Below are positions 1-63,360 of a stretch of 63,360 nucleotides of DNA, one piece after another (the first letter of the stretch is position 1; each line of letters opens with the position of its first letter). The position numbers were made by a program, and so were the translations under genes. Source of the stretch: Betaproteobacteria bacterium CG2_30_68_42 (GTDB lineage Bacteria > Pseudomonadota > Gammaproteobacteria > Burkholderiales > Rhodocyclaceae); contig MNXU01000030.1 in NCBI GenBank assembly GCA_001872285.1, forward strand, positions 1 through 63,360. The letters run 5' to 3'. The notes beneath the pieces were generated by a model. The model did not search any database, was not told the DNA's origin, and worked only from the letters and a program-made list of their open reading frames with translations.

Positions 1-1
1 C

Positions 2-385
2 ACCGTGCGCGGGCTGCATTTCCAGCATCCGCCCCACGCCGAACTGAAGTTCGTGAGCTGCCTGAGGGGCGAAGTCTTCGACGTCGCGGTGGACCTGCGG
101 CGCGGCTCGTCCACGTTCCTGCGCTGGCATGGTGAAATCCTCAGTGGCGGCAACCACCGCACGCTGGTGATCCCCGAAGGTTTCGCCCACGGATTCCAGG
201 CGCTCGAAGACGGCTGCGAGATGCTCTATTTCCACACCGCCGCCTACGAGGCGGGCGCCGAGGGCGGCGTGAACGTGCGCGATCCCCGGCTGGCGATCGC
301 CTGGCCGCTGCCGGTGTGCAACCTGTCCGAACGGGATGCCGCGCACCCACCGCTCGCGGAAGACTTCGCCGGGGTGGCCCCATGA
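2..385 (+). CDS. dTDP-4-dehydrorhamnose 3,5-epimerase family protein, 5' truncated by window edge
   Basis: The reading frame is open from the first bases of the window, so the N-terminus lies outside. The visible part begins TVRGLHFQ, the usual entry to the RmlC cupin core, and continues with GEVFDVAVDLR and VPEGFAHGFQ-type segments (here IPEGFAHGFQAL). Members of this family epimerise C3/C5 of nucleotide-activated 4-keto-6-deoxy sugars in the cytoplasm. The stop overlaps the next start (ATGA at 382-385), so it is translationally coupled to the C-methyltransferase. That pairing suggests synthesis of a branched deoxysugar. Whether the substrate is dTDP- or CDP-linked cannot be told from the fragment. 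Confidence 0.85.
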   Translation, partial: TVRGLHFQHPPHAELKFVSCLRGEVFDVAVDLRRGSSTFLRWHGEILSGGNHRTLVIPEGFAHGFQALEDGCEMLYFHTAAYEAGAEGGVNVRDPRLAIAWPLPVCNLSERDAAHPPLAEDFAGVAP

Positions 386-1626
386 AGTGCCGTCACTGCG
401 GCAATGCGCTGAAGCTGCCCCTGATCGACCTGGGAGCCGCGCCGCCTTCCAACGCCTACCTCACCGAACGGGCGCTGCACGCCCCGGAGAAATGGTTTCC
501 GCTGCGCGTTCTGGTGTGCGAGCGCTGCTGGCTCGCGCAGACCGAGGACTTCGCGCGGGCCGACGAACTGTTCGACGCCGATTACGCCTATTTCAGCGGC
601 TTTTCCACTACCTGGCTGGCCCACTGCGAGCGCTATTGCGAGGACATGGTGGCGCGCTTCGGGCTCGGACCCGCGAGCCACGTGGTCGAGGTCGCCGCCA
701 ACGACGGCAGCCTGCTGCAATTCTTCCGGGCGCGCGGGATTCCCTGCACCGGGATCGAACCCACCGCGAGCACCGCCGCCGCGGCACGCGCCCGGGGCAT
801 CGCCATCGTGCAGGACTTCTTCGGCGTGCGCCTGGCGAAGGAACTCGCCGCGCAGGGAAAACGGGCCGATCTCGTCGCCGCCAACAACGTGCTCGCCCAC
901 GTCCCGGACATCGACGATTTCGTCGCCGGCTTCGCCCATCTGCTCGAGCCACAAGGCGTGGCCACCTTCGAGTTTCCCCACCTCGTCGAACTCATCGACC
1001 ACGCGCAGTTCGACACCATCTACCACGAGCACTATTCCTATCTCTCGCTGCATGCGGTCGAACGCGTATTCGCGCGGGCGGGGTTGAAGCTCTTCGATGT
1101 CGAACGGCTCCCCACCCACGGGGGCAGCCTGCGTGTCCATGCCCAGCGCATGGACACCGGCGGCCGGCCGGAACATGAGCGCGTCGCCGCCCTGCGTGCG
1201 CTGGAAACGGAACGCGGCGTATCCTCGCCCGCGTACTACGCTCGCCTGCAATCGCGCGCCGAACGCATCAAGGACGATCTCGTGAGCTTCCTGATCGAGG
1301 CGAAGCGGCGCGGCGAGAAGGTCGTCGGCTACGGTGCGGCGGCGAAGGGGAACACGCTCCTGAATTTCGCCGGGGTGAGGCGCGACCTGCTCGCATTCGT
1401 GGCCGATCGCAACCCGGCCAAGCAGGGGAAGTTCCTGCCGGGGAGCCGGATACCGGTAGTCACCGAAGAGGCGCTGCGCGCGGCGCGCCCCGACTGGGTG
1501 CTGATCCTGCCCTGGAACCTCGCAGGTGAGCTGACCGCCCAGCTCGCCTACATCGGCGAATGGGGAGGACGCTTCGTCCGTGCCGTTCCCGAACTGACCG
1601 TGGAAGTCCCACTCGATCGACCCTGA
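382..1626 (+). CDS. SAM-dependent sugar C-methyltransferase (TylCIII/NovU type)
   Basis: This 414-residue protein has the three-part layout of deoxysugar C-methyltransferases. An N-terminal zinc-binding module has Cys3, Cys6, Cys46 and Cys49. A class I SAM fold has the VVEVAANDGS motif at about residue 100 and a YHEHYSY segment near 214. A C-terminal Rossmann-like half carries GYGAAAKGNT near 316. Enzymes of this type methylate C3 of dTDP-4-keto-6-deoxyhexoses. I chose the ATG at 382 because it gives the zinc-binding start MKCRHCG and a 4-base overlap with the upstream epimerase; the frame is open further upstream but the extra residues are not conserved-looking. The exact sugar substrate is inferred only from family and context. 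Confidence 0.88.
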   Translation: MKCRHCGNALKLPLIDLGAAPPSNAYLTERALHAPEKWFPLRVLVCERCWLAQTEDFARADELFDADYAYFSGFSTTWLAHCERYCEDMVARFGLGPASHVVEVAANDGSLLQFFRARGIPCTGIEPTASTAAAARARGIAIVQDFFGVRLAKELAAQGKRADLVAANNVLAHVPDIDDFVAGFAHLLEPQGVATFEFPHLVELIDHAQFDTIYHEHYSYLSLHAVERVFARAGLKLFDVERLPTHGGSLRVHAQRMDTGGRPEHERVAALRALETERGVSSPAYYARLQSRAERIKDDLVSFLIEAKRRGEKVVGYGAAAKGNTLLNFAGVRRDLLAFVADRNPAKQGKFLPGSRIPVVTEEALRAARPDWVLILPWNLAGELTAQLAYIGEWGGRFVRAVPELTVEVPLDRP

Positions 1627-1631
1627 CGACC

Positions 1632-1966
1632 ATGGCATCTGCGAGCCCACCGCCACCATTGACCGAAGCGCTCGACCGCGATGCGACCGCCGGACGCGCG
1701 CGCGGCCAGAGCACCCTGATCCTCTCCCGGCGCATCCCCGAAGCCCTCTACAGCGACGCGCCCCGTTTCGCCGCCGTTGCGCACATGCTCGATCGCGGCA
1801 TGTGGGACGAACTTCCAGCAGAACATCGCTGGACTCCATCCGATGCGCCGGAAGCGGGCTATGGGTTCGTGCTCGCCTGTCTGCCGCATCTGGAGAACGC
1901 CGTTACGGCATGCTGCTGTTCCATGCCGTGCTCGATGGTGTGTGCCATCGGTTGCTGAAGAGGTGA
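1632..1966 (+). pseudogene. small hypothetical gene of the glycan locus, apparently frameshifted near its 3' end
   Basis: From the ATG at 1632 the frame reads MASASPPPPLTEALDRD and stays protein-like as far as CLPHLENA (about 1900). It then turns into a Cys/Met-rich tail (ACCCSMPCSMVCAIGC) and stops at 1958. One base missing near 1900-1903 would restore YGMLLFHAVLDGVCHRLLKR, ending at the TGA 1964-1966, just 7 bases before the next start. The tail in the other frame looks far more natural. I therefore call it a frameshifted (or sequencing-error) gene; 1632-1958 is the intact-frame alternative. I do not recognise the family. Its position between sugar-modifying genes suggests a glycan-related role only by association. 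Confidence 0.5.
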
Positions 1967-1973
1967 TGCCCGG

Positions 1974-2462
1974 ATGTTGATCATTTCGCCCGAAGCCCGT
2001 GTATCCCCGCTGGCGGATATTGAGGACTCCACCCGTGGTACCCGCATCGAGATCGGACCTCACTGCCGGATTGACGCTTTCGTCAAGGTCAAACCAGCCG
2101 GCGGCCTGGGCGATGTGGTGATCGGCCACACCTGCTTTATCAATTCCGGCACCGTGATCTACACGGGGAATGGCGTGCGCATCGGCAACCATGTCCTGAT
2201 CGCGGCCAATACCACGCTGGCACCGGTCAATCACCAATTCCGTTCCCGCGACAAGCTCATCGTGGAACAGGGTTTCATGCCCAGCCGAGGGGGCATCGTC
2301 ATCGAGGATGATGTCTGGATCGGGGCAAATTGTGTGATTCTCGACGGCGCCCACATCCGCCGCGGCTGCGTCATCGCGGCCGGCAGCGTGGTTCGCGGCG
2401 AACTCCCGGAATACGCCGTTTGCGCTGGCAATCCGGCCATCCCGAAGTCCTACCGCGCATGA
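1974..2462 (+). CDS. left-handed beta-helix acyltransferase (hexapeptide repeat, WbbJ/Maa type)
   Basis: This 162-residue protein shows hexapeptide-repeat spacing (VVIGHTCFI, VRIGNHVLI, IVIEDDVWIGANCVIL, RRGCVIAAGSVV) and the C-terminal AGNPAIPKSYR typical of xenobiotic/maltose O-acetyltransferase relatives. The likely catalytic histidine is in APVNHQF (about residue 85). Such enzymes transfer acetyl from acetyl-CoA to a sugar hydroxyl or amine and work as trimers. It ends in a 4-base overlap with the epimerase gene downstream. The acceptor sugar is not known. Confidence 0.85.
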   Translation: MLIISPEARVSPLADIEDSTRGTRIEIGPHCRIDAFVKVKPAGGLGDVVIGHTCFINSGTVIYTGNGVRIGNHVLIAANTTLAPVNHQFRSRDKLIVEQGFMPSRGGIVIEDDVWIGANCVILDGAHIRRGCVIAAGSVVRGELPEYAVCAGNPAIPKSYRA

Positions 2463-3280
2463 AATTCACCCTCGTCGGGGCCAGTGGCTTCATTGGCGGC
2501 GCCCTCGCCGCAAGGTTGCGCGCGCACGGACACGAGGTATTCGCTCCTCGGCGCGGCTCGCGAGGCTTGCTGGACCGGGCTCTGGGCCACCTCATCTATG
2601 CGGCGGGAGTCACCGGAGACTTCCGTACCCGCCCGTTCGACACCTTGCGCGCGCACACGACCCTTCTCGCCGAGTTGCTGGAACATTCCGACTTCTCGTC
2701 ACTTCTGTATCTGTCTTCCGCGCGCATCTATCGGCATGCCGAGCATGGCGGCGAGGACGCGGCGATCTTCCTGCACAGCGAGGATCCCGAAGATCTCTAC
2801 GACCTCACAAAAATGACCGGGGAAGCCCTTTGTCATGCCAGCAACCGCACCCGCGTCCGAGTAGTCCGCCTGACCAACGTCGTGGGGGCGGATTTCCACT
2901 CCCGGAACTTCCTGTTCGATCTGATCCGCGCGGCCTGCGACACCGGACGCATCGAATTGCGCAGCGACCCGGACTCGGCCAAGGACTACGTGCTGCTCGA
3001 CGATGTGCTGGAAATGTTGCCGCGCATCGCGCTGGAAGGTCGCGAGGTCTGTTACAACCTCGGTGGTGGCCGTAACCTCAGGCATGCCGACCTGCTGGCG
3101 CCAATACTGGATATCACGGGTGCCCGCCTTAACGTGCGCGAAGGCGCACCGCGGATTGCTGCTCCAGTCGTCGACATCGGGCGTGTGCGCGATGAATTTT
3201 CTTTTCTGCCGGCGCAAGTGCTGCCGCGCATCCCGGAATTGGTACGTCAATACAGGAAACTCAACCATGCTCAGAATTGA
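2459..3280 (+). CDS. NAD-dependent epimerase/dehydratase family protein (extended SDR)
   Basis: This 273-residue protein is an extended SDR. It has the dinucleotide motif GASGFIG at residues 7-13, a strand ending LLYLSSARIY, and the catalytic YxxxK as YDLTK near residue 114. The DYVLLDDVLEML segment matches the usual DYIHVDDV position of nucleotide-sugar epimerases. Family members epimerise, dehydrate or reduce nucleotide sugars. The start ATG at 2459 overlaps the acetyltransferase stop (ATGA), which decides it over longer open-frame alternatives. It probably acts on the same activated sugar as the flanking enzymes; the reaction cannot be assigned. Confidence 0.85.
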   Translation: MKFTLVGASGFIGGALAARLRAHGHEVFAPRRGSRGLLDRALGHLIYAAGVTGDFRTRPFDTLRAHTTLLAELLEHSDFSSLLYLSSARIYRHAEHGGEDAAIFLHSEDPEDLYDLTKMTGEALCHASNRTRVRVVRLTNVVGADFHSRNFLFDLIRAACDTGRIELRSDPDSAKDYVLLDDVLEMLPRIALEGREVCYNLGGGRNLRHADLLAPILDITGARLNVREGAPRIAAPVVDIGRVRDEFSFLPAQVLPRIPELVRQYRKLNHAQN

Positions 3281-4055
3281 TCTGGAACGCGGTCTGGTGG
3301 AAGTCGATCGCCCCATGGGCACCATCACCTATCCGATCGGCTCGCCCCAAGCCTTCGAGTGGATTTCGCGCGCCTGGCTGCGTAGCGGCTGGGACGGAAA
3401 GTATGTCTACAGTTTCACGTGGATGGGGCGACCCATCATCCAGTTGCCCGATGACGTGCTGCGCATGCAGGAAGCGCTTTATGCGGTGAGGCCCGACGTC
3501 GTGGTGGAGACGGGCGTGGCCCATGGGGGCAGCCTGGTGTTTTATGCGTCGCTGTTCCGCGCCATGCGACGCGGGCGTGTCGTGGGTGTCGATATCGAGA
3601 TTCGGCCCCATAATCGCCATGCGATCGAAACCCATGAAATGGCCGATCTGATCACCTTGATCGAAGGCAGCTCCACGGAACCGGCGATCGTCGATCAGGT
3701 CAGGGCACAAGTTCAGCCCGGCGAAACGGTTCTGGTAATCCTGGACTCCAATCACAGCAAACGACATGTACGTGAAGAGCTGGAGGTCTATGGTCCGCTG
3801 GTGAGTCCCGGTTCGTACATCGTCGCCACCGATGGGATCATGGGCGATCTGATCGGTGCACCACGTTCGCAACCGGATTGGGGATGGAACAACCCGCGGG
3901 TCGCGGCGGAGGAGTTCCTCGCCGCACATCCGGAATTCGAACTCGCCCCGCCTGCGTTTCCCTTCAATGAAGGCACGCTCACCGACCGCGTCACTTATTG
4001 GCCGGGCGCATGGCTGCGGCGAAAGTGCATGGCTGCGGCGAAAGTGAATGCCTGA
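3267..4055 (+). CDS. CmcI/cephalosporin-hydroxylase family protein (likely SAM-dependent O-methyl- or hydroxylase-type enzyme)
   Basis: This 262-residue protein has the landmarks of the CmcI family as I recall them: VVVETGVAHGGSLVF near residue 79 (a SAM-binding-like loop), and ILDSNHSKRHVREELEVYGPLVSPGSYIV near residues 161-190 (two short parts of the same conserved block). The family is named after a cephamycin enzyme, but members in polysaccharide loci are generally thought to be methyltransferases. It overlaps the upstream gene by 14 bases. The last nine residues come from a 19-base tandem duplication (4009-4046); without it the protein would stop at ...WLRRK, immediately before the next ATG. 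Confidence 0.8.
   Translation: MLRIDLERGLVEVDRPMGTITYPIGSPQAFEWISRAWLRSGWDGKYVYSFTWMGRPIIQLPDDVLRMQEALYAVRPDVVVETGVAHGGSLVFYASLFRAMRRGRVVGVDIEIRPHNRHAIETHEMADLITLIEGSSTEPAIVDQVRAQVQPGETVLVILDSNHSKRHVREELEVYGPLVSPGSYIVATDGIMGDLIGAPRSQPDWGWNNPRVAAEEFLAAHPEFELAPPAFPFNEGTLTDRVTYWPGAWLRRKCMAAAKVNA
4009..4046 (+). repeat. perfect 19-base tandem duplication at a gene end
   Basis: CATGGCTGCGGCGAAAGTG occurs twice in direct succession (4009-4027 and 4028-4046). Nineteen is not a multiple of three, so the second copy shifts the frame and replaces what would have been a TGA stop after the first copy. The result is a nine-residue extension and an 8-base overlap with the following glycosyltransferase gene. 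Confidence 0.9.
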
Positions 4056-5139
4056 AGTTTCCGTCGGGCCGCCGTTGCGCATCGCCCTGATCCTGACGAA
4101 TCTCGCCGGCGGCGGCGCCGAGAAGGCCATGTTGAAGATGGCTGCGCTGCTCGCCGCGCGCGATCACGAGGTGGAGGTCGTGTTGCTGGAGGATCGCCGT
4201 GACCATGATGTGCCCGAGGGCGTGGCGGTCAGGGCGCTGGCCGCATCCGGCAGCCTGTCGCATGGCTGGCTGGGCAGGCGCATCGCCGCCGGGCGACTGC
4301 GCAGACTGCTCGATGGCGGCCGCAGCCACGACCTGATCGTGTCCACCCTGCCTTTCGCCGACGAGATCGCCGACCGCGCGCATCTGCGCAATCACTGGTG
4401 CCGCATCGCCAATACCCTGTCTGCCGAGATCGCCCTGCTGGCGCGAAACGATCCCGCAAAGGCGGCTCGCCGCCGCGCGCGCTACGGTGCCTTGTATGCA
4501 CGGCATCCGCTCATCGCCGTGTCGCAGGGCGTGGGCGAGGATCTGCGAACGGCGCTCGGGCTGGAGACGCGCATCGCCGTGATCCCGAACCCGTTCGATC
4601 CGGAGTCGATCCACAAGCTGGCCGCCCTGCCCGAGCCTGCGCTGCCGGCCCGGCCCTATGTCATCCATGTCGGTCGCTTCAGCCCGCAGAAGCGCCACGA
4701 CCTGCTGCTCGATGCCTGGGCGCGCCTGCCGCAGGCCCCCGAGCTGGTATTGCTCACCGCGCCGGATCCACGACTCGATCACATGATCGAGGCGCGTGGA
4801 CTGAGTGGACGGGTGCGTGTCGCCGGTTTCCAGACCAATCCGTATCCCTGGATCGCCCGAGCGAGTCTGCTCGTGCTCTGTTCCGACCACGAGGGCCTGC
4901 CCAACGTGCTGCTGGAAGCGATGGCCTGCGGGACGCCAGTGGTGAGCACCGACTGCCCGTCCGGCCCACGCGAGATTCTCGCCGCCTTGCCGGAATGCCT
5001 CGTGCCTTGCGGCGATGCAGGTGCCCTTGCCCGGGCCGTCACACGCGCCCTTGCGCGCCCGCCCGAGTGTGACTGCGTGGATTTCGCTCCCTATGCCCCC
5101 GAGGCGGTCGCGGCGGCGTGGGAAGGCCTGGCAGGTTAG
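4048..5139 (+). CDS. glycosyltransferase family 4
   Basis: This 363-residue GT-B enzyme has an N-terminal acceptor domain with TNLAGGGAEKAMLKMA, the glycine-rich loop of GT4 proteins. The C-terminal nucleotide-sugar domain has VGRFSPQKRHDLLLDAW and the E-x7-E type motif SDHEGLPNVLLEAMACG near residue 281, followed by GTPVVSTDCPSGP. It would add a sugar from a nucleotide donor to a lipid-linked acceptor at the cytoplasmic face of the membrane. Its start lies inside the end of the CmcI-like gene. A second GT4 with a similar C-terminal domain lies at 7874. Confidence 0.9.
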   Translation: MPEVSVGPPLRIALILTNLAGGGAEKAMLKMAALLAARDHEVEVVLLEDRRDHDVPEGVAVRALAASGSLSHGWLGRRIAAGRLRRLLDGGRSHDLIVSTLPFADEIADRAHLRNHWCRIANTLSAEIALLARNDPAKAARRRARYGALYARHPLIAVSQGVGEDLRTALGLETRIAVIPNPFDPESIHKLAALPEPALPARPYVIHVGRFSPQKRHDLLLDAWARLPQAPELVLLTAPDPRLDHMIEARGLSGRVRVAGFQTNPYPWIARASLLVLCSDHEGLPNVLLEAMACGTPVVSTDCPSGPREILAALPECLVPCGDAGALARAVTRALARPPECDCVDFAPYAPEAVAAAWEGLAG

Positions 5140-5143
5140 CTGC

Positions 5144-7006
5144 ATGTGCGGAATCTTCGGGCTCATCGGCACCCCTTGGCGCGAGCAGGCCGATCGGGCG
5201 CTCGCGGCCATCGACTCACGCGGCCCGGACGAGCGGACGCTGGTCGACGTGGGCGAGGCGAGGCTCGGGCACACACGGCTTTCGGTGATCGACCTCGCCG
5301 GTGGACATCAGCCGATGCTGAGTCCGGACGGGTCGCTCGCGCTGGTCTTCAATGGCGAGATCTACAACTTCCTCGAACTGCGGGTCGAGCTGGAAGCGCG
5401 GGGCTACCGTTTCGCCACCCGCTCGGATACCGAGGTATTGCTGCATGGGTACTCGGCCTGGGGTGACGATCTACCCATTCGGCTCGACGGCATGTTCGCC
5501 TTCGCGGTATGGGACGTTCGCCGCAGGCAGCTCTTTGCCGCGCGCGACCGGCTGGGCATCAAGCCGTTTTTTTATGCCATGCACCCAGGGTTCGCGTTCG
5601 CCTCGACATTGGCCCCCCTGCTGCGGATCGAGGGCTTTCCGCATGAGCTCGACTGGCAGGCGCTGCGCGACTATCTTGCCTACCAGACCTGCCTCGCTCC
5701 GGCGAGCTTTCTCGCCGGAGTGGCGCAGTTACCGCCGGCCTGCCGGTTGCGCTGGGATGCCGTGTCGGGTCGTCTGGACGTCGTGCCCTACTGGACAATT
5801 CCGGAACCGGGCGAAACGAGCCTCGGGCGCGACGAACTGGTTGAACGGACCGACGCTGCTTTGCGTGAAAGCGTTCGCCGCCAGCTGGTGGCGGACGTGC
5901 CGTTGGGCGCGTTCCTGTCAGGCGGCATCGACTCCAGCCTGGTGGTGCGCTACATGGCCGAGGCGGGCGCTCGTCCAGTCAAGACCTTCAGCCTGCGCTT
6001 TGCGGAATCGGGCTTCGACGAGACCGCGCATGCACTGGCGGTCGCCGATCGCTTCGGCTGCGAGCACCAGGTGCTCGACGCGCCGAGGATCGACGCCGAT
6101 GCCTTCACCGCCGCCATCGCCGATCTTGACCAGCCGCTCGCCGACCCGGCGTACGTCATGACCCACGCGCTTTCGCGGCTTACCCGCAGACACGTCACCG
6201 TGGCGCTGAGCGGTGATGGCGGCGATGAACTGTTCGCGGGCTATGGTCGCTATCGTATCCAGGCAGGTGATTTCCCCCGGCGTCACGGTCAATCGCTGCT
6301 GCGCGCGGCGGTGCTTAACGGCTGGCTGCCGGCCTCGCTGCTCAGACGAACCCTCTGGGGCGAGGAGCGCATGCTGTATCGTCAGGTCGAACTCGGGCCC
6401 TGGCCCGTGTCGCGCAAGAGTCTTGCCGCCTACCTGAGTCCGGACGTTCACGCCGCCTGCCGGATCGAGAACACGCTGGAGCGCTGGCGGACGCTCGCGC
6501 GAGGTTTCGCTGGACAGATGAATACCGCAAGGCTGATGCGCGCCGATCTGTGGACTTATCTCTCCGACAACTGCCTGGCGAAGACCGACCGCGCCAGCAT
6601 GGCACACGGGTTGGAAGTGCGCGTTCCAATGCTCGGTAATCCGGTATTGGACCAGGTGCTCCAGTGGCCGGCTGGTGTGCATTTCGATACCGGCGGTGGC
6701 AAAGCCATTCTGCGCGAACTGGCTCGCCGTCACCTGCCGGAAGCGGTCTGGAATCGTCCCAAGCATGGTTTCTCCGTTCCGCTGAGAGCGCTTTTCAACG
6801 GCCCCTGGCGGGCGCCCGGCGAGGAGCTGACCTCCCGCTGTGGCGACATCGCCCCCTTCCTCGACGCCCGCGCGGTCAGCCGGCTCTGGAGTGACGCCCG
6901 CGCCGGCAAGGCTTCGCTGCGCCTGGCATATACATTCCTGGTACTGCTCATCTGGCTCGACCGCAACCGGCTCCCGAGCCGAACAGCCCCGGATCTCCGG
7001 AGCTGA
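5144..7006 (+). CDS. asnB: glutamine-hydrolysing asparagine synthase-like amidotransferase
   Basis: This 620-residue protein starts MCGIFGLIG, so after Met removal Cys is the N-terminal nucleophile of the class II glutaminase domain. RGPDERT follows near residue 25. The synthetase domain carries the PP-loop SGGIDSS near residue 259. The start at 5144 is fixed by the need for Cys2. In glycan loci such AsnB paralogues probably amidate uronic acids or other carboxylates rather than make free asparagine; that role here is inferred from context. It begins 4 bases after the GT4 stop and is followed after 4 bases by the FkbM gene. Confidence 0.9.
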   Translation: MCGIFGLIGTPWREQADRALAAIDSRGPDERTLVDVGEARLGHTRLSVIDLAGGHQPMLSPDGSLALVFNGEIYNFLELRVELEARGYRFATRSDTEVLLHGYSAWGDDLPIRLDGMFAFAVWDVRRRQLFAARDRLGIKPFFYAMHPGFAFASTLAPLLRIEGFPHELDWQALRDYLAYQTCLAPASFLAGVAQLPPACRLRWDAVSGRLDVVPYWTIPEPGETSLGRDELVERTDAALRESVRRQLVADVPLGAFLSGGIDSSLVVRYMAEAGARPVKTFSLRFAESGFDETAHALAVADRFGCEHQVLDAPRIDADAFTAAIADLDQPLADPAYVMTHALSRLTRRHVTVALSGDGGDELFAGYGRYRIQAGDFPRRHGQSLLRAAVLNGWLPASLLRRTLWGEERMLYRQVELGPWPVSRKSLAAYLSPDVHAACRIENTLERWRTLARGFAGQMNTARLMRADLWTYLSDNCLAKTDRASMAHGLEVRVPMLGNPVLDQVLQWPAGVHFDTGGGKAILRELARRHLPEAVWNRPKHGFSVPLRALFNGPWRAPGEELTSRCGDIAPFLDARAVSRLWSDARAGKASLRLAYTFLVLLIWLDRNRLPSRTAPDLRS

Positions 7007-7010
7007 AACC

Positions 7011-7874
7011 ATGTCCCTGAGATCCGAGATCAGGCGCGCGCGCCTCTACTACAAGTCCCTGCCGCTCATCTTCGCAGCGCTGGAGCTGCCCCTGCTCGCG
7101 CTCGTCCTCCCCTTGCTCACGACCGCCATCGGTTTCCGCACCAAGACCGGTGGCGTGCTCGAAGTGCCGCCGGGCGCGTGGCATCTGCTGCCGAACATGT
7201 GCCGGCTGGCGCAGATCGGTGCCGGCTGCCGCATCGAACCGGACTGCAAGCGCATCGAACTCGACGGCTACGTCTTTTTCTCGCCGCGTGAAGCGCGCGT
7301 CGAGGGCGACTTTCTGCGCGAGATCTTGCGCGACGACGTGTATCGCATGAAGGGCCGCAAGCTGGCCGGAAAGGTGGCGGTGGACATCGGCGCGTTCTTC
7401 GGCGACAGCTCGATTCCGATGGCGAAGCAGGGTGCGACCGTCTATGCGTTCGAACCGTCGGCAGCCTCGGGCGAACTGATGCGCCGCAACCTGAGCGCAA
7501 ATGGCATCGGCGACGCGGTGCGCTTCTTCAACGTCGGCCTGTGCATGGGCACCCGCACGGAAATTGCAGGCGAGGACGAACTGGGGTTCGTAGACGCCAT
7601 CCCGTTTCTCGCCGCCAATGTGCCTGCTGGCATCGACCTGTTGAAGATGGACTGCGAAGGCTGCGAGTACGCGCTGTTCGAGGACGCCCGCTTCCTCGAT
7701 CACCTGGCGCCGCTCGACATCGTAATGGAATATCACCGGGGCGAGGCGCCCCTCGTCGAGATCCTGGAAGCGCGCGGCTACCGGGTGGAAGTTGCGCCCT
7801 GCGGCGATGCGGTCGGCTATCTCTACGCAACCTTGCCGGGCGGCCGCCGATGGACCGGGCCGCACAAGCCGTGA
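7011..7874 (+). CDS. FkbM family methyltransferase
   Basis: This 287-residue protein has a hydrophobic N-terminal stretch (about residues 18-42) that could be a membrane anchor or amphipathic segment. The FkbM-type SAM fold follows, with VAVDIGAFFGDSS near residue 124, VYAFEPSAASGELMRRN, and DLLKMDCEGCEYALF, which is the family signature. FkbM enzymes O-methylate sugars or polyketides. Its stop overlaps the next gene (TGATG at 7872-7876). The hydrophobic N-terminus is unusual for this otherwise soluble family and hints at action close to the membrane. Confidence 0.87.
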   Translation: MSLRSEIRRARLYYKSLPLIFAALELPLLALVLPLLTTAIGFRTKTGGVLEVPPGAWHLLPNMCRLAQIGAGCRIEPDCKRIELDGYVFFSPREARVEGDFLREILRDDVYRMKGRKLAGKVAVDIGAFFGDSSIPMAKQGATVYAFEPSAASGELMRRNLSANGIGDAVRFFNVGLCMGTRTEIAGEDELGFVDAIPFLAANVPAGIDLLKMDCEGCEYALFEDARFLDHLAPLDIVMEYHRGEAPLVEILEARGYRVEVAPCGDAVGYLYATLPGGRRWTGPHKP

Positions 7875-9067
7875 TGCCGGAGCGACTGCGCGTCGGCCTG
7901 CTGGTCGATACGCTGGTGGGCGGAGGCGCCGAGCGCATGTCGCTCACCTTCGCCGAATGCTTCCGGGCGATGGGACACGACGCTCACGTGATCCTCCTGC
8001 GTGATGTCGTCGAGCATGACACCCGTGGCGTGCCGGTTCACGCGCTCTCCGACACGGCCCGGCTGCATGCGTTGCGGCCGCTCAACAAGCTGATGCTCGC
8101 CCGACGCCTGCGGCAAACGGTGCGGCGTATCGAGGCAGACGGCAAGCCGTTCGATTTCTTCATCTCCAATGCCGAGGACATGGATCGCATCTCGGCCATG
8201 GCGCGTCTGCCGACGGTCTTCATCCGATACCGCAATTCTCTGCTGCTGTTCCTGCGGGCAAAGGTCGGCAACGCCACCGGTGTGAAGCGGTACATCCGGG
8301 CCTGGCGCTGGATGCGCAAGTTCAGGCGCATCTACGGCGGACGCCATATCGTTGCCATCTCGAAGGCGATGGAACGGGAGCTCGTTCAGGATTGCGGCAT
8401 CGAGCCGGCATCGATCACGACGATCTACAACCCGTTCGACTTCGAACGCATCCGCGCACTGGCGCAGGAACCGGCGGCGGACCTGCCCACCCAGCCTTAT
8501 ATCCTGTATGTCGCGCGCATGAGCGGGCGCAAGGACCAGGAAACGCTGATCCGGGCTTATGCCGAGGCGCGATTGCCGCACCTGTTGGTGTTGTTGGGCG
8601 GCACCACCAGTGCGAAGGAGGAGGCGTACCGCAAGCACATCGAGACGCTCATCGCCGAGCTCGGACTCGGCGGCCGGGTATTGATGCCGGGTTTCCGCGC
8701 CAACCCCTATCCCTGGATACGGCATGCGGCCCTGTTCGCCCTGTCCTCGCGCAGCGAGGGCCTGCCGCTGGTGCTGGTGGAGGCGCTGATCCTCGGCACC
8801 CCGGTGGTGAGCACCGACTGCCCGACTGGCCCGGGCGAGATCCTGGCCGGGGATCTGGCGCGTTTCCTCTCGCCGGTCGGCGACGTGCCGGCGCTTGCAG
8901 CCAACCTGCGCGCGGCCCTCGCCGGCTATCCGAAGATCGATCCGGCGCTCCTGGAGCGCTTTCGGGATGACTACGCCATCAATCGGTATCTGGCGCACTT
9001 CCGGAGGATCACAGGCGGTCGGGACCGAGCCACGCGAGCGCCCGCGGGCTCGATGAGAAGCAGGTAG
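7874..9067 (+). CDS. glycosyltransferase family 4
   Basis: This 397-residue GT-B protein opens with LLVDTLVGGGAERMSL, the GT4 N-terminal loop. It contains VARMSGRKDQETLIRAY in the donor domain and the E-x7-E motif SEGLPLVLVEAL near residue 293. The ATG at 7874 overlaps the FkbM stop and is preferred to an in-frame ATG 8 codons upstream. It resembles the product of the gene at 4048 in its C-terminal half (GTPVVSTDCPTGPGEIL), so the two may be old paralogues with different acceptors. Confidence 0.9.
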   Translation: MPERLRVGLLVDTLVGGGAERMSLTFAECFRAMGHDAHVILLRDVVEHDTRGVPVHALSDTARLHALRPLNKLMLARRLRQTVRRIEADGKPFDFFISNAEDMDRISAMARLPTVFIRYRNSLLLFLRAKVGNATGVKRYIRAWRWMRKFRRIYGGRHIVAISKAMERELVQDCGIEPASITTIYNPFDFERIRALAQEPAADLPTQPYILYVARMSGRKDQETLIRAYAEARLPHLLVLLGGTTSAKEEAYRKHIETLIAELGLGGRVLMPGFRANPYPWIRHAALFALSSRSEGLPLVLVEALILGTPVVSTDCPTGPGEILAGDLARFLSPVGDVPALAANLRAALAGYPKIDPALLERFRDDYAINRYLAHFRRITGGRDRATRAPAGSMRSR

Positions 9068-9070
9068 AAT
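9065..9070 (+). promoter_or_regulatory. possible -10 element (TAGAAT) before the NeuB-like cassette
   Basis: TAGAAT lies between the GT4 stop and the NeuB-like gene. No convincing -35 hexamer is seen at 16-18 bases upstream, so this is weak. It would let the cassette from the synthase onward be transcribed separately. It also argues against translation starting at the ATG at 9069, which lies inside the element. Confidence 0.3.
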
Positions 9071-9161
9071 GCGCGCCAGTCTGCCGGGTCGCTCGACGGC
9101 ACGACCCGTTCGTGCGTCGGTGCGCGCGGTAGCGCGAGATCAGGGATGGAGTGCCAGCAAG

Positions 9162-10025
9162 GTGCAAATTGCCAGTTTTGACGTCCCGCAACATGTTTTT
9201 GTCATCGCCGAAATCGGCATCAACCACAATGGCGAAATCGAAATCGCGAAGCGTCTGATCGACATGGCCATGCGCTGCGGTTGCGATGCGGTCAAGTTCC
9301 AGAAGCGCAGCATCGACATCGTTTACACGAAGGAAATGCTCGATTCGCCCCGTGAGAGCCCCTGGGGCGCGACGCAACGCGCGCAAAAGGAGGGACTGGA
9401 ATTCGGCAAGGCCGAGTACGACGAGATCGATCGCCAATGCCGCCAGAGGGGTATCGAATGGTTCGCGTCGGCGTGGGACATCCCGAGCCAGCTCTTCCTG
9501 CGCGACTACGGCTTGAAGCGCAACAAGATCGCATCTGCCATGGTGACCCACCCTGAGTTCCTGGAGGTGGTGGCCGAGGAGAAAAAGCCCGTTTTCCTTT
9601 CCACCGGCATGTGCACCTACGAGGAGATCGACCGCGCCGTCGCCGTTTTCGGCAAGCAGGGCTGCCCGGTCACCCTGATGCACGCGGTGTCCGAGTATCC
9701 CGCCCCGGAAGAGATCCTGAACATCGCCTGCATGCATGCCCTGCGCGAGCGCTACGGCTTGCCCGTCGGCTACAGCGGCCATGAGGCCTCGGTGTCGCCG
9801 AGCGTGATCGCCGCCGCCCATGGGGCGGTCGCCATCGAGCGCCACGTCACCCTCGACCGCGCCATGTATGGCAGCGATCAGTCCGCTTCGCTCGAAGAAG
9901 CCGGCCTGCGCGACATGGTCGCCATGATCCGCAAGATCGCCATGGTTCTGGGGGACGGCGAAAAACGCATCACCGTCAAGGAAGAGGGCGTTGCCAGCAA
10001 ACTTCGCTACTGGAATCCAAGATAG
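9162..10025 (+). CDS. NeuB-like N-acetylneuraminate synthase family protein without SAF domain
   Basis: This protein of about 287 residues has the NeuB TIM barrel: AEIGINHNG near residue 16, VKFQK, KIASAMVTH, LSTGM, LMHAVSEYP, GYSGHE and ERHVTLDR with GSDQ. These match the PEP- and metal-binding landmarks of sialic-acid-type synthases, which condense PEP with an aldose to give a 2-keto-3-deoxy acid. It ends right after the barrel (SKLRYWNPR), so the C-terminal antifreeze-like SAF domain of classical NeuB (about 345 residues) is absent. I prefer the GTG at 9162 with GGAG 10 bases upstream; an ATG at 9069 would add 31 non-conserved residues. The substrate is unknown. Confidence 0.85.
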   Translation: MQIASFDVPQHVFVIAEIGINHNGEIEIAKRLIDMAMRCGCDAVKFQKRSIDIVYTKEMLDSPRESPWGATQRAQKEGLEFGKAEYDEIDRQCRQRGIEWFASAWDIPSQLFLRDYGLKRNKIASAMVTHPEFLEVVAEEKKPVFLSTGMCTYEEIDRAVAVFGKQGCPVTLMHAVSEYPAPEEILNIACMHALRERYGLPVGYSGHEASVSPSVIAAAHGAVAIERHVTLDRAMYGSDQSASLEEAGLRDMVAMIRKIAMVLGDGEKRITVKEEGVASKLRYWNPR

Positions 10026-10034
10026 CAGCAAGGC

Positions 10035-10802
10035 ATGGCGAGTAAGCGCGTCGTGCTGGTGATCCAGGCCCGGATGGGATCCGCCCGACTGCCTGGCAAG
10101 TCGATGATGGACCTCGCCGGTGCGCCCCTGGTCGGGCGCATCCTGGAGCGTGTCAAGCGCTGCCGGAGGATCGACGAAGTCGTCCTGGCCATCCCGGATA
10201 CCGCCAGCGATGCGGTGCTCGGCGACTTGGGCCGGCGCTACGGGGTCGCCGTCTTCACGGGTCCGGAAAACGATCTGGTGGAACGCTATTATCAGGCCGC
10301 GCTCGCCTTCGATGCTGATATCGTGGGGCGGCTGCCGGCCGACAATGCCACCCCGGAACCGGAGGAGATCGACCGCATCGCCGACCACCACCGCATGCTC
10401 GGCCGCCGAGGTTTTTCCTCCAATCTCACCACGGTGGGCGACAATGGCTATCCGGATGGCATTGGCGCGGAGATGTTCGATTTTTCCCTGCTCGCCGAGG
10501 CTCGGCAAAGGCATTCCGATCCGCGCCGGCGCGAGCATGTCCACCTCAACTTCTTCGACTATTCGACACAGACGCCGGTGGATGCCGACTGGTGTCCGGT
10601 CAGCACCGTAGCCTGTCCGCCGGAATTTGCACGTCCAGATCTCGTGCTGGATGTCAATACGCAGGCGCAGTACGAGTTCATGCGCCAGCTCTACGAAGCG
10701 TTGTACCCGAAGAATCCGGAGTTCCACATCACGGACATCCTCGCCTGGTACGACAACATCTACCGGCCGCAGCATCCGCAGCCCGAGCCATGCCCCAGCT
10801 GA
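10035..10802 (+). CDS. SpsF-like cytidylyltransferase (CMP-sugar acid synthetase family)
   Basis: This 255-residue protein begins with VLVIQARMGSARLPGK, the nucleotide-binding signature of the CMP-NeuAc/CMP-Kdo synthetase superfamily in its SpsF branch. LPADNATPEPEEIDRI follows near residue 98, where related enzymes have a metal-binding Asp. Next to a NeuB-like synthase, activation of its 2-keto acid product with CTP is the natural inference. It overlaps the HAD phosphatase gene by 13 bases. Confidence 0.82.
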   Translation: MASKRVVLVIQARMGSARLPGKSMMDLAGAPLVGRILERVKRCRRIDEVVLAIPDTASDAVLGDLGRRYGVAVFTGPENDLVERYYQAALAFDADIVGRLPADNATPEPEEIDRIADHHRMLGRRGFSSNLTTVGDNGYPDGIGAEMFDFSLLAEARQRHSDPRRREHVHLNFFDYSTQTPVDADWCPVSTVACPPEFARPDLVLDVNTQAQYEFMRQLYEALYPKNPEFHITDILAWYDNIYRPQHPQPEPCPS

Positions 10803-11146
10803 CCTACTGTTTCGATATCGATGGCACCCTGTGTACCAATACCGAGGGTGACTACGAGCATGCCGAGCCTTACCCGGATGTGATCGCCGAGGTGAATCGC
10901 CTGTTCGATGATGGCCATACCATCATGCTGCTGAGCGCGCGCGGCACGACCACCGGCATCGACTGGCGTCCGGCCACGGAGCGCCAGTTGGCGGCATGGG
11001 GCGTCCGCTATCACGTTCTCCATCTCGGCAAACCCAGCGCCGATGTCTATGTCGACGACAAGGCGATCAATGCGCTCACCTGGCGCCGCGACGGCTTTGT
11101 CAGCGAAGCCGAAGCGCTCATCATGGAAAGGAAATTCAGCGGATGA
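10790..11146 (+). CDS. HAD-like phosphatase of capsule/glycan loci
   Basis: This is a short HAD protein of 118 residues with the catalytic FDIDGTL motif near residue 8, a motif II SARG near residue 50, and a C-terminal GKPSADVYVDDKAIN carrying the Lys and acidic pair. No cap domain is present. In nonulosonate routes a phosphatase removes the 9-phosphate after PEP condensation with a phosphorylated aldose. A similar step here is plausible but inferred. It overlaps both neighbours. Confidence 0.82.
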   Translation: MPQLTYCFDIDGTLCTNTEGDYEHAEPYPDVIAEVNRLFDDGHTIMLLSARGTTTGIDWRPATERQLAAWGVRYHVLHLGKPSADVYVDDKAINALTWRRDGFVSEAEALIMERKFSG

Positions 11147-12129
11147 ATGCCTCAGGTCGCGTCGTCTTTTTCAACGGCCAGCTCGTTCCCGAGGCCGAGG
11201 CCCGCATCTCGATCTACGACTCGGCGCTGATGTTCGGCGACATGGTGTTCGAGATGACCCGCTCGTTCGGCAAACGGCAGTTCAAGCTGCGCGAGCATGT
11301 CGAACGGCTGTATGCCGGCATCAGGATCCTGCGCATCCCGCTTTCCATGACGCCGGAGGAGATGGAGCAGGCGTGCCAACAGACCATCGAGGCGAACGAT
11401 CCGCTGTTCGCGGCCGACGACGAGCATCGGCTGATGATCGACGTGTCGCGCGGCCTGCTCGGCATCTACCAGGACGTGGCCGGCCTGCAGAAGGGGCCGA
11501 ATGTCATCATCGCCGACTTTCCGCTGCGCTGGACGGTCGCCGGAATGAGCAAGCTGTTCGACACCGGCATCAACGCGGTCATCACTTCGCAGCGCGCCAT
11601 TCCGGCGAGCCTGCTGGATCCGAAGATCAAGAATCGCAGCCGCATCCATTATCTGATGGCCAACATCGAGGCCTCGCGGATTCCCGGCGACAACAACTGG
11701 GCGCTGCTGCTCGACCCGGACGGGTTCGTCGCGGAGGGCACGGGAGACAACTTTTTCATCGTCAAGGACGGGGTCGTGATCACGCCGGAGGGCCGCAACA
11801 TCCTGCGCGGCATCTCCCGCGCCTACCTCATCGAGGAACTGTGCCCGCAGCTCGGCATCCCGGCGATGGAGAAGAACATCGATGCCTACGACGTTCATAC
11901 GGCGGACGAGGCCTTCATGACCGGCACGCCGTTCTGCATGCTGCCGGTCACGGCCCTCGACGGCAACCCGATCGGTGCCGGCCGCGTCGGCCCGATTTTC
12001 ACCGCCTTGCTCGAACGCTGGGGTGCCGAGGTCGGCGTCGACATCCCCGGCCAGATCCGGGCCTGGGATGCCGTTCGGCCGCGTGCGGCGGCGGACGCGC
12101 CCACCCCCTACCGCTTTAAGTCGAGGTGA
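11143..12129 (+). CDS. class IV aminotransferase (branched-chain/D-amino acid type), PLP-dependent
   Basis: This 328-residue protein has the fold-type IV order: ISIYDSALMFGDMVFEM near residue 22, then an IKNRSRIHYLMAN segment near residue 165 whose Lys is the likely PLP Lys. FVAEGTGDNFFIV and NILRGISR follow, then DEAFMTGTPFCMLPV. Such enzymes transaminate 2-keto acids such as the branched-chain ones. Finding one inside a NeuB-like cassette is unusual, since sugar aminotransferases of glycan loci are normally fold type I (DegT). It could act on a 2-keto acid or feed an amino-acid substituent; this is speculation. Confidence 0.82.
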   Translation: MNASGRVVFFNGQLVPEAEARISIYDSALMFGDMVFEMTRSFGKRQFKLREHVERLYAGIRILRIPLSMTPEEMEQACQQTIEANDPLFAADDEHRLMIDVSRGLLGIYQDVAGLQKGPNVIIADFPLRWTVAGMSKLFDTGINAVITSQRAIPASLLDPKIKNRSRIHYLMANIEASRIPGDNNWALLLDPDGFVAEGTGDNFFIVKDGVVITPEGRNILRGISRAYLIEELCPQLGIPAMEKNIDAYDVHTADEAFMTGTPFCMLPVTALDGNPIGAGRVGPIFTALLERWGAEVGVDIPGQIRAWDAVRPRAAADAPTPYRFKSR

Positions 12130-12959
12130 GCCATCCCGTCGGCATCATGCAGGGGCGCCTGCTGCCGCCCTTCGAAGGCCGCTTCCAGGCCTTTCCCGCT
12201 GTCGGCTGGCAGGAGGAATTTCCGCGCGCGCGGGCGGCGGGCCTCGCCGGCATCGAGTGGATCTACGAGATCCCTCACGAGGATGAGAATCCCTTGCGCA
12301 CCGATGAGGGACTGGCGCAGATGCGGCGGCTGATGGGGGAGACCGGGGTCCTCGTGCGTTCCATTTGCGCAGACTGTTACATGCAGTCCCCTCTGGTGGT
12401 GGATGGACGACCGCAACGGATCAGGGTCGATCACCTCGAATGGCTGCTTGCACGCGCGGCGGCGCTCGGTGCGTGGTATGTCGTCCTGCCCTTCGTCGAT
12501 GCGTCCTCGCTCAGGACTGCTGCCGATCGCGATGCGCTCCGGGCGGTCCTGGGCGAGGTGCTGCCCGTGGCCCGGAGGCTCGGGGTGGAAATCCACCTCG
12601 AAACCGATCTTCCGCCACAGGAATTCACGGGGATGCTGGCCGGATTCGACGACCGCTGGCTGAAGGCGAATCATGACATCGGCAACAGCGCCGCGCTCGG
12701 CCACGACCCGGACGAGGAGCTGCGCATCCTCGGCCCGAGGATCGGCAGTGTGCACGTGAAGGATCGCGTCCTGCGTGGCGCAAGCGTCGCCCTGGGCACC
12801 GGAAACGCCGACTTTCCGAGCTCGTTCCGCCTGCTGCGCGCCGCCGGCTACGCGCGCCCCTTCATCCTGCAGGCCTCGCGTGGCGTTGAAGGCGAGGAAA
12901 CGACCTGGGCCGGCCACAACCGCGAATTCGTCGAGCGGCAATTGGCCGCGCTGCCATGA
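12126..12959 (+). CDS. sugar phosphate isomerase/epimerase-like TIM barrel
   Basis: This 277-residue protein starts at a GTG overlapping the aminotransferase stop (GTGA). It has the AP-endonuclease-2/xylose-isomerase-like TIM-barrel pattern: GIMQGRLLPP at the N-terminus, GIEWIYE, VEIHLETDLPP with a metal-ligand-type Glu, ANHDIGNSAALGHDP, and IGSVHVKDRVL with His/Lys near the metal. Relatives isomerise or epimerise sugars or sugar phosphates. In the cassette it could supply the aldose precursor of the NeuB-like synthase. Reaction unassigned. Confidence 0.78.
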   Translation: MSHPVGIMQGRLLPPFEGRFQAFPAVGWQEEFPRARAAGLAGIEWIYEIPHEDENPLRTDEGLAQMRRLMGETGVLVRSICADCYMQSPLVVDGRPQRIRVDHLEWLLARAAALGAWYVVLPFVDASSLRTAADRDALRAVLGEVLPVARRLGVEIHLETDLPPQEFTGMLAGFDDRWLKANHDIGNSAALGHDPDEELRILGPRIGSVHVKDRVLRGASVALGTGNADFPSSFRLLRAAGYARPFILQASRGVEGEETTWAGHNREFVERQLAALP

Positions 12960-13738
12960 ATCTCGGCCTGACCGACAAGGTGGCCCTGGTCTCCGGTGCC
13001 AGCCGCGGCATCGGCTTTGCGATCGCCGCCGGCTTCGCGGCGGAGGGCTGCAAGGTTGCCATCACGGCCCGGAATCAAGGCCTGCTGCACGCCGCCGCCG
13101 AACGCCTGGCGGACAGCGCCGGCGCCGGCAGGGTCCTCGCCATCGCGGCCGACATGGCCGACGAGGGGGCGGTTGCCGACCTGCTGGAACGCGTCGAATC
13201 CCGCCTCGGGCCGGTCGATGCGGCCGTGGCCAATGCCGGCAGCGGCGCGGCGCGCGACGGGATCGAGCTGACGCGGTCCGACTGGCAGGCGGCGCTCGAT
13301 GCGAACCTGTTCCCGGCGGTGGTGCTGGCCGGCGCGCTGCTGCCGCGGATGGCCGCCCGCAGGCAGGGCAGCCTGACACTGGTGAGCTCGATCGCCGGTA
13401 TCGAAGCCATCGGCGCGCCCATTCCCTACGCGGCCGCGAAGGCGGCGCTGGATGCGGCCGTCAAGGGCTATGCGCAATGGGTGGGCGCAGCCGGTGTGCG
13501 GGTCAATGCCGTGGCGCCCGGCAATGTCTTTTTCCCCGGCGGATCCTGGGCCCGGAAGTTCGAGGATGCCGGAAGCAAAGCCCTGTTCCTCGAGTACATC
13601 GAGCGTGAGGTGCCACTGCGCCGCTTCGCCACTCCACGGGAGATCGCCGATGTCGTGGTCTTCCTGGCCTCTGCCCGGGCCGGCTTCGTGACCGGTGCCG
13701 TGGTGGCGGTCGACGGCGGCCAGCTTCGTTCCGTTTGA
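12956..13738 (+). CDS. short-chain dehydrogenase/reductase (classical SDR)
   Basis: This 260-residue classical SDR has VSGASRGIG near residue 13, VANAGSG near 92, VSSIAG near 142, and the catalytic YAAAK near 159. The C-terminus is VTGAVVAVDGGQ, as in FabG-like enzymes. It overlaps the TIM-barrel gene by 4 bases. It would oxidise or reduce a hydroxyl/keto group of the cassette's sugar intermediate using NAD(P)H. The substrate is not determinable. Confidence 0.85.
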   Translation: MNLGLTDKVALVSGASRGIGFAIAAGFAAEGCKVAITARNQGLLHAAAERLADSAGAGRVLAIAADMADEGAVADLLERVESRLGPVDAAVANAGSGAARDGIELTRSDWQAALDANLFPAVVLAGALLPRMAARRQGSLTLVSSIAGIEAIGAPIPYAAAKAALDAAVKGYAQWVGAAGVRVNAVAPGNVFFPGGSWARKFEDAGSKALFLEYIEREVPLRRFATPREIADVVVFLASARAGFVTGAVVAVDGGQLRSV

Positions 13739-13746
13739 GTCGATCG

Positions 13747-14616
13747 ATGTCTGCGATCTGTTATCTCTGCGGCAGCGGCCGGCGGCATCGCAAGGAAGGC
13801 CGCGTGCGGGACGCCCCCGAACTCCCGATCTGGGAGTGCGAGGGATGCGGGCTGGTCTCTCTCGGCGCGGGAGTGGGTCGCGACGGCGATTTCTATGCGG
13901 ATTCCGGCATGCACGGGAGCGAGGCGCCGGATGCGCAGGCCTGGTTGCGGGAGAGCGAGCGTGACGACCGCCGGAGGATCGCGTTCCTGGCGAGCAGGCT
14001 GGCGGGCAGCAGGCTACTCGACTTCGGTTGCGGCGCCGGGGGCTTCCTGGCCCATGCGGGAGCGCTTGCGACGAGCGCCACCGGTATCGAACCGGAGCGC
14101 CGTCTCGCCGGGCATTTCCGAGCTCTCGGCCTGACGGTGCACAGCGACCTCGGGGCGCTGCCGGAGGACAGCCGGTTCGACCTGATCACCGCCTTCCATG
14201 TCATCGAGCATCTCGCCGATCCGCGCGAGATCCTGCGGCGACTGGCGGCGCGGCTCGCAGATTCGCGCTCCGGGTTGATCGTCGAGGTGCCAGCCGCAAC
14301 CGATGCCCTGCTGAGCCTCTACCGCAGCAGCTCCTTCTCGAATTTCACCTATTGGAGCTGCCATCTCTACCTGTTCGATGCTTCCACCCTGCGCCGGCTC
14401 GCCGAACAGGCCGGCTTGCGCGTCGACTTCATCCGCCAGGTCCAGCGTTATCCGCTTTCCAACCACCTGCATTGGCTCGCCGCCGGCCGGCCGGGCGGAC
14501 ACCGGACCTGGGCCTTCCTCGATACCCCGGAACTGGAGCGGGCCTACGAATCGACCCTTGCCTCGCTCGGATTGTGCGATACCCTGATCGCCGGATTCGC
14601 CCTTGCATCGGAATGA
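13747..14616 (+). CDS. class I SAM-dependent methyltransferase with N-terminal zinc-binding motif
   Basis: This protein of about 289 residues starts with a CYLCGS and CEGCGL pair, a small treble-clef-like zinc motif. A Methyltransf_23-type fold follows, with RLLDFGCGAGGFLAHA near residue 95 and LITAFHVIEHLADPREIL near 150. I chose the ATG at 13747; a TTG at 13735 overlapping the SDR stop is an alternative adding four residues. It probably methylates the sugar product or a late glycan intermediate. It ends in an ATGA overlap with a 44-codon ORF. Confidence 0.83.
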   Translation: MSAICYLCGSGRRHRKEGRVRDAPELPIWECEGCGLVSLGAGVGRDGDFYADSGMHGSEAPDAQAWLRESERDDRRRIAFLASRLAGSRLLDFGCGAGGFLAHAGALATSATGIEPERRLAGHFRALGLTVHSDLGALPEDSRFDLITAFHVIEHLADPREILRRLAARLADSRSGLIVEVPAATDALLSLYRSSSFSNFTYWSCHLYLFDASTLRRLAEQAGLRVDFIRQVQRYPLSNHLHWLAAGRPGGHRTWAFLDTPELERAYESTLASLGLCDTLIAGFALASE

Positions 14617-14747
14617 TTCCGCAGCCCGTGCGAACAGACCTCCCGAGTGCTGCGGACCGCGGCCGATCCCTTTTGCGTCGAGCACCGGCGGTGCAGCAGA
14701 CGCCGCGCAAGGGCGAGTACATCGAAGCGCTGGAGGCCTCCGGATGA
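14613..14747 (+). CDS. small coupled ORF, 44 codons, unknown function
   Basis: An ATG at 14613 overlaps the methyltransferase stop (ATGA). The frame runs 44 codons to a TGA at 14745 that overlaps the ATG of the next SDR (ATGA at 14744). This double 4-base coupling is the same arrangement as among the proven-looking neighbours. The product is basic in its first half and ends KGEYIEALEASG. No signal peptide or known domain is visible. It could be a genuine small protein or the worn remnant of a larger domain. Confidence 0.5.
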   Translation: MIPQPVRTDLPSAADRGRSLLRRAPAVQQTPRKGEYIEALEASG

Positions 14748-15586
14748 GCCGAACCGCACGCGTGCGTGACGCCTTCGATCTCGACGGACGCGTCGTGGTC
14801 ATCACCGGGGGCGCGGGACTGCTCGGTGTCCGTCATGCGGAGGCGGTTGCCGAGCTGGGCGGCATCCCGTGGCTGGTCGACATCGATGCCGGACGTGCAG
14901 AAGCGGCGGCGGCGTCGGTGCGCAAGGCGTTCGGTGGTGCCGCGGTCGGCGCGCTCGCCGACATCCGCTCGGCGGAGGCCGTCGGCCTGCTGCGGGACGA
15001 GATCCTGGCCCGGCATGGGCGGATCGACGCCCTGATCAACAACGCCGCCAACAATCCCAAGGTCGAGGCCGGCACCGGCGGCGAGCACTGGTCACGCTTC
15101 GAGAACTTTCCTCTCGATGTCTGGAACGAGGACATCGCGGTGGGGCTGACCGGTGCCTTCCTGTGCAGCCAGGTCTTCGGAACCGCGATGGCGGCGGCGG
15201 GCCGCGGCGTGATCCTGAACATCGCCTCCGATCTCGGTCTGATCGCGCCCGACCAGCGCATCTACCGCGAGCCCGGCGAGAGTGTCGATGGCCAGAGGGT
15301 GAAACCGGTCACCTACTCGGTGGTGAAGGCCGGTCTGATCGGGCTGACACGTTATCTCGCCACCTACTGGCCGCATCGCGGAGTGCGCGCCAACGCCCTC
15401 GCGCCGGGCGGCGTCTTCGCCGGGCAGGACGAGGGTTTCGTTCAACGCCTCACCAACCTCATCCCGATGGAACGCATGGCCGATCCGGACGAGTACAAGG
15501 CGGCGGTGGCGTTCATGATCTCCGATGCCTCCAGCTACATGAATGGTGCGGTGATTTCGATCGACGGCGGCCGGACGGTCTGGTGA
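14744..15586 (+). CDS. PtmA-like SDR oxidoreductase of glycan loci
   Basis: This 280-residue SDR has ITGGAGLLG near residue 21, NNAANNPK near 102, NIASDLGLIAPDQRIY near 162, and the active-site YSVVKAGLIGL near 190. The end is SSYMNGAVISIDGGRTVW. The TGGAGLLG start and the DLG...IAPDQRIY insertion are, from memory, typical of the PtmA group in flagellin-glycan and legionaminate-related loci of Campylobacter. That supports a link to nonulosonate-like chemistry. It is coupled on both sides (ATGA upstream, GTGA downstream). Confidence 0.82.
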   Translation: MSRTARVRDAFDLDGRVVVITGGAGLLGVRHAEAVAELGGIPWLVDIDAGRAEAAAASVRKAFGGAAVGALADIRSAEAVGLLRDEILARHGRIDALINNAANNPKVEAGTGGEHWSRFENFPLDVWNEDIAVGLTGAFLCSQVFGTAMAAAGRGVILNIASDLGLIAPDQRIYREPGESVDGQRVKPVTYSVVKAGLIGLTRYLATYWPHRGVRANALAPGGVFAGQDEGFVQRLTNLIPMERMADPDEYKAAVAFMISDASSYMNGAVISIDGGRTVW

Positions 15587-16479
15587 TCGTGAAGGAACTC
15601 AAGAGGCGCGTTCGGCCGCGATGGGTCAGCGATGTGCGCGGGTGCCTGGTGTCGCGCCACCGCCTCGCGGGACTGACGCGGCGTTTCGGGCTGCGCCCCC
15701 TGTCCGGCAATCCGCTCGCCCGCGTGAAGAAGAGCGACACCCTGTTCATCCTCGGCAGCGGCGATTCCATCAACGAGATCCGCGCCCAGGAGTGGTCGCA
15801 AATCTCGTCGGCCGATTCGCTCGGATTCAACGGCTGGTATCTGCACGCGTTCGTGCCTTCGGTATTCGTCACCGAGCCGGGCAAGGATCTCGACCAGCTC
15901 GCGCTCGAATATGCCAGTATCGAAAAGCGCTACGCGGGGCGAGACACCCCGATCCTGATCAAGGATATGGAACGCTACCGCCGGGAGGAGATGGCGTCCA
16001 TCCTGGAGGTGATGCCGCGCCGATTGCACCCGCGGATCGCGCTGACCTGGGACTGGGAACTCCGCGAGGACGACCCCGCTCGATTCAGCGCCAGGCTTGC
16101 CCGGCTGGCGCGCCTGGGCATCGTCACCGGCGCCGGTTACCCGGTGATCCGGACTCGATCCTCGGTGTTCTACTTGCTCGTGCTTGCACTGCGCGCGGGC
16201 TACCGGCGGATCGTGCTTTGCGGCATCGATCTCAACGGTTCGGAATATTTCTATGAAGCGTGCCGGTCTTCGCTCGAAGCCGAAGGCTATTGGGTACCCC
16301 CGCGGCGACCGCTGAGCGCGACTCACAAGACCGAAGACCCCGGCTTCGGACCGGTGACCGTCTCGGTGGCGCTCGATGCGCTGCATGCCGAAGTGCTGCA
16401 CAAGCTGGATATCTCGCTGTATGTCGCATTCCGGTCCTCCAAGTTGTACTCGATCTTTCCCGCCTACTTCGGCCGCTAG
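15583..16479 (+). CDS. putative glycosyltransferase with GT42 (CstI/II sialyltransferase)-like motif order
   Basis: This 298-residue protein starts at a GTG overlapping the SDR stop. It has FILGSGDSINEI near residue 50, comparable to the GNGPSL nucleotide loop of bacterial GT42 sialyltransferases. LALRAGYRRIVLCGIDLNG near 205 resembles their GYKEIYLSGIDF. THKTEDP near 245 sits where GT42 has the HSKNTD loop with the catalytic His. The end resembles their SLLA region (SLYVAFRSSKLYSIFPAYF). The same fold also occurs in DUF115/MptE-like proteins, so this is a motif-level suggestion. Downstream of a CMP-sugar cassette it would be the natural transferase. Confidence 0.6.
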   Translation: MIVKELKRRVRPRWVSDVRGCLVSRHRLAGLTRRFGLRPLSGNPLARVKKSDTLFILGSGDSINEIRAQEWSQISSADSLGFNGWYLHAFVPSVFVTEPGKDLDQLALEYASIEKRYAGRDTPILIKDMERYRREEMASILEVMPRRLHPRIALTWDWELREDDPARFSARLARLARLGIVTGAGYPVIRTRSSVFYLLVLALRAGYRRIVLCGIDLNGSEYFYEACRSSLEAEGYWVPPRRPLSATHKTEDPGFGPVTVSVALDALHAEVLHKLDISLYVAFRSSKLYSIFPAYFGR

Positions 16480-16558
16480 CCGATCGAGCGCAGGCACGCG
16501 ATCTGCTCTGAGCCTCGCCCGCTTCGCAGAATCCGCCACGCCGCACGCACGAGGTGAC

Positions 16559-17572
16559 ATGGCAGACGCGCCACGCAGGATTCTGGTCATCCGCCGGGAC
16601 AACATCGGCGATCTGGTCTGCACGACGCCGCTGTTCAGCGCACTGCGGAGCTATTTTCCGCAGGCCCGGATCGCGGCGCTGGTCAACAGCTACAACGCCC
16701 CGGCACTCGCGGGCAATCCTGATGTCGACGCGGTTTTCGAGTACACGAAGGCCAAGCACCGCGCTGCCGGGCAATCGGTCGCGCGGCTCTATCTCGACCG
16801 ATTGCGGCTCGTCACCCGGTTGCGCCGCGCCCGCTTCGATTGTGCGCTGCTGCCCGGCGGTGCGCAGGCGAGCGCCCTGCGCTTCGCGCGGCTCGCTGGC
16901 GTGCGCCGCGTGTTGATTCGTTCAGCGCACGCCGCGGGCCATGAGGTCGAATGTACCTGCTCGCTGTTGCGGCAGATGGGACTGGATCCGACGCCGCCGC
17001 CCCTGGTGCTGTCCGCCGATGCCCTGCGCGTGGCGGAGCTGTCGCGCCGTGTTCACGGCTGCCTCGGCTTCACACCACGACGGTTGATCGGGATCCACAT
17101 CAGCGCCCGCAAGCCTGCGCAGCGTTGGCCGGGCGAGCGCTTCGTCACACTCATCCGCAGGCTGGCGCTGCCCGCCGATGCCGCCATCGCGCTGCTGTGG
17201 GCACCGGGCGGCGAGGACGATCCGCGACATCCGGGCGACGACGGCAAGGCGGCCCGCATCCTTCGGGAGGCGGGCGGGGCGCCGGTAGTGGCGCTGCCGA
17301 CCCGCGCGTTGGATGAGCTCATCGCCGCCTTGGCCCTGTGCGACCGGGTCGTGTGCTCCGACGGCGGCGCGATGCACCTCGCGGCCGGCTTGGGCAAACC
17401 GATCGTGTGTCTGTTCGGCAACTCGGACGCCGGGCGCTGGCACCCGTGGGGCGTGCCCTATGAGCTGATCCAGCCGGATTCGCGGGACGTGGCGGAGGTG
17501 ACGGTCGATGAGCTCTACGCGGCGATCGAACGTCTGGAAGCCCGCATTGCAGCGGCAGCCGGCCTTGCGTGA
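16559..17572 (+). CDS. glycosyltransferase family 9 (heptosyltransferase-like)
   Basis: This 337-residue protein opens ILVIRRDNIGDLVCTTPLF, the GT9 N-terminal signature in which the Asp and Gly bind the acceptor side. It contains GIHISARKPAQRWP near residue 180 (nucleotide-sugar side) and CDRVVCSDGGAMHLAAGLGKP near 260, where GT9 enzymes bind the ADP-heptose. The end GRWHPWGVPY is typical too. It is separated from the upstream gene by 79 bases with nothing recognisable, and runs convergently into metF. It may act in LPS core or O-unit assembly. Confidence 0.88.
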   Translation: MADAPRRILVIRRDNIGDLVCTTPLFSALRSYFPQARIAALVNSYNAPALAGNPDVDAVFEYTKAKHRAAGQSVARLYLDRLRLVTRLRRARFDCALLPGGAQASALRFARLAGVRRVLIRSAHAAGHEVECTCSLLRQMGLDPTPPPLVLSADALRVAELSRRVHGCLGFTPRRLIGIHISARKPAQRWPGERFVTLIRRLALPADAAIALLWAPGGEDDPRHPGDDGKAARILREAGGAPVVALPTRALDELIAALALCDRVVCSDGGAMHLAAGLGKPIVCLFGNSDAGRWHPWGVPYELIQPDSRDVAEVTVDELYAAIERLEARIAAAAGLA

Positions 17573-17599
17573 CGGCGGGCGCGGCGAGGCAGCGGGCGT

Positions 17600-18445
17600 C
17601 TACTCGCGGTCCCGGCTCCCCAGCCCCAGCCTCTCCCAGATCGTGCAGGTGAGGCCGGCCTGGTTGAGCGTGTAGAAGTGCAGGCCGGGGGCGCCGGCGG
17701 CGAGCAGGCGCTCGCACAGGGCGGTGACGACATCGAGGCCGAAGGAGCGCACGCTGGCGGCGTCGTCGCCGAAGCTCTCGAACTTCTTGCGCATCCAGCG
17801 CGGGATCTCGGCGCCGCAGGCATCCGAGAAGCGGGCGATCTTCGTGAAGTTCGCGATCGGCATGATGCCGGGGACGATCGGAACATCGACGCCGATCGCC
17901 GCGCACTCGCCGACGAAGTGCTCGTAGGCGTCGGCGTTGTAGAAATACTGCGTGATGGCGGAATCGGCGCCGGCCTCGACCTTGCGCTTGAAGTTGGCCA
18001 GATCCTCGGCCGGGCTCTTCGCCTGCGGATGGTATTCCGGGTAGGCCGCGACCTCGATGTGGAACCAGTCGCCGGTGCGTTCGCGGATGAAGCTGACCAG
18101 CTCGTTCGCATAGCGGAATTCGCCCGCGGCCGCCATCCCGGAGGGCAGGTCGCCGCGCAGCGCGACGATGCGCCGCACGCCGGCTTCGCGGTAGCGATCG
18201 AGCAGAGCCGCGATGTTCTCGCGCGTCGAGCCGATGCACGACAGGTGCGGCGCGGCGCACAGGCCCTCGGCCTGGATTTCCAGCACCGTCTCCAGCGTGT
18301 GCTCGCGGGTGGAGCCGCCGGCGCCGAAGGTGCAGGAGAAGAACGCCGGCTCGAGCTGGGCGAGCTGCCTGCGGGTGGCGCGCAGCTTCTCGACGCCCTC
18401 CGCGGTCTGCGGCGGGAAGAACTCGAAGCTGAAGGTGCGCGCCAT
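17600..18445 (-). CDS. metF: 5,10-methylenetetrahydrofolate reductase
   Basis: This 281-residue FAD enzyme is full length. It starts RTFSFEFFPPQ, the strand carrying the catalytic Glu. It holds the FGAGGSTREHT segment, LRGD near residue 97 and ITQYFYNAD, which lie around the FAD and folate sites. It makes 5-methyl-THF for remethylation of homocysteine. It is the last gene of the metK-ahcY-metF transcript and so falls under the SAH riboswitch upstream of ahcY. Confidence 0.95.
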   Translation of the reverse strand: MARTFSFEFFPPQTAEGVEKLRATRRQLAQLEPAFFSCTFGAGGSTREHTLETVLEIQAEGLCAAPHLSCIGSTRENIAALLDRYREAGVRRIVALRGDLPSGMAAAGEFRYANELVSFIRERTGDWFHIEVAAYPEYHPQAKSPAEDLANFKRKVEAGADSAITQYFYNADAYEHFVGECAAIGVDVPIVPGIMPIANFTKIARFSDACGAEIPRWMRKKFESFGDDAASVRSFGLDVVTALCERLLAAGAPGLHFYTLNQAGLTCTIWERLGLGSRDRE

Positions 18446-18460
18446 TCCGAACTCCCCGAA

Positions 18461-18496
18461 GAATCTCGAGATTCGAAACCCGAAACTCGAAACCCG
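18461..18496. repeat. dispersed intergenic repeat, ahcY/metF gap
   Basis: The gap carries the 14-base palindrome GAATCTCGAGATTC followed by three GAAAC-type units (CGAAACCCGAAACTCGAAAC). It resembles material in the xerC/rlmI, hslV/hslU, hslU/AEC, aroB/dgt and glmU/glmS gaps. Confidence 0.6.
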
Positions 18497-18515
18497 GCCG
18501 ATCGGGCAGGCCGGT

Positions 18516-19937
<1,422 letters not shown>

Positions 19938-19980
19938 TTCGATGTTCCTTCTGCGATTGTCGGGAGCGCCGGAAAAGCAA

Positions 19981-20019
19981 ACGGCGCTCCAAACCGGTTC
20001 AAGGGTTTGAGAGCGCCGT
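19981..20019 (-). terminator. expression-platform hairpin (intrinsic terminator-like) between SAH aptamer and ahcY
   Basis: On the minus strand ACGGCGCTCTCAAACC is followed by a short loop and GGTTTGGAGCGCCGT, a near-perfect stem with one bulged base, then TTGCTTTT. The 5' arm is the same ACGGCGCTC that closes the aptamer's P1 stem, so ligand-bound aptamer and terminator exclude each other. SAH would therefore turn ahcY on. Confidence 0.8.
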
Positions 20020-20066
20020 TGTTGCCTGCCGAGCCTGGCCCTTGCGGGTCGCAACGCTCCTCGGTC
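20011..20066 (-). ncRNA. SAH riboswitch (S-adenosylhomocysteine aptamer)
   Basis: Read on the minus strand, the segment directly after the metK stop gives CCGAGGAGCGTTGCGACCC, GGGCCAGGCTCGG and ACAACGGCGCTC in order. These are the conserved core blocks of the SAH riboswitch (GAGGAGCG, CCAGGCUCG, AACGGCGCUC). GAGCG at the 5' side pairs with CGCTC at the 3' side (P1), and CCGAG with CTCGG. It lies in the metK-ahcY gap, where this class is normally found. Confidence 0.93.
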
Positions 20067-20076
20067 GGATGCGATT

Positions 20077-21264
20077 CTACTGCACGAGCGCCGGCTCGCG
20101 CAGCCCGGCGGCCTCGCGCAGGGCTTCGGCCCGGTCGGTGCGCTCCCAGGTGAACTCGGGTTCGTCGCGCCCGAAGTGGCCGTAGGCGGCGGTCTTCGAG
20201 TAGATCGGGCGCAGCAGGTCGAGGTTGCGGATGATGGCCTTCGGCCGCAGGTCGAAGTGCTCGGCCACCAGCTCCGCGATCCGCTCATCGCTCAGCCGCC
20301 CGGTGCCGAAGGTATTGACCATCAGCGACACCGGCCTCGCTACGCCGATGGCATAGGCGACCTGGAGTTCGCAGCGATCGGCGAGGCCCGCGGCGACGAG
20401 GTTCTTCGCGGCGTAACGGCAGGCGTAGGCCGCCGAGCGGTCGACCTTGGAGGGATCCTTGCCGGAGAAGGCGCCGCCGCCGTGGCGCGCCGCGCCGCCG
20501 TAGGTGTCGACGATGATCTTGCGGCCGGTGAGCCCGCAGTCGCCGTGCGGCCCGCCGACCACGAAGCGGCCGGTGGGGTTGACCAGATAGCGCACCTTGC
20601 CCGCGAGCAGCTCGGGCGGCAGGACGGGCTTGACGATCTCCTCGATCACCGCCTCGGAAATTCTCTCGTGCGAGACCTCCGGGCTGTGCTGGGTCGAGAC
20701 CACCACGGTGTCGATGGCCGCCGGCTTCCCATCGACGTAGCGAACGGTGAGCTGGCTCTTGCCGTCGGGGCGCAGCCACGGCAGCCGGCCGTCCTTGCGC
20801 AGCTCGGCCTGACGCTGCATGATGCGATGCGCATAGTAGATCGGCAGCGGCATCAGGCTCGCGGTTTCGCGGCAGGCATAGCCGAACATCAGTCCCTGGT
20901 CGCCGGCGCCCTGGTCGAGCGCATCGTCGGAAGCGTTGTCGACGCCCTGCTTGATGTCGGGAGACTGGCGGTTGAGCGCGGTGAGCACGCCGCAGGACTT
21001 GTAGTCGAAGCCGGTCTCGGAGTCGTCGTAGCCGATGCGCCGCACCGCCTCGCGCGCGATCTCCATGTAATTGATGTGCGCGCTGGTGGTGATCTCGCCC
21101 GAGATCACCACCAGGCCGGTCGTGACCAGCGTCTCGCAGGCGACCCGGCCGTAGGGGTCCTGGGCTAGAATCGCGTCCAGGACGGCGTCGGAGATCTGGT
21201 CGGCCACCTTGTCCGGATGGCCTTCGGAAACCGACTCGGAAGAAAACAGATATTCGATGCTCAT
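20077..21264 (-). CDS. metK: S-adenosylmethionine synthetase
   Basis: This 395-residue enzyme makes SAM from methionine and ATP. The N-terminal [21 protein letters not shown] holds the ATP-binding His and the metal Asp. [12 protein letters not shown] lies near residue 120, and [19 protein letters not shown] near 265 is the P-loop-like signature. The ATG at 21264 gives the family-typical start; the frame is open 9 codons upstream. It opens the operon metK-ahcY-metF and has its own promoter and a structured leader. Confidence 0.97.
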
Positions 21265-21336
21265 GATTTCCCGCTCCGTGTCTGAGTACATCCCGTTGAA
21301 ACCGGCGTTACCGGCCCCGGACGCGGGAGCTGGTGA

Positions 21337-21389
21337 CGCTTTAGCAGTACTTGTAGGCCGCCCCGCAAGTTGTCCGTTTAACTCGGCGG
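21337..21389 (-). ncRNA. candidate SAM-II-type riboswitch in the metK leader
   Basis: On the minus strand the leader starts CCGCC (21389-21385), pairing with GGCGG (21362-21358). The loop of this stem contains GAGTTAAACGG and then ACTTG (21370-21366), which pairs with CAAGT (21353-21349) beyond the stem: an H-type pseudoknot. It is followed by GCTAAA. The order (stem, loop with UUAA-C-G, pseudoknot, GCUAAA) matches my recollection of SAM-II. It starts a few bases after a predicted promoter's -10. Assigned by eye; a covariance search would settle it. Confidence 0.62.
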
Positions 21390-21396
21390 AGCCGCG

Positions 21397-21426
21397 ATTC
21401 TAGTTTGTCCTTCGCCGCGCGGTCAA
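21397..21426 (-). promoter_or_regulatory. metKp: sigma-70 promoter of metK-ahcY-metF
   Basis: TTGACC (21426-21421) and TAGAAT (21402-21397) are separated by 18 bases on the minus strand. The predicted start, about 7 bases downstream, falls at the beginning of the pseudoknot leader. The promoter lies over the first codons of the divergent acyltransferase gene. Confidence 0.65.
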
Positions 21427-22328
21427 ACGAGACTTCCCGCGACCTGCCGGCGGCCGGCACGCTGTTTCGTCTCGCCGGGCGCCTGCCGCTGCGCGTGCTC
21501 CACAGGCTCGGGGCGGCGCTCGGCTGGGCCGTGTGGCTTTCCTCCCCGACCTACCGCAGGCATCTGAGGGAGAACCTGGCCGCGGCCTTTCCCGATGCGC
21601 CGGCCGGGCTCGCCCGCAGCGCGATCGCGCACGCCGGGCGCGCGATCGCCGAGCTGCCGCGGGTGTGGCGCGGCCCGCGCGAGGACACCCTGGCGCTGGT
21701 ACGCGAGGTGATCGGCTGGGATCTGGTGGAGGCGGCCCGCAGGCGCGGCGAGGGCATCGTGTTCCTTACGCCGCATCTCGGCTGCTTCGAGATCAGCGCG
21801 CGCTACTACGCCTGTTTCGCGCCGATCACCGTGCTCTACCGGCCGCCGAAGCGGCGCGCGCTCGCCCGTCTGGTGGAGCAGGCGCGCGCGGGCGGGAACC
21901 TGAGGCTCGCGCGCGCCGATCTGGGCGGTGTCCGCGAACTGCTGCGCGCCCTGAAGCGGCACGAGGCGATCGGCATGCTGCCCGACCAGGTGCCCGGAGG
22001 CGGGGAAGGGGTGTGGGCGGAGTTCTTCAACCGTCCCGCCTACACCATGACGCTCGCCGCGCGGCTCGCTGCGGTCGGCGCGACGCTGCTGCTCGCCCAT
22101 GCTGAGCGATTGCCGGCCGGGGCCGGTTTCCGGCTCGCCCTGCGCGCCCCCGGACCGCTGCCTCCCGGCCCGCCCGCCGTGCAGGCTGCCGCCATCAACC
22201 GCATGCTCGAATCCCTGATCCGTTCCTGTCCGCAGCAGTACCTGTGGGGTTACAACCGCTACAAGCGACCCGCGGGAGCTCCGGAGCCCGCGGGCGCGGC
22301 ACCGGGCGCGGGGGATCGGCGATGCTGA
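21405..22328 (+). CDS. lpxL: lipid A biosynthesis acyltransferase (LpxL/HtrB family)
   Basis: This protein of about 307 residues belongs to the lauroyl/myristoyl transferase family that acylates Kdo2-lipid IVA at the inner membrane. The catalytic H-x4-E motif is TPHLGCFE near residue 122, with PDQVPGGGEG further on and the C-terminal QYLWGYNRYK. An N-terminal hydrophobic stretch (LGAALGWAVWLSS) would bind the membrane. The start is uncertain: TTG at 21405 is the only in-frame candidate that keeps the whole N-terminal helix. A second family member follows with a 7-base overlap. Confidence 0.9.
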   Translation: MSFAARSNETSRDLPAAGTLFRLAGRLPLRVLHRLGAALGWAVWLSSPTYRRHLRENLAAAFPDAPAGLARSAIAHAGRAIAELPRVWRGPREDTLALVREVIGWDLVEAARRRGEGIVFLTPHLGCFEISARYYACFAPITVLYRPPKRRALARLVEQARAGGNLRLARADLGGVRELLRALKRHEAIGMLPDQVPGGGEGVWAEFFNRPAYTMTLAARLAAVGATLLLAHAERLPAGAGFRLALRAPGPLPPGPPAVQAAAINRMLESLIRSCPQQYLWGYNRYKRPAGAPEPAGAAPGAGDRRC

Positions 22329-23191
22329 GCCGCATCGCGGTGGCGATGCTGTGGCTCGCGCATCTGCTGCCGCTGCCGCTGCTCTCGGCATGCGGAAACG
22401 CGGCCGGGGTGGCCGCGTACGCGCTGGCGCGCGAGCGGCGCCGGGTGGCGCTGACCAACCTCGGCCTGTGCTTCCCCGGACTCACCGAGCGCGAACGCGA
22501 TCGCCTTGCGCGCAGCCATTTCCGGGTGCTCCTGCGCAGCCTGCTGGAACGCGGCCTGTGCTGGTGGGCAGCCGAGCGGCGCATCCGCCGCGTCGTGCGC
22601 ATCGACGGGCTGGAACACTTGCGCGCGCTCCGGGGTCAGCCGGTGATCCTGCTCGTGCCGCATTTCGTCGGCCTCGATCTCACGGCGACCCGGCTCGCGC
22701 TGGAGATCGACGCCGTGAGCGTGTATTCCAGCCAGAAGAATCCGGTCATCGACGCTCTACTCTATCGCGGGCGCACGCGCTTCGGCGACCAGCGCATCGT
22801 TTCCCGCCAGCAGGGCATGCGCGCGGTAGTGCGCGGCCTGAAGGAAGGCCGCCCGCTGTTCTACCTCCCCGACATGGACTACGGGCCGCGGGACGCGATC
22901 TTCGTGCCCTTCTTCGGCGTGCCTGCGGCCACCGTGCCGGGCGTGTCACGCCTCGCGCGCCTGACCGGGGCCCGCGTGCTCGCGTGCATCGCCCGCATGC
23001 TGCCCGGCGGGCGCGGCTACCGGCTGGAGATCGGCGCGCCGTGGACAGATTTTCCGGGTGCGAACCCGGAAGCCGACACCCGCCGCATGAACGCCTTCAT
23101 CGAGGAGGCGGTCGGCACCATGCCGGAGCAGTACTACTGGGTGCACAAGCGCTTCAAGACCCGCCCGCCGGGCGCGCCGCGTCTCTACTGA
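22322..23191 (+). CDS. second lipid A acyltransferase (LpxL/LpxM/LpxP family)
   Basis: This 289-residue paralogue has H-x4-D as VPHFVGLDL near residue 113, FYLPDMDYGPRDAIFVPFFG near 180 and the C-terminal EQYYWVHKRFKTRP. The N-terminal half has a membrane-anchor-like hydrophobic helix. Tandem acyltransferases usually add two different secondary chains to lipid A. Which carries out the first addition cannot be told here. Confidence 0.9.
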   Translation: MLSRIAVAMLWLAHLLPLPLLSACGNAAGVAAYALARERRRVALTNLGLCFPGLTERERDRLARSHFRVLLRSLLERGLCWWAAERRIRRVVRIDGLEHLRALRGQPVILLVPHFVGLDLTATRLALEIDAVSVYSSQKNPVIDALLYRGRTRFGDQRIVSRQQGMRAVVRGLKEGRPLFYLPDMDYGPRDAIFVPFFGVPAATVPGVSRLARLTGARVLACIARMLPGGRGYRLEIGAPWTDFPGANPEADTRRMNAFIEEAVGTMPEQYYWVHKRFKTRPPGAPRLY

Positions 23192-23239
23192 CGTAGAATC
23201 GTCCCCCATGGCTGCTGATCGCGAACCGGTGGGCCGCGC

Positions 23240-24073
23240 ATGAAGCTGCGCTTCACCAAGATGCACGGGCTCGGCAACGACTTCGTCGTCATCGACGCGG
23301 TGCACCGGCCGGTGGAGATCGACGCCGCCTGCGCCCGCGCGCTCGCCGACCGCCATTTCGGCGTGGGCTGCGACCAGGTCCTGCTGGTGGACAAGCCGAC
23401 GCGGCCCGGCGCCGATTTCCGCTACCGTATCTTCAACGCCGACGGCGGCGAGGTCGAGCAGTGCGGCAACGGCGCGCGCTGTTTCGCGCGCTTCGTCCAT
23501 GACAAGGGGCTGAGTTCGAAGCGCGAGATTCCGGTCGAGACTCGCGCCGGGATCATCGTCCTGCGGCTGGAGGACGGCGGCGAGGTCACGGTCGACATGG
23601 GTGCGCCGCAGTTCGCTCCCGCGCGCGTGCCCTTCGCCAGCGACAGCGGCGCGCTCGTGCAGCCGCTCGCGGTCGGAGACGAGACGGTCTACATCACCGC
23701 GGTCTCGATGGGCAATCCGCATGCGGTGCAGGTGGTGGCCGACGTCGAAGCGGCGCCGGTCCTCGAGGAGGGAAGCCGCATCGCCACGCACGAGCGCTTC
23801 CCGCGGGGCGCGAACGCGGGCTACCTCCAGGTGCTCGACCGCCATCGCATCCGGCTGCGCGTGTTCGAGCGCGGCGCCGGCGAGACGCTGGCGTGCGGGA
23901 GCGGCGCCTGCGCGGCGGTGGTCACCGGCATTGCGCGCGGACTGCTGGCGAGCCCGGTGCGCGTCGAGATGCGCGGCGGAGAACTGGGAATCGCATGGGA
24001 CGGCGAGGGCCGCGCGGTGCGCATGACCGGTCCCGCGGTGACCGTGTTCGAGGGCGAAATCGAATTGCCATGA
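23240..24073 (+). CDS. dapF: diaminopimelate epimerase
   Basis: This 277-residue enzyme converts LL- to meso-diaminopimelate for peptidoglycan and lysine. Both catalytic cysteines are visible: EQCGNGARC near residue 75 and ACGSGACA near 220. The start [15 protein letters not shown] is standard. A TAGAAT box sits at 23193-23198 as a possible -10. The stop overlaps the DUF484 gene by 4 bases. Confidence 0.96.
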
Positions 24074-24735
24074 CAGGAAGGCCGACCATGCGAGCCGACG
24101 AAGTCGCGCGCTATCTCCAGGACAATCCGGGTTTCTTCAACGAGCATGCCGAGATGCTGGCCCATGTATGCATCCCGCATCCGCACGGCGGGCGCGCGAT
24201 CTCGATCACCGAACGGCAGATCCTCACGCTGCGCGAGCGCGCGAAGAGCCTCGAAGCGAAGCTCGCCGAGCTGATCCGGTTCGGCGAGGAGAACGATGCC
24301 ATCGGCGAGAAGGTTCACCGCCTGGCGCTGGCGCTGCTCTCCGCTCCCGATCTGACCGCGGTGCTGCGCGAGATCCGCGGCCACCTGCGGGAGGATTTCG
24401 CGGTCCCGCATGTGGCCCTGCGCGTGTGGGGCGGCGCGGTCGGACACCAGGGCGATGCGTTCGCGCCGGTGGCCGAGGCCGAGCGGCTGTTGGTGGCCGA
24501 TCTGCCCCGCGCGCGCTGCGGGCCGGTTGCGGGAAACCCCGCCGCGGCCTGGTTCGGCGAAGACGTTCAGGTGCGCTCCATGGCGCTGGTGCCGATTCGC
24601 CGCGAGCGACAGACCATCGGCGCGCTCGTCCTGGGCAGCGAGGAAACCGACCGCTTCTATCCCGAGATGGGCACGCTGTTCCTGAACCGGATCGGCGAGC
24701 TCGTCGCCACCGCGCTGGTGCGCGAGCTTGGCTGA
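24070..24735 (+). CDS. DUF484 family (GAF-like) protein
   Basis: This 221-residue protein has the DUF484 N-terminus [20 protein letters not shown] and [16 protein letters not shown], a heptad-like helix ([19 protein letters not shown] in two parts) and a C-terminal GAF-like domain. The family commonly sits between dapF and xerC, as here. Its biochemical function is not established to my knowledge. The ATG at 24070 overlaps the dapF stop; an ATG at 24088 is an alternative. Confidence 0.87.
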
Positions 24736-25624
24736 GAGCGCGGGCGGGCGCGACCTGCTCGCCGCGTATCTCGACGAGCTCGGGGCCGAGCGCAGGCTCT
24801 CGCCGCATACCCTGGCCGCGTACGGGCGCGACCTCGCGCGCCTGCGCGCGCTCGCCGCCGGCGCGCCCGAGGCGCTCGATGCACCCGGCATCCGGCGCGC
24901 CGCGGCCGCGCTCGCCGCCAGGGGCCTGTCGGGGCGCAGCATCGGCCGCACGCTCTCGGCCTGGCGGGGCTTCTTCCGCTGGCTCGTGCGCAGGCATGTC
25001 GTCGGCGCCGATCCGTGTTCCGGCCTCCACCCGCCGAAGTCGAAGCGCAGCCTGCCCGCGGTGCTGTCGCCGGATCAGGCCCAGGCGCTGCTCGACTGCG
25101 AGGCTCACGGAATCCTGGAAGTGCGTGACCATGCGATGTTCGAGCTCTTCTATTCGTCGGGCCTGCGCCTTTCCGAACTCGCCGGTCTCGATCTGGCCGA
25201 AGCAGCCGGGATCGCCACGGGCGAGGTCGCCGTCACCGGCAAGCGCGGCAAGAAGCGCATCGTGCCGGTGGGGCGCCAGGCGCGCGCGGCTCTGGAACGC
25301 TGGCTCGCGCAGCGGGGCGCGCTGGCGCACACCGGCGAGCCTGCGCTGTTCGTCGGCCGGCGCGGGGTCCGGCTGTCGCGGCGGATGATCGAGCTGCGGC
25401 TGGCGCGCTGGGCGCGGCTGCGCGGCACGCCGCTCGGCGTCCATCCGCACATGCTGCGCCACTCGTTCGCGTCGCACCTGTTGCAGTCCTCGGGCGACCT
25501 GCGGGCGGTGCAGGAGCTGCTCGGCCACGTGAGCATCCGCACCACCCAGGTCTATACGCACCTGGACTTCCAGCACCTCGCCCGCGTCTACGACGCTGCG
25601 CATCCGCGTGCCAGGAAAAAATGA
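24728..25624 (+). CDS. xerC: site-specific tyrosine recombinase XerC
   Basis: This 298-residue protein has the SAM-like core-binding N-terminal domain and the catalytic domain with the recombinase residues. Arg is in SSGLRLSEL, Lys in VTGKRGKKR, His-x-x-Arg in [13 protein letters not shown], the second His in [11 protein letters not shown] and the Tyr nucleophile in VYTHLDF. With XerD it resolves chromosome dimers at dif. The TTG start at 24728 overlaps the DUF484 end by 8 bases. It is the housekeeping recombinase, not an element integrase. Confidence 0.93.
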
Positions 25625-25625
25625 T

Positions 25626-25650
25626 GGGTTCCGGGATTCGGGTTTCGAGT
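25626..25650. repeat. dispersed intergenic repeat, xerC/rlmI gap
   Basis: GGGTTCCGGGATTCGGGTTT then CGAGT follows the xerC stop directly. It is the reverse-complement style of the GAACCCGAAAC units seen in the hslV/hslU gap. Confidence 0.55.
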
Positions 25651-25732
25651 GATCGGGCGGCGCTGCGATCCGCGACCCGCAACCGACCATGATCGATCTG
25701 CACGGGACGAACCGAATGAGCGCGCGATTCCG

Positions 25733-26929
25733 ATGGCGGTATTGATCCTGGAGCGCGGGCACGAAGGCTCCGTTCGCCGGCATCATCCGTGGATCTTCGC
25801 CTCGGCGGTGGCGCGCCTGACCGGGAGCGCGCACCCCGGCGACACCGTGGAGGTGCGCGATGCCGCCGGCCGGGGGCTCGGGCGCGCTGCCTGGAGCCCG
25901 CACTCGCAGATCCGGGCGCGGATGTGGAGTTTCGATCCGGGCGAGACCATCGACGACGCGTTCTTCAAGCGCCGCGTCGCCGGGGCGGTTGCGCGCCGCC
26001 AGGCGCTGCCCGAGCTGCGCGGGCAGAACGCGCTGCGGCTCATCCACGCCGAATCCGACGGCCTGCCCGGGGTGATCGCTGACCGCTACGGCGACACCGC
26101 CGTCGTCCAGCTCACCAGCGCAGGCGCGGACAAGTGGCGCGAGGCGATCGCCGCGGCGCTCGTGCGCGAGACCGGCTGCGCGCGGCTCTACGAGCGCTCG
26201 GATGCCGAGGTGCGCGCGCGCGAGGGTCTCGATGCACGCGTGGGCTGGCTGCACGGCGGCGAGCCCGACGGCGCGGTCGGAATCGAGGAGCACGGCCTGC
26301 GCTTCGAGGTCGACACCCGCGGCGGACACAAGACCGGCTTCTACCTCGACCAGCGCGACAACCGCCTGCTGGCACGGGCACTCGCGCAAGGCAGGCGGGT
26401 GCTGAACTGTTTCTGCTACACCGGCGCCTTCAGCCTGCACGCCCTCGCCGGCGGGGCCACGGAGGTCGTCTCGATCGAAAGCTCCGGGCCCGCGCTGGAG
26501 ACTGCGCGCCGCACGCTCGCGCTCAACGCAGAACTCGCCGGGTGCGCGTTCCGCGCGCAGTGGCGGCAGGCGGACGTGTTCGCCACGCTGCGCAGCCTCG
26601 CCACGGCGGGCAGCCGCTTCGATCTCGTCATCCTCGATCCGCCCAAGTTCGCGCCATCGAGCGCGCATGCCGCGGCCGCCGCGCGCGCCTACAAGGACAT
26701 CAACCTGTTCGCCTTTCGGCTGCTCGCGCCCGGCGGCCTGCTGATGAGCTTCTCGTGCTCGGGCGGGGTGTCGCCGGAAATGTTCCGCGCAATCGTCGCC
26801 GAGGCGGCCCGCGATGCGCCGCGCGAGGCGCGCGTTCTGCGCCGCCTGGGTGCCGGCGCGGATCATCCGGTCGCGCTCGGTTTCCCCGAGGGCGAGTACC
26901 TCAAGGGGCTGCTCTGCCAGGCCGATTGA
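25733..26929 (+). CDS. rlmI: class I SAM-dependent rRNA methyltransferase (RlmI/YccW family)
   Basis: This 398-residue protein has an N-terminal PUA domain (LERGHEGSVRRHHPWIFASA) and a middle EEHA-like region (GGHKTGFYLDQRDNR). The C-terminal methyltransferase domain has NCFCYTGAFSLHALAGG near residue 225, and ILDPPKFAP near 300 is the catalytic DPPK motif. E. coli RlmI makes m5C1962 in 23S rRNA; the same is inferred here. The ATG at 25733 was chosen as the start of the PUA domain. Confidence 0.9.
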   Translation: MAVLILERGHEGSVRRHHPWIFASAVARLTGSAHPGDTVEVRDAAGRGLGRAAWSPHSQIRARMWSFDPGETIDDAFFKRRVAGAVARRQALPELRGQNALRLIHAESDGLPGVIADRYGDTAVVQLTSAGADKWREAIAAALVRETGCARLYERSDAEVRAREGLDARVGWLHGGEPDGAVGIEEHGLRFEVDTRGGHKTGFYLDQRDNRLLARALAQGRRVLNCFCYTGAFSLHALAGGATEVVSIESSGPALETARRTLALNAELAGCAFRAQWRQADVFATLRSLATAGSRFDLVILDPPKFAPSSAHAAAAARAYKDINLFAFRLLAPGGLLMSFSCSGGVSPEMFRAIVAEAARDAPREARVLRRLGAGADHPVALGFPEGEYLKGLLCQAD

Positions 26930-26958
26930 GGGGACGGGCAGAGCAGCAGCGGCGTCAT

Positions 26959-26987
26959 TGCGCGCCGCGGCGGTCTGTGCTAAAAGC
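26959..26987 (+). promoter_or_regulatory. possible sigma-70 promoter before the TPR/STAS gene
   Basis: TTGCGC and TAAAAG are separated by 17 bases in the gap after the rlmI-type gene. The match is moderate and no other element is seen. Confidence 0.35.
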
Positions 26988-27054
26988 CTCGCATCCGGCG
27001 GCTGCCTGAATGCTGGCGGATGCTGCAGCTCCGGCTCGATGCTCCAGAACGCGC

Positions 27055-28266
27055 ATGCCTTTTTCCTTCTTCGGCAAGAAACCCGGCGCTCCGCGGCCCG
27101 CACCGGCGGCGAAGCGGCAACGCCCGGCGCAGCCGGGTCCGGCGAGGGCCAAAACGCCCGCGCCGCGGATACCGGAGCCACCACGGCCGAAGGAAGAACC
27201 GCTGCCCAATCTCGATTTCGCTCCCGCGGTCGAGGGCGAACCAGGCGCCTCCGCGCCCGGGCCGGCAGCGCGCGAAGACCCGAATCAGGTGCATTCGGTG
27301 GTGGAGGAGGTCGCGATCCTGTACGCCAACGGCGAGGACACCCACGCGGCGGAGATTCTCGAGCATGCGGTGCAGGGCGAGGATGCCGCCGCCGCGACCG
27401 AAGAGGTGTGGTTCCTGCTGTTCGATCTCTACCATGTCGCCGGCAAGCGCGAAGCGTTCGAGACCCGGGCGGTCGAATACGCGGTTCGCTTCGGCCGATC
27501 GCCGCCGGCCTGGAGCGGCGCCGAGCGGTCGAGCGCGCGGGGCACGGGTGGGGCGACGCCGATCGTGGTGCTCGGGCCGGGCTTCGACGGACCCGGCGCG
27601 AGACAGCTCGACATCCTCGAACGCATGGCGTCGAAGCACGAACGGGTGCGCGCCGATCTGGGCAAGCTGCGCTCCGCGGGTGAGCCCGGATGCGCACGGC
27701 TGATCGAGGTGCTGCATGCGGCGAAGAAACGGGGATGCGAGGTCGTGCTCCAGAATGCCGCCAACCTGAGCGGCATTCTGGAGCGTTCGATCGAAGCGGG
27801 AAAGCGCGAGAACCCGGCGTCCTGGCTGCTCCTGCTCGAGCTCTACCAGCGGCAGGGCATGCAGGAGAAGTTCGAGGAATGCGCGGTGAATTATGCGGTG
27901 ACCTTCGAGGTCTCTCCGCCTTCGTGGGAGATGCCCCGCAAGCAGCCTCCGCGTTCCCAACCGAAGACGCCGCCCGTGCCGGCAACGCCCGGCGCCTACG
28001 TCATGAGCGGCGACATCTCGGGCGCATCGCCCGCGGTGCTGCGCGATCTGAGCGTCTGGGCGGCTGCGCACGATCCCGTCGTCATCGACTGCAGCGCGCT
28101 GCGGCGCATGGATTTCGTGTGCGCGGGCACTTTACTGAACACGCTGGCGGAGCTGAAGGCGGCGGGTCGCCCGGCGCGGATCCGCGGAGCGAACCATCTC
28201 GTCGGCGCGCTGCTGCGCGTGCTCGGGGTTGCTCAGTTCGCGCAACTCGATCGGAGAAAGTCCTGA
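27055..28266 (+). CDS. STAS-domain protein with duplicated TPR-like/STAS modules
   Basis: This 403-residue protein starts MPFSFFGKK, then has a long Pro/Ala-rich linker (to about residue 75). Two copies of a helical module follow (one carrying [20 protein letters not shown], the other [19 protein letters not shown]), each ending SPPAW/SPPSW. Each helical module is followed by a STAS-like segment; the last, from AYVMSGDIS to QFAQLDRR, is the clearest. The layout is thus module-STAS-module-STAS. Related genes sit next to hslV in other betaproteobacteria. STAS domains bind partners or nucleotides; the role here is unknown. Confidence 0.75.
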
Positions 28267-28345
28267 ATCCGCCTCGCGCGTGCCGGCGCAAGGGCGAGGG
28301 AGCCTTCGCGCCTGCGCGGGGATCCTGAACCAGGCTGCAGCGATC

Positions 28346-28894
28346 ATGCAGGAATTTCATGGCACCACCATCCTTTCCGTGCGCCGCGGAGCCTGCGTCG
28401 CACTCGGCGGCGACGGCCAGGTGACGATCGGCAATGTGGTGGCCAAGGCCACCGCGCGCAAGGTGCGCCGGATCTACCAGGACAGGATCCTGGCCGGCTT
28501 CGCGGGCGGCACCGCGGATGCGTTCACGCTGTTCGAGCGCTTCGAGGCCAAGCTGGAAAAGCACCAGGGCAACCTGCTGCGCAGTGCCGTGGAACTCGCC
28601 AGGGACTGGCGCACCGACCGCATGCTCCGGCGTCTGGAAGCGATGCTCGCGGTGGCCGATCGCAGCGCCTCGCTCATCATCACGGGAACCGGCGACGTGC
28701 TGGAGCCGGAGCAGGGCATCCTCGCGATCGGCAGCGGCGGCGCCTACGCGCAGGCGGCGGCGCGCGCGCTGCTGGAGAACACCGAGCTCGACGCGGAGCG
28801 GATCGTCCGCAAGTCGCTCGCGATCGCCGGCGATCTGTGCATCTACACCAACCAGAACCACATCGTCGAAGTGCTGGAGCCGATGCCCGACTGA
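28346..28894 (+). CDS. hslV: ATP-dependent protease proteolytic subunit HslV
   Basis: This 182-residue threonine protease matches HslV through its length ([63 protein letters not shown]). The catalytic Thr is preceded by MQEFHG, so a short propeptide must be removed to expose it, unlike E. coli, where Thr follows Met. With HslU it forms a two-ring cytoplasmic protease. The gap to hslU holds a repeat hairpin. Confidence 0.96.
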
Positions 28895-28924
28895 ACACGC
28901 GAACCGCTCCGCGGCTCACATCGC

Positions 28925-28995
28925 GTTTCGGGTCACGAGTTTCGGGTTCCGTCCGACGACGCGCATCGCGAACCCGAAACCCGTAGCTCGAAACC
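28925..28995. repeat. dispersed hairpin repeat, hslV/hslU gap
   Basis: GTTTCGGGTTC (28939-28949) and GAACCCGAAAC (28970-28980) form an 11-base perfect inverted repeat. Further GTTTCGGG and CTCGAAACC units lie outside the arms. It fills most of the space between two co-transcribed genes. Confidence 0.65.
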
Positions 28996-29006
28996 GATTG
29001 CCGTCC

Positions 29007-30329
<1,323 letters not shown>

Positions 30330-30339
30330 GGCAGTTCCA

Positions 30340-30405
30340 GGTTCCAGGTTTCAAGTTCCACGTTGGGGCTGGGCGACGCACCTTTGAAACCTGGAACCTG
30401 AAACT
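30340..30405. repeat. dispersed hairpin repeat, hslU/AEC gap
   Basis: GGTTCCAGGTTTCAA (30340-30354) and TTGAAACCTGGAACC (30384-30398) form a 15-base perfect inverted repeat around a 29-base loop. It is the clearest member of the GGAACCTG/GAAACCTG family. It has no T-run and so is not a good intrinsic terminator. Confidence 0.75.
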
Positions 30406-30415
30406 CGCTAATCGA

Positions 30416-31291
30416 ATGTTCCTCCGCATCGTCTCCATCGTTTTTCCGCTGTTCGCGATCATCGCGGCGGGCTGGGCGTACGCTCGCGTGCGCTCTCCCG
30501 ACATGCGCTTCGCCACTGAGCTGAACATGGATGTCTTCGTGCCCGCGCTGGTGTTCGCCACGCTGGCGGCCCAGTCCGTCGATGGGGCCGGCAACGGAGC
30601 GCTCGCGGTCGGCGGGGTGCTGGTGGTGCTGGGCTCGGGAGCGGCTGCCTGGCCGCTGGCGCGCATGGCGGGGATTGCGCCCCGCACCCTGGTGCCGCCG
30701 ATGATGTTCAACAACTCCGGCAACATGGGCCTGCCGCTGGCGCTGCTCGCCTTCGGCGAGAACGCGCTCGCCGCCGCGGTGGTGCTGTTCCTGGTCGAGA
30801 ACCTGCTCCATTTCTCGCTCGGCGTCTACCTGCTCGAGCACCGGTTGCGGGTCTCGGTGCTGTGGCGCATGCCGGTGCTGCCGGCGGCCCTCGCCGGGCT
30901 CGCGCTGAGCCTCGCGCACGCGCATCTGTGGGCGCCGCTCGCCACCGCGATCCGCATGCTGGGCGAGATCTCGATCCCGCTGCTGCTGTTCGCGCTCGGC
31001 ACGCGGCTCGCCGGGGCGAGCTTCCACACCTGGCGCATCGGCGTGGCTGGCGCGATGCTGCGGCCGTTGCTCGGCGTGGCGCTCGCGTGGGCGGCGGCGG
31101 CCGCGCTCGGACTCGATCCACGCAGCCGCGCCATGCTGATCGTGTTCGGTGCGCTGCCCCCGGCGGTGCTCAACTACGTGTTCGCAGAACGCTACCGGCA
31201 GGAGCCCGACAAGGTCGCCTCGATCGTCATGATCGGAAACGTGGCGGCGCTCTTCTTCGTCTCGCTTGCGCTCGCCCTCGTGCTCGAGTGA
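30416..31291 (+). CDS. AEC family permease
   Basis: This 291-residue membrane protein has about ten hydrophobic segments, starting VSIVFPLFAIIAAGWAY. It has the AEC hallmark PPMMFNNSGNMGLPLALLAFG near residue 95, where the broken helix carries Asn and Pro. The second half contains GEISIPLLLFALGTRLAG and ALPPAVLNYVFAERY. AEC proteins export auxin in plants and are implicated in malate/malonate or other carboxylate transport in bacteria. The substrate is not predictable. Confidence 0.85.
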   Translation: MFLRIVSIVFPLFAIIAAGWAYARVRSPDMRFATELNMDVFVPALVFATLAAQSVDGAGNGALAVGGVLVVLGSGAAAWPLARMAGIAPRTLVPPMMFNNSGNMGLPLALLAFGENALAAAVVLFLVENLLHFSLGVYLLEHRLRVSVLWRMPVLPAALAGLALSLAHAHLWAPLATAIRMLGEISIPLLLFALGTRLAGASFHTWRIGVAGAMLRPLLGVALAWAAAAALGLDPRSRAMLIVFGALPPAVLNYVFAERYRQEPDKVASIVMIGNVAALFFVSLALALVLE

Positions 31292-31301
31292 GGCGCGCGA
31301 G

Positions 31302-31847
31302 TCAGCCGCGCACCGGCCGTTTCATGAGCTTGCGCTGGAGGGTGCGCCGGTGCATCCTGAGCGCCCGCGCGGTGGCGGAGATGTTTCCGTCATGCTCGGC
31401 GAGCACGCGCTGGATGTGTTCCCACTCCAGGCGGCGCACCGACAGGGGCTGCGCCGGCGGTGCGGCTTGCGTGCCCGGTGGCTGCGGCGCGAAGGCGGCG
31501 AGGATGGCATCGACGTCGGCCGGCTTGGCCAGATAGTGCGTCGCGCCGAGCTTGATCGCCTCAACCGCCGTGGCGATGCTCGCGTAGCCGGTGAGCACCA
31601 CGATGCGGCATTCCGGGACGATCGCAAGCAGCGGGGCGATCAGCGGAAGGCCGGAAGCGCCCGCGAGGTTGAGATCGAGCACCACGCGCTCCGGCGCCAG
31701 TTCCGGGGCGAGCCGCAGCGCTTCTTCCACAGTGGCGGCCAGCGCGACGCGATGCCCGCGGCGCGCCAGCGCGCGCGCGAGCACCCGGCCGAACAAGGCA
31801 TCGTCCTCGATGATCAGGAACAGGCCTTCCGGCGGCGCTTCGCTCAC
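31302..31847 (-). CDS. regA: RegA/PrrA/ActR-type redox response regulator
   Basis: This 181-residue regulator has acidic residues Asp15 and Asp16, the phospho-acceptor Asp58 (VVLDLNLAGASGL), Thr in VVLTGYAS and Lys in LAKPAD. A Pro-rich linker leads to a Fis-type helix-turn-helix, ISATARALRMHRRTLQRKL, the near-invariant RegA DNA-binding helix. The GTG at 31847 overlaps the kinase stop (GTGA). RegA homologues control respiration, carbon fixation and other redox-linked genes. A matching palindrome lies upstream of regB. Confidence 0.92.
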   Translation of the reverse strand: MSEAPPEGLFLIIEDDALFGRVLARALARRGHRVALAATVEEALRLAPELAPERVVLDLNLAGASGLPLIAPLLAIVPECRIVVLTGYASIATAVEAIKLGATHYLAKPADVDAILAAFAPQPPGTQAAPPAQPLSVRRLEWEHIQRVLAEHDGNISATARALRMHRRTLQRKLMKRPVRG

Positions 31848-33109
31848 GGCCGCTTCACCCCGATCCGCTGGATCGGCAGCTCGAGGCGGACCAGGCTTCC
31901 GCCTGCGCCGCTCTCCAGCGCGATGCTGCCGCCGAGCCGCTCGATGGTGGCGCGTGCCAGGAACAGGCCGATGCCGGCACCGCCGGGCCGCGTCGTGATG
32001 CAACTGCGCCCGCCGTCGCGCAGCACCCGCGCGTCCATGCCCGGGCCGCGGTCGCCGACCTGCACCCGCAACCAGTCGCGGTCCCAGCGCGCCTCCACGG
32101 TCACGTCCCCGGGGCTCGCGTCGGCTGCGTTGTCCAGCAGGTTGAGCAGGGCCTGCTCCAGCGTCGCGTCGCCGAGCACGACCGGCGGGGGCTCGGAACC
32201 GCGGAGGTCCGCCCGTGCGCTGGCGAGCGGGCGCAGGGCTCGCCAGCGCGCGAGGACCTCGCCGAGCCAGGCATCGAGCGAGAGCGCACGGCCGCCTTCC
32301 GCGCGCGCCTGGCCGGCCTTGCCCGACAGCGTGGTGAGGATGGACTTGCAGTGAGCGATCTGCTCCGCGAGCAACTTCATGTCGTCCGTTGCTTCCGGAG
32401 GAAGGCCGGGCTTGTGCGCGAGTTCTCCGGCGATCACGGCCATGGTCGCGAGCGGGGTTCCGAGCTCATGGGCCGCGCCGGCGGCGAGGCTCCCCAGGGC
32501 GACCACGCGCTCGTTGCGCAGCGCCTCCTCGCGTGCCGCGGCGAGTTCGCGGTCGCGCAGCCGGATCGCCGCCGTCATGCGCGCCACGAACCAGGTGATG
32601 AGCCCGGTCGAGGCCGCGAAGATCAGCCACATCCCGGCCAGATGGAGCTGCGTTGCGCGGGCCGGGTTGGAGATCGCCAGCGGCACGTAGAGGTAGTTCA
32701 ACATCGAGTAGGCCGCAATGGCGAGCGCCGCCAGCGCCCATGCGTGGCGATCGGGGAGCACTGCGGCGGCGACGGTGACCGGCAACAGGTAGAGTGAAAC
32801 GAAGGGATTGGCCGCGCCGCCGCTGAAGAACAGCAGCACCGTGATCCCGGTGACATCGGCGCACAGTTGAACGAACAGCTCGGCATCGGTCACCGGCACC
32901 TCGCGCCGCAGCCGCATCAGGGTGACGATGTTGAATGCCGCGAGCAGTCCGACGACGGACAGCATGGGCGTGGCGGGAAGGTCGATGTCGAGCAGCGGTT
33001 GCGCGGCCGCGATGACGACGAGCTGCCCGGCGATCACGAACCAGCGCATCGCACAGAGCCGGCGAAGGTTTCCGGCCCCGCCAGCGTAGGCGCCGGAATC
33101 AATCTCCAT
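31844..33109 (-). CDS. regB: RegB/PrrB-type redox sensor histidine kinase
   Basis: This 421-residue membrane kinase has around six N-terminal transmembrane segments. GGAANPF at residues 97-103 matches the GGxxNPF quinone-sensing motif of RegB. The H-box is AHELGTPLATM with His214. Cys254 (IAHCKSIL) sits where RegB proteins have their redox-active cysteine. The ATPase domain has LLDNAADASPG and GGAGIGLFLA. It should autophosphorylate according to quinone-pool redox state and control RegA. Confidence 0.93.
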   Translation of the reverse strand: MEIDSGAYAGGAGNLRRLCAMRWFVIAGQLVVIAAAQPLLDIDLPATPMLSVVGLLAAFNIVTLMRLRREVPVTDAELFVQLCADVTGITVLLFFSGGAANPFVSLYLLPVTVAAAVLPDRHAWALAALAIAAYSMLNYLYVPLAISNPARATQLHLAGMWLIFAASTGLITWFVARMTAAIRLRDRELAAAREEALRNERVVALGSLAAGAAHELGTPLATMAVIAGELAHKPGLPPEATDDMKLLAEQIAHCKSILTTLSGKAGQARAEGGRALSLDAWLGEVLARWRALRPLASARADLRGSEPPPVVLGDATLEQALLNLLDNAADASPGDVTVEARWDRDWLRVQVGDRGPGMDARVLRDGGRSCITTRPGGAGIGLFLARATIERLGGSIALESGAGGSLVRLELPIQRIGVKRP

Positions 33110-33164
33110 CGTTTCCCTTCTCCGGTTCCAGGGATTCTATCGCGGCGATGCCGCGGCCCCCTGC

Positions 33165-33179
33165 GCGACATTTTGTCGC
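33165..33179. promoter_or_regulatory. RegA-type operator palindrome between regB and the copper chaperone gene
   Basis: GCGACATTTTGTCGC is a perfect inverted repeat (GCGACA-TTT-TGTCGC) in the 139-base divergent gap. It fits the GCGNC...GNCGC pattern reported for RegA/PrrA sites. Its location suggests RegA autocontrol and co-control of the PCu(A)C gene. Confidence 0.65.
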
Positions 33180-33248
33180 ACCCGCGCGAGGCGGTCGCGC
33201 GGCGCGGCCGGTGTAGCATGAGCGGGCACGATTACACGGGAGGACAGG

Positions 33249-33707
33249 ATGCGGAATGCGATGTGGTTTCTGCTGTTCGCTGCGGTGGCCGCGCAGGCCG
33301 AGGTCACCGTCAAGGCGCCCTGGGTCCGGGCGACCGTGCCTTCGCAGAAAGCGACCGGCGCCTTCATGGAACTCGTCAGCAGCGAGGACGCATCGCTCGT
33401 CTCCGCCGCCAGCCCGGTGGCCGGTGTCGTCGAGGTGCACAGCATGAAGATGGAGGGCGGCGTCATGAAGATGCACGCCGTCCCCGGGCTCGATCTGCCG
33501 GCGGGCAAGCCGGTCAAGATCGAGCCCGGCGGCTATCACGTCATGCTCATGGACCTGCGCCGCCAGGTGAAGGCGGGCGAAAAGGTGCCGATCGAGCTTC
33601 GCATCCGGGGCGGCGACGGGAAGGTGCAGAGCGTCGCGGTCGAGGCCGAGGTGCGCGAGATCGGCGCGCGGGGCGCGATGGATCACGATCACGGCCACAA
33701 GCACTGA
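33249..33707 (+). CDS. periplasmic copper chaperone PCu(A)C
   Basis: This 152-residue protein has a short signal peptide (MRNAMWFLLFAAVAAQA). The copper-binding pattern H-x10-M-x21-H-x-M is exact: VHSM..., then M, then YHVM. The C-terminus is His-rich (DHDHGHKH), which may hold extra copper. PCu(A)C delivers Cu(I) to cytochrome oxidase CuA or CuB sites. A strong GGGAGGA site precedes the ATG. It is divergent from regBA across the RegA palindrome. Confidence 0.93.
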   Translation: MRNAMWFLLFAAVAAQAEVTVKAPWVRATVPSQKATGAFMELVSSEDASLVSAASPVAGVVEVHSMKMEGGVMKMHAVPGLDLPAGKPVKIEPGGYHVMLMDLRRQVKAGEKVPIELRIRGGDGKVQSVAVEAEVREIGARGAMDHDHGHKH

Positions 33708-33725
33708 GCGCGCCCGCGGCAGCCC

Positions 33726-36700
33726 TCACTGCGGCGCGACCGCGTCCCTCCCGGTCTCATCGCGCCGTCGCTCGACCAGCGAATAGACCGCCGGCACCAC
33801 CACCAGTGTCAGCAGGGTGGAGGAGATCATGCCGCCGATCACCGCGATCGAGAGCGGCTGGTTGGTTTCCGCTCCCGCGCCCAGCCCGAGGGCGGCGGGT
33901 GACAGGGCGAGGATGATGGTCGCGGAGGTCATCAGCACCGGCCGCATCCGGGTCGGGCAGGCATCGCGCAGGGCCGCGTCGACGGCCTTGCCCTGGGCGC
34001 GGCGCTGATTGGTCAGATCCACCAGCAGGATTGAGTTCTTGGCCACCAGGCCGATCAGCAGCGTGAGGCCGATCATCGAGTAGATGTTGAGCGACTGCCC
34101 GGTCGCCCACAGCGCGGCCACGCCGCCGATGATGGCGAGCGGCTGGGCCAGCATGATGATGAGCGGCTGGAGGAACGAGTTGAACTGGCTGGCGAGCACC
34201 ATGTAGAGCAGCACGAGCGCGAGCGAGAAGGCGAACGTCATGTACTGCACGGTCTTGCCGAACTCCTCGGCCTGGCCGATCAGCTTCACCCGGTAGCCGG
34301 CCGGCAGGATGCGAGCGGCGGCCTCCCGCACCCTGGTCACCGCGTCGCCGAGCGGGATGGTCGGGGAGGCGTAGAAGGTGGCCGAGTACTGGAGATCGAA
34401 ACGTCCGATCACCGCCGGACCGAGGCTCTCGCGCAGGGTGGCCACGGAATCCAGCCGCACCAGTTTGCCGTCGCGCGAACGCAGGAAGATCTTCGACAGG
34501 TCGCCGGCCTGCGTGAATTCGCCGTCCCGGCCCTTGACCCGGATGTCGTAGCGGGTGCCGTCGCCGGGTTCGTCGTTGAACTTGGCGACGTCGATGCCGC
34601 CGGTGAGCATGTTGATCGCCAGCGCGACGTCCTGCGAGGCGAGGTTGGCCGCCGCGATGCGGGTGCGGTCGGGCGCGAGGACGAGCTGCGGCAGGTCGAG
34701 CTGCAGGTCGGTGTCGATGCGCCCGAGGCCCGGCTCGAGCGCGAGCGCGGCTTGCAGCGCGCGGGCCAGCCGGCCCACCTCCGCCAGGCTCTCGCCGGCG
34801 AGCACGAACTGCAGCGGCTCGCCGCGGCCGCCCTGCACGATCGGATAAGGCGCGGCGAAGGCCCGTGCGCCCGGCACCCCTGCCAGTTCCTTGCGCAGCA
34901 CCGGCAGCACCTCCTGCTGCGTGACCGTGCGTGTCTCGCGCGGCGCCATCCGTACCACGACCGTGCCCTGGTTGACCTGCCCGGCGCTGCCCAGGCCGAT
35001 CAGGGCGAACTCGGTTACGATCGCCTGGTGCCTGCGCAGGATCTCCTCCACCTGGCGCAGGCGGCTGTCGGTGTAGTCGATGCTGGACCCCAGCGGCGTG
35101 CGCAGATAGACCAGGAAGCGGCCTTCGTCCTGGTCCGGCACGAAGCCCTTGCCGATGTTCGCGAAGAAGAATGCGCTCGAGGCGACCGCCGCGGCGGTCA
35201 GCACCACCACCTTCCAGCGATGCGCGAGTGCGGCCTCGAGCAGGCGGCGGTACAGACTCTCCATCCCGGCCAGGATGCCGTCGAGCAGGTGGTAGATGCG
35301 CCCATGCTGGCGCTCCACCTTCAGGTAGCGCGAGCACAGCATCGGCGTGAGGGTCAGCGACACGAACAGCGAGACCAGGACGCCGAAGGTGACCACCACC
35401 GCGAAGGCGCGGAAGAACTGGCCGATGATGCCGCTCATGAAGATGACCGGCGCGAAGATCGACACCAGCGAGAGCGTCGCGGCGATGACGGCGAACACCA
35501 CCTCGCGGCTGCCGTTGATCGCGGCGGTGACCGGATCCGGGTCGATTGTCTCGCGGTGGCGGAAGATGTTCTCCAGCACCACGATCGCGTCATCGACCAC
35601 CACCCCGATCAGCAGCAGCAGCGCCAGCATGGTGAGCGAGTTGAGCGTGTAGCCGAAGAAGTAGATGACCGCGATCGCACCCATCAGCGAGACCGGGATC
35701 GCCAGCGAGATGATGAGCGTCGAGCGCAGCGAGCGCAGGAAGAACCACACCACCAGCGCCGCGAGCAGGGTGCCCTCGACGAGGTGTTCCTTGAGCGAGG
35801 CGACGATCTCCTGGATGAAGACGGCGTCGTTGGACACGACCGTGATGCGCATCCCTGGCGGCAGCAGCGGGCGGATCTCGTTGTCCAGCCGCGCCAGGAT
35901 CCGCTCGACGGTCGCCACCGTGTTGCTGTTGGCGACCTTGACCATGCCCAGCCCGACCGTGGTCTCGCCGTTGAAGCGGGCCAGCAGCCGGTGGTCGGCC
36001 AGCCCGTCCTCGACCTCGGCGATGTCCTCGAGCCGGATCGCGGCGCCGCCCTTGTAGCCGACGATCATCTGCGCGAGTTCGGCGACGGTGTGGAATTCGA
36101 GGTCCAGCTTGACCAGTTTTTCGGTCGTGCGCCCGACGACGAAGCCGCCGGCGAGTTGTACGTGCTCGCGCGCGAACGCCTCCAGGATGTCCTGCGCGGC
36201 CACCCCTTGTGCGGTCATCCTGGCAGGCAGGAGGTTCACCCGCACGGTGCGGTCGCGCCGGCCGCCGAGCCGGACTTCGCCCACACCATCGATGGTCTCG
36301 AGCTTCTTCTTCACCACGTTGAGCGCGTACTGGTTGAGCTGCTGCTGGGTGCGGTCGCCCTGCAGCGCCAGCCACATGATCGGCTGGGCGTTGGTCTCGA
36401 CCTTGGCCACGACCGGAGGATCCGCGTCCCTGGGCAGCCTGCGCAGCACCTGATTGACCTTCGCCTGCACCTCGTTGAAGGCGACGTCGATCCGCTTCTC
36501 CAGTCCGAAGGTGATGCCCACGACCGACACGCCGGGGGACGAGGTCGACTTGATGTGCTCGATGCCCGGCACGCTGTTGATCGAGCTCTCGATCAGGCCG
36601 GTGACGCTGGCGTCGACGATGTCCGGGTTGGCGCCCTTCATCGCCGTGGTGACAGACACGATCGGGAATTCGATCAGCGGGAAGCGGTCCATCCCGACCC

Positions 36701-36791
36701 GCTGATAGCCGATCAGACCGAACAGCACCAGCACGGCGGAGAGCATCCACGCCAGGACGTGGCGCTGGATGGAGAGTTCGGGAAGGGTCAT
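33726..36791 (-). CDS. RND efflux pump inner-membrane permease (AcrB/MexB-like HAE1)
   Basis: This 1021-residue RND permease has the standard order: N-terminal TM1, two large periplasmic regions and two sets of helices. The TM4 proton-relay pair is in LLIGVVVDDAIVVLENIFRH. GKGFVPDQDEGRF begins the second periplasmic part, and LAKNSILLVD-type sequence is present (VAKNSILLVDL). The N-terminal IQRHVLAWMLSAVLVLFG is typical of the branch paired with short adaptors. It likely exports hydrophobic toxicants with the adaptor and an outer-membrane factor encoded elsewhere. ATGA overlap with the adaptor. Confidence 0.93.
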   Translation of the reverse strand: MTLPELSIQRHVLAWMLSAVLVLFGLIGYQRVGMDRFPLIEFPIVSVTTAMKGANPDIVDASVTGLIESSINSVPGIEHIKSTSSPGVSVVGITFGLEKRIDVAFNEVQAKVNQVLRRLPRDADPPVVAKVETNAQPIMWLALQGDRTQQQLNQYALNVVKKKLETIDGVGEVRLGGRRDRTVRVNLLPARMTAQGVAAQDILEAFAREHVQLAGGFVVGRTTEKLVKLDLEFHTVAELAQMIVGYKGGAAIRLEDIAEVEDGLADHRLLARFNGETTVGLGMVKVANSNTVATVERILARLDNEIRPLLPPGMRITVVSNDAVFIQEIVASLKEHLVEGTLLAALVVWFFLRSLRSTLIISLAIPVSLMGAIAVIYFFGYTLNSLTMLALLLLIGVVVDDAIVVLENIFRHRETIDPDPVTAAINGSREVVFAVIAATLSLVSIFAPVIFMSGIIGQFFRAFAVVVTFGVLVSLFVSLTLTPMLCSRYLKVERQHGRIYHLLDGILAGMESLYRRLLEAALAHRWKVVVLTAAAVASSAFFFANIGKGFVPDQDEGRFLVYLRTPLGSSIDYTDSRLRQVEEILRRHQAIVTEFALIGLGSAGQVNQGTVVVRMAPRETRTVTQQEVLPVLRKELAGVPGARAFAAPYPIVQGGRGEPLQFVLAGESLAEVGRLARALQAALALEPGLGRIDTDLQLDLPQLVLAPDRTRIAAANLASQDVALAINMLTGGIDVAKFNDEPGDGTRYDIRVKGRDGEFTQAGDLSKIFLRSRDGKLVRLDSVATLRESLGPAVIGRFDLQYSATFYASPTIPLGDAVTRVREAAARILPAGYRVKLIGQAEEFGKTVQYMTFAFSLALVLLYMVLASQFNSFLQPLIIMLAQPLAIIGGVAALWATGQSLNIYSMIGLTLLIGLVAKNSILLVDLTNQRRAQGKAVDAALRDACPTRMRPVLMTSATIILALSPAALGLGAGAETNQPLSIAVIGGMISSTLLTLVVVPAVYSLVERRRDETGRDAVAPQ

Positions 36792-37867
36792 TTCCCGGCC
36801 GCGGCCGCCTGCGCGATGCGCACCGGAGCGCCGTCGGTCAGGAAGCCGGCGCCGTCCAGGGCGACGGTCTCGCCGGCGGCCAGGCCCTTGACGATCTCGA
36901 TGCGGCCCTCGGCTGCGGCGCCGGTCTCGATCGTGCGGACATGCGCCTTCTCGCCTTCGATCACGTAGACCACCTTTCCGGCCGGCCGCAGCACCACGCT
37001 GTGCTCTGGCACCAGAATCGCACCGTCCTTGCGCGCCGTGATGACGAAGGCATCGACGGTGCCGCCGCTGCGCAGCCCCGCGTCGTTGTCGATCTCGACG
37101 ATCGCATCGATGGAACGGCTCACCTCGGAGACGCTGGGCCGGATCTCGGAGAGCACGCCGCGGATGGTGCGGCCGGGGATCTGTGGCGAGCCGATGCGAA
37201 CGGGCAGGCCGGGCTTGAGGCGGGATGCAGCGGCCTCGGGCAGGGGCAGATGCGCGAGCAGCCTGCGGCTCGAGACCAGCCGGTAGAGCGGGTCGCCGAC
37301 CTTGACGTAGTCTCCCTGCGCCGCGATGCGCGCCTCGACGATGCCGTCGAAGGGCGCGACCACGCGCGCCTTCGCCTCGCTGCGCCGGCTCTGTTCGCGC
37401 CGCACGCGGGCAGCAGCGAGGCTCTCGCGCAGCGCATCGCGCTGGGCCTTCGCGTCGTCTGCGGCATTGGAGGAGATGAATCCCCTGGCGACCAGTTGCA
37501 CCTGGCGCTCGACGAGGCGCTCCTGCTGCGCGAGAAGCGCCTCGATCCGCCTGATCTCCGTCTCGTCTGCGCGCCCCTGGAGCGCGCTGTCGGTCGGATC
37601 GATGAGTGCCAGCAGCTCGCCCTTCTTCACGGCCTTGCCGGCATCCGCGAGCATGCGCACGACGCGCCCGGCGGCCTCCGCGCCGACCTTGGGATCGAGC
37701 ACCGCTTCGAGGGTGCCGAGCGTCAATTCGCCGACTTCGATCGCTCCGGCCTCGGCGCGCACGACCGTGATCAGGGTGGGTGGTGGCGCTGCCTTCCTGT
37801 TCTCGGCGGGGCGCTCGCATGCGCCGAGCAGGGTCACGGCGGCGAGCAGGGCGAGACTCGCCTTCAT
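36788..37867 (-). CDS. RND efflux periplasmic adaptor, lipoprotein (HlyD/MFP family)
   Basis: This 359-residue membrane-fusion protein has a lipoprotein signal peptide with lipobox LLGAC near residue 17. It has split lipoyl halves (GRVVRMLADAGKAVKKGELLALID and VVAPFDGIVEARI), a helical hairpin between them and beta-barrel/membrane-proximal parts. It links the RND pump to an outer-membrane channel. The start overlaps the lysA stop (ATGA), so pump expression is tied to lptM-lysA. Confidence 0.92.
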   Translation of the reverse strand: MKASLALLAAVTLLGACERPAENRKAAPPPTLITVVRAEAGAIEVGELTLGTLEAVLDPKVGAEAAGRVVRMLADAGKAVKKGELLALIDPTDSALQGRADETEIRRIEALLAQQERLVERQVQLVARGFISSNAADDAKAQRDALRESLAAARVRREQSRRSEAKARVVAPFDGIVEARIAAQGDYVKVGDPLYRLVSSRRLLAHLPLPEAAASRLKPGLPVRIGSPQIPGRTIRGVLSEIRPSVSEVSRSIDAIVEIDNDAGLRSGGTVDAFVITARKDGAILVPEHSVVLRPAGKVVYVIEGEKAHVRTIETGAAAEGRIEIVKGLAAGETVALDGAGFLTDGAPVRIAQAAAAGK

Positions 37868-39132
37868 GGTTCGGAAATGCCGGTCTCGTCGGGGGCTTGT
37901 TCCGGCCCCAGCAGGTCGGCGAGCGTCTCGCGCCGGCGCACCAGCCGCACCGCACCGCCTTCGACCAGGACCTCGGCGGGGCGCGGGCGCGTGTTGTAAT
38001 TGGAGCTCATGCTCATGCCATAGGCGCCGGCCGACATCACGGCGAGTAGGTCGCCCTCGGCCAGCGCGAGCGTGCGCGCGGTTCCGAGAAAGTCGCCGCT
38101 CTCGCACACCGGGCCGACGATGTCGTAGACAGCGGCCGGGCCGGGGCGCGGCGCGACCGCGGCGATGTCGTGCCACGCGTCATAGAGCGCGGGGCGCACG
38201 AGATCGTTCATCGCTGCATCGACGACCGCGAAGCTGCGCTTCGCGCCGGGCTTGAGATATTCCACGCGCGTGAGCAGCACGCCCGCGTTTCCGACGAGCC
38301 GGCGGCCCGGCTCGAACAGCAGCCGTTCCGGGCGCTGCGCGAAGAGCGCAGCCACCGGCGCGAGGAATTCCGCGATCGGCGGCGGTGTCTCCTCGCGGTA
38401 GCGGATGCCGAGGCCCCCGCCGAGGTCGATGTGCTCGAGCCGGATGCCATCGCGCTCGAGCCGGAGTACGAAGTCCAGAACCTTGCCCGAAGCCTCGAGC
38501 ATCGGCGCCGGGTCGAGGAGCTGGGAGCCGATGTGGCAGGCGATGCCGATCACGCGCAGGTGCGGCGAGCGGCTCGCGTGCAGATAGAGTTCCGCGGCCT
38601 CCTCGATCGGCACGCCGAATTTGTTCGTGCGCAGTCCCGTCGAGATGTAGGGGTGGGTGAGCGGATCCACGTCCGGATTGACGCGCAGGGCGATCGGGGC
38701 AGGCCGCCGCGCCGCCTCGGCCACCCGCTCGATGCGCGAGAGTTCCGCGGCCGATTCGACGTTGAAGCACAGGATCCCGGTTTCCAGCGCCTGGCGCAGC
38801 TCGCCTTCGCTCTTGCCGACCCCGGAAAAGACCACGCGCGAGCAGTCCCCGCCGCTCGCCTGCACGCGGGCGAGTTCGCCGCCCGAAACGATGTCGAAAC
38901 CCGCGCCGAGCCGGGCGAACCGGGCCAGGATCGCGAGGTTCGAGTTGGCCTTGACCGCGTAGCAGACGAGCGCATCGCGGCCGGCGAGGGCGGCGCGGAA
39001 CTCGCGCCATGCCTCGTCGAGTGCGGCCGCCGAATAGACGTAGCAGGGCGTACCGAAACGGCGGGCGATCTCAGGCAGCGGCACCGATTCGCAGTGGAGG
39101 ACTCCCCCCACGAGACGAAACGGGCTCGTCAC
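37864..39132 (-). CDS. lysA: diaminopimelate decarboxylase
   Basis: This 422-residue fold-type III PLP enzyme makes lysine from meso-DAP. The PLP Lys is in VCYAVKANSN near residue 56. HIGSQL near 185, the phosphate-binding GGGLGI near 226, EPGRRLVGNAG near 270 and the C-terminal CESGDFLG with the active-site Cys are all present. I chose the GTG at 39132, which overlaps the lptM stop (GTGA); the open frame extends upstream through lptM sequence. Confidence 0.95.
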   Translation of the reverse strand: MTSPFRLVGGVLHCESVPLPEIARRFGTPCYVYSAAALDEAWREFRAALAGRDALVCYAVKANSNLAILARFARLGAGFDIVSGGELARVQASGGDCSRVVFSGVGKSEGELRQALETGILCFNVESAAELSRIERVAEAARRPAPIALRVNPDVDPLTHPYISTGLRTNKFGVPIEEAAELYLHASRSPHLRVIGIACHIGSQLLDPAPMLEASGKVLDFVLRLERDGIRLEHIDLGGGLGIRYREETPPPIAEFLAPVAALFAQRPERLLFEPGRRLVGNAGVLLTRVEYLKPGAKRSFAVVDAAMNDLVRPALYDAWHDIAAVAPRPGPAAVYDIVGPVCESGDFLGTARTLALAEGDLLAVMSAGAYGMSMSSNYNTRPRPAEVLVEGGAVRLVRRRETLADLLGPEQAPDETGISEP

Positions 39133-39272
39133 TTCGGGCGCGTCGCCGCGGCCGGCGCCTCCGTGGCCGGAGGATTGGAGCTCGCCGCGGATCCGGCGCC
39201 CGGCAACTCCAGCGGCCCACGCGTGCCGCAACCTGCGAGCAGCACGGCCATGAGTATCGGTAGAATGCGCAT
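39129..39272 (-). CDS. lptM: LptM (YifL-like) small outer-membrane lipoprotein
   Basis: This 47-residue precursor has the lipobox LLAGC, then CGTRGPLELP, close to the CGxKGPLYLP signature of LptM/YifL, and an Ala/Pro-rich tail. LptM helps mature the LptD-LptE translocon in E. coli. It sits directly before lysA, as is common in proteobacteria, with a 4-base overlap. It is divergent from cyaY. Confidence 0.88.
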   Translation of the reverse strand: MRILPILMAVLLAGCGTRGPLELPGAGSAASSNPPATEAPAAATRPK

Positions 39273-39296
39273 CGTTACCCGGCTGCGGGAGAGAGC

Positions 39297-39620
39297 ATGG
39301 AAGAAGCGGAGTTTAACGCGGTGGCCGATGCCGCGCTCGCAGAGCTCGAAGAGGCCCTGGCGGCGAGCGACCTGTTCGATTACGAGGTCAAGCCGGGCGG
39401 GGTACTGGAGCTCGTCTTCGACGACGGCAGCCGCATCGTCGTCAACCGCCACGGCGCTGCGCGCGAGATCTGGGTCGCGGCGCGCTCGGGCGGATTCCAC
39501 TTCGCCCCGCGGGAGGGCCGCTGGATCGATACCCGCAGCGGCGAGGAACTCTTCACCGCGCTTTCGCGCCTGGCCGGCGAGCAGGCGGGGGAGGCTGTCA
39601 CGCTGCGCCGCCGCGGCTGA
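39297..39620 (+). CDS. cyaY: iron-sulfur cluster assembly frataxin CyaY
   Basis: This 107-residue frataxin has an acidic first helix (ADAALAELEEAL), then strands with FDDGSRIVVNRH, REIWVAARSGGFHF and the end WIDTRSGEELFTAL. It modulates IscS-dependent Fe-S assembly and binds iron on the acidic ridge. It is divergent from lptM-lysA; a TAGAAT box at 39261-39266 is a possible -10. Confidence 0.93.
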   Translation: MEEAEFNAVADAALAELEEALAASDLFDYEVKPGGVLELVFDDGSRIVVNRHGAAREIWVAARSGGFHFAPREGRWIDTRSGEELFTALSRLAGEQAGEAVTLRRRG

Positions 39621-39627
39621 TCGAGGT

Positions 39628-41937
39628 TCAGGGCGTGGGCAGCCGGCGCTCTTCCACCGGCGCCGCGGCAGGTTCGGACGCCACGCTCTCGGGCGCGCCG
39701 CCGGCGGCCACCGCGTTCTCGCGATAGACGTATTCTTCGACGCCAGTGCCACCGGCCCCGATCGAAACGAGCCCGGCCGGGACGGGCATGAACATCTCCG
39801 GCTGGTTCTTCAGGGCCTGACCCATGTAGGCGATCCACATCGGCAGGGCGGCCGCACTGCCGGTCTCTCCGTTGCCCAGCTTCTTCGGCTGGTCGAAACC
39901 GATCCACGCGATCGCGGTGAGCGAGGGCTGATAGCCGGCGAACCAGGCGTCGATGTATTCATTGGTGGTTCCGGTCTTGCCCGCGAGGTCGCCCCGCTTG
40001 AGCACCATCGCGCGCGCGCCGGTTCCGCGGCGCACGACGTCGTGCATCATGCTGTCCATCAGCCAGGCGTTTCGCGGATCGATGACCCGCATCGACTCGT
40101 CGCCGGCCTGGGCGGGTTCGGAGCGGGCCAGCACCCGGCCCTTGGCGTCGAGGATGCGCTGGACGACGTAGGCGCGCACGCGGTAGCCGCCATTGGCGAA
40201 CACGCCGTAGGCTTCGAGCATCTGCCAGGGGGTGACCGATCCCGCCCCGAGCGCCATCGTCAGGTAAGGGGGGTGCTTGTCGGCATCGAAGCCGAAGCGC
40301 GTGACGTAGTCCTGCGCGTAACGCGTGCCGATCGCGCGCAGCAGCCGCACCGAAACCAGGTTTCTCGATTTCGCCAGCGCGCGGCGCAGCGGCATCGGAC
40401 CCTCGTACTTGCCGTCGTAGTTCTTCGGCTCCCATTCACGGCTTCCGGTCTCGGCAGAGGAGATCACGAGCGGGCTGTCCTCGACGATGCTGGCCGGCGA
40501 GTAGCCGCGTTCGAGCGCGGCCGAATAGATGAAGGGCTTGAAGCTCGAGCCGGGCTGGCGCCAGGCCTGGGTCACATGGTTGAACTTGTTGCGGCCGAAG
40601 TCGAAGCCGCCCACCAACGCGCGCACCGCCCCATCGACGGGGCTGGCCGCGACCAGCGCCGCCTCCGCCTCGGGCAGTTGCGCGATCGACCAGACGCCGC
40701 GGCCGTCCCGGGCGATGCGGATCACCGCCCCGCGCCGGATGCGGCGGGCCGGCGGAGCCTTGTCGTCGAGCATCCGCTGCGCGAAACGCAGCCCTTCGCC
40801 GGTGATGCGCACGATCTCGCCGCCCCGGCGCCAGGCGCGCACCTGCGCCGGACCCGCTTCCAGCACCAGCGCCGCCAGCAGTTCGTCCGAGTCGGGATAT
40901 TCCTGAAGCGCGTCCTCGAATGCCTCGTCCTGGTCGGCGTCGGCACCCGGCAGTTCGACGTAGCCCTCGGCGCCCCGGTAGCCGTGGCGCCGATCGTAGT
41001 CGAGCACGCCCCGGCGCACCGCCGCGTAGGCAGCCTGCTGATCGGCCCGGGTGATGGTGGTGATCACCCGCAGTCCCTGGCTGTAGGCGGCTTCCCCGAA
41101 CTGCTCCCAGGCGATTATGCGCGCCATCTCGGCGACATGGTCGGCGTGGCCGCCGAACTCGGCCGCTTCCCGCCGGATCACCAACTCCCGGCGCTGGGCG
41201 TCTGCGAGCTGCCGGTCGTCGATGAAGCCCATCTCGCGCATGCGCCGAAGGACGTAGAGCTGGCGCGCCTTGGCGCGTTTCGGGTTGGCGATCGGGTTGT
41301 AGGCGGACGGCGCCTTGGGCAGGCCGGCCAGCATCGCGACCTCCGCGATGTTCAAGTCCTGCAGCCGCTTGCCGAAGTAGGTCTGGGACGCCGCGGCGAA
41401 CCCGTAGGCGCGCTGGCCGAGGTAGATCTGATTGACATAGAGCTGGAGGATCGCATCCTTGCCGAGACTGGCTTCGATCTTGAACGCGAGCAGCACTTCG
41501 TAGAGCTTGCGCAGCAGCGTCTTCTCGCTCGACAGGAAGAAGTTTCGCGCGACCTGCATCGTGATCGTGCTCGCGCCCTGGCGCTTGCCGCCGCCGATCA
41601 GGTTCGACCATGCCGCACGCCCCACGCCGACCAGGTCGACGCCGGCATGCTGGTAGAAGCGCTCGTCCTCGGCGGCGAGGATCGCCTGCTTCATCGAGGC
41701 CGGGACATCCCGAATGCGCACGAAGCTGCGATGCTCCTCGCCGAATTCCCCGATCATCTGGCCGTCGGACGTATAGACGCGCAGCGGGATCTTGGGCCGG
41801 TAGTCCGTGAGCACTTCGAGGCTCGGAAGCTGCGGATAGGCGTAGATGATGGCCAGTGCGCCGAGCGCGAGAGCGAACAGCACTGCGCCGATCAGAACCA
41901 CGATCGGGTAGAGGATCCAGCGCAAGATGGTCGGCAA
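39628..41937 (-). CDS. mrcA: penicillin-binding protein 1A, bifunctional peptidoglycan synthase
   Basis: This 769-residue class A PBP has one N-terminal transmembrane helix. The glycosyltransferase domain (about residues 50-225) has EDERFYQHAGVD with the catalytic Glu and GASTITMQVARN. An OB/linker insert follows, then the transpeptidase domain with SxxK as PGSSFKPF, SRN as the SxN motif, and KTGT. The tail is Pro/Ala/Glu-rich. It polymerises and cross-links peptidoglycan on the outer face of the inner membrane. It is divergent from pilM. Confidence 0.95.
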   Translation of the reverse strand: MPTILRWILYPIVVLIGAVLFALALGALAIIYAYPQLPSLEVLTDYRPKIPLRVYTSDGQMIGEFGEEHRSFVRIRDVPASMKQAILAAEDERFYQHAGVDLVGVGRAAWSNLIGGGKRQGASTITMQVARNFFLSSEKTLLRKLYEVLLAFKIEASLGKDAILQLYVNQIYLGQRAYGFAAASQTYFGKRLQDLNIAEVAMLAGLPKAPSAYNPIANPKRAKARQLYVLRRMREMGFIDDRQLADAQRRELVIRREAAEFGGHADHVAEMARIIAWEQFGEAAYSQGLRVITTITRADQQAAYAAVRRGVLDYDRRHGYRGAEGYVELPGADADQDEAFEDALQEYPDSDELLAALVLEAGPAQVRAWRRGGEIVRITGEGLRFAQRMLDDKAPPARRIRRGAVIRIARDGRGVWSIAQLPEAEAALVAASPVDGAVRALVGGFDFGRNKFNHVTQAWRQPGSSFKPFIYSAALERGYSPASIVEDSPLVISSAETGSREWEPKNYDGKYEGPMPLRRALAKSRNLVSVRLLRAIGTRYAQDYVTRFGFDADKHPPYLTMALGAGSVTPWQMLEAYGVFANGGYRVRAYVVQRILDAKGRVLARSEPAQAGDESMRVIDPRNAWLMDSMMHDVVRRGTGARAMVLKRGDLAGKTGTTNEYIDAWFAGYQPSLTAIAWIGFDQPKKLGNGETGSAAALPMWIAYMGQALKNQPEMFMPVPAGLVSIGAGGTGVEEYVYRENAVAAGGAPESVASEPAAAPVEERRLPTP

Positions 41938-41965
41938 GGGCGAGCTTCGAGGGGATGTGCGAAAA

Positions 41966-41971
41966 ATTATA
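41966..41971 (-). promoter_or_regulatory. possible mrcA -10 element
   Basis: A perfect TATAAT lies on the minus strand 28 bases before the mrcA start. No good -35 hexamer is seen at normal spacing. Confidence 0.4.
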
Positions 41972-42010
41972 CAGCCGGGGCGCCGGCCCCCGCCCGGTGA
42001 GAGAAAACGC

Positions 42011-42039
42011 TTTACACGGTTCGTGGTTGTTGCTAGGAT
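42011..42039 (+). promoter_or_regulatory. pilMp: sigma-70 promoter of pilMNOPQ
   Basis: TTTACA and TAGGAT are separated by 17 bases in a locally AT-rich part of the 159-base divergent gap. It lies 58 bases ahead of the pilM GTG. Confidence 0.65.
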
Positions 42040-42096
42040 TTAATGTAAATTATTGCTACTGTCCATAACATATTGTCACACAAAGGATTTTTCTGA

Positions 42097-43173
42097 GTGT
42101 TCGACATTTCCGTTTTCAACCCGAAGACACGTCCGCTGTTCGGACTCGACATCTCGTCGGCCGCGGTGAAAATGGTCGAGCTGGCGGATGGGGGGCGCGG
42201 CAACAGCCGGATCGAACGCTACGCGATTGAGCCGCTCGCACGCGATGCGATCCTCGACGGCAACGTCACGAATCTGGAGGTCGTCGCGGAAGCGGTGCGG
42301 CGCGCATGGAAGCGGATGGGCACCTCGACCCGGTTCTGTGCGATGGCACTGCCCTCGGCGGCGGTGATCACCAAGAAGATCATCGTGCCCGCGGGGCTCC
42401 GCGACCAGGAACTCGAGATGCAGGTCGAATCGGAAGCGAACCAGTACATCCCGTTCGCGCTCGACGAAGTCAACCTGGATTTTCAGGTCATCGGCCCGTC
42501 TCCGAACAATCCGGACGAGGCGGAAGTGCTGATCGCCGCCTCGCGCAAGGAGAAAGTGGAGGACCGGGTCGCGGTGGCGGAAGCCGCCGGGCTCAAGGCG
42601 GTGGTGATGGACGTCGAATCCTACGCCAGTCAGGGCGCGTTCGAACTCGTCGAGCGCCAATTGCCGCAGGGCGGACGTGACCAGGTCATCGCCCTGGTGG
42701 ATGTCGGGGCCCACGTGATGAACGTGACCGCACTGCGCAACGACCAGCCGGTGTACCTGCGCGAGCAGGCCTTCGGCGGCACTCAGCTCACCCAGGAAAT
42801 CATGCGCCAGTACGGCATGGGCGCCGAGGAGGCCGAGGCCGCCAAGCGTGGCGGAACGCTACCCGACAACTACGAATCCGAGCTGCTGCGTCCTTTCCTG
42901 GACAGTCTGGCGCTCGAGGTTTCGCGCTCGCTCCAGTTCTTCTTCACCTCCACCCAGTACAATCAGGTCGATCACATCGTGCTCGCCGGCGGTTGCGCGG
43001 TCATCCCGGGGGTGGACGAAGTGGTGCGCGGGCGCACCCAGGTGAACACGATCGTCGCCAATCCGTTCGCCGACATGGCGCTCTCCCAGCGGGTCAAGCC
43101 GAAGAGCCTTTCGATGGACGCGCCCTCGCTGCTGGTCGCTTGCGGGCTCGCGCTGCGGAGGTTCGATTCGTGA
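42097..43173 (+). CDS. pilM: type IV pilus inner-membrane platform protein PilM
   Basis: This 358-residue actin-like protein starts at a GTG with AAGGA about 10 bases upstream. It has the nucleotide-fold segments FGLDISSAAVKMVEL near residue 15, VDVGAHVMNVTAL near 202 and VLAGGCAVIPGVDEVV near 297. It sits on the cytoplasmic side and binds the PilN N-terminal tail (INLLPHRE). It is the first gene of pilMNOPQ. Confidence 0.95.
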   Translation: MFDISVFNPKTRPLFGLDISSAAVKMVELADGGRGNSRIERYAIEPLARDAILDGNVTNLEVVAEAVRRAWKRMGTSTRFCAMALPSAAVITKKIIVPAGLRDQELEMQVESEANQYIPFALDEVNLDFQVIGPSPNNPDEAEVLIAASRKEKVEDRVAVAEAAGLKAVVMDVESYASQGAFELVERQLPQGGRDQVIALVDVGAHVMNVTALRNDQPVYLREQAFGGTQLTQEIMRQYGMGAEEAEAAKRGGTLPDNYESELLRPFLDSLALEVSRSLQFFFTSTQYNQVDHIVLAGGCAVIPGVDEVVRGRTQVNTIVANPFADMALSQRVKPKSLSMDAPSLLVACGLALRRFDS

Positions 43174-43760
43174 TCCGCATCAACCTTCTTCCCCACCGCG
43201 AGGAAAAGCGCAAGGCGCGCCGCCAGCAGTTCTTTGCGCTCGCAGGAATGATCGTGGTGCTGGCCGGGGTCATCGCGCTTCTCGTGCATTCCCTGATCAC
43301 GGGGCGCATCGAGGACCAGCAGTCGAAGAACGATTATCTCAAGCATGAGGTCGCGGCTCTCGACAAGAGAATCGACGAGATCAAGCGCCTCAAGGAGCAG
43401 ACCGATGCCCTGCTCTCGCGCAAGCAGGTCATCGAGTCCTTGCAGGCCAACCGCAGCGAGATCGTGCAGATGTTCAACGAGCTCGCTCGCCAGGTGCCCG
43501 AGGGCGTGTATCTGGGTAACGTCAAGCAGACCGGCGCCAAGGTCCATATCGTCGGATTCGCCCAGTCCAACGCACGGGTGTCGACCCTGATGCGCAATCT
43601 GGGCAGCTCGCCGCTCTTCGGCCAGCCGGTGCTGATCGAGGTGCGCGCCGTCACCCAGAACAAGCGTCCGGTGAGCCAGTTCATCGTCGATGTCGGCATC
43701 GCCCGTGCGGCTCCCGACCAGGCAAAGGCGGGCAAGGCGGCGGGGGACCGGAAATCATGA
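43170..43760 (+). CDS. pilN: type IV pilus assembly protein PilN
   Basis: This 196-residue bitopic protein starts IRINLLPHREEKRKARRQ, the PilM-binding motif. One transmembrane helix (residues about 22-44), a coiled-coil stretch and a ferredoxin-like periplasmic domain (VPEGVYLGNVKQTGAKVHI) follow. It forms the inner-membrane alignment complex with PilO. The GTG overlaps the pilM stop and the end overlaps pilO by 4 bases. Confidence 0.94.
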   Translation: MIRINLLPHREEKRKARRQQFFALAGMIVVLAGVIALLVHSLITGRIEDQQSKNDYLKHEVAALDKRIDEIKRLKEQTDALLSRKQVIESLQANRSEIVQMFNELARQVPEGVYLGNVKQTGAKVHIVGFAQSNARVSTLMRNLGSSPLFGQPVLIEVRAVTQNKRPVSQFIVDVGIARAAPDQAKAGKAAGDRKS

Positions 43761-44425
43761 AGCCGCTCAAGCTCTCTGCGCTGCGCGACTTCGACTTCAA
43801 GGCATTCGCGGGGGATTTCCGCAGTCTCGATCCGAAGGATGTCGGGCAGTGGCCGCTGGCGCCGCGCGTGACGGTGCTGGTGGCGATGCTGTTCGTGTTG
43901 CTGGGGCTGGCCTGGTGGCTGGATTGGCGCGGCCAGTCCGTGGAGCTCGACCTGAAGCGCCAGGACGAAACCAAGCTGAAGGAGGAGTACGTCGCCAAGA
44001 TGAAGCAGGCCGTCAACCTCGACGAGTACCGACGCCAGCTCACAGAGATCGACCGTTCCTTCGGCGCCGTGCTCAAGCAGTTGCCCAACAAGTCGGAGAT
44101 GGAAGGCCTGCTGATCGACATCAACCAGGCCGGACTGGGCCAGGGCCTGCAATTCGAGCTCTTCCGGCCCGGGGCCGAGGCCATGAAGGATTTCTACGCG
44201 GAGCTGCCGATCACGATCAGGGTGACCGGGAACTATCACGACCTCGGTGCGTTCGTGGGCGATGTCGCGAAGCTGCCGCGGATCGTCCTGCTCGGCGAGC
44301 TCGCGCTGGCGCCGAACAAGGACGGGCGCCTGATCATGGATGCGGTCGCCACCACCTACCGCTATCTCGATGAAGAGGAACTGGCGCGCCAGAAGCGCGA
44401 GAAGACGGCAAAGAAGGCCAAGTGA
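43757..44425 (+). CDS. pilO: type IV pilus assembly protein PilO
   Basis: This 222-residue protein has a cytoplasmic lead of about 35 residues and one transmembrane helix (VLVAMLFVLLGLAWWL). A coiled coil and the periplasmic domain with LPNKSEMEGLLIDINQAGL and FYAELPITIRVTGNYHDLG, the PilO signature, follow. It heterodimerises with PilN and contacts PilP. The C-terminus is Lys-rich. Confidence 0.94.
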   Translation: MKPLKLSALRDFDFKAFAGDFRSLDPKDVGQWPLAPRVTVLVAMLFVLLGLAWWLDWRGQSVELDLKRQDETKLKEEYVAKMKQAVNLDEYRRQLTEIDRSFGAVLKQLPNKSEMEGLLIDINQAGLGQGLQFELFRPGAEAMKDFYAELPITIRVTGNYHDLGAFVGDVAKLPRIVLLGELALAPNKDGRLIMDAVATTYRYLDEEELARQKREKTAKKAK

Positions 44426-44432
44426 GCGGGCG

Positions 44433-44939
44433 ATGAAGAAGACCGCGATCCTGTTGATGTCCGGCCTGCTCGCAGCCTGCGGTGGCGGGCAGCACGAGGA
44501 CATCAAGGCCTGGATGAAGGCATCGACGCAGGGGCTGAAGGGGAAGGTGGCGCCGCTGCCCGAAGTCAAGCCCTTTGCCATGATCGCCTACGAGGCCGCC
44601 GCGCTCGCGAGTCCGTTCGAGGCCCGCCGGCTCGAACCGGCGAAGAAGGCGGGCGGCGGCGGCTCGCAGCCCGATCTCGATCGCAGGCGTGAGCCGCTCG
44701 AGGCCTTCCCGCTCGAATCCCTCAAGATGATCGGCTCGATCGCGCGGGGCAAGGTCGTCATCGCGATCGTCCAGGCCGATCGCAACGTCTATCACGTTCG
44801 GCCGGGCAACTATGTCGGCCAGAATTTCGGTCTCGTCACCGATGTCGGCGAGACCCAGCTCAAGCTCAAGGAACTCGTCCAGGATTCCAGCGGGGACTGG
44901 GTCGAGCGTGTGAGTTCCTTGCAGCTTCAGGAGAAGTAA
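44433..44939 (+). CDS. pilP: type IV pilus lipoprotein PilP
   Basis: This 168-residue lipoprotein has lipobox LLAAC near residue 16, then a flexible linker that includes a GGGG stretch. The C-terminal beta domain has PLESLKMIGSI, VYHVRPGNYVGQNFG and DWVERVSSLQL. It bridges PilNO to the PilQ secretin. The ATG at 44433 was chosen for the signal peptide. Confidence 0.93.
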   Translation: MKKTAILLMSGLLAACGGGQHEDIKAWMKASTQGLKGKVAPLPEVKPFAMIAYEAAALASPFEARRLEPAKKAGGGGSQPDLDRRREPLEAFPLESLKMIGSIARGKVVIAIVQADRNVYHVRPGNYVGQNFGLVTDVGETQLKLKELVQDSSGDWVERVSSLQLQEK

Positions 44940-44953
44940 GCGGAGGCGACCCG

Positions 44954-47035
44954 ATGACCCGAATGACCAGAATGCTTCAGGCAGTGGCGATCGCCGTCTG
45001 CACGATCCTCGTCTCACCGGTCCGTGCCCAGGCCCCGGCCGCGAACAGCATCGACGCTCTGCAGGTCGGCAGGCACGCCGGCAGCGTCGTGCTCACGGTC
45101 ACCTTCAAGCAGCCGCTTTCCGCACCTCCCGGCTCCTTCACCGTGGCCAATCCGCCGCGCATCGCGTTCGATTTCCCGGATACGGCGAATGCGCTCGGGC
45201 GCAATGCGCAGACCGTCAATGAGGGCGAACTGCGCAGCCTGAACATCGTCCAGGCGGGCAACCGCACGCGCCTCGTGCTCAACCTCGGGCGGATGCTCGC
45301 CTTCGAGAGCCACGCCGACGGCAAGGTGCTGTCGGTGACTCTCTCCGAGGCGCCGGCAGTCGCCGCCGGAGCTCCGGTGACCCGCTTCGCGGAGGCCACG
45401 CCGGGCGAGGTGCGCCACAGCATCCGCGGGATCAATTTCCGCCGCGGCAAGGCCGGGGAAGGGCGGGTCGTGGTCGATCTGGCCGACTCCGGCACGGGGA
45501 TCGACATCCGGCAGCAGGGCCCGAACCTGGTGGTCGAGTTCATCGGTACCGAGGTTCCCGAAAACCTCCGGCGCAAGCTCGACGTGACCGACTTCGCCAC
45601 GCCGGTGACCAGCGTCACTACCGTGGAGCACGGACAGAACGTGCGCATGACCATCACCCCGACCGGTCTGTGGGAACACAACGCCTATCAGAGCGAGAAC
45701 GAGTTTGTGGTGGAGGTCAAGCGCATCGTCGAGGATCCCAACAAGCTGGTACAGGGCACGCGCGGGCGCTATCAGGGCGAGAAGCTGTCGCTCAACTTCC
45801 AGAACATCGACGTGCGGGCCGTGCTGCAGGTGATCGCCGACTTCACCAATTTCAACATCATTACCTCCGACACGGTGAGCGGCAACCTGACGCTGCGACT
45901 CAAGGACGTGCCGTGGGATCAGGCCCTCGACATCATCCTCCAGGCCAAGGGCCTGGACATGCGCAAGAACGGCAATGTCATCTGGATCGCACCGCGCGAC
46001 GAGATCGCCGGGCGCGAGAAGCTCGAGCTCGAGTCCCGTGCCCAGATCACCGATCTGGAGGCGCTGCGCACCGAGAGTTTCCAGCTCAACTACCACCATG
46101 CCAAGGAGGTGTCCGCATTCCTGATGTCCAAGGGGCAGACGGTCCTTTCCAAGCGCGGCAGCGCGCTGTTCGACGACCGCAGCAACAAGCTGTTCGTGAC
46201 CGATGTGGGGAGCCGGCTCGACGATGTGCGTCGCCTGATTCAGGAAATCGACATCGCGAAGCGCCAGGTCCTGATCGAGGCGCGGATCGTCCAGGCATCC
46301 GACACGTTCAGCAAGAATCTGGGCGTGCGCTTCGGCCTGAACGACATCACGCCGGGTGGCCATCGGTTGCTGGGCACCGACACGCGTTTCCTGGCGGGGG
46401 TCGCGCAACTGGGCGGGACGCTGGGTACGCTGGGCACGCAGCCGGGCGTGAGCCTGCCGTCCACCGCTGCCAGCCCGGGCCAGTTTTCCTTCACTCTGTT
46501 CAACAGTGCGGCGACCAAGTTCCTCAGCCTGGAAATCAGCGCTCTCGAATCCGACGGAAAAGGCAAGATCGTCGCCAGCCCGCGGGTGTTGACGGCCGAC
46601 CAGGTCGAGGCGCTGATCGAGCAGGGCGAGGAGATCCCCTACCTGCAGGCGTCGAGCTCCGGCGCGACCAATGTCGCGTTCAAGAAAGTCGTCCTGTCGC
46701 TCAAGGTCAAGCCCTCGATCACGCCGGACGGACGGATCCTGATGGCAGTGGATGTCAACAAGGATCAGCCGAATACGCGCAATACCGGCGGCTTCGGGGT
46801 GGCGATCGATACGCGCCACGTCAAGACCGAGGTGCTGGTCGAGAACGGCGGTACGGTGGTGATCGGCGGAATCTTCGAGGAGACCGTCCAGAACGCCGTT
46901 GCCAAGGTGCCGCTGCTCGGCGATCTTCCGGTGCTGGGAGCGCTGTTCCGCAGGAAGGACGACACCGACAACAAGAGCGAGCTGCTGGTGTTCCTGACTC
47001 CGCGCATCGTCAGCGAGGCCGCGACGTTGCGATAA
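44954..47035 (+). CDS. pilQ: type IV pilus secretin PilQ
   Basis: This 693-residue secretin has a signal peptide (cleavage after about residue 26, PVRAQA). Two AMIN domains follow (about residues 35-120 and 155-240), then the STN/N0 domain with LSLNFQNIDVRAVLQVIADF, an N1 domain, and the secretin barrel with ALESDGKGKIVASPRV and a VPLLGDLPVLGALFR end. It forms the outer-membrane pilus channel. A palindromic hairpin follows the stop. Confidence 0.95.
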   Translation: MTRMTRMLQAVAIAVCTILVSPVRAQAPAANSIDALQVGRHAGSVVLTVTFKQPLSAPPGSFTVANPPRIAFDFPDTANALGRNAQTVNEGELRSLNIVQAGNRTRLVLNLGRMLAFESHADGKVLSVTLSEAPAVAAGAPVTRFAEATPGEVRHSIRGINFRRGKAGEGRVVVDLADSGTGIDIRQQGPNLVVEFIGTEVPENLRRKLDVTDFATPVTSVTTVEHGQNVRMTITPTGLWEHNAYQSENEFVVEVKRIVEDPNKLVQGTRGRYQGEKLSLNFQNIDVRAVLQVIADFTNFNIITSDTVSGNLTLRLKDVPWDQALDIILQAKGLDMRKNGNVIWIAPRDEIAGREKLELESRAQITDLEALRTESFQLNYHHAKEVSAFLMSKGQTVLSKRGSALFDDRSNKLFVTDVGSRLDDVRRLIQEIDIAKRQVLIEARIVQASDTFSKNLGVRFGLNDITPGGHRLLGTDTRFLAGVAQLGGTLGTLGTQPGVSLPSTAASPGQFSFTLFNSAATKFLSLEISALESDGKGKIVASPRVLTADQVEALIEQGEEIPYLQASSSGATNVAFKKVVLSLKVKPSITPDGRILMAVDVNKDQPNTRNTGGFGVAIDTRHVKTEVLVENGGTVVIGGIFEETVQNAVAKVPLLGDLPVLGALFRRKDDTDNKSELLVFLTPRIVSEAATLR

Positions 47036-47053
47036 GGCGCGGCACCCTCGGAA

Positions 47054-47074
47054 AGGCCGGCCCTGCGCCGGCCT
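47054..47074 (+). terminator. hairpin after pilQ, weak terminator
   Basis: AGGCCGGC and GCCGGCCT form an 8-base perfect stem with a CCTGC loop in the pilQ-aroK gap. No T-run follows, so it may only partly reduce read-through into aroK. Confidence 0.4.
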
Positions 47075-47116
47075 GTTGCGCTGCGGCGCCGAACGCCGGA
47101 AGGTTAGAATGCGTGC

Positions 47117-47644
47117 GTGAACGCATGCGGCAACATCTACCTGGTCGGCATGATGGGCGCGGGCAAGACCACCATCGGCAAGCGGCTTGCGCGCATGCTC
47201 GCCAGGGATTTCGTCGACCTCGATCAGGAGCTGGAGCGGCGCACCGGCGTGCGCATTCCGGTGATCTTCGAGATCGAGGGTGAGGGCGGCTTCCGCGGCC
47301 GCGAAGCGCGCCTGCTGCACGAGCTTGCCGGCGAGCGCGATCTGGTGGTGGCGACCGGTGGCGGAGTCGTGCTCGATCCGGCGAATCGCACCTGCCTCGT
47401 GCGCAGCGGGATCGTCGTCTATCTGTCGGTCGCCCCGGACGTGCTTTGCGAGCGCACCCGCCGCGACCGGAACCGGCCTCTGCTCCAGGTCGCCGACCCG
47501 AAGCGGCGAATCGAGGAGCTGCATCGGTTCCGCGATCCGCTCTACCGTGAGGTCGCCGACATCGTCGTGGCGGGCACCCGCGCCGGGCCCGCGACGGTGG
47601 TGAGCCAGATCGAGAAGGAGATCAGGAGCCGATGCGAAGTGTGA
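47117..47644 (+). CDS. aroK: shikimate kinase
   Basis: This 175-residue P-loop kinase has [17 protein letters not shown] near residue 7 and [11 protein letters not shown] near 33. [12 protein letters not shown] lies near 58, with the shikimate-binding Arg, and [11 protein letters not shown] near 77. It phosphorylates shikimate in chorismate synthesis. It overlaps aroB by 13 bases. A TAGAAT box at 47105-47110 is a possible -10. Confidence 0.96.
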
Positions 47645-48729
47645 CGGTCGAGCTCGGCAGCCGGTCCTACCCGATCCACATCGGGCGCGGACTGCTCTCG
47701 TGCGCGGAGCTGCTCCTCGCGCGCATGTCCGTGCCGCGTGCGGTGGTGGTCAGCAACGAGGTGGTCGCGCCCCTATACCTGGATCGCCTGGTCACTGCGT
47801 TGCGGGGCGCAGGCGTCGACGTGAGCACGCTGGTGCTTCCCGACGGCGAAATCCACAAGGACCGGGCGAGCCTCGATGCGATCCATGACGCCCTGCTGGC
47901 CGGGTGCGCCGAACGCTCGACCACGCTGATCGCATTGGGAGGGGGAGTGACCGGGGATGTCGCCGGCTTCGCCGCGGCCACCTACCAGCGCGGCATGCCC
48001 TTCATCCAGGTGCCGACCACGCTGCTCGCGCAGGTCGACTCCTCGGTGGGCGGAAAGACCGGCATCAATCACCCGCTCGGCAAGAACATGATCGGTGCAT
48101 TCCACCAGCCCCGGTTGGTGCTCGCCGACCTCGATACGCTCGATACCCTGCCCGAGCGCGAGCTGAAGGCGGGGCTGGCGGAGGTGATCAAGTACGGGCT
48201 GATCCGCGACCGGGAGTTCCTCGCCTGGCTGGAAGAAAACGTCGAGCGGCTCACTGCGCGCGAGGCCGAGGCACTCGCCTTCGCCATCGAGCGCTCGTGC
48301 ATCGACAAGGCGCAAGTGGTGGCAGCCGACGAGACCGAGTCGGGCCTGCGCGCGATCCTCAATTTCGGCCACAGCTTCGGCCACGCGATCGAAGCCGGCG
48401 CGGGCTATGGGGTCTGGCTGCACGGCGAGGCGGTGGCCGCGGGGACGATGATGGCGGCGGAACTCTCGCACCGGATCGGCTGGCTGGATGCGGCGGATGT
48501 CGCGCGCATCGAGTCGCTGCTTCGTCGCGCCGGGCTTCCGGTCCGCGGTCCCGCGCTCGGTGTCGATCGCTACCTCGATCTGATGAGCCATGACAAGAAG
48601 ATGGAGGCCGGACGGCTGCGGCTGGTTCTGCTGGCCCGGATCGGCGAAGCGCTCGTCCATGCCGGCGCGCCGGAGGCCGAAATCCGCGCGGCGATCGCCG
48701 CGCGCAGCGCCGACCATTCCCGTCAATGA
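47632..48729 (+). CDS. aroB: 3-dehydroquinate synthase
   Basis: This 365-residue NAD/metal enzyme starts [28 protein letters not shown] is the NAD loop, followed by [19 protein letters not shown] with the substrate Lys. The metal ligands are [10 protein letters not shown] (Glu), [12 protein letters not shown] (His) and LHGEAVAAG (His). It is the second step of the shikimate pathway. Confidence 0.96.
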
Positions 48730-48732
48730 AGG

Positions 48733-48806
48733 TTACGAGTTTCAAGTTCCAGGTTTCAAGTTCCGGGAACTCTACCCAAACCGCGGTACCTGAAACCTGA
48801 AACCGG
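48733..48806. repeat. dispersed intergenic repeat, aroB/dgt gap
   Basis: TTTCAAGTTCCAGGTTTCAA then GTTCC on the left and CCTGAAACCTGAAACC on the right share the unit of the other gaps. CAGGTTTC (48750-48757) pairs with GAAACCTG (48792-48799). Confidence 0.65.
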
Positions 48807-48816
48807 CTTCTTGAGG

Positions 48817-49938
48817 ATGAACGCACTTCAACCCTATGCGGCGAGCGAGGAGAACTCGCGTGGCCGCATCCATGCCGAGGAAGCCCCGGCCGAGCGCGGG
48901 CAGTTCCAGCGCGATCGCGACCGCATCGTCCATTGCACCGCTTTCCGGCGCCTCGAATACAAGACCCAGGTCTTCGTCAACCACGAGGGCGACCTGTTCC
49001 GAACGCGGTTGACCCACAGTCTGGAGGTCGCCCAGATCTCGCGCGGCGTCGCCCGCGCGCTCGGACTGAACGAGGATCTGGCCGAGGCGATCGCGCTCGC
49101 CCACGATCTCGGCCACACGCCTTTCGGCCACGCCGGGCAGGACGCGCTCGACGCGTGCATGCGCGCGCATGGCGGCTTCGAGCACAACCTCCAGTCGCTG
49201 CGCATCGTCGATGTGCTGGAGGAACGCTACGGTGCGTTCGACGGACTGAACCTGTGCTACGAGACGCGGGAAGGGATCCTCAAGCACTGCTCGGCGGCCA
49301 ACGCGCGCGCACTCGGCGAGCTCGGGCGCCGTTTCCTGGAGAAGCGCCAGCCTTCCCTCGAAGCCCAGGTGTGCAACCTGGCCGACGAGATCGCCTACAA
49401 CAACCACGACGTCGACGACGGCCTGCGGGCCGGGCTGATCACGGTCGAGGAACTGGAGACCGTGCCGGTCTTCGCACGCCATGTCGCCACCGTGCGCGCC
49501 GCCTTTCCCTCGATCGGGCAGAGGCGGCTGATCCACGAGACCGTCCGGCGCATGATCAATACCCTGGTGCTGGATCTCGTCGGGGAGACGCGGCGGCGCA
49601 TCGGCCTCGCGCAACCCGACTCGCTCGAAGCGGTGCGCGGCTGCGCGCCGCTCGCAGCCTTCGGCGCGCAATTACGCGCGGAGCAGAACGTGCTGAAGGC
49701 ATTCCTGAACGAGCACCTCTACCACCACTACCGCGTGCGCCGGATGACGGCCAAGGCCCGGCGCATCGTCGCCGAGCTGTTCGAGGCCTTCGCCGGCGAT
49801 CCCCGCATGCTGCCGCGACAGTACCAGGAGCGCGCGCGTGAGGATTGCTTCCGCACCGTCGCCGACTACATCGCCGGCATGACGGACCGCTACGCGATCG
49901 CCGAACACCGCCGCCTGTTCGCGGTGGGCGAGATCTGA
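48817..49938 (+). CDS. dgt: deoxyguanosinetriphosphate triphosphohydrolase-like protein
   Basis: This HD-domain protein of about 373 residues has [23 protein letters not shown] near the N-terminus (two adjoining conserved parts) and the HD metal ligands [10 protein letters not shown] and [15 protein letters not shown] third set is [16 protein letters not shown]. It hydrolyses dNTPs to nucleosides and triphosphate. I took the ATG at 48817; a TTG two codons upstream is an alternative. Confidence 0.9.
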
Positions 49939-49941
49939 CCG

Positions 49942-50871
49942 GTGGTCGATCGGCAGGCTCGTCCGAGCGAGGGCGCCGGGACGCCCGCGAGGCTCGCCTG
50001 GGCGCTCGCCGCGACCGCGGCGTTCGGCGTGGTGGAGCTGGCGGCGGGCTGGTGGGCGGGCTCGCTCGCACTGATGGGCGATGCCGGCCACATGGCCACC
50101 GACGCGGTGGCCCTGGGCATCGCCCTGCTCGCCGCGCGCATGGCCGCCGCGCCGCCCTCCCGGCGGCACACCTACGGACTGGCCCGCGCGGAGTTCGTCG
50201 CCGCCTTCGTCAATGGGCTGACGATGCTCGCGTTGGTCGCCGGGCTCGCCGCCGCCGCGGTGCGGCGCCTGCACGATCCCACGCCGGTCGAGGGCGGTGC
50301 GGTCGCGGTGGTGGCCTTCATCGGCCTGCTGGTGAATCTCGCGGTGGCGGGTCTGCTGCATCAGCACGGGGAGGAAGGCGCCGATCTCAACCGCAAGGCG
50401 GCCCTGCTTCACGTGCTGGGGGATGCGCTGGGCTCGGTGGCTGCGCTCGCGGCCGGCGTGATCGTCGCCGTGACCGGCTGGCTGTGGGCCGACCCGGCGC
50501 TCTCGCTGGCGATCGGGGTGCTGATCCTGGTGTCGAGCCTGCGCCTGCTGCGCCAGGCCCTCCACGCCCTCATGGAGGGCGCGCCGCTGTCGCTGGACGT
50601 CGGCGAACTGGGACGCGCGCTGGCCGCGGTGCCGAACGTGCGCGGCGTCCATGACCTGCATGTCTGGTCGATCGCGAGCGCCCGCGTCGTGCTCACAGCG
50701 CACGTGGTCGTGGCCGAGCTCGGCCGCTGGGAGGACACCCGCGTGGCGCTGGAGGGCCTGTGCCGCGACCGCTTCGGCATCGGCCACACGACCTTCCAGC
50801 CCGAGACCGGTGTGCGCGCGATGACCTACGCGCCGCGTGCCCCGAACCCGGCGCAGCGCCCGGACGCTTGA
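49942..50871 (+). CDS. cation diffusion facilitator (CzcD/ZitB-like)
   Basis: This 309-residue protein has six hydrophobic segments. The metal site is in [14 protein letters not shown] (Asp and His-x3-Asp of TM2) and [12 protein letters not shown] (His-x3-Asp of TM5), the zinc-type arrangement. The loop after TM4 is short with HQHGEE. A C-terminal cytoplasmic ferredoxin-like domain has [17 protein letters not shown]. It exports Zn/Cd/Co-type ions by proton exchange. GTG start 4 bases after the dgt stop. Confidence 0.9.
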
Positions 50872-50896
50872 TGCTCCCGCCGGTTGCGGGTAAATT
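50868..50896 (+). promoter_or_regulatory. gltBp: sigma-70 promoter of gltBD
   Basis: TTGATG and TAAATT are separated by 17 bases and overlap the end of the cation transporter gene. Transcription would begin near 50903, giving a leader of about 97 bases that contains the terminator at 50927-50960. Confidence 0.55.
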
Positions 50897-50926
50897 ACGT
50901 CGCGCGCCCCGAGGGGTTGCCGGACA

Positions 50927-50960
50927 GGCCGGCGGGAGGTCTTGCCCCGCCGGCCTTTTT
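50927..50960 (+). terminator. perfect intrinsic terminator in the gltB leader
   Basis: GGCCGGCGGG and CCCGCCGGCC form a 10-base perfect stem with a 9-base loop followed by five T. It could end the dgt-transporter transcript. Because a promoter candidate lies just upstream of it, it may also attenuate gltBD. Confidence 0.85.
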
Positions 50961-50999
50961 CCGCCGCCGCGCCAGGCGGTTCGCTTCGAGATTTCAGAG

Positions 51000-55640
<4,641 letters not shown>

Positions 55641-55701
55641 CGCGGTTTGAAACGTTGCGTGCGGGTTCGCCCGCGCGAGGAATGCACAGGAGTCGTTGCA
55701 G

Positions 55702-57132
55702 ATGGGCAAGCCCACGGGATTTCTCGAGTACCAGCGGCTGAGCGAGGCCTACCGGCCGGTCGCCGAACGGTTGAAGCACTTCCACGAGTTCATCGAAGCG
55801 CTCGCCGACGAACAGGCGAAGCTGCAGGGCGCGCGCTGCATGGATTGCGGCATCCCGTTCTGCAGCAACGGCTGCCCGGTGAACAACATCATCCCGGACT
55901 GGAACGACCTCACCTACCGCGGGCGATATCGCGAGGCGCTCGAGGTGCTGCATTCGACCAACAACTTCCCGGAGTTCACCGGGCGCATCTGCCCCGCGCC
56001 GTGCGAGGCCGCCTGCACCCTGAACATCAACGACGATGCGGTCGGCATCAAGTCGATCGAGCACTTCCTCATCGACAAGGGATGGGCCGAAGGCTGGGTC
56101 GCCGCACGGCCGCCGCAACGCAGGACGGGCAAGCGCGCCGCAGTCGCAGGATCGGGACCGGCGGGGCTCGCCTGCGCGCAACAGCTCGCGCGCGCCGGCC
56201 ACGAGGTCGTGGTGTTCGAGAAAAACGACCGCATCGGCGGGCTGCTGCGTTACGGCATCCCGGACTTCAAGCTCGACAAGCGGCTCATCGACCGGCGGAT
56301 CGAACAGATGCGCGCGGAAGGCGTCGCGTTCCGCACCGGACAGGAGGTCGGCGGCAATCTTCCGGCGGAGCGGCTGCTGCGCGAGTTCGACGCCCTGGTG
56401 CTCTCCGGCGGCGCGCAGCGGCCGCGCGATCTGCCGGTGCCGGGGCGGGAGCTCGCCGGGGTACACTTCGCGATGGAGTTCCTGCCCCAGCAGAACCGGG
56501 TCGTCGCCGGGGACCGCGTCGAAGGGCAGATCAGCGCAGCCGGAAAGCATGTCGTGGTCATCGGCGGGGGGGATACCGGCTCGGACTGCGTGGGCACCTC
56601 GAACCGACAGGGCGCGGCATCGGTCACCCAGCTCGAACTGCTGCCGTGTCCGCCCGCCCGCGAGAACAAGCCACTGGTGTGGCCCGACTGGCCGACCAAG
56701 CTGCGCAGCTCGAGCTCGCACGAGGAGGGCTGCATGCGCGACTGGTCGGTCGCCACCAAGGCGTTCCTCGGATCGCAGGGGCGCGTCGAGCGGGTCCGCG
56801 CGGTGCGCCTGGAATGGAAGGGCGGCCGGATGAGCGAGATCGCGGGCTCCGAGTTCGAGCTGCCGGCCGAACTCGTGCTGCTGGCGATGGGTTTCCTCGG
56901 CCCGCGGCTCGAAGGCATCGCGGACGAACTTGGGGTGGAGCAGGACGCCCGCAGCAACGTCAAGGCGGCCACCGACGGTCCCGGCGCCTACCGGAGCTCG
57001 AATCCGAAGGTGTTCGCCGCGGGCGACATGCGCCGCGGCCAGTCGCTCGTGGTGTGGGCGATTCGCGAGGGGCGCCAGTGCGCGCGCGCCGTCGATGAAT
57101 TCCTGATGGGCTCCACCCTGCTGCCGCGCTGA
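55702..57132 (+). CDS. gltD: glutamate synthase (NADPH) small subunit
   Basis: This 476-residue subunit has N-terminal Fe-S cysteines ([14 protein letters not shown] and CPAPCEAAC), an FAD loop [14 protein letters not shown] near residue 150 and the NADPH loop [14 protein letters not shown] near 290. The end LLAMGFLGP and [19 protein letters not shown] is standard. It passes electrons from NADPH to GltB. An AGGAG site precedes the ATG at 55702. Confidence 0.97.
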
Positions 57133-57153
57133 TCAACGCGCACGCGCCGCCCG

Positions 57154-58341
57154 TCACCGCAACAGCGCGAGCGTGTGGCGCGCGATCATCCATTCCTCGT
57201 TGGTCGGGATCACCAGCACGGCGATGCGGCTTTCTGCCGTGCTGATGACGACGGCATCGGCGGCGTTCGCCCGCGCATCCAGTTCGATGCCCAGCCAGGT
57301 CGAATCGCGGCACACCCGCTCGCGCACCGGGGCGGCATGCTCGCCGATGCCTGCCGTGAACACCAGCGCATCCAGGCCGCCCAGGGCCGCCGCGAGCGAA
57401 CCCAGCTCGCGCACGATGCGGTAGCAGAACAGCTCCACTGCCTCGCGTGCGTGCGGCGCGTCCGAGGCGAGCAGGCTGCGCATGTCCTGCGAGAGGCCCG
57501 ATACCCCGAGCAGCCCGGATTGCTCGTAGAGCAGCCGTTCGAGCCGCTCGCGGTCCATGCCCTTGTAGCGCATCAGGTGGAGCAGCACGCCGGGATCGAT
57601 GGCCCCGGTGCGCGTTCCCATCATCAGACCGTCGAGCGCGGTGAAGCCCGTGGTGGTGGCGACGCTCGCACGCGAGCGCATCGCGCACATCGAAGCGCCG
57701 TTGCCCAGGTGGGCGACGACGACCCGGCCCCCGGCACGCTCTCCGAGGTGCCGCGGCAGGACATGCGCGATGTACTCGTAGGACAGGCCGTGGAAGCCGT
57801 AGCGGCGGATGCCTTCGGCGGCGAGCGCGCGCGGCAGCGCGAAGGCAGTGGCGAGCGGCGGCTGGGTGGCGTGGAAGCCGGTGTCGAAGCAGGCCACCTG
57901 CGGCACATCGGGCTGCAATGCGGCGAGCGCCCGGATCGCCGCGAGGTTGTAGGGCTGGTGCAGCGGCGCGAGCGGGATGAAGTTGCTCAGCGCATCGACG
58001 AGCGCCGGCGTCAGGCGCACCGGCTCGGCGTAACGTCCTCCGCCATGGACCACCCGGTGGCCGGCGGCGAGCAGGCGCGCACCGCCCTCGTGCGCTTCCA
58101 GCCAGCGCAGCAGGAAGTCCAGCGCCTCGTGATGCTGGGATTCGACCGTGCCCGCAGCCGGCAGGGCGGCCTCGGCGATCGCACGCCCGGTGGCATCCTT
58201 CGCGTGAAGCCTGGGCTGCGCCCCGATGCCCTCGATCTGCCCGGAAAGCTGCGCGAACTCGCGAAGCTCGGGATCAAGGCCGAAGAGCGCGAACTTGATG
58301 CTCGATGAGCCGGCGTTGAGGACCAGCAGGGAGGGGATCAT
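57154..58341 (-). CDS. ackA: acetate kinase
   Basis: This 395-residue acyl-phosphate kinase starts [14 protein letters not shown]. It has GHRVVHGGG with the Arg-His pair, [23 protein letters not shown] with the catalytic His, and [11 protein letters not shown]. The adenine side is [15 protein letters not shown] and the end [11 protein letters not shown]. It makes ATP from acetyl phosphate or the reverse. It is downstream of a phosphate acyltransferase gene with a 45-base gap and runs convergently into gltD. Confidence 0.95.
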
Positions 58342-58343
58342 TT

Positions 58344-58370
58344 CAGAGGACGGAGGACGGAGGTCACGGA
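58344..58370. repeat. short GGACGGA tandem, pta/ackA gap
   Basis: CAGAGGACGGAGGACGGAGG contains two and a half 7-base GGACGGA units in the gap between two co-oriented genes. It is unlike the GAAACCTG family of other gaps. Confidence 0.45.
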
Positions 58371-58386
58371 GCCGTCTGCGTGCTGC

Positions 58387-59817
58387 TCATGCCGCCGTGA
58401 TCCGTTGCCTCCGCCCCGCGTGGGCGATCAGCGTGGCGATCGCGCACGAGGCGGCGCGGGTCTGGGCGGTGTCCGCGCGGCTGGTGAGCACGATGGGCAC
58501 CTGGGCCCCGAGGACGATGCCGGCGGAAGCGGCGCTGGCGAGATACTCGAGCTGCTTGGCGAGCATGTTGCCCGACTCGATGTCCGGCACCAGCAGGATG
58601 TCCGCCTGGCCCGCCACCACGCTCCTGATGCCCTTGGTGCGGGCGGCGACCATGGAGATGGCATTGTCGAAGGCGAGCGGACCGTCGAGCAGTGCGCCGG
58701 TGATCTGGCCGCGGTCGGCCATCTTGCACAGGGCGGCGGCGTCCAGGGTCGCGCGCATCTTCGAGGTGACCGTCTCGACCGCCGCCAGGATCGCCACCTT
58801 GGGCTCCGGGATCGCCAGGATGTGCGCGAGGTCGATCGCGTTCTGAACGATGTCGACCTTGTCCTCCAGCGACGGCTCGATGTTCACCGCGGCGTCGGTG
58901 ATCATCAGCAGCCGCGGATAGGTCGGCACGTCCATCAGGAAGACGTGGCTGATCCGCCGCTCGGTGCGCAGCCCGGTCTGCGTGGCGACCACCTCGGCCA
59001 TCAGCTCGTCGGTGTGCAGCGACCCCTTCATGATCGCCTCGGCCTGGCCGCTGCGCGCGAGCTGCACCGCCATCGCGGCTGCGGCGTGGCTGTGCGGCGC
59101 ATCGATGAGGGAACAGCCGGCGAGGTCCAGCATCAGCTCCTCGGCGAGCGCGCGGATCCTGCGCTCGGGGCCGACCAGGATGGGGACGACCAAATCCTCG
59201 TCACGCGCCGCGAGCGCACCCTTCAGGGCTTCGGCGTCGCACGGGTGGACGACCGCCATCGGGATCGACTCGATGCCCTTCGCGCGCTCGATGAGATGCC
59301 GGTAGCGCAGTTCGCGATCGGCGACGATCAGCGCGGGCAAGGCCTTGCGCGGGCGCCTGATCTTCTCGGTCGGTGCGAGCACCTCGGCGGTGCCGCGGAT
59401 CACCTTGAGGCCGTCCTGATTGACGCACAGGCAATCGAAGAGAATGTGATGGTTGTGGTCGAACTTCTGCTTGCAGGTCACGGTGACGGTGATCGTGTCG
59501 CCGATCACCACCGGGCGCGAGAAGTGAAGCGTCTGGTCGATGTAGATCGTGCCCGGTCCGGGAAACTGCGTGCCGAGCACGGTGGAGATCAGCGCGCCGC
59601 CCCACATGCCATGGGCGATTACCTCGCGGAACAGGCTGGAGGCCGCATATTCCGGATCGACGTGGGCGGGATTGACGTCGCCCGACATGATCGCGAAGAG
59701 CTGGATGTCCTCGGGTCGCAGCGTGCGCGTGAGCATCGCCGCGTCGCCGACCCGGATCTCTTCGTAGGTGCGGTTCTCGATGAATTGCGACAGCGTCGCC
59801 GGGCGCACCGGGTCCAT
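58387..59817 (-). CDS. bifunctional MaoC-like enoyl-CoA hydratase / phosphate acyltransferase
   Basis: This 476-residue fusion has an N-terminal MaoC hot-dog domain, about residues 18-150, with [18 protein letters not shown] as the hydratase motif and [18 protein letters not shown] domain (about 170-470) follows, with [35 protein letters not shown] (two parts) and [19 protein letters not shown]. It should convert an acyl-CoA to acyl phosphate for the adjacent acetate kinase. The true acyl chain is uncertain. ATG 59817 chosen; the frame is open 21 codons further upstream. Confidence 0.9.
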
Positions 59818-59970
59818 GGGTCGGGGATCGCAGCGGGGATCGGAAGGTTTGCTGAATGTCACTGGATGTCGCGCCCGCATTGTACACGCCGCCGGTCAGC
59901 GCCACGAACCCACGTGACGCAATTCGCAACCGAGGCCTGCATGCCGGTGGATAATGTCGTCACCTTGGTC

Positions 59971-61356
59971 ATGCCTTCCCCCATGCAGGTCGTCGTCCTC
60001 GCCGCCGGTCAGGGCAAGCGCATGCATTCGCGCCTGCCCAAGGTGCTCCAGCCGCTGGCGGGCGCGCCGCTGCTCGCTCACGTGCTCGATGCCGCCCGCT
60101 CGCTGTCGCCTGCGCGCATCGCGATCGTCCATGGCCACGGTGGCGAGCGGGTGCCGCAGGCCTTCGCGGACGCCCCCGGGCTCGCATGGGTGCGACAGGA
60201 ACCGCAACTGGGCACCGGGGACGCCGTGCGCCAGGCGCTCCCTCTGCTCGATGGTGCGGGCATGGTTCTCGTCCTGTATGGCGACGTTCCCCTCATCGGT
60301 GCGGCGACCCTCGCGCGGCTCGCGCGCGCGTGCTCGGGCGCTCGGCTCGTCCTGCTCACCGTGGAACTCGCCGACCCGACCGGCTACGGGCGCATCGTCC
60401 GCGACGGCGCCGGGCGCGTGCTGCGCATCGTCGAGGACAAGGACGCCAGCGCCGCGGAGCGCGCGATCCGCGAGATCAACACCGGCATCCTGTGCGCGCC
60501 GGTCGCATCGCTCGGGAACTGGCTCGAGCGGATCGGATGCGACAACGCCCAGGGCGAGTACTACCTCACCGACGTCGTGGGGATCGCCGCCGCGCAGGGC
60601 GTCGCGATCGACACCGTGCATCCCGCGGCCCCGTGGGAGACGCTCGGGGTGAACAGCAAGACGCAGCTTGCGCAGCTCGAACGCATCCTCCAGGGCGAGC
60701 GGGCGCGTGCGCTGATGGAGCAAGGCGTGACCCTGATCGACCCGGCGCGCATCGACGTGCGCGGGGAGCTCGTGTGCGGGCGCGACGTCGAGATCGACGC
60801 CGGCTGCATCTTCGAGGGCCGCGTGGAGCTCGCCGACGGCGTGCGCGTGGGCGCGAACTGCGTGCTCCGCAACTCGACAGTCGGCGAAGGCGCGCGCATC
60901 CAGCCCTTCTGCCACATCGAGGACGCAGTGATCGGCCCGTCCTGCCAGATCGGTCCCTACGCGCGGCTGCGGCCGGGCGCGCGGCTGGCGGAAGAGGTTC
61001 ACGTCGGCAACTTCGTCGAGATCAAGAACAGCAGCATCGCCGCCCATTCCAAGGCCAACCACCTGTCCTACGTCGGAGACGCCACCGTCGGAAGCAACGT
61101 GAACATCGGCGCCGGCACCATCACCTGCAATTACGACGGCGCCCGCAAGCATCGCACCGTCATCGAGGACGACGCCTTCATCGGCTCCGACACCCAGCTC
61201 GTCGCGCCGGTCACCGTCGGTCGCGGCGCCACCCTGGGCGCCGGCACCACGCTGATCGAGGACGCGCCGCCCGACGCGCTCACTCTCTCGCGCGCCAGGC
61301 AGGTCACCATCCCCCGCTGGCGCCGCCCCACCAAGGCGAAAGCGTCCGGCAAGTAA
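59971..61356 (+). CDS. glmU: bifunctional GlcNAc-1-phosphate uridylyltransferase / glucosamine-1-phosphate acetyltransferase
   Basis: This 461-residue enzyme has the uridylyltransferase start [35 protein letters not shown], and EINTGIL. The C-terminal left-handed beta-helix is the acetyltransferase, with [25 protein letters not shown] with the catalytic His, and [10 protein letters not shown]. The product UDP-GlcNAc feeds peptidoglycan and LPS. I chose ATG 59971; ATGs at 59941 and 59983 are also in frame. Confidence 0.96.
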
Positions 61357-61360
61357 CCCC

Positions 61361-61392
61361 GAACCTGAAACCTGAAACCTGGAACTCGAAAC
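61361..61392. repeat. dispersed intergenic repeat, glmU/glmS gap
   Basis: GAACCTGAAACCTGAAACCT then GGAACTCGAAAC fills nearly all of the 38-base gap. It is a single-arm form of the repeat seen in five other gaps. Confidence 0.65.
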
Positions 61393-61394
61393 AG

Positions 61395-63207
<1,813 letters not shown>

Positions 63208-63221
<14 letters not shown>

Positions 63222-63360
63222 GCGCTCGCGCCCGATCCTCGCGGAAGACCCAGAACCGGAGCAGGAGCGCGGCCGCGAGCGCACAGGCGGCGGAGAAGGC
63301 GTGTGCCAGCGATTCTAAACGGCAGAAGGCCGGAATCGCCTCGAATGCACTGCCAGGAGA
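63208..63360 (-). CDS. C-terminal end of a membrane protein gene, cut by the window edge
   Basis: On the minus strand the frame is open from the window edge to a TAA at 63208-63210, overlapping the glmS end by 14 bases. The 50 visible residues include one hydrophobic helix ([20 protein letters not shown]) followed by a charged [12 protein letters not shown] end. The last-helix-plus-FWVFR pattern is reminiscent of GtrA-like flippase accessory proteins, but this is too little for a family call. Confidence 0.4.

Follow-up and report, generated by a model that had tools for sequence, protein, structure and literature searches.

The gene at 9162-10025 on the forward strand of the window (i.e., the whole stretch of DNA that was analysed, 63,360 nt) encodes a protein of 287 residues, which begins with a GTG codon and upon translation contains no internal stop. 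The longest open reading frame in the same frame starts at an ATG at 9069 (318 aa), and the called ORF of the closest relative (L024, 79% identical) starts four residues upstream of the equivalent of 9162; a start near 9162 is plausible. On the minus strand, an open frame of 588 aa (9009-10775) lies opposite the synthase and cytidylyltransferase genes and is probably a mere consequence of the high G+C content. The genes downstream of the synthase are listed in Table 1. From the synthase onward, the gaps between consecutive genes are +9, -10, -7, -4, -4, -4, +127 and -4 bp, i.e., mostly overlaps, and the genes are therefore considered to form a tightly packed operon.

Table 1. Synthase gene and downstream operon: features, positions in the window and the evidence for each assignment.
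Feature	Position	Strand	Evidence
SAF-less NeuB-type synthase, 287 aa	9162-10025	+	Pfam NeuB 229.4 bits, no SAF; AlphaFold pLDDT 94.9, pTM 0.91
C-terminal tail of the synthase, E274-x5-K280-L281-R282	9981-10007	+	Conserved in the branch; aligned with the SAF start of SAF-bearing relatives
Cytidylyltransferase (CMP-sugar synthetase), CTP_transf_3	10035-10802	+	Pfam 69.1 bits; under all NCBIfam equivalog cut-offs
Small HAD phosphatase, 117 aa	10793-11146	+	HAD motif residues, Foldseek
Class IV aminotransferase	11140-12129	+	Pfam 154.2 bits
Xylose-isomerase-like TIM barrel (AP_endonuc_2); fused to the synthase in L074	12126-12959	+	Pfam 84.7 bits
SDR oxidoreductase 1	12956-13738	+	Pfam adh_short_C2 172.4 bits
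SAM methyltransferase	13735-14616	+	Pfam Methyltransf_23 90.8 bits
SDR oxidoreductase 2	14744-15586	+	Pfam adh_short_C2 122.9 bits
Coupled 298-aa protein without family match	15583-16479	+	Unmatched in Pfam (0.1) and NCBIfam (0.001); 4 bp overlap with SDR oxidoreductase 2

The small ORF that follows the cytidylyltransferase gene was suggested in the initial annotation to supply a cap in place of the missing SAF domain. This proposal was rejected: the protein carries the HAD motif residues D8, D10, K80, D88 and D89, invariant in all six aligned homologues, and its predicted fold best matches small sugar phosphatases. The best Foldseek match is the D-arabinose 1,5-diphosphate phosphatase AfhF (9iqw, E 9.8e-7), followed by other HAD proteins including KdsC, in a model of moderate confidence (pLDDT 75.4, with residues 92-117 below 50). 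The match to the NCBIfam model EcbF-BcbF is weak (25.2 of 162 bits).

No gene for a SIS isomerase was found in the window operon. In L024, a GmhA-type SIS isomerase gene (13477-14109) lies between the methyltransferase gene and that of the second SDR oxidoreductase, where the window has the 127-bp gap (14617-14743); loss of the isomerase in the lineage of the window is possible. Two SIS_2 genes elsewhere in the genome, 43 and 49% identical to the L024 isomerase, might serve the pathway. The coupled 298-aa protein at the end of the operon is a possible member of the pathway; relatives of this protein (36-53% identity) occur in L024, L071, L073, L082 and L083.

The Pfam NeuB module (PF03102) occupies residues 32-268 of the synthase and is matched over its full length (profile positions 1-241 of 241; 229.4 bits versus a cut-off of 22.1), which places the protein in the NeuB family. 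At E<=0.1 there is no other Pfam match, neither to SAF nor to DAHP_synth_1 (PF00793). Among NCBIfam models the best is NeuB_NnaB (246.4 bits), and the protein scores below the equivalog cut-offs of TIGR03569 (246.4 against 399.65 bits) and TIGR03586 (171.9 against 340.25 bits). An AlphaFold model, computed with 46 family sequences as input, is of high confidence, and the solved structures nearest to it are NeuB-type synthases, namely 2wqp (Z 35.1, rmsd 2.2, 255 aligned residues) and 6ncs (Z 34.9), followed by DAHP and KDO-8-P synthases (Z 23 to 21). Of the top eight structure matches, 6ncs (285 residues) is the only one without extra length of the size of a SAF domain. This solved structure, of a Leptospira borgpetersenii protein designated "N-acetylneuraminic acid synthetase", has a chain of 290 aa with no room for SAF; it is the best Foldseek match (E 1.4e-24) and aligns by VIA with model residues 4-287 at an rmsd of 4.1. 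Unlike the window synthase, with which it shares 29-31% identity, 6NCS lacks both the KFQKR and the RESPWG motifs and has an Asp at the place of Glu134 of NmeNeuB, the sialic acid synthase of Neisseria meningitidis.

The initial annotation had described the gene as a NeuB-like synthase devoid of the SAF domain, and this description is borne out: the barrel profile is complete, and the search for SAF-like sequence suggested there yielded none in the entire window. It had also considered that a frameshift might conceal a SAF domain. No SAF was detected by Pfam or by the profile search of the window, and only 9 bp separate the synthase stop from the next gene; therefore a SAF domain hidden by a frameshift or carried by a neighbouring gene of the window is ruled out. 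The whole genome (99.97% complete) contains one NeuB, the synthase of the window, and two SAF domains, both on other contigs, which belong to FlgA and to a DRL-type oxidoreductase.

Comparison with other SAF-less family members was likewise proposed in the initial annotation. A scan of genome contigs identified 156 stretches encoding a relative, of which 80 loci, the upper limit of the scan, were kept; L003-L005 were left out because they duplicate the window or L024. The 80 synthases are 56-79% identical to that of the window and derive mostly from metagenome-assembled genomes of Pseudomonadota, Omnitrophota, Elusimicrobia, Verrucomicrobia, Lachnospiraceae, Pelagibacteraceae, Actinomycetota, Planctomycetota and others, including one archaeon. 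Pfam SAF was absent from all 46 sequences of the alignment of relatives and window, and a SAF profile built here found no match in any of the 80 synthase ORFs. In 76 of the 80 the ORF is 270-315 aa long. Two of the outliers (L069 and L027, 330 and 356 aa) have matches that begin at residues 54 and 58, respectively, and thus carry N-terminal extensions in the ORF call; L074 (579 aa, 7995-9734) is a natural fusion to a xylose-isomerase-like barrel, again without SAF; and in L099 (217 aa) the ORF is cut by an in-frame stop. The branch ORFs end where the SAF-bearing relatives start an "ARRSL" strand, and the tail motif E-x5-KLR is conserved among the 80 relatives (E 79, K 76, L 79, R 76). Since the 80 relatives share it, the SAF-less architecture is that of a real and widespread branch and no accident of truncation.

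An in-frame stop within an otherwise intact frame was observed in two branch members, L099 (6538 onward) and G097:C21:48218-49045, and may represent a sequencing error, a pseudogene or recoding.

In a tree of the barrels, 81 branch members form one group separate from 23 other NeuB-type barrels, with a support of 1.0 before and 0.837 after re-rooting. The neighbours of the branch are L020, which has both a SAF domain and an adjacent HAD gene, and L015, a distant SAF-less synthase that also contains KFQKR and adjoins a cytidylyltransferase-HAD fusion (support for L015 with L020, 0.237). Next to these is L008, a NeuB-SAF-TIM fusion. Among 249 sampled genomes of the phylum of the window, the branch profile detected 14 genes in 13 genomes at 358 bits or more, and the next group scored at most 308.5 bits.

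Active-site residues were enumerated in the 80 relatives and in 22 longer NeuB proteins, the latter classed by alignment, with Pfam SAF confirmed in L008, L009, L020 and L072 and with many of the others recurring among the control loci described below. L012 (263 aa, with an ORF that stops within the barrel profile) and L015 (no SAF) were left out of this set. Like NmeNeuB (1xuu, 2wqp), with which it shares the barrel, the window synthase retains the residues corresponding to E25, K53, Q55, K129, S132, Y186, S213, H215, E234, H236 and D247. The PEP/metal residues among them (E25, K53, K129, S132, S213, H215, E234 and H236), whose roles we take from passages of PMC6795526, from section 6 of PMC7591256 and from general background on the family, are each found in 79 or 80 of the 80 relatives. 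In the numbering of the window synthase, E17, K45, K122, S125, S205 and H207 are invariant, and E226, H228 and D239 are missing solely from L099, in the gap after its stop.

The PEP-site motifs had been called intact in the initial annotation, which holds for the PEP/metal residues but not for the whole site. The place of Glu134 is taken by Met127 in the window, and among the relatives it is occupied by Met (74), Leu (4), Thr (1) or Ser (1), with no acidic residue in any, as opposed to Glu (14), Asp (7) and Ala (1) in the longer proteins. Asp214 of NmeNeuB is replaced by Gly206, a Gly in all 80 relatives and an Asp in 21 of the 22 longer proteins, and S147, the equivalent of Ser154, is Ala in 19 of the 80. 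Lacking the SAF domain, the window synthase also lacks Arg314, which in passages of PMC6795526 is the sole SAF residue in the NmeNeuB active site and touches ManNAc; in Caulobacter NeuB the equivalent substitution, R322A, yields an inactive enzyme (section 6 of PMC7591256).

The branch possesses a set of basic residues of its own. K48, R49 and K76 occur in all 80 relatives and R64 and R73 in 79, versus none of the 22 longer proteins for K48 and K76, two for R49 (L008 and L020) and three each for R64 and R73; NmeNeuB has Thr, His, Val and Tyr in place of K48, R49, R73 and K76, respectively. Residues 66-81 match by sequence alignment residues 70-85 of nmNeuB, a region tied to C4-C6 of the aldose in section 7 of PMC7371886. 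K48 and R49 directly follow the equivalent of Gln55, listed in passages of PMC6795526 as lining the NmeNeuB active site. At the place linked to the C2 substituent, which is Gly in Neu and Leg synthases and Phe in Pse synthases (PMC7371886, section 7), the window synthase has Ala126. An Ala is present at this position in 77 of the 80 relatives.

KPRTS or KANRSS serves as the phosphate-binding motif in the KdsA/DAHP synthase family. A correspondence between the RESP motif of the branch and KPRTS of DAHP synthases was considered and is not used as evidence. In hhalign comparisons with class I-beta DAHP synthases, the branch gave a local alignment starting from PRESP/PRTSP (E 5.4e-6), and the longer NeuB proteins gave a better overall alignment without the motif (E 4.9e-13); in a global alignment, a gap has to be opened in the DAHP synthase immediately ahead of PRTSP. 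PRxSP is present in 48 of the 80 relatives only, and Pro63 is not conserved. Four KdsA sequences gave no useful hhalign alignment with the branch.

To assess the gene company of the branch, ORFs adjacent to the synthases were clustered and turned into profiles, and the 8 kb around each of the 80 synthases were searched with these. The most frequent neighbour is a cytidylyltransferase (68 loci), followed by HAD (46), SDR (41), GmhA-type SIS isomerase (38), xylose-isomerase-like barrel (31), class III aminotransferase (23), VOC protein (21), class IV aminotransferase (19) and DegT (12). The HAD proteins are KdsC-like in 41 loci and of the subgroup of the window in five. Among the 52 loci flanked by 4 kb or more on each side, HAD is found in 38, SIS in 28, either in 41, both in 25 and DegT in eight. 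The best NCBIfam matches are phosphoheptose isomerase models for the isomerases, and KdsC and KDN-9-P phosphatase for the HADs, in both cases below the curated cut-offs. In many Lachnospiraceae loci the isomerase and HAD form a single protein, and in others the cytidylyltransferase is fused to the HAD.

As controls we used 19 loci of the order of the window with a longer NeuB, 18 of which carry a Pfam SAF domain in the synthase. By profile count, these loci contain no HAD, one SIS, 17 DegT and no xylose-isomerase-like barrel, although the control synthase L106 carries such a barrel as a fusion partner. Inclusion of L020, a short SAF-bearing locus with an adjacent HAD, brings the HAD count to 1 of 20. 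Fisher tests of HAD (38/52 versus 1/20, p 1e-7) and SIS (28/52 versus 1/19, p 2e-4) are descriptive only and ignore relatedness. The HAD and SIS profiles derive from SAF-less loci, the controls represent one order as opposed to many phyla, and independence cannot be assumed for related loci. The curated KdsC model TIGR01670 has hits in 20 of 21 genomes, and its hits lie next to NeuB only in G008 (L020) and G051 (the SAF-less L015); no hit lay near the synthase in any of the 18 genomes from which the 19 controls were drawn. The association with HAD may predate the loss of SAF, because L020 and L015 adjoin the branch in the tree and L008 comes next, with uneven supports. We do not claim that the loss of SAF caused the use of phosphate, as L020 has both SAF and HAD.

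The initial annotation had envisaged a different substrate, perhaps smaller or differently charged. The evidence indirectly supports a more anionic aldose, and nothing indicates a smaller one: a phosphorylated aldose is suggested by the invariant basic residues at or beside the aldose end and by the phosphatase and sugar-phosphate isomerase genes that accompany the branch. Judging from the alignment, the branch lacks the SAF arginine and is more positively charged where the opposite end of the aldose would lie, as would be expected if a terminal phosphate replaced the 2-acetamido group.

We consider that the absence of SAF, the confidently predicted barrel, the retained PEP/metal residues, the conservation of the branch and its gene association are best explained by an active SAF-less synthase of the NeuB family that operates in a Kdo/Kdn-like route on an aldose phosphate, followed by a phosphatase and CMP transfer (probability roughly 0.57). 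In such a route, an isomerase encoded in or outside the operon would convert a ketose phosphate to the aldose phosphate, and the synthase would condense PEP with the terminally phosphorylated aldose to give a 3-deoxy-2-ulosonic acid phosphate. The HAD phosphatase would then remove the phosphate from the ulosonate, and the cytidylyltransferase would activate the product to a CMP-sugar destined for a surface glycan. The aminotransferase, the xylose-isomerase-like barrel, the two SDR enzymes and the methyltransferase could act before or after these steps, on the aldose precursor or in decoration of the sugar. The part played by SAF in NmeNeuB, where Arg314 of the partner holds the acetamido side of ManNAc, would be dispensable here, and the aldose would be held by the branch-specific basic residues of the barrel and perhaps also by the short KLR tail.

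Phosphate use has precedent in the family, since the Kdn-9-P synthases of Bacteroides thetaiotaomicron and Prymnesium parvum are NeuB-family enzymes that use Man-6-P, with a HAD phosphatase and CMP transfer thereafter (passages of PMC6200933). The reading also draws support from Azospirillum thermophilum, where the SAF-less synthase with its own HAD gene coexists with a SAF-bearing NeuB (see below), and from the distant L015, which combines KFQKR with a neighbouring cytidylyltransferase-HAD fusion. Like the phosphosugar-using ulosonate synthases of the Kdo or Kdn type, the window synthase has a HAD phosphatase partner in its operon; unlike the Kdn-9-P system, compared by description, its cluster adds aminotransferase, isomerase-like, SDR and methyltransferase genes. 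KdsA-type enzymes lack a SAF domain as well (passages of PMC6795526), and KDO-8-P synthases have a related barrel (Z 21-22); by sequence, however, the window synthase matches NeuB rather than DAHP_synth_1. The SIS isomerase, HAD phosphatase and cytidylyltransferase partners of the branch resemble those of the Kdo pathway, but the isomerase is GmhA-like rather than KdsD-like and is absent from the window operon.

Several observations count against this Kdo/Kdn-like reading. By the models used here, 34 of the 80 loci (14 of the 52 well-flanked ones) have no HAD and 42 of the 80 have no isomerase; the isomerase genes of the window genome lie outside the operon; and the HAD of the window is of the rarer subgroup. 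Linkage to HAD also occurs without SAF loss, as exemplified by L020, and human NANS has a SAF domain and uses ManNAc-6-P. Moreover, the HAD and SIS profiles come from SAF-less loci, the control loci from one order, many loci are related, and the residue argument is based on alignment. As a tentative extension, which we regard as possible rather than probable, the branch may have its own route to CMP-activated sugar acids, comprising a GmhA-type isomerase, the SAF-less synthase, a KdsC-type phosphatase, a CMP transferase and the addition of amino, methyl or other groups, which would yield a 3-deoxy-ulosonic acid distinct from Neu, Leg, Pse, Kdn and Kdo. Such a product would have ten carbons if the isomerase keeps specificity for sedoheptulose 7-phosphate.

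The alternative that survives best, appreciably less probable than the Kdo/Kdn-like reading and yet to be taken seriously, is an active SAF-less synthase that uses an unphosphorylated aldose without the 2-acetamido group held by Arg314. The phosphatase and isomerase would then serve earlier steps, e.g., dephosphorylation of the aldose before condensation, and gene content does not fix the order of steps. This reading is favoured by the C2 side of the substrate pocket, which differs given Ala126 and the loss of Glu134, and by the well-flanked loci that have no HAD. Against it stand the invariant basic residues in the aldose C4-C6 region, and the KdsC-type HADs match best, below cut-offs, models of phosphatases that act on ulosonate phosphates.

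It is rather unlikely that the protein is a legionaminic, pseudaminic or sialic acid synthase that lost SAF and kept its old substrate. The best NCBIfam model, NeuB_NnaB, would fit such an enzyme, yet both equivalog cut-offs are missed, and the protein differs from classical synthases of these sugars in lacking both SAF and an acid at the Glu134 place. The SAF arginine is needed in such enzymes, to judge from the R322A result (PMC7591256, section 6), and a DegT aminotransferase, as in Leg/Pse clusters, lies close to 12 of the 80 synthases (eight of 52), compared to 17 of 19 controls. A plasmid of Azospirillum thermophilum (L147, NZ_CP029359.1) bears on both sides of this question. It codes for a SAF-less synthase, 68% identical to that of the window, with its own HAD, TIM and SDR genes, near an annotated legionaminic-type cluster (LegB/LegC) from which it is split by an IS21 element. 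The proximity of LegB/LegC speaks for the old substrate; against it, the same plasmid has a second, SAF-bearing NeuB, and the presence of all three on one plasmid argues that the two NeuB proteins make different sugars. A full-length SAF-bearing paralogue is also present in seven of the 80 loci, and thus both kinds of NeuB coexist.

Provision of the SAF function in trans by another protein, such as the product of the small coupled ORF, appears very improbable. Outside full-length NeuB paralogues, the SAF profile built here matched in one of the 80 loci, L051, where a 270-aa protein (5559-6371) is encoded 1.6 kb upstream of the SAF-less synthase; its first half is unrelated, and it also contains the terminal part of a NeuB barrel plus a SAF domain. 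This protein is the one observation in favour of trans provision; the small ORF of the window encodes a phosphatase, the two SAF proteins of the genome are FlgA and the DRL-type oxidoreductase, and the remaining SAF domains in the related loci belong to the full-length paralogues. Least credible is an inactive remnant or pseudogene, an outcome that the initial annotation had raised and with which the loss of SAF and Glu134 would agree: the PEP/metal residues are kept in practically all 80 relatives across phyla, the operon is tightly packed and the fold is predicted with confidence (pLDDT 94.9).

A SAF-less NeuB protein is not new per se, as 6NCS is already in the PDB, and branch members, where annotated, carry the database label "N-acetylneuraminate synthase family protein". 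A search of the open-licence PMC literature found no paper on SAF-less NeuB or on this gene set, and the conserved branch with its phosphosugar gene company is apparently uncharacterised.

In the studied NeuB, PseI and LegI enzymes the SAF domain is treated as essential, as illustrated by the inactive R322A variant and by Arg314 (passages of PMC7591256 and PMC6795526), and here a conserved branch dispenses with it. Should the substrate of this branch be a sugar phosphate, it would show a NeuB barrel working like KdsA. The branch also flags clusters of genes across many phyla, gut Lachnospiraceae and marine Pelagibacteraceae among them, and these clusters, if the proposed route is correct, may make a new acidic sugar.
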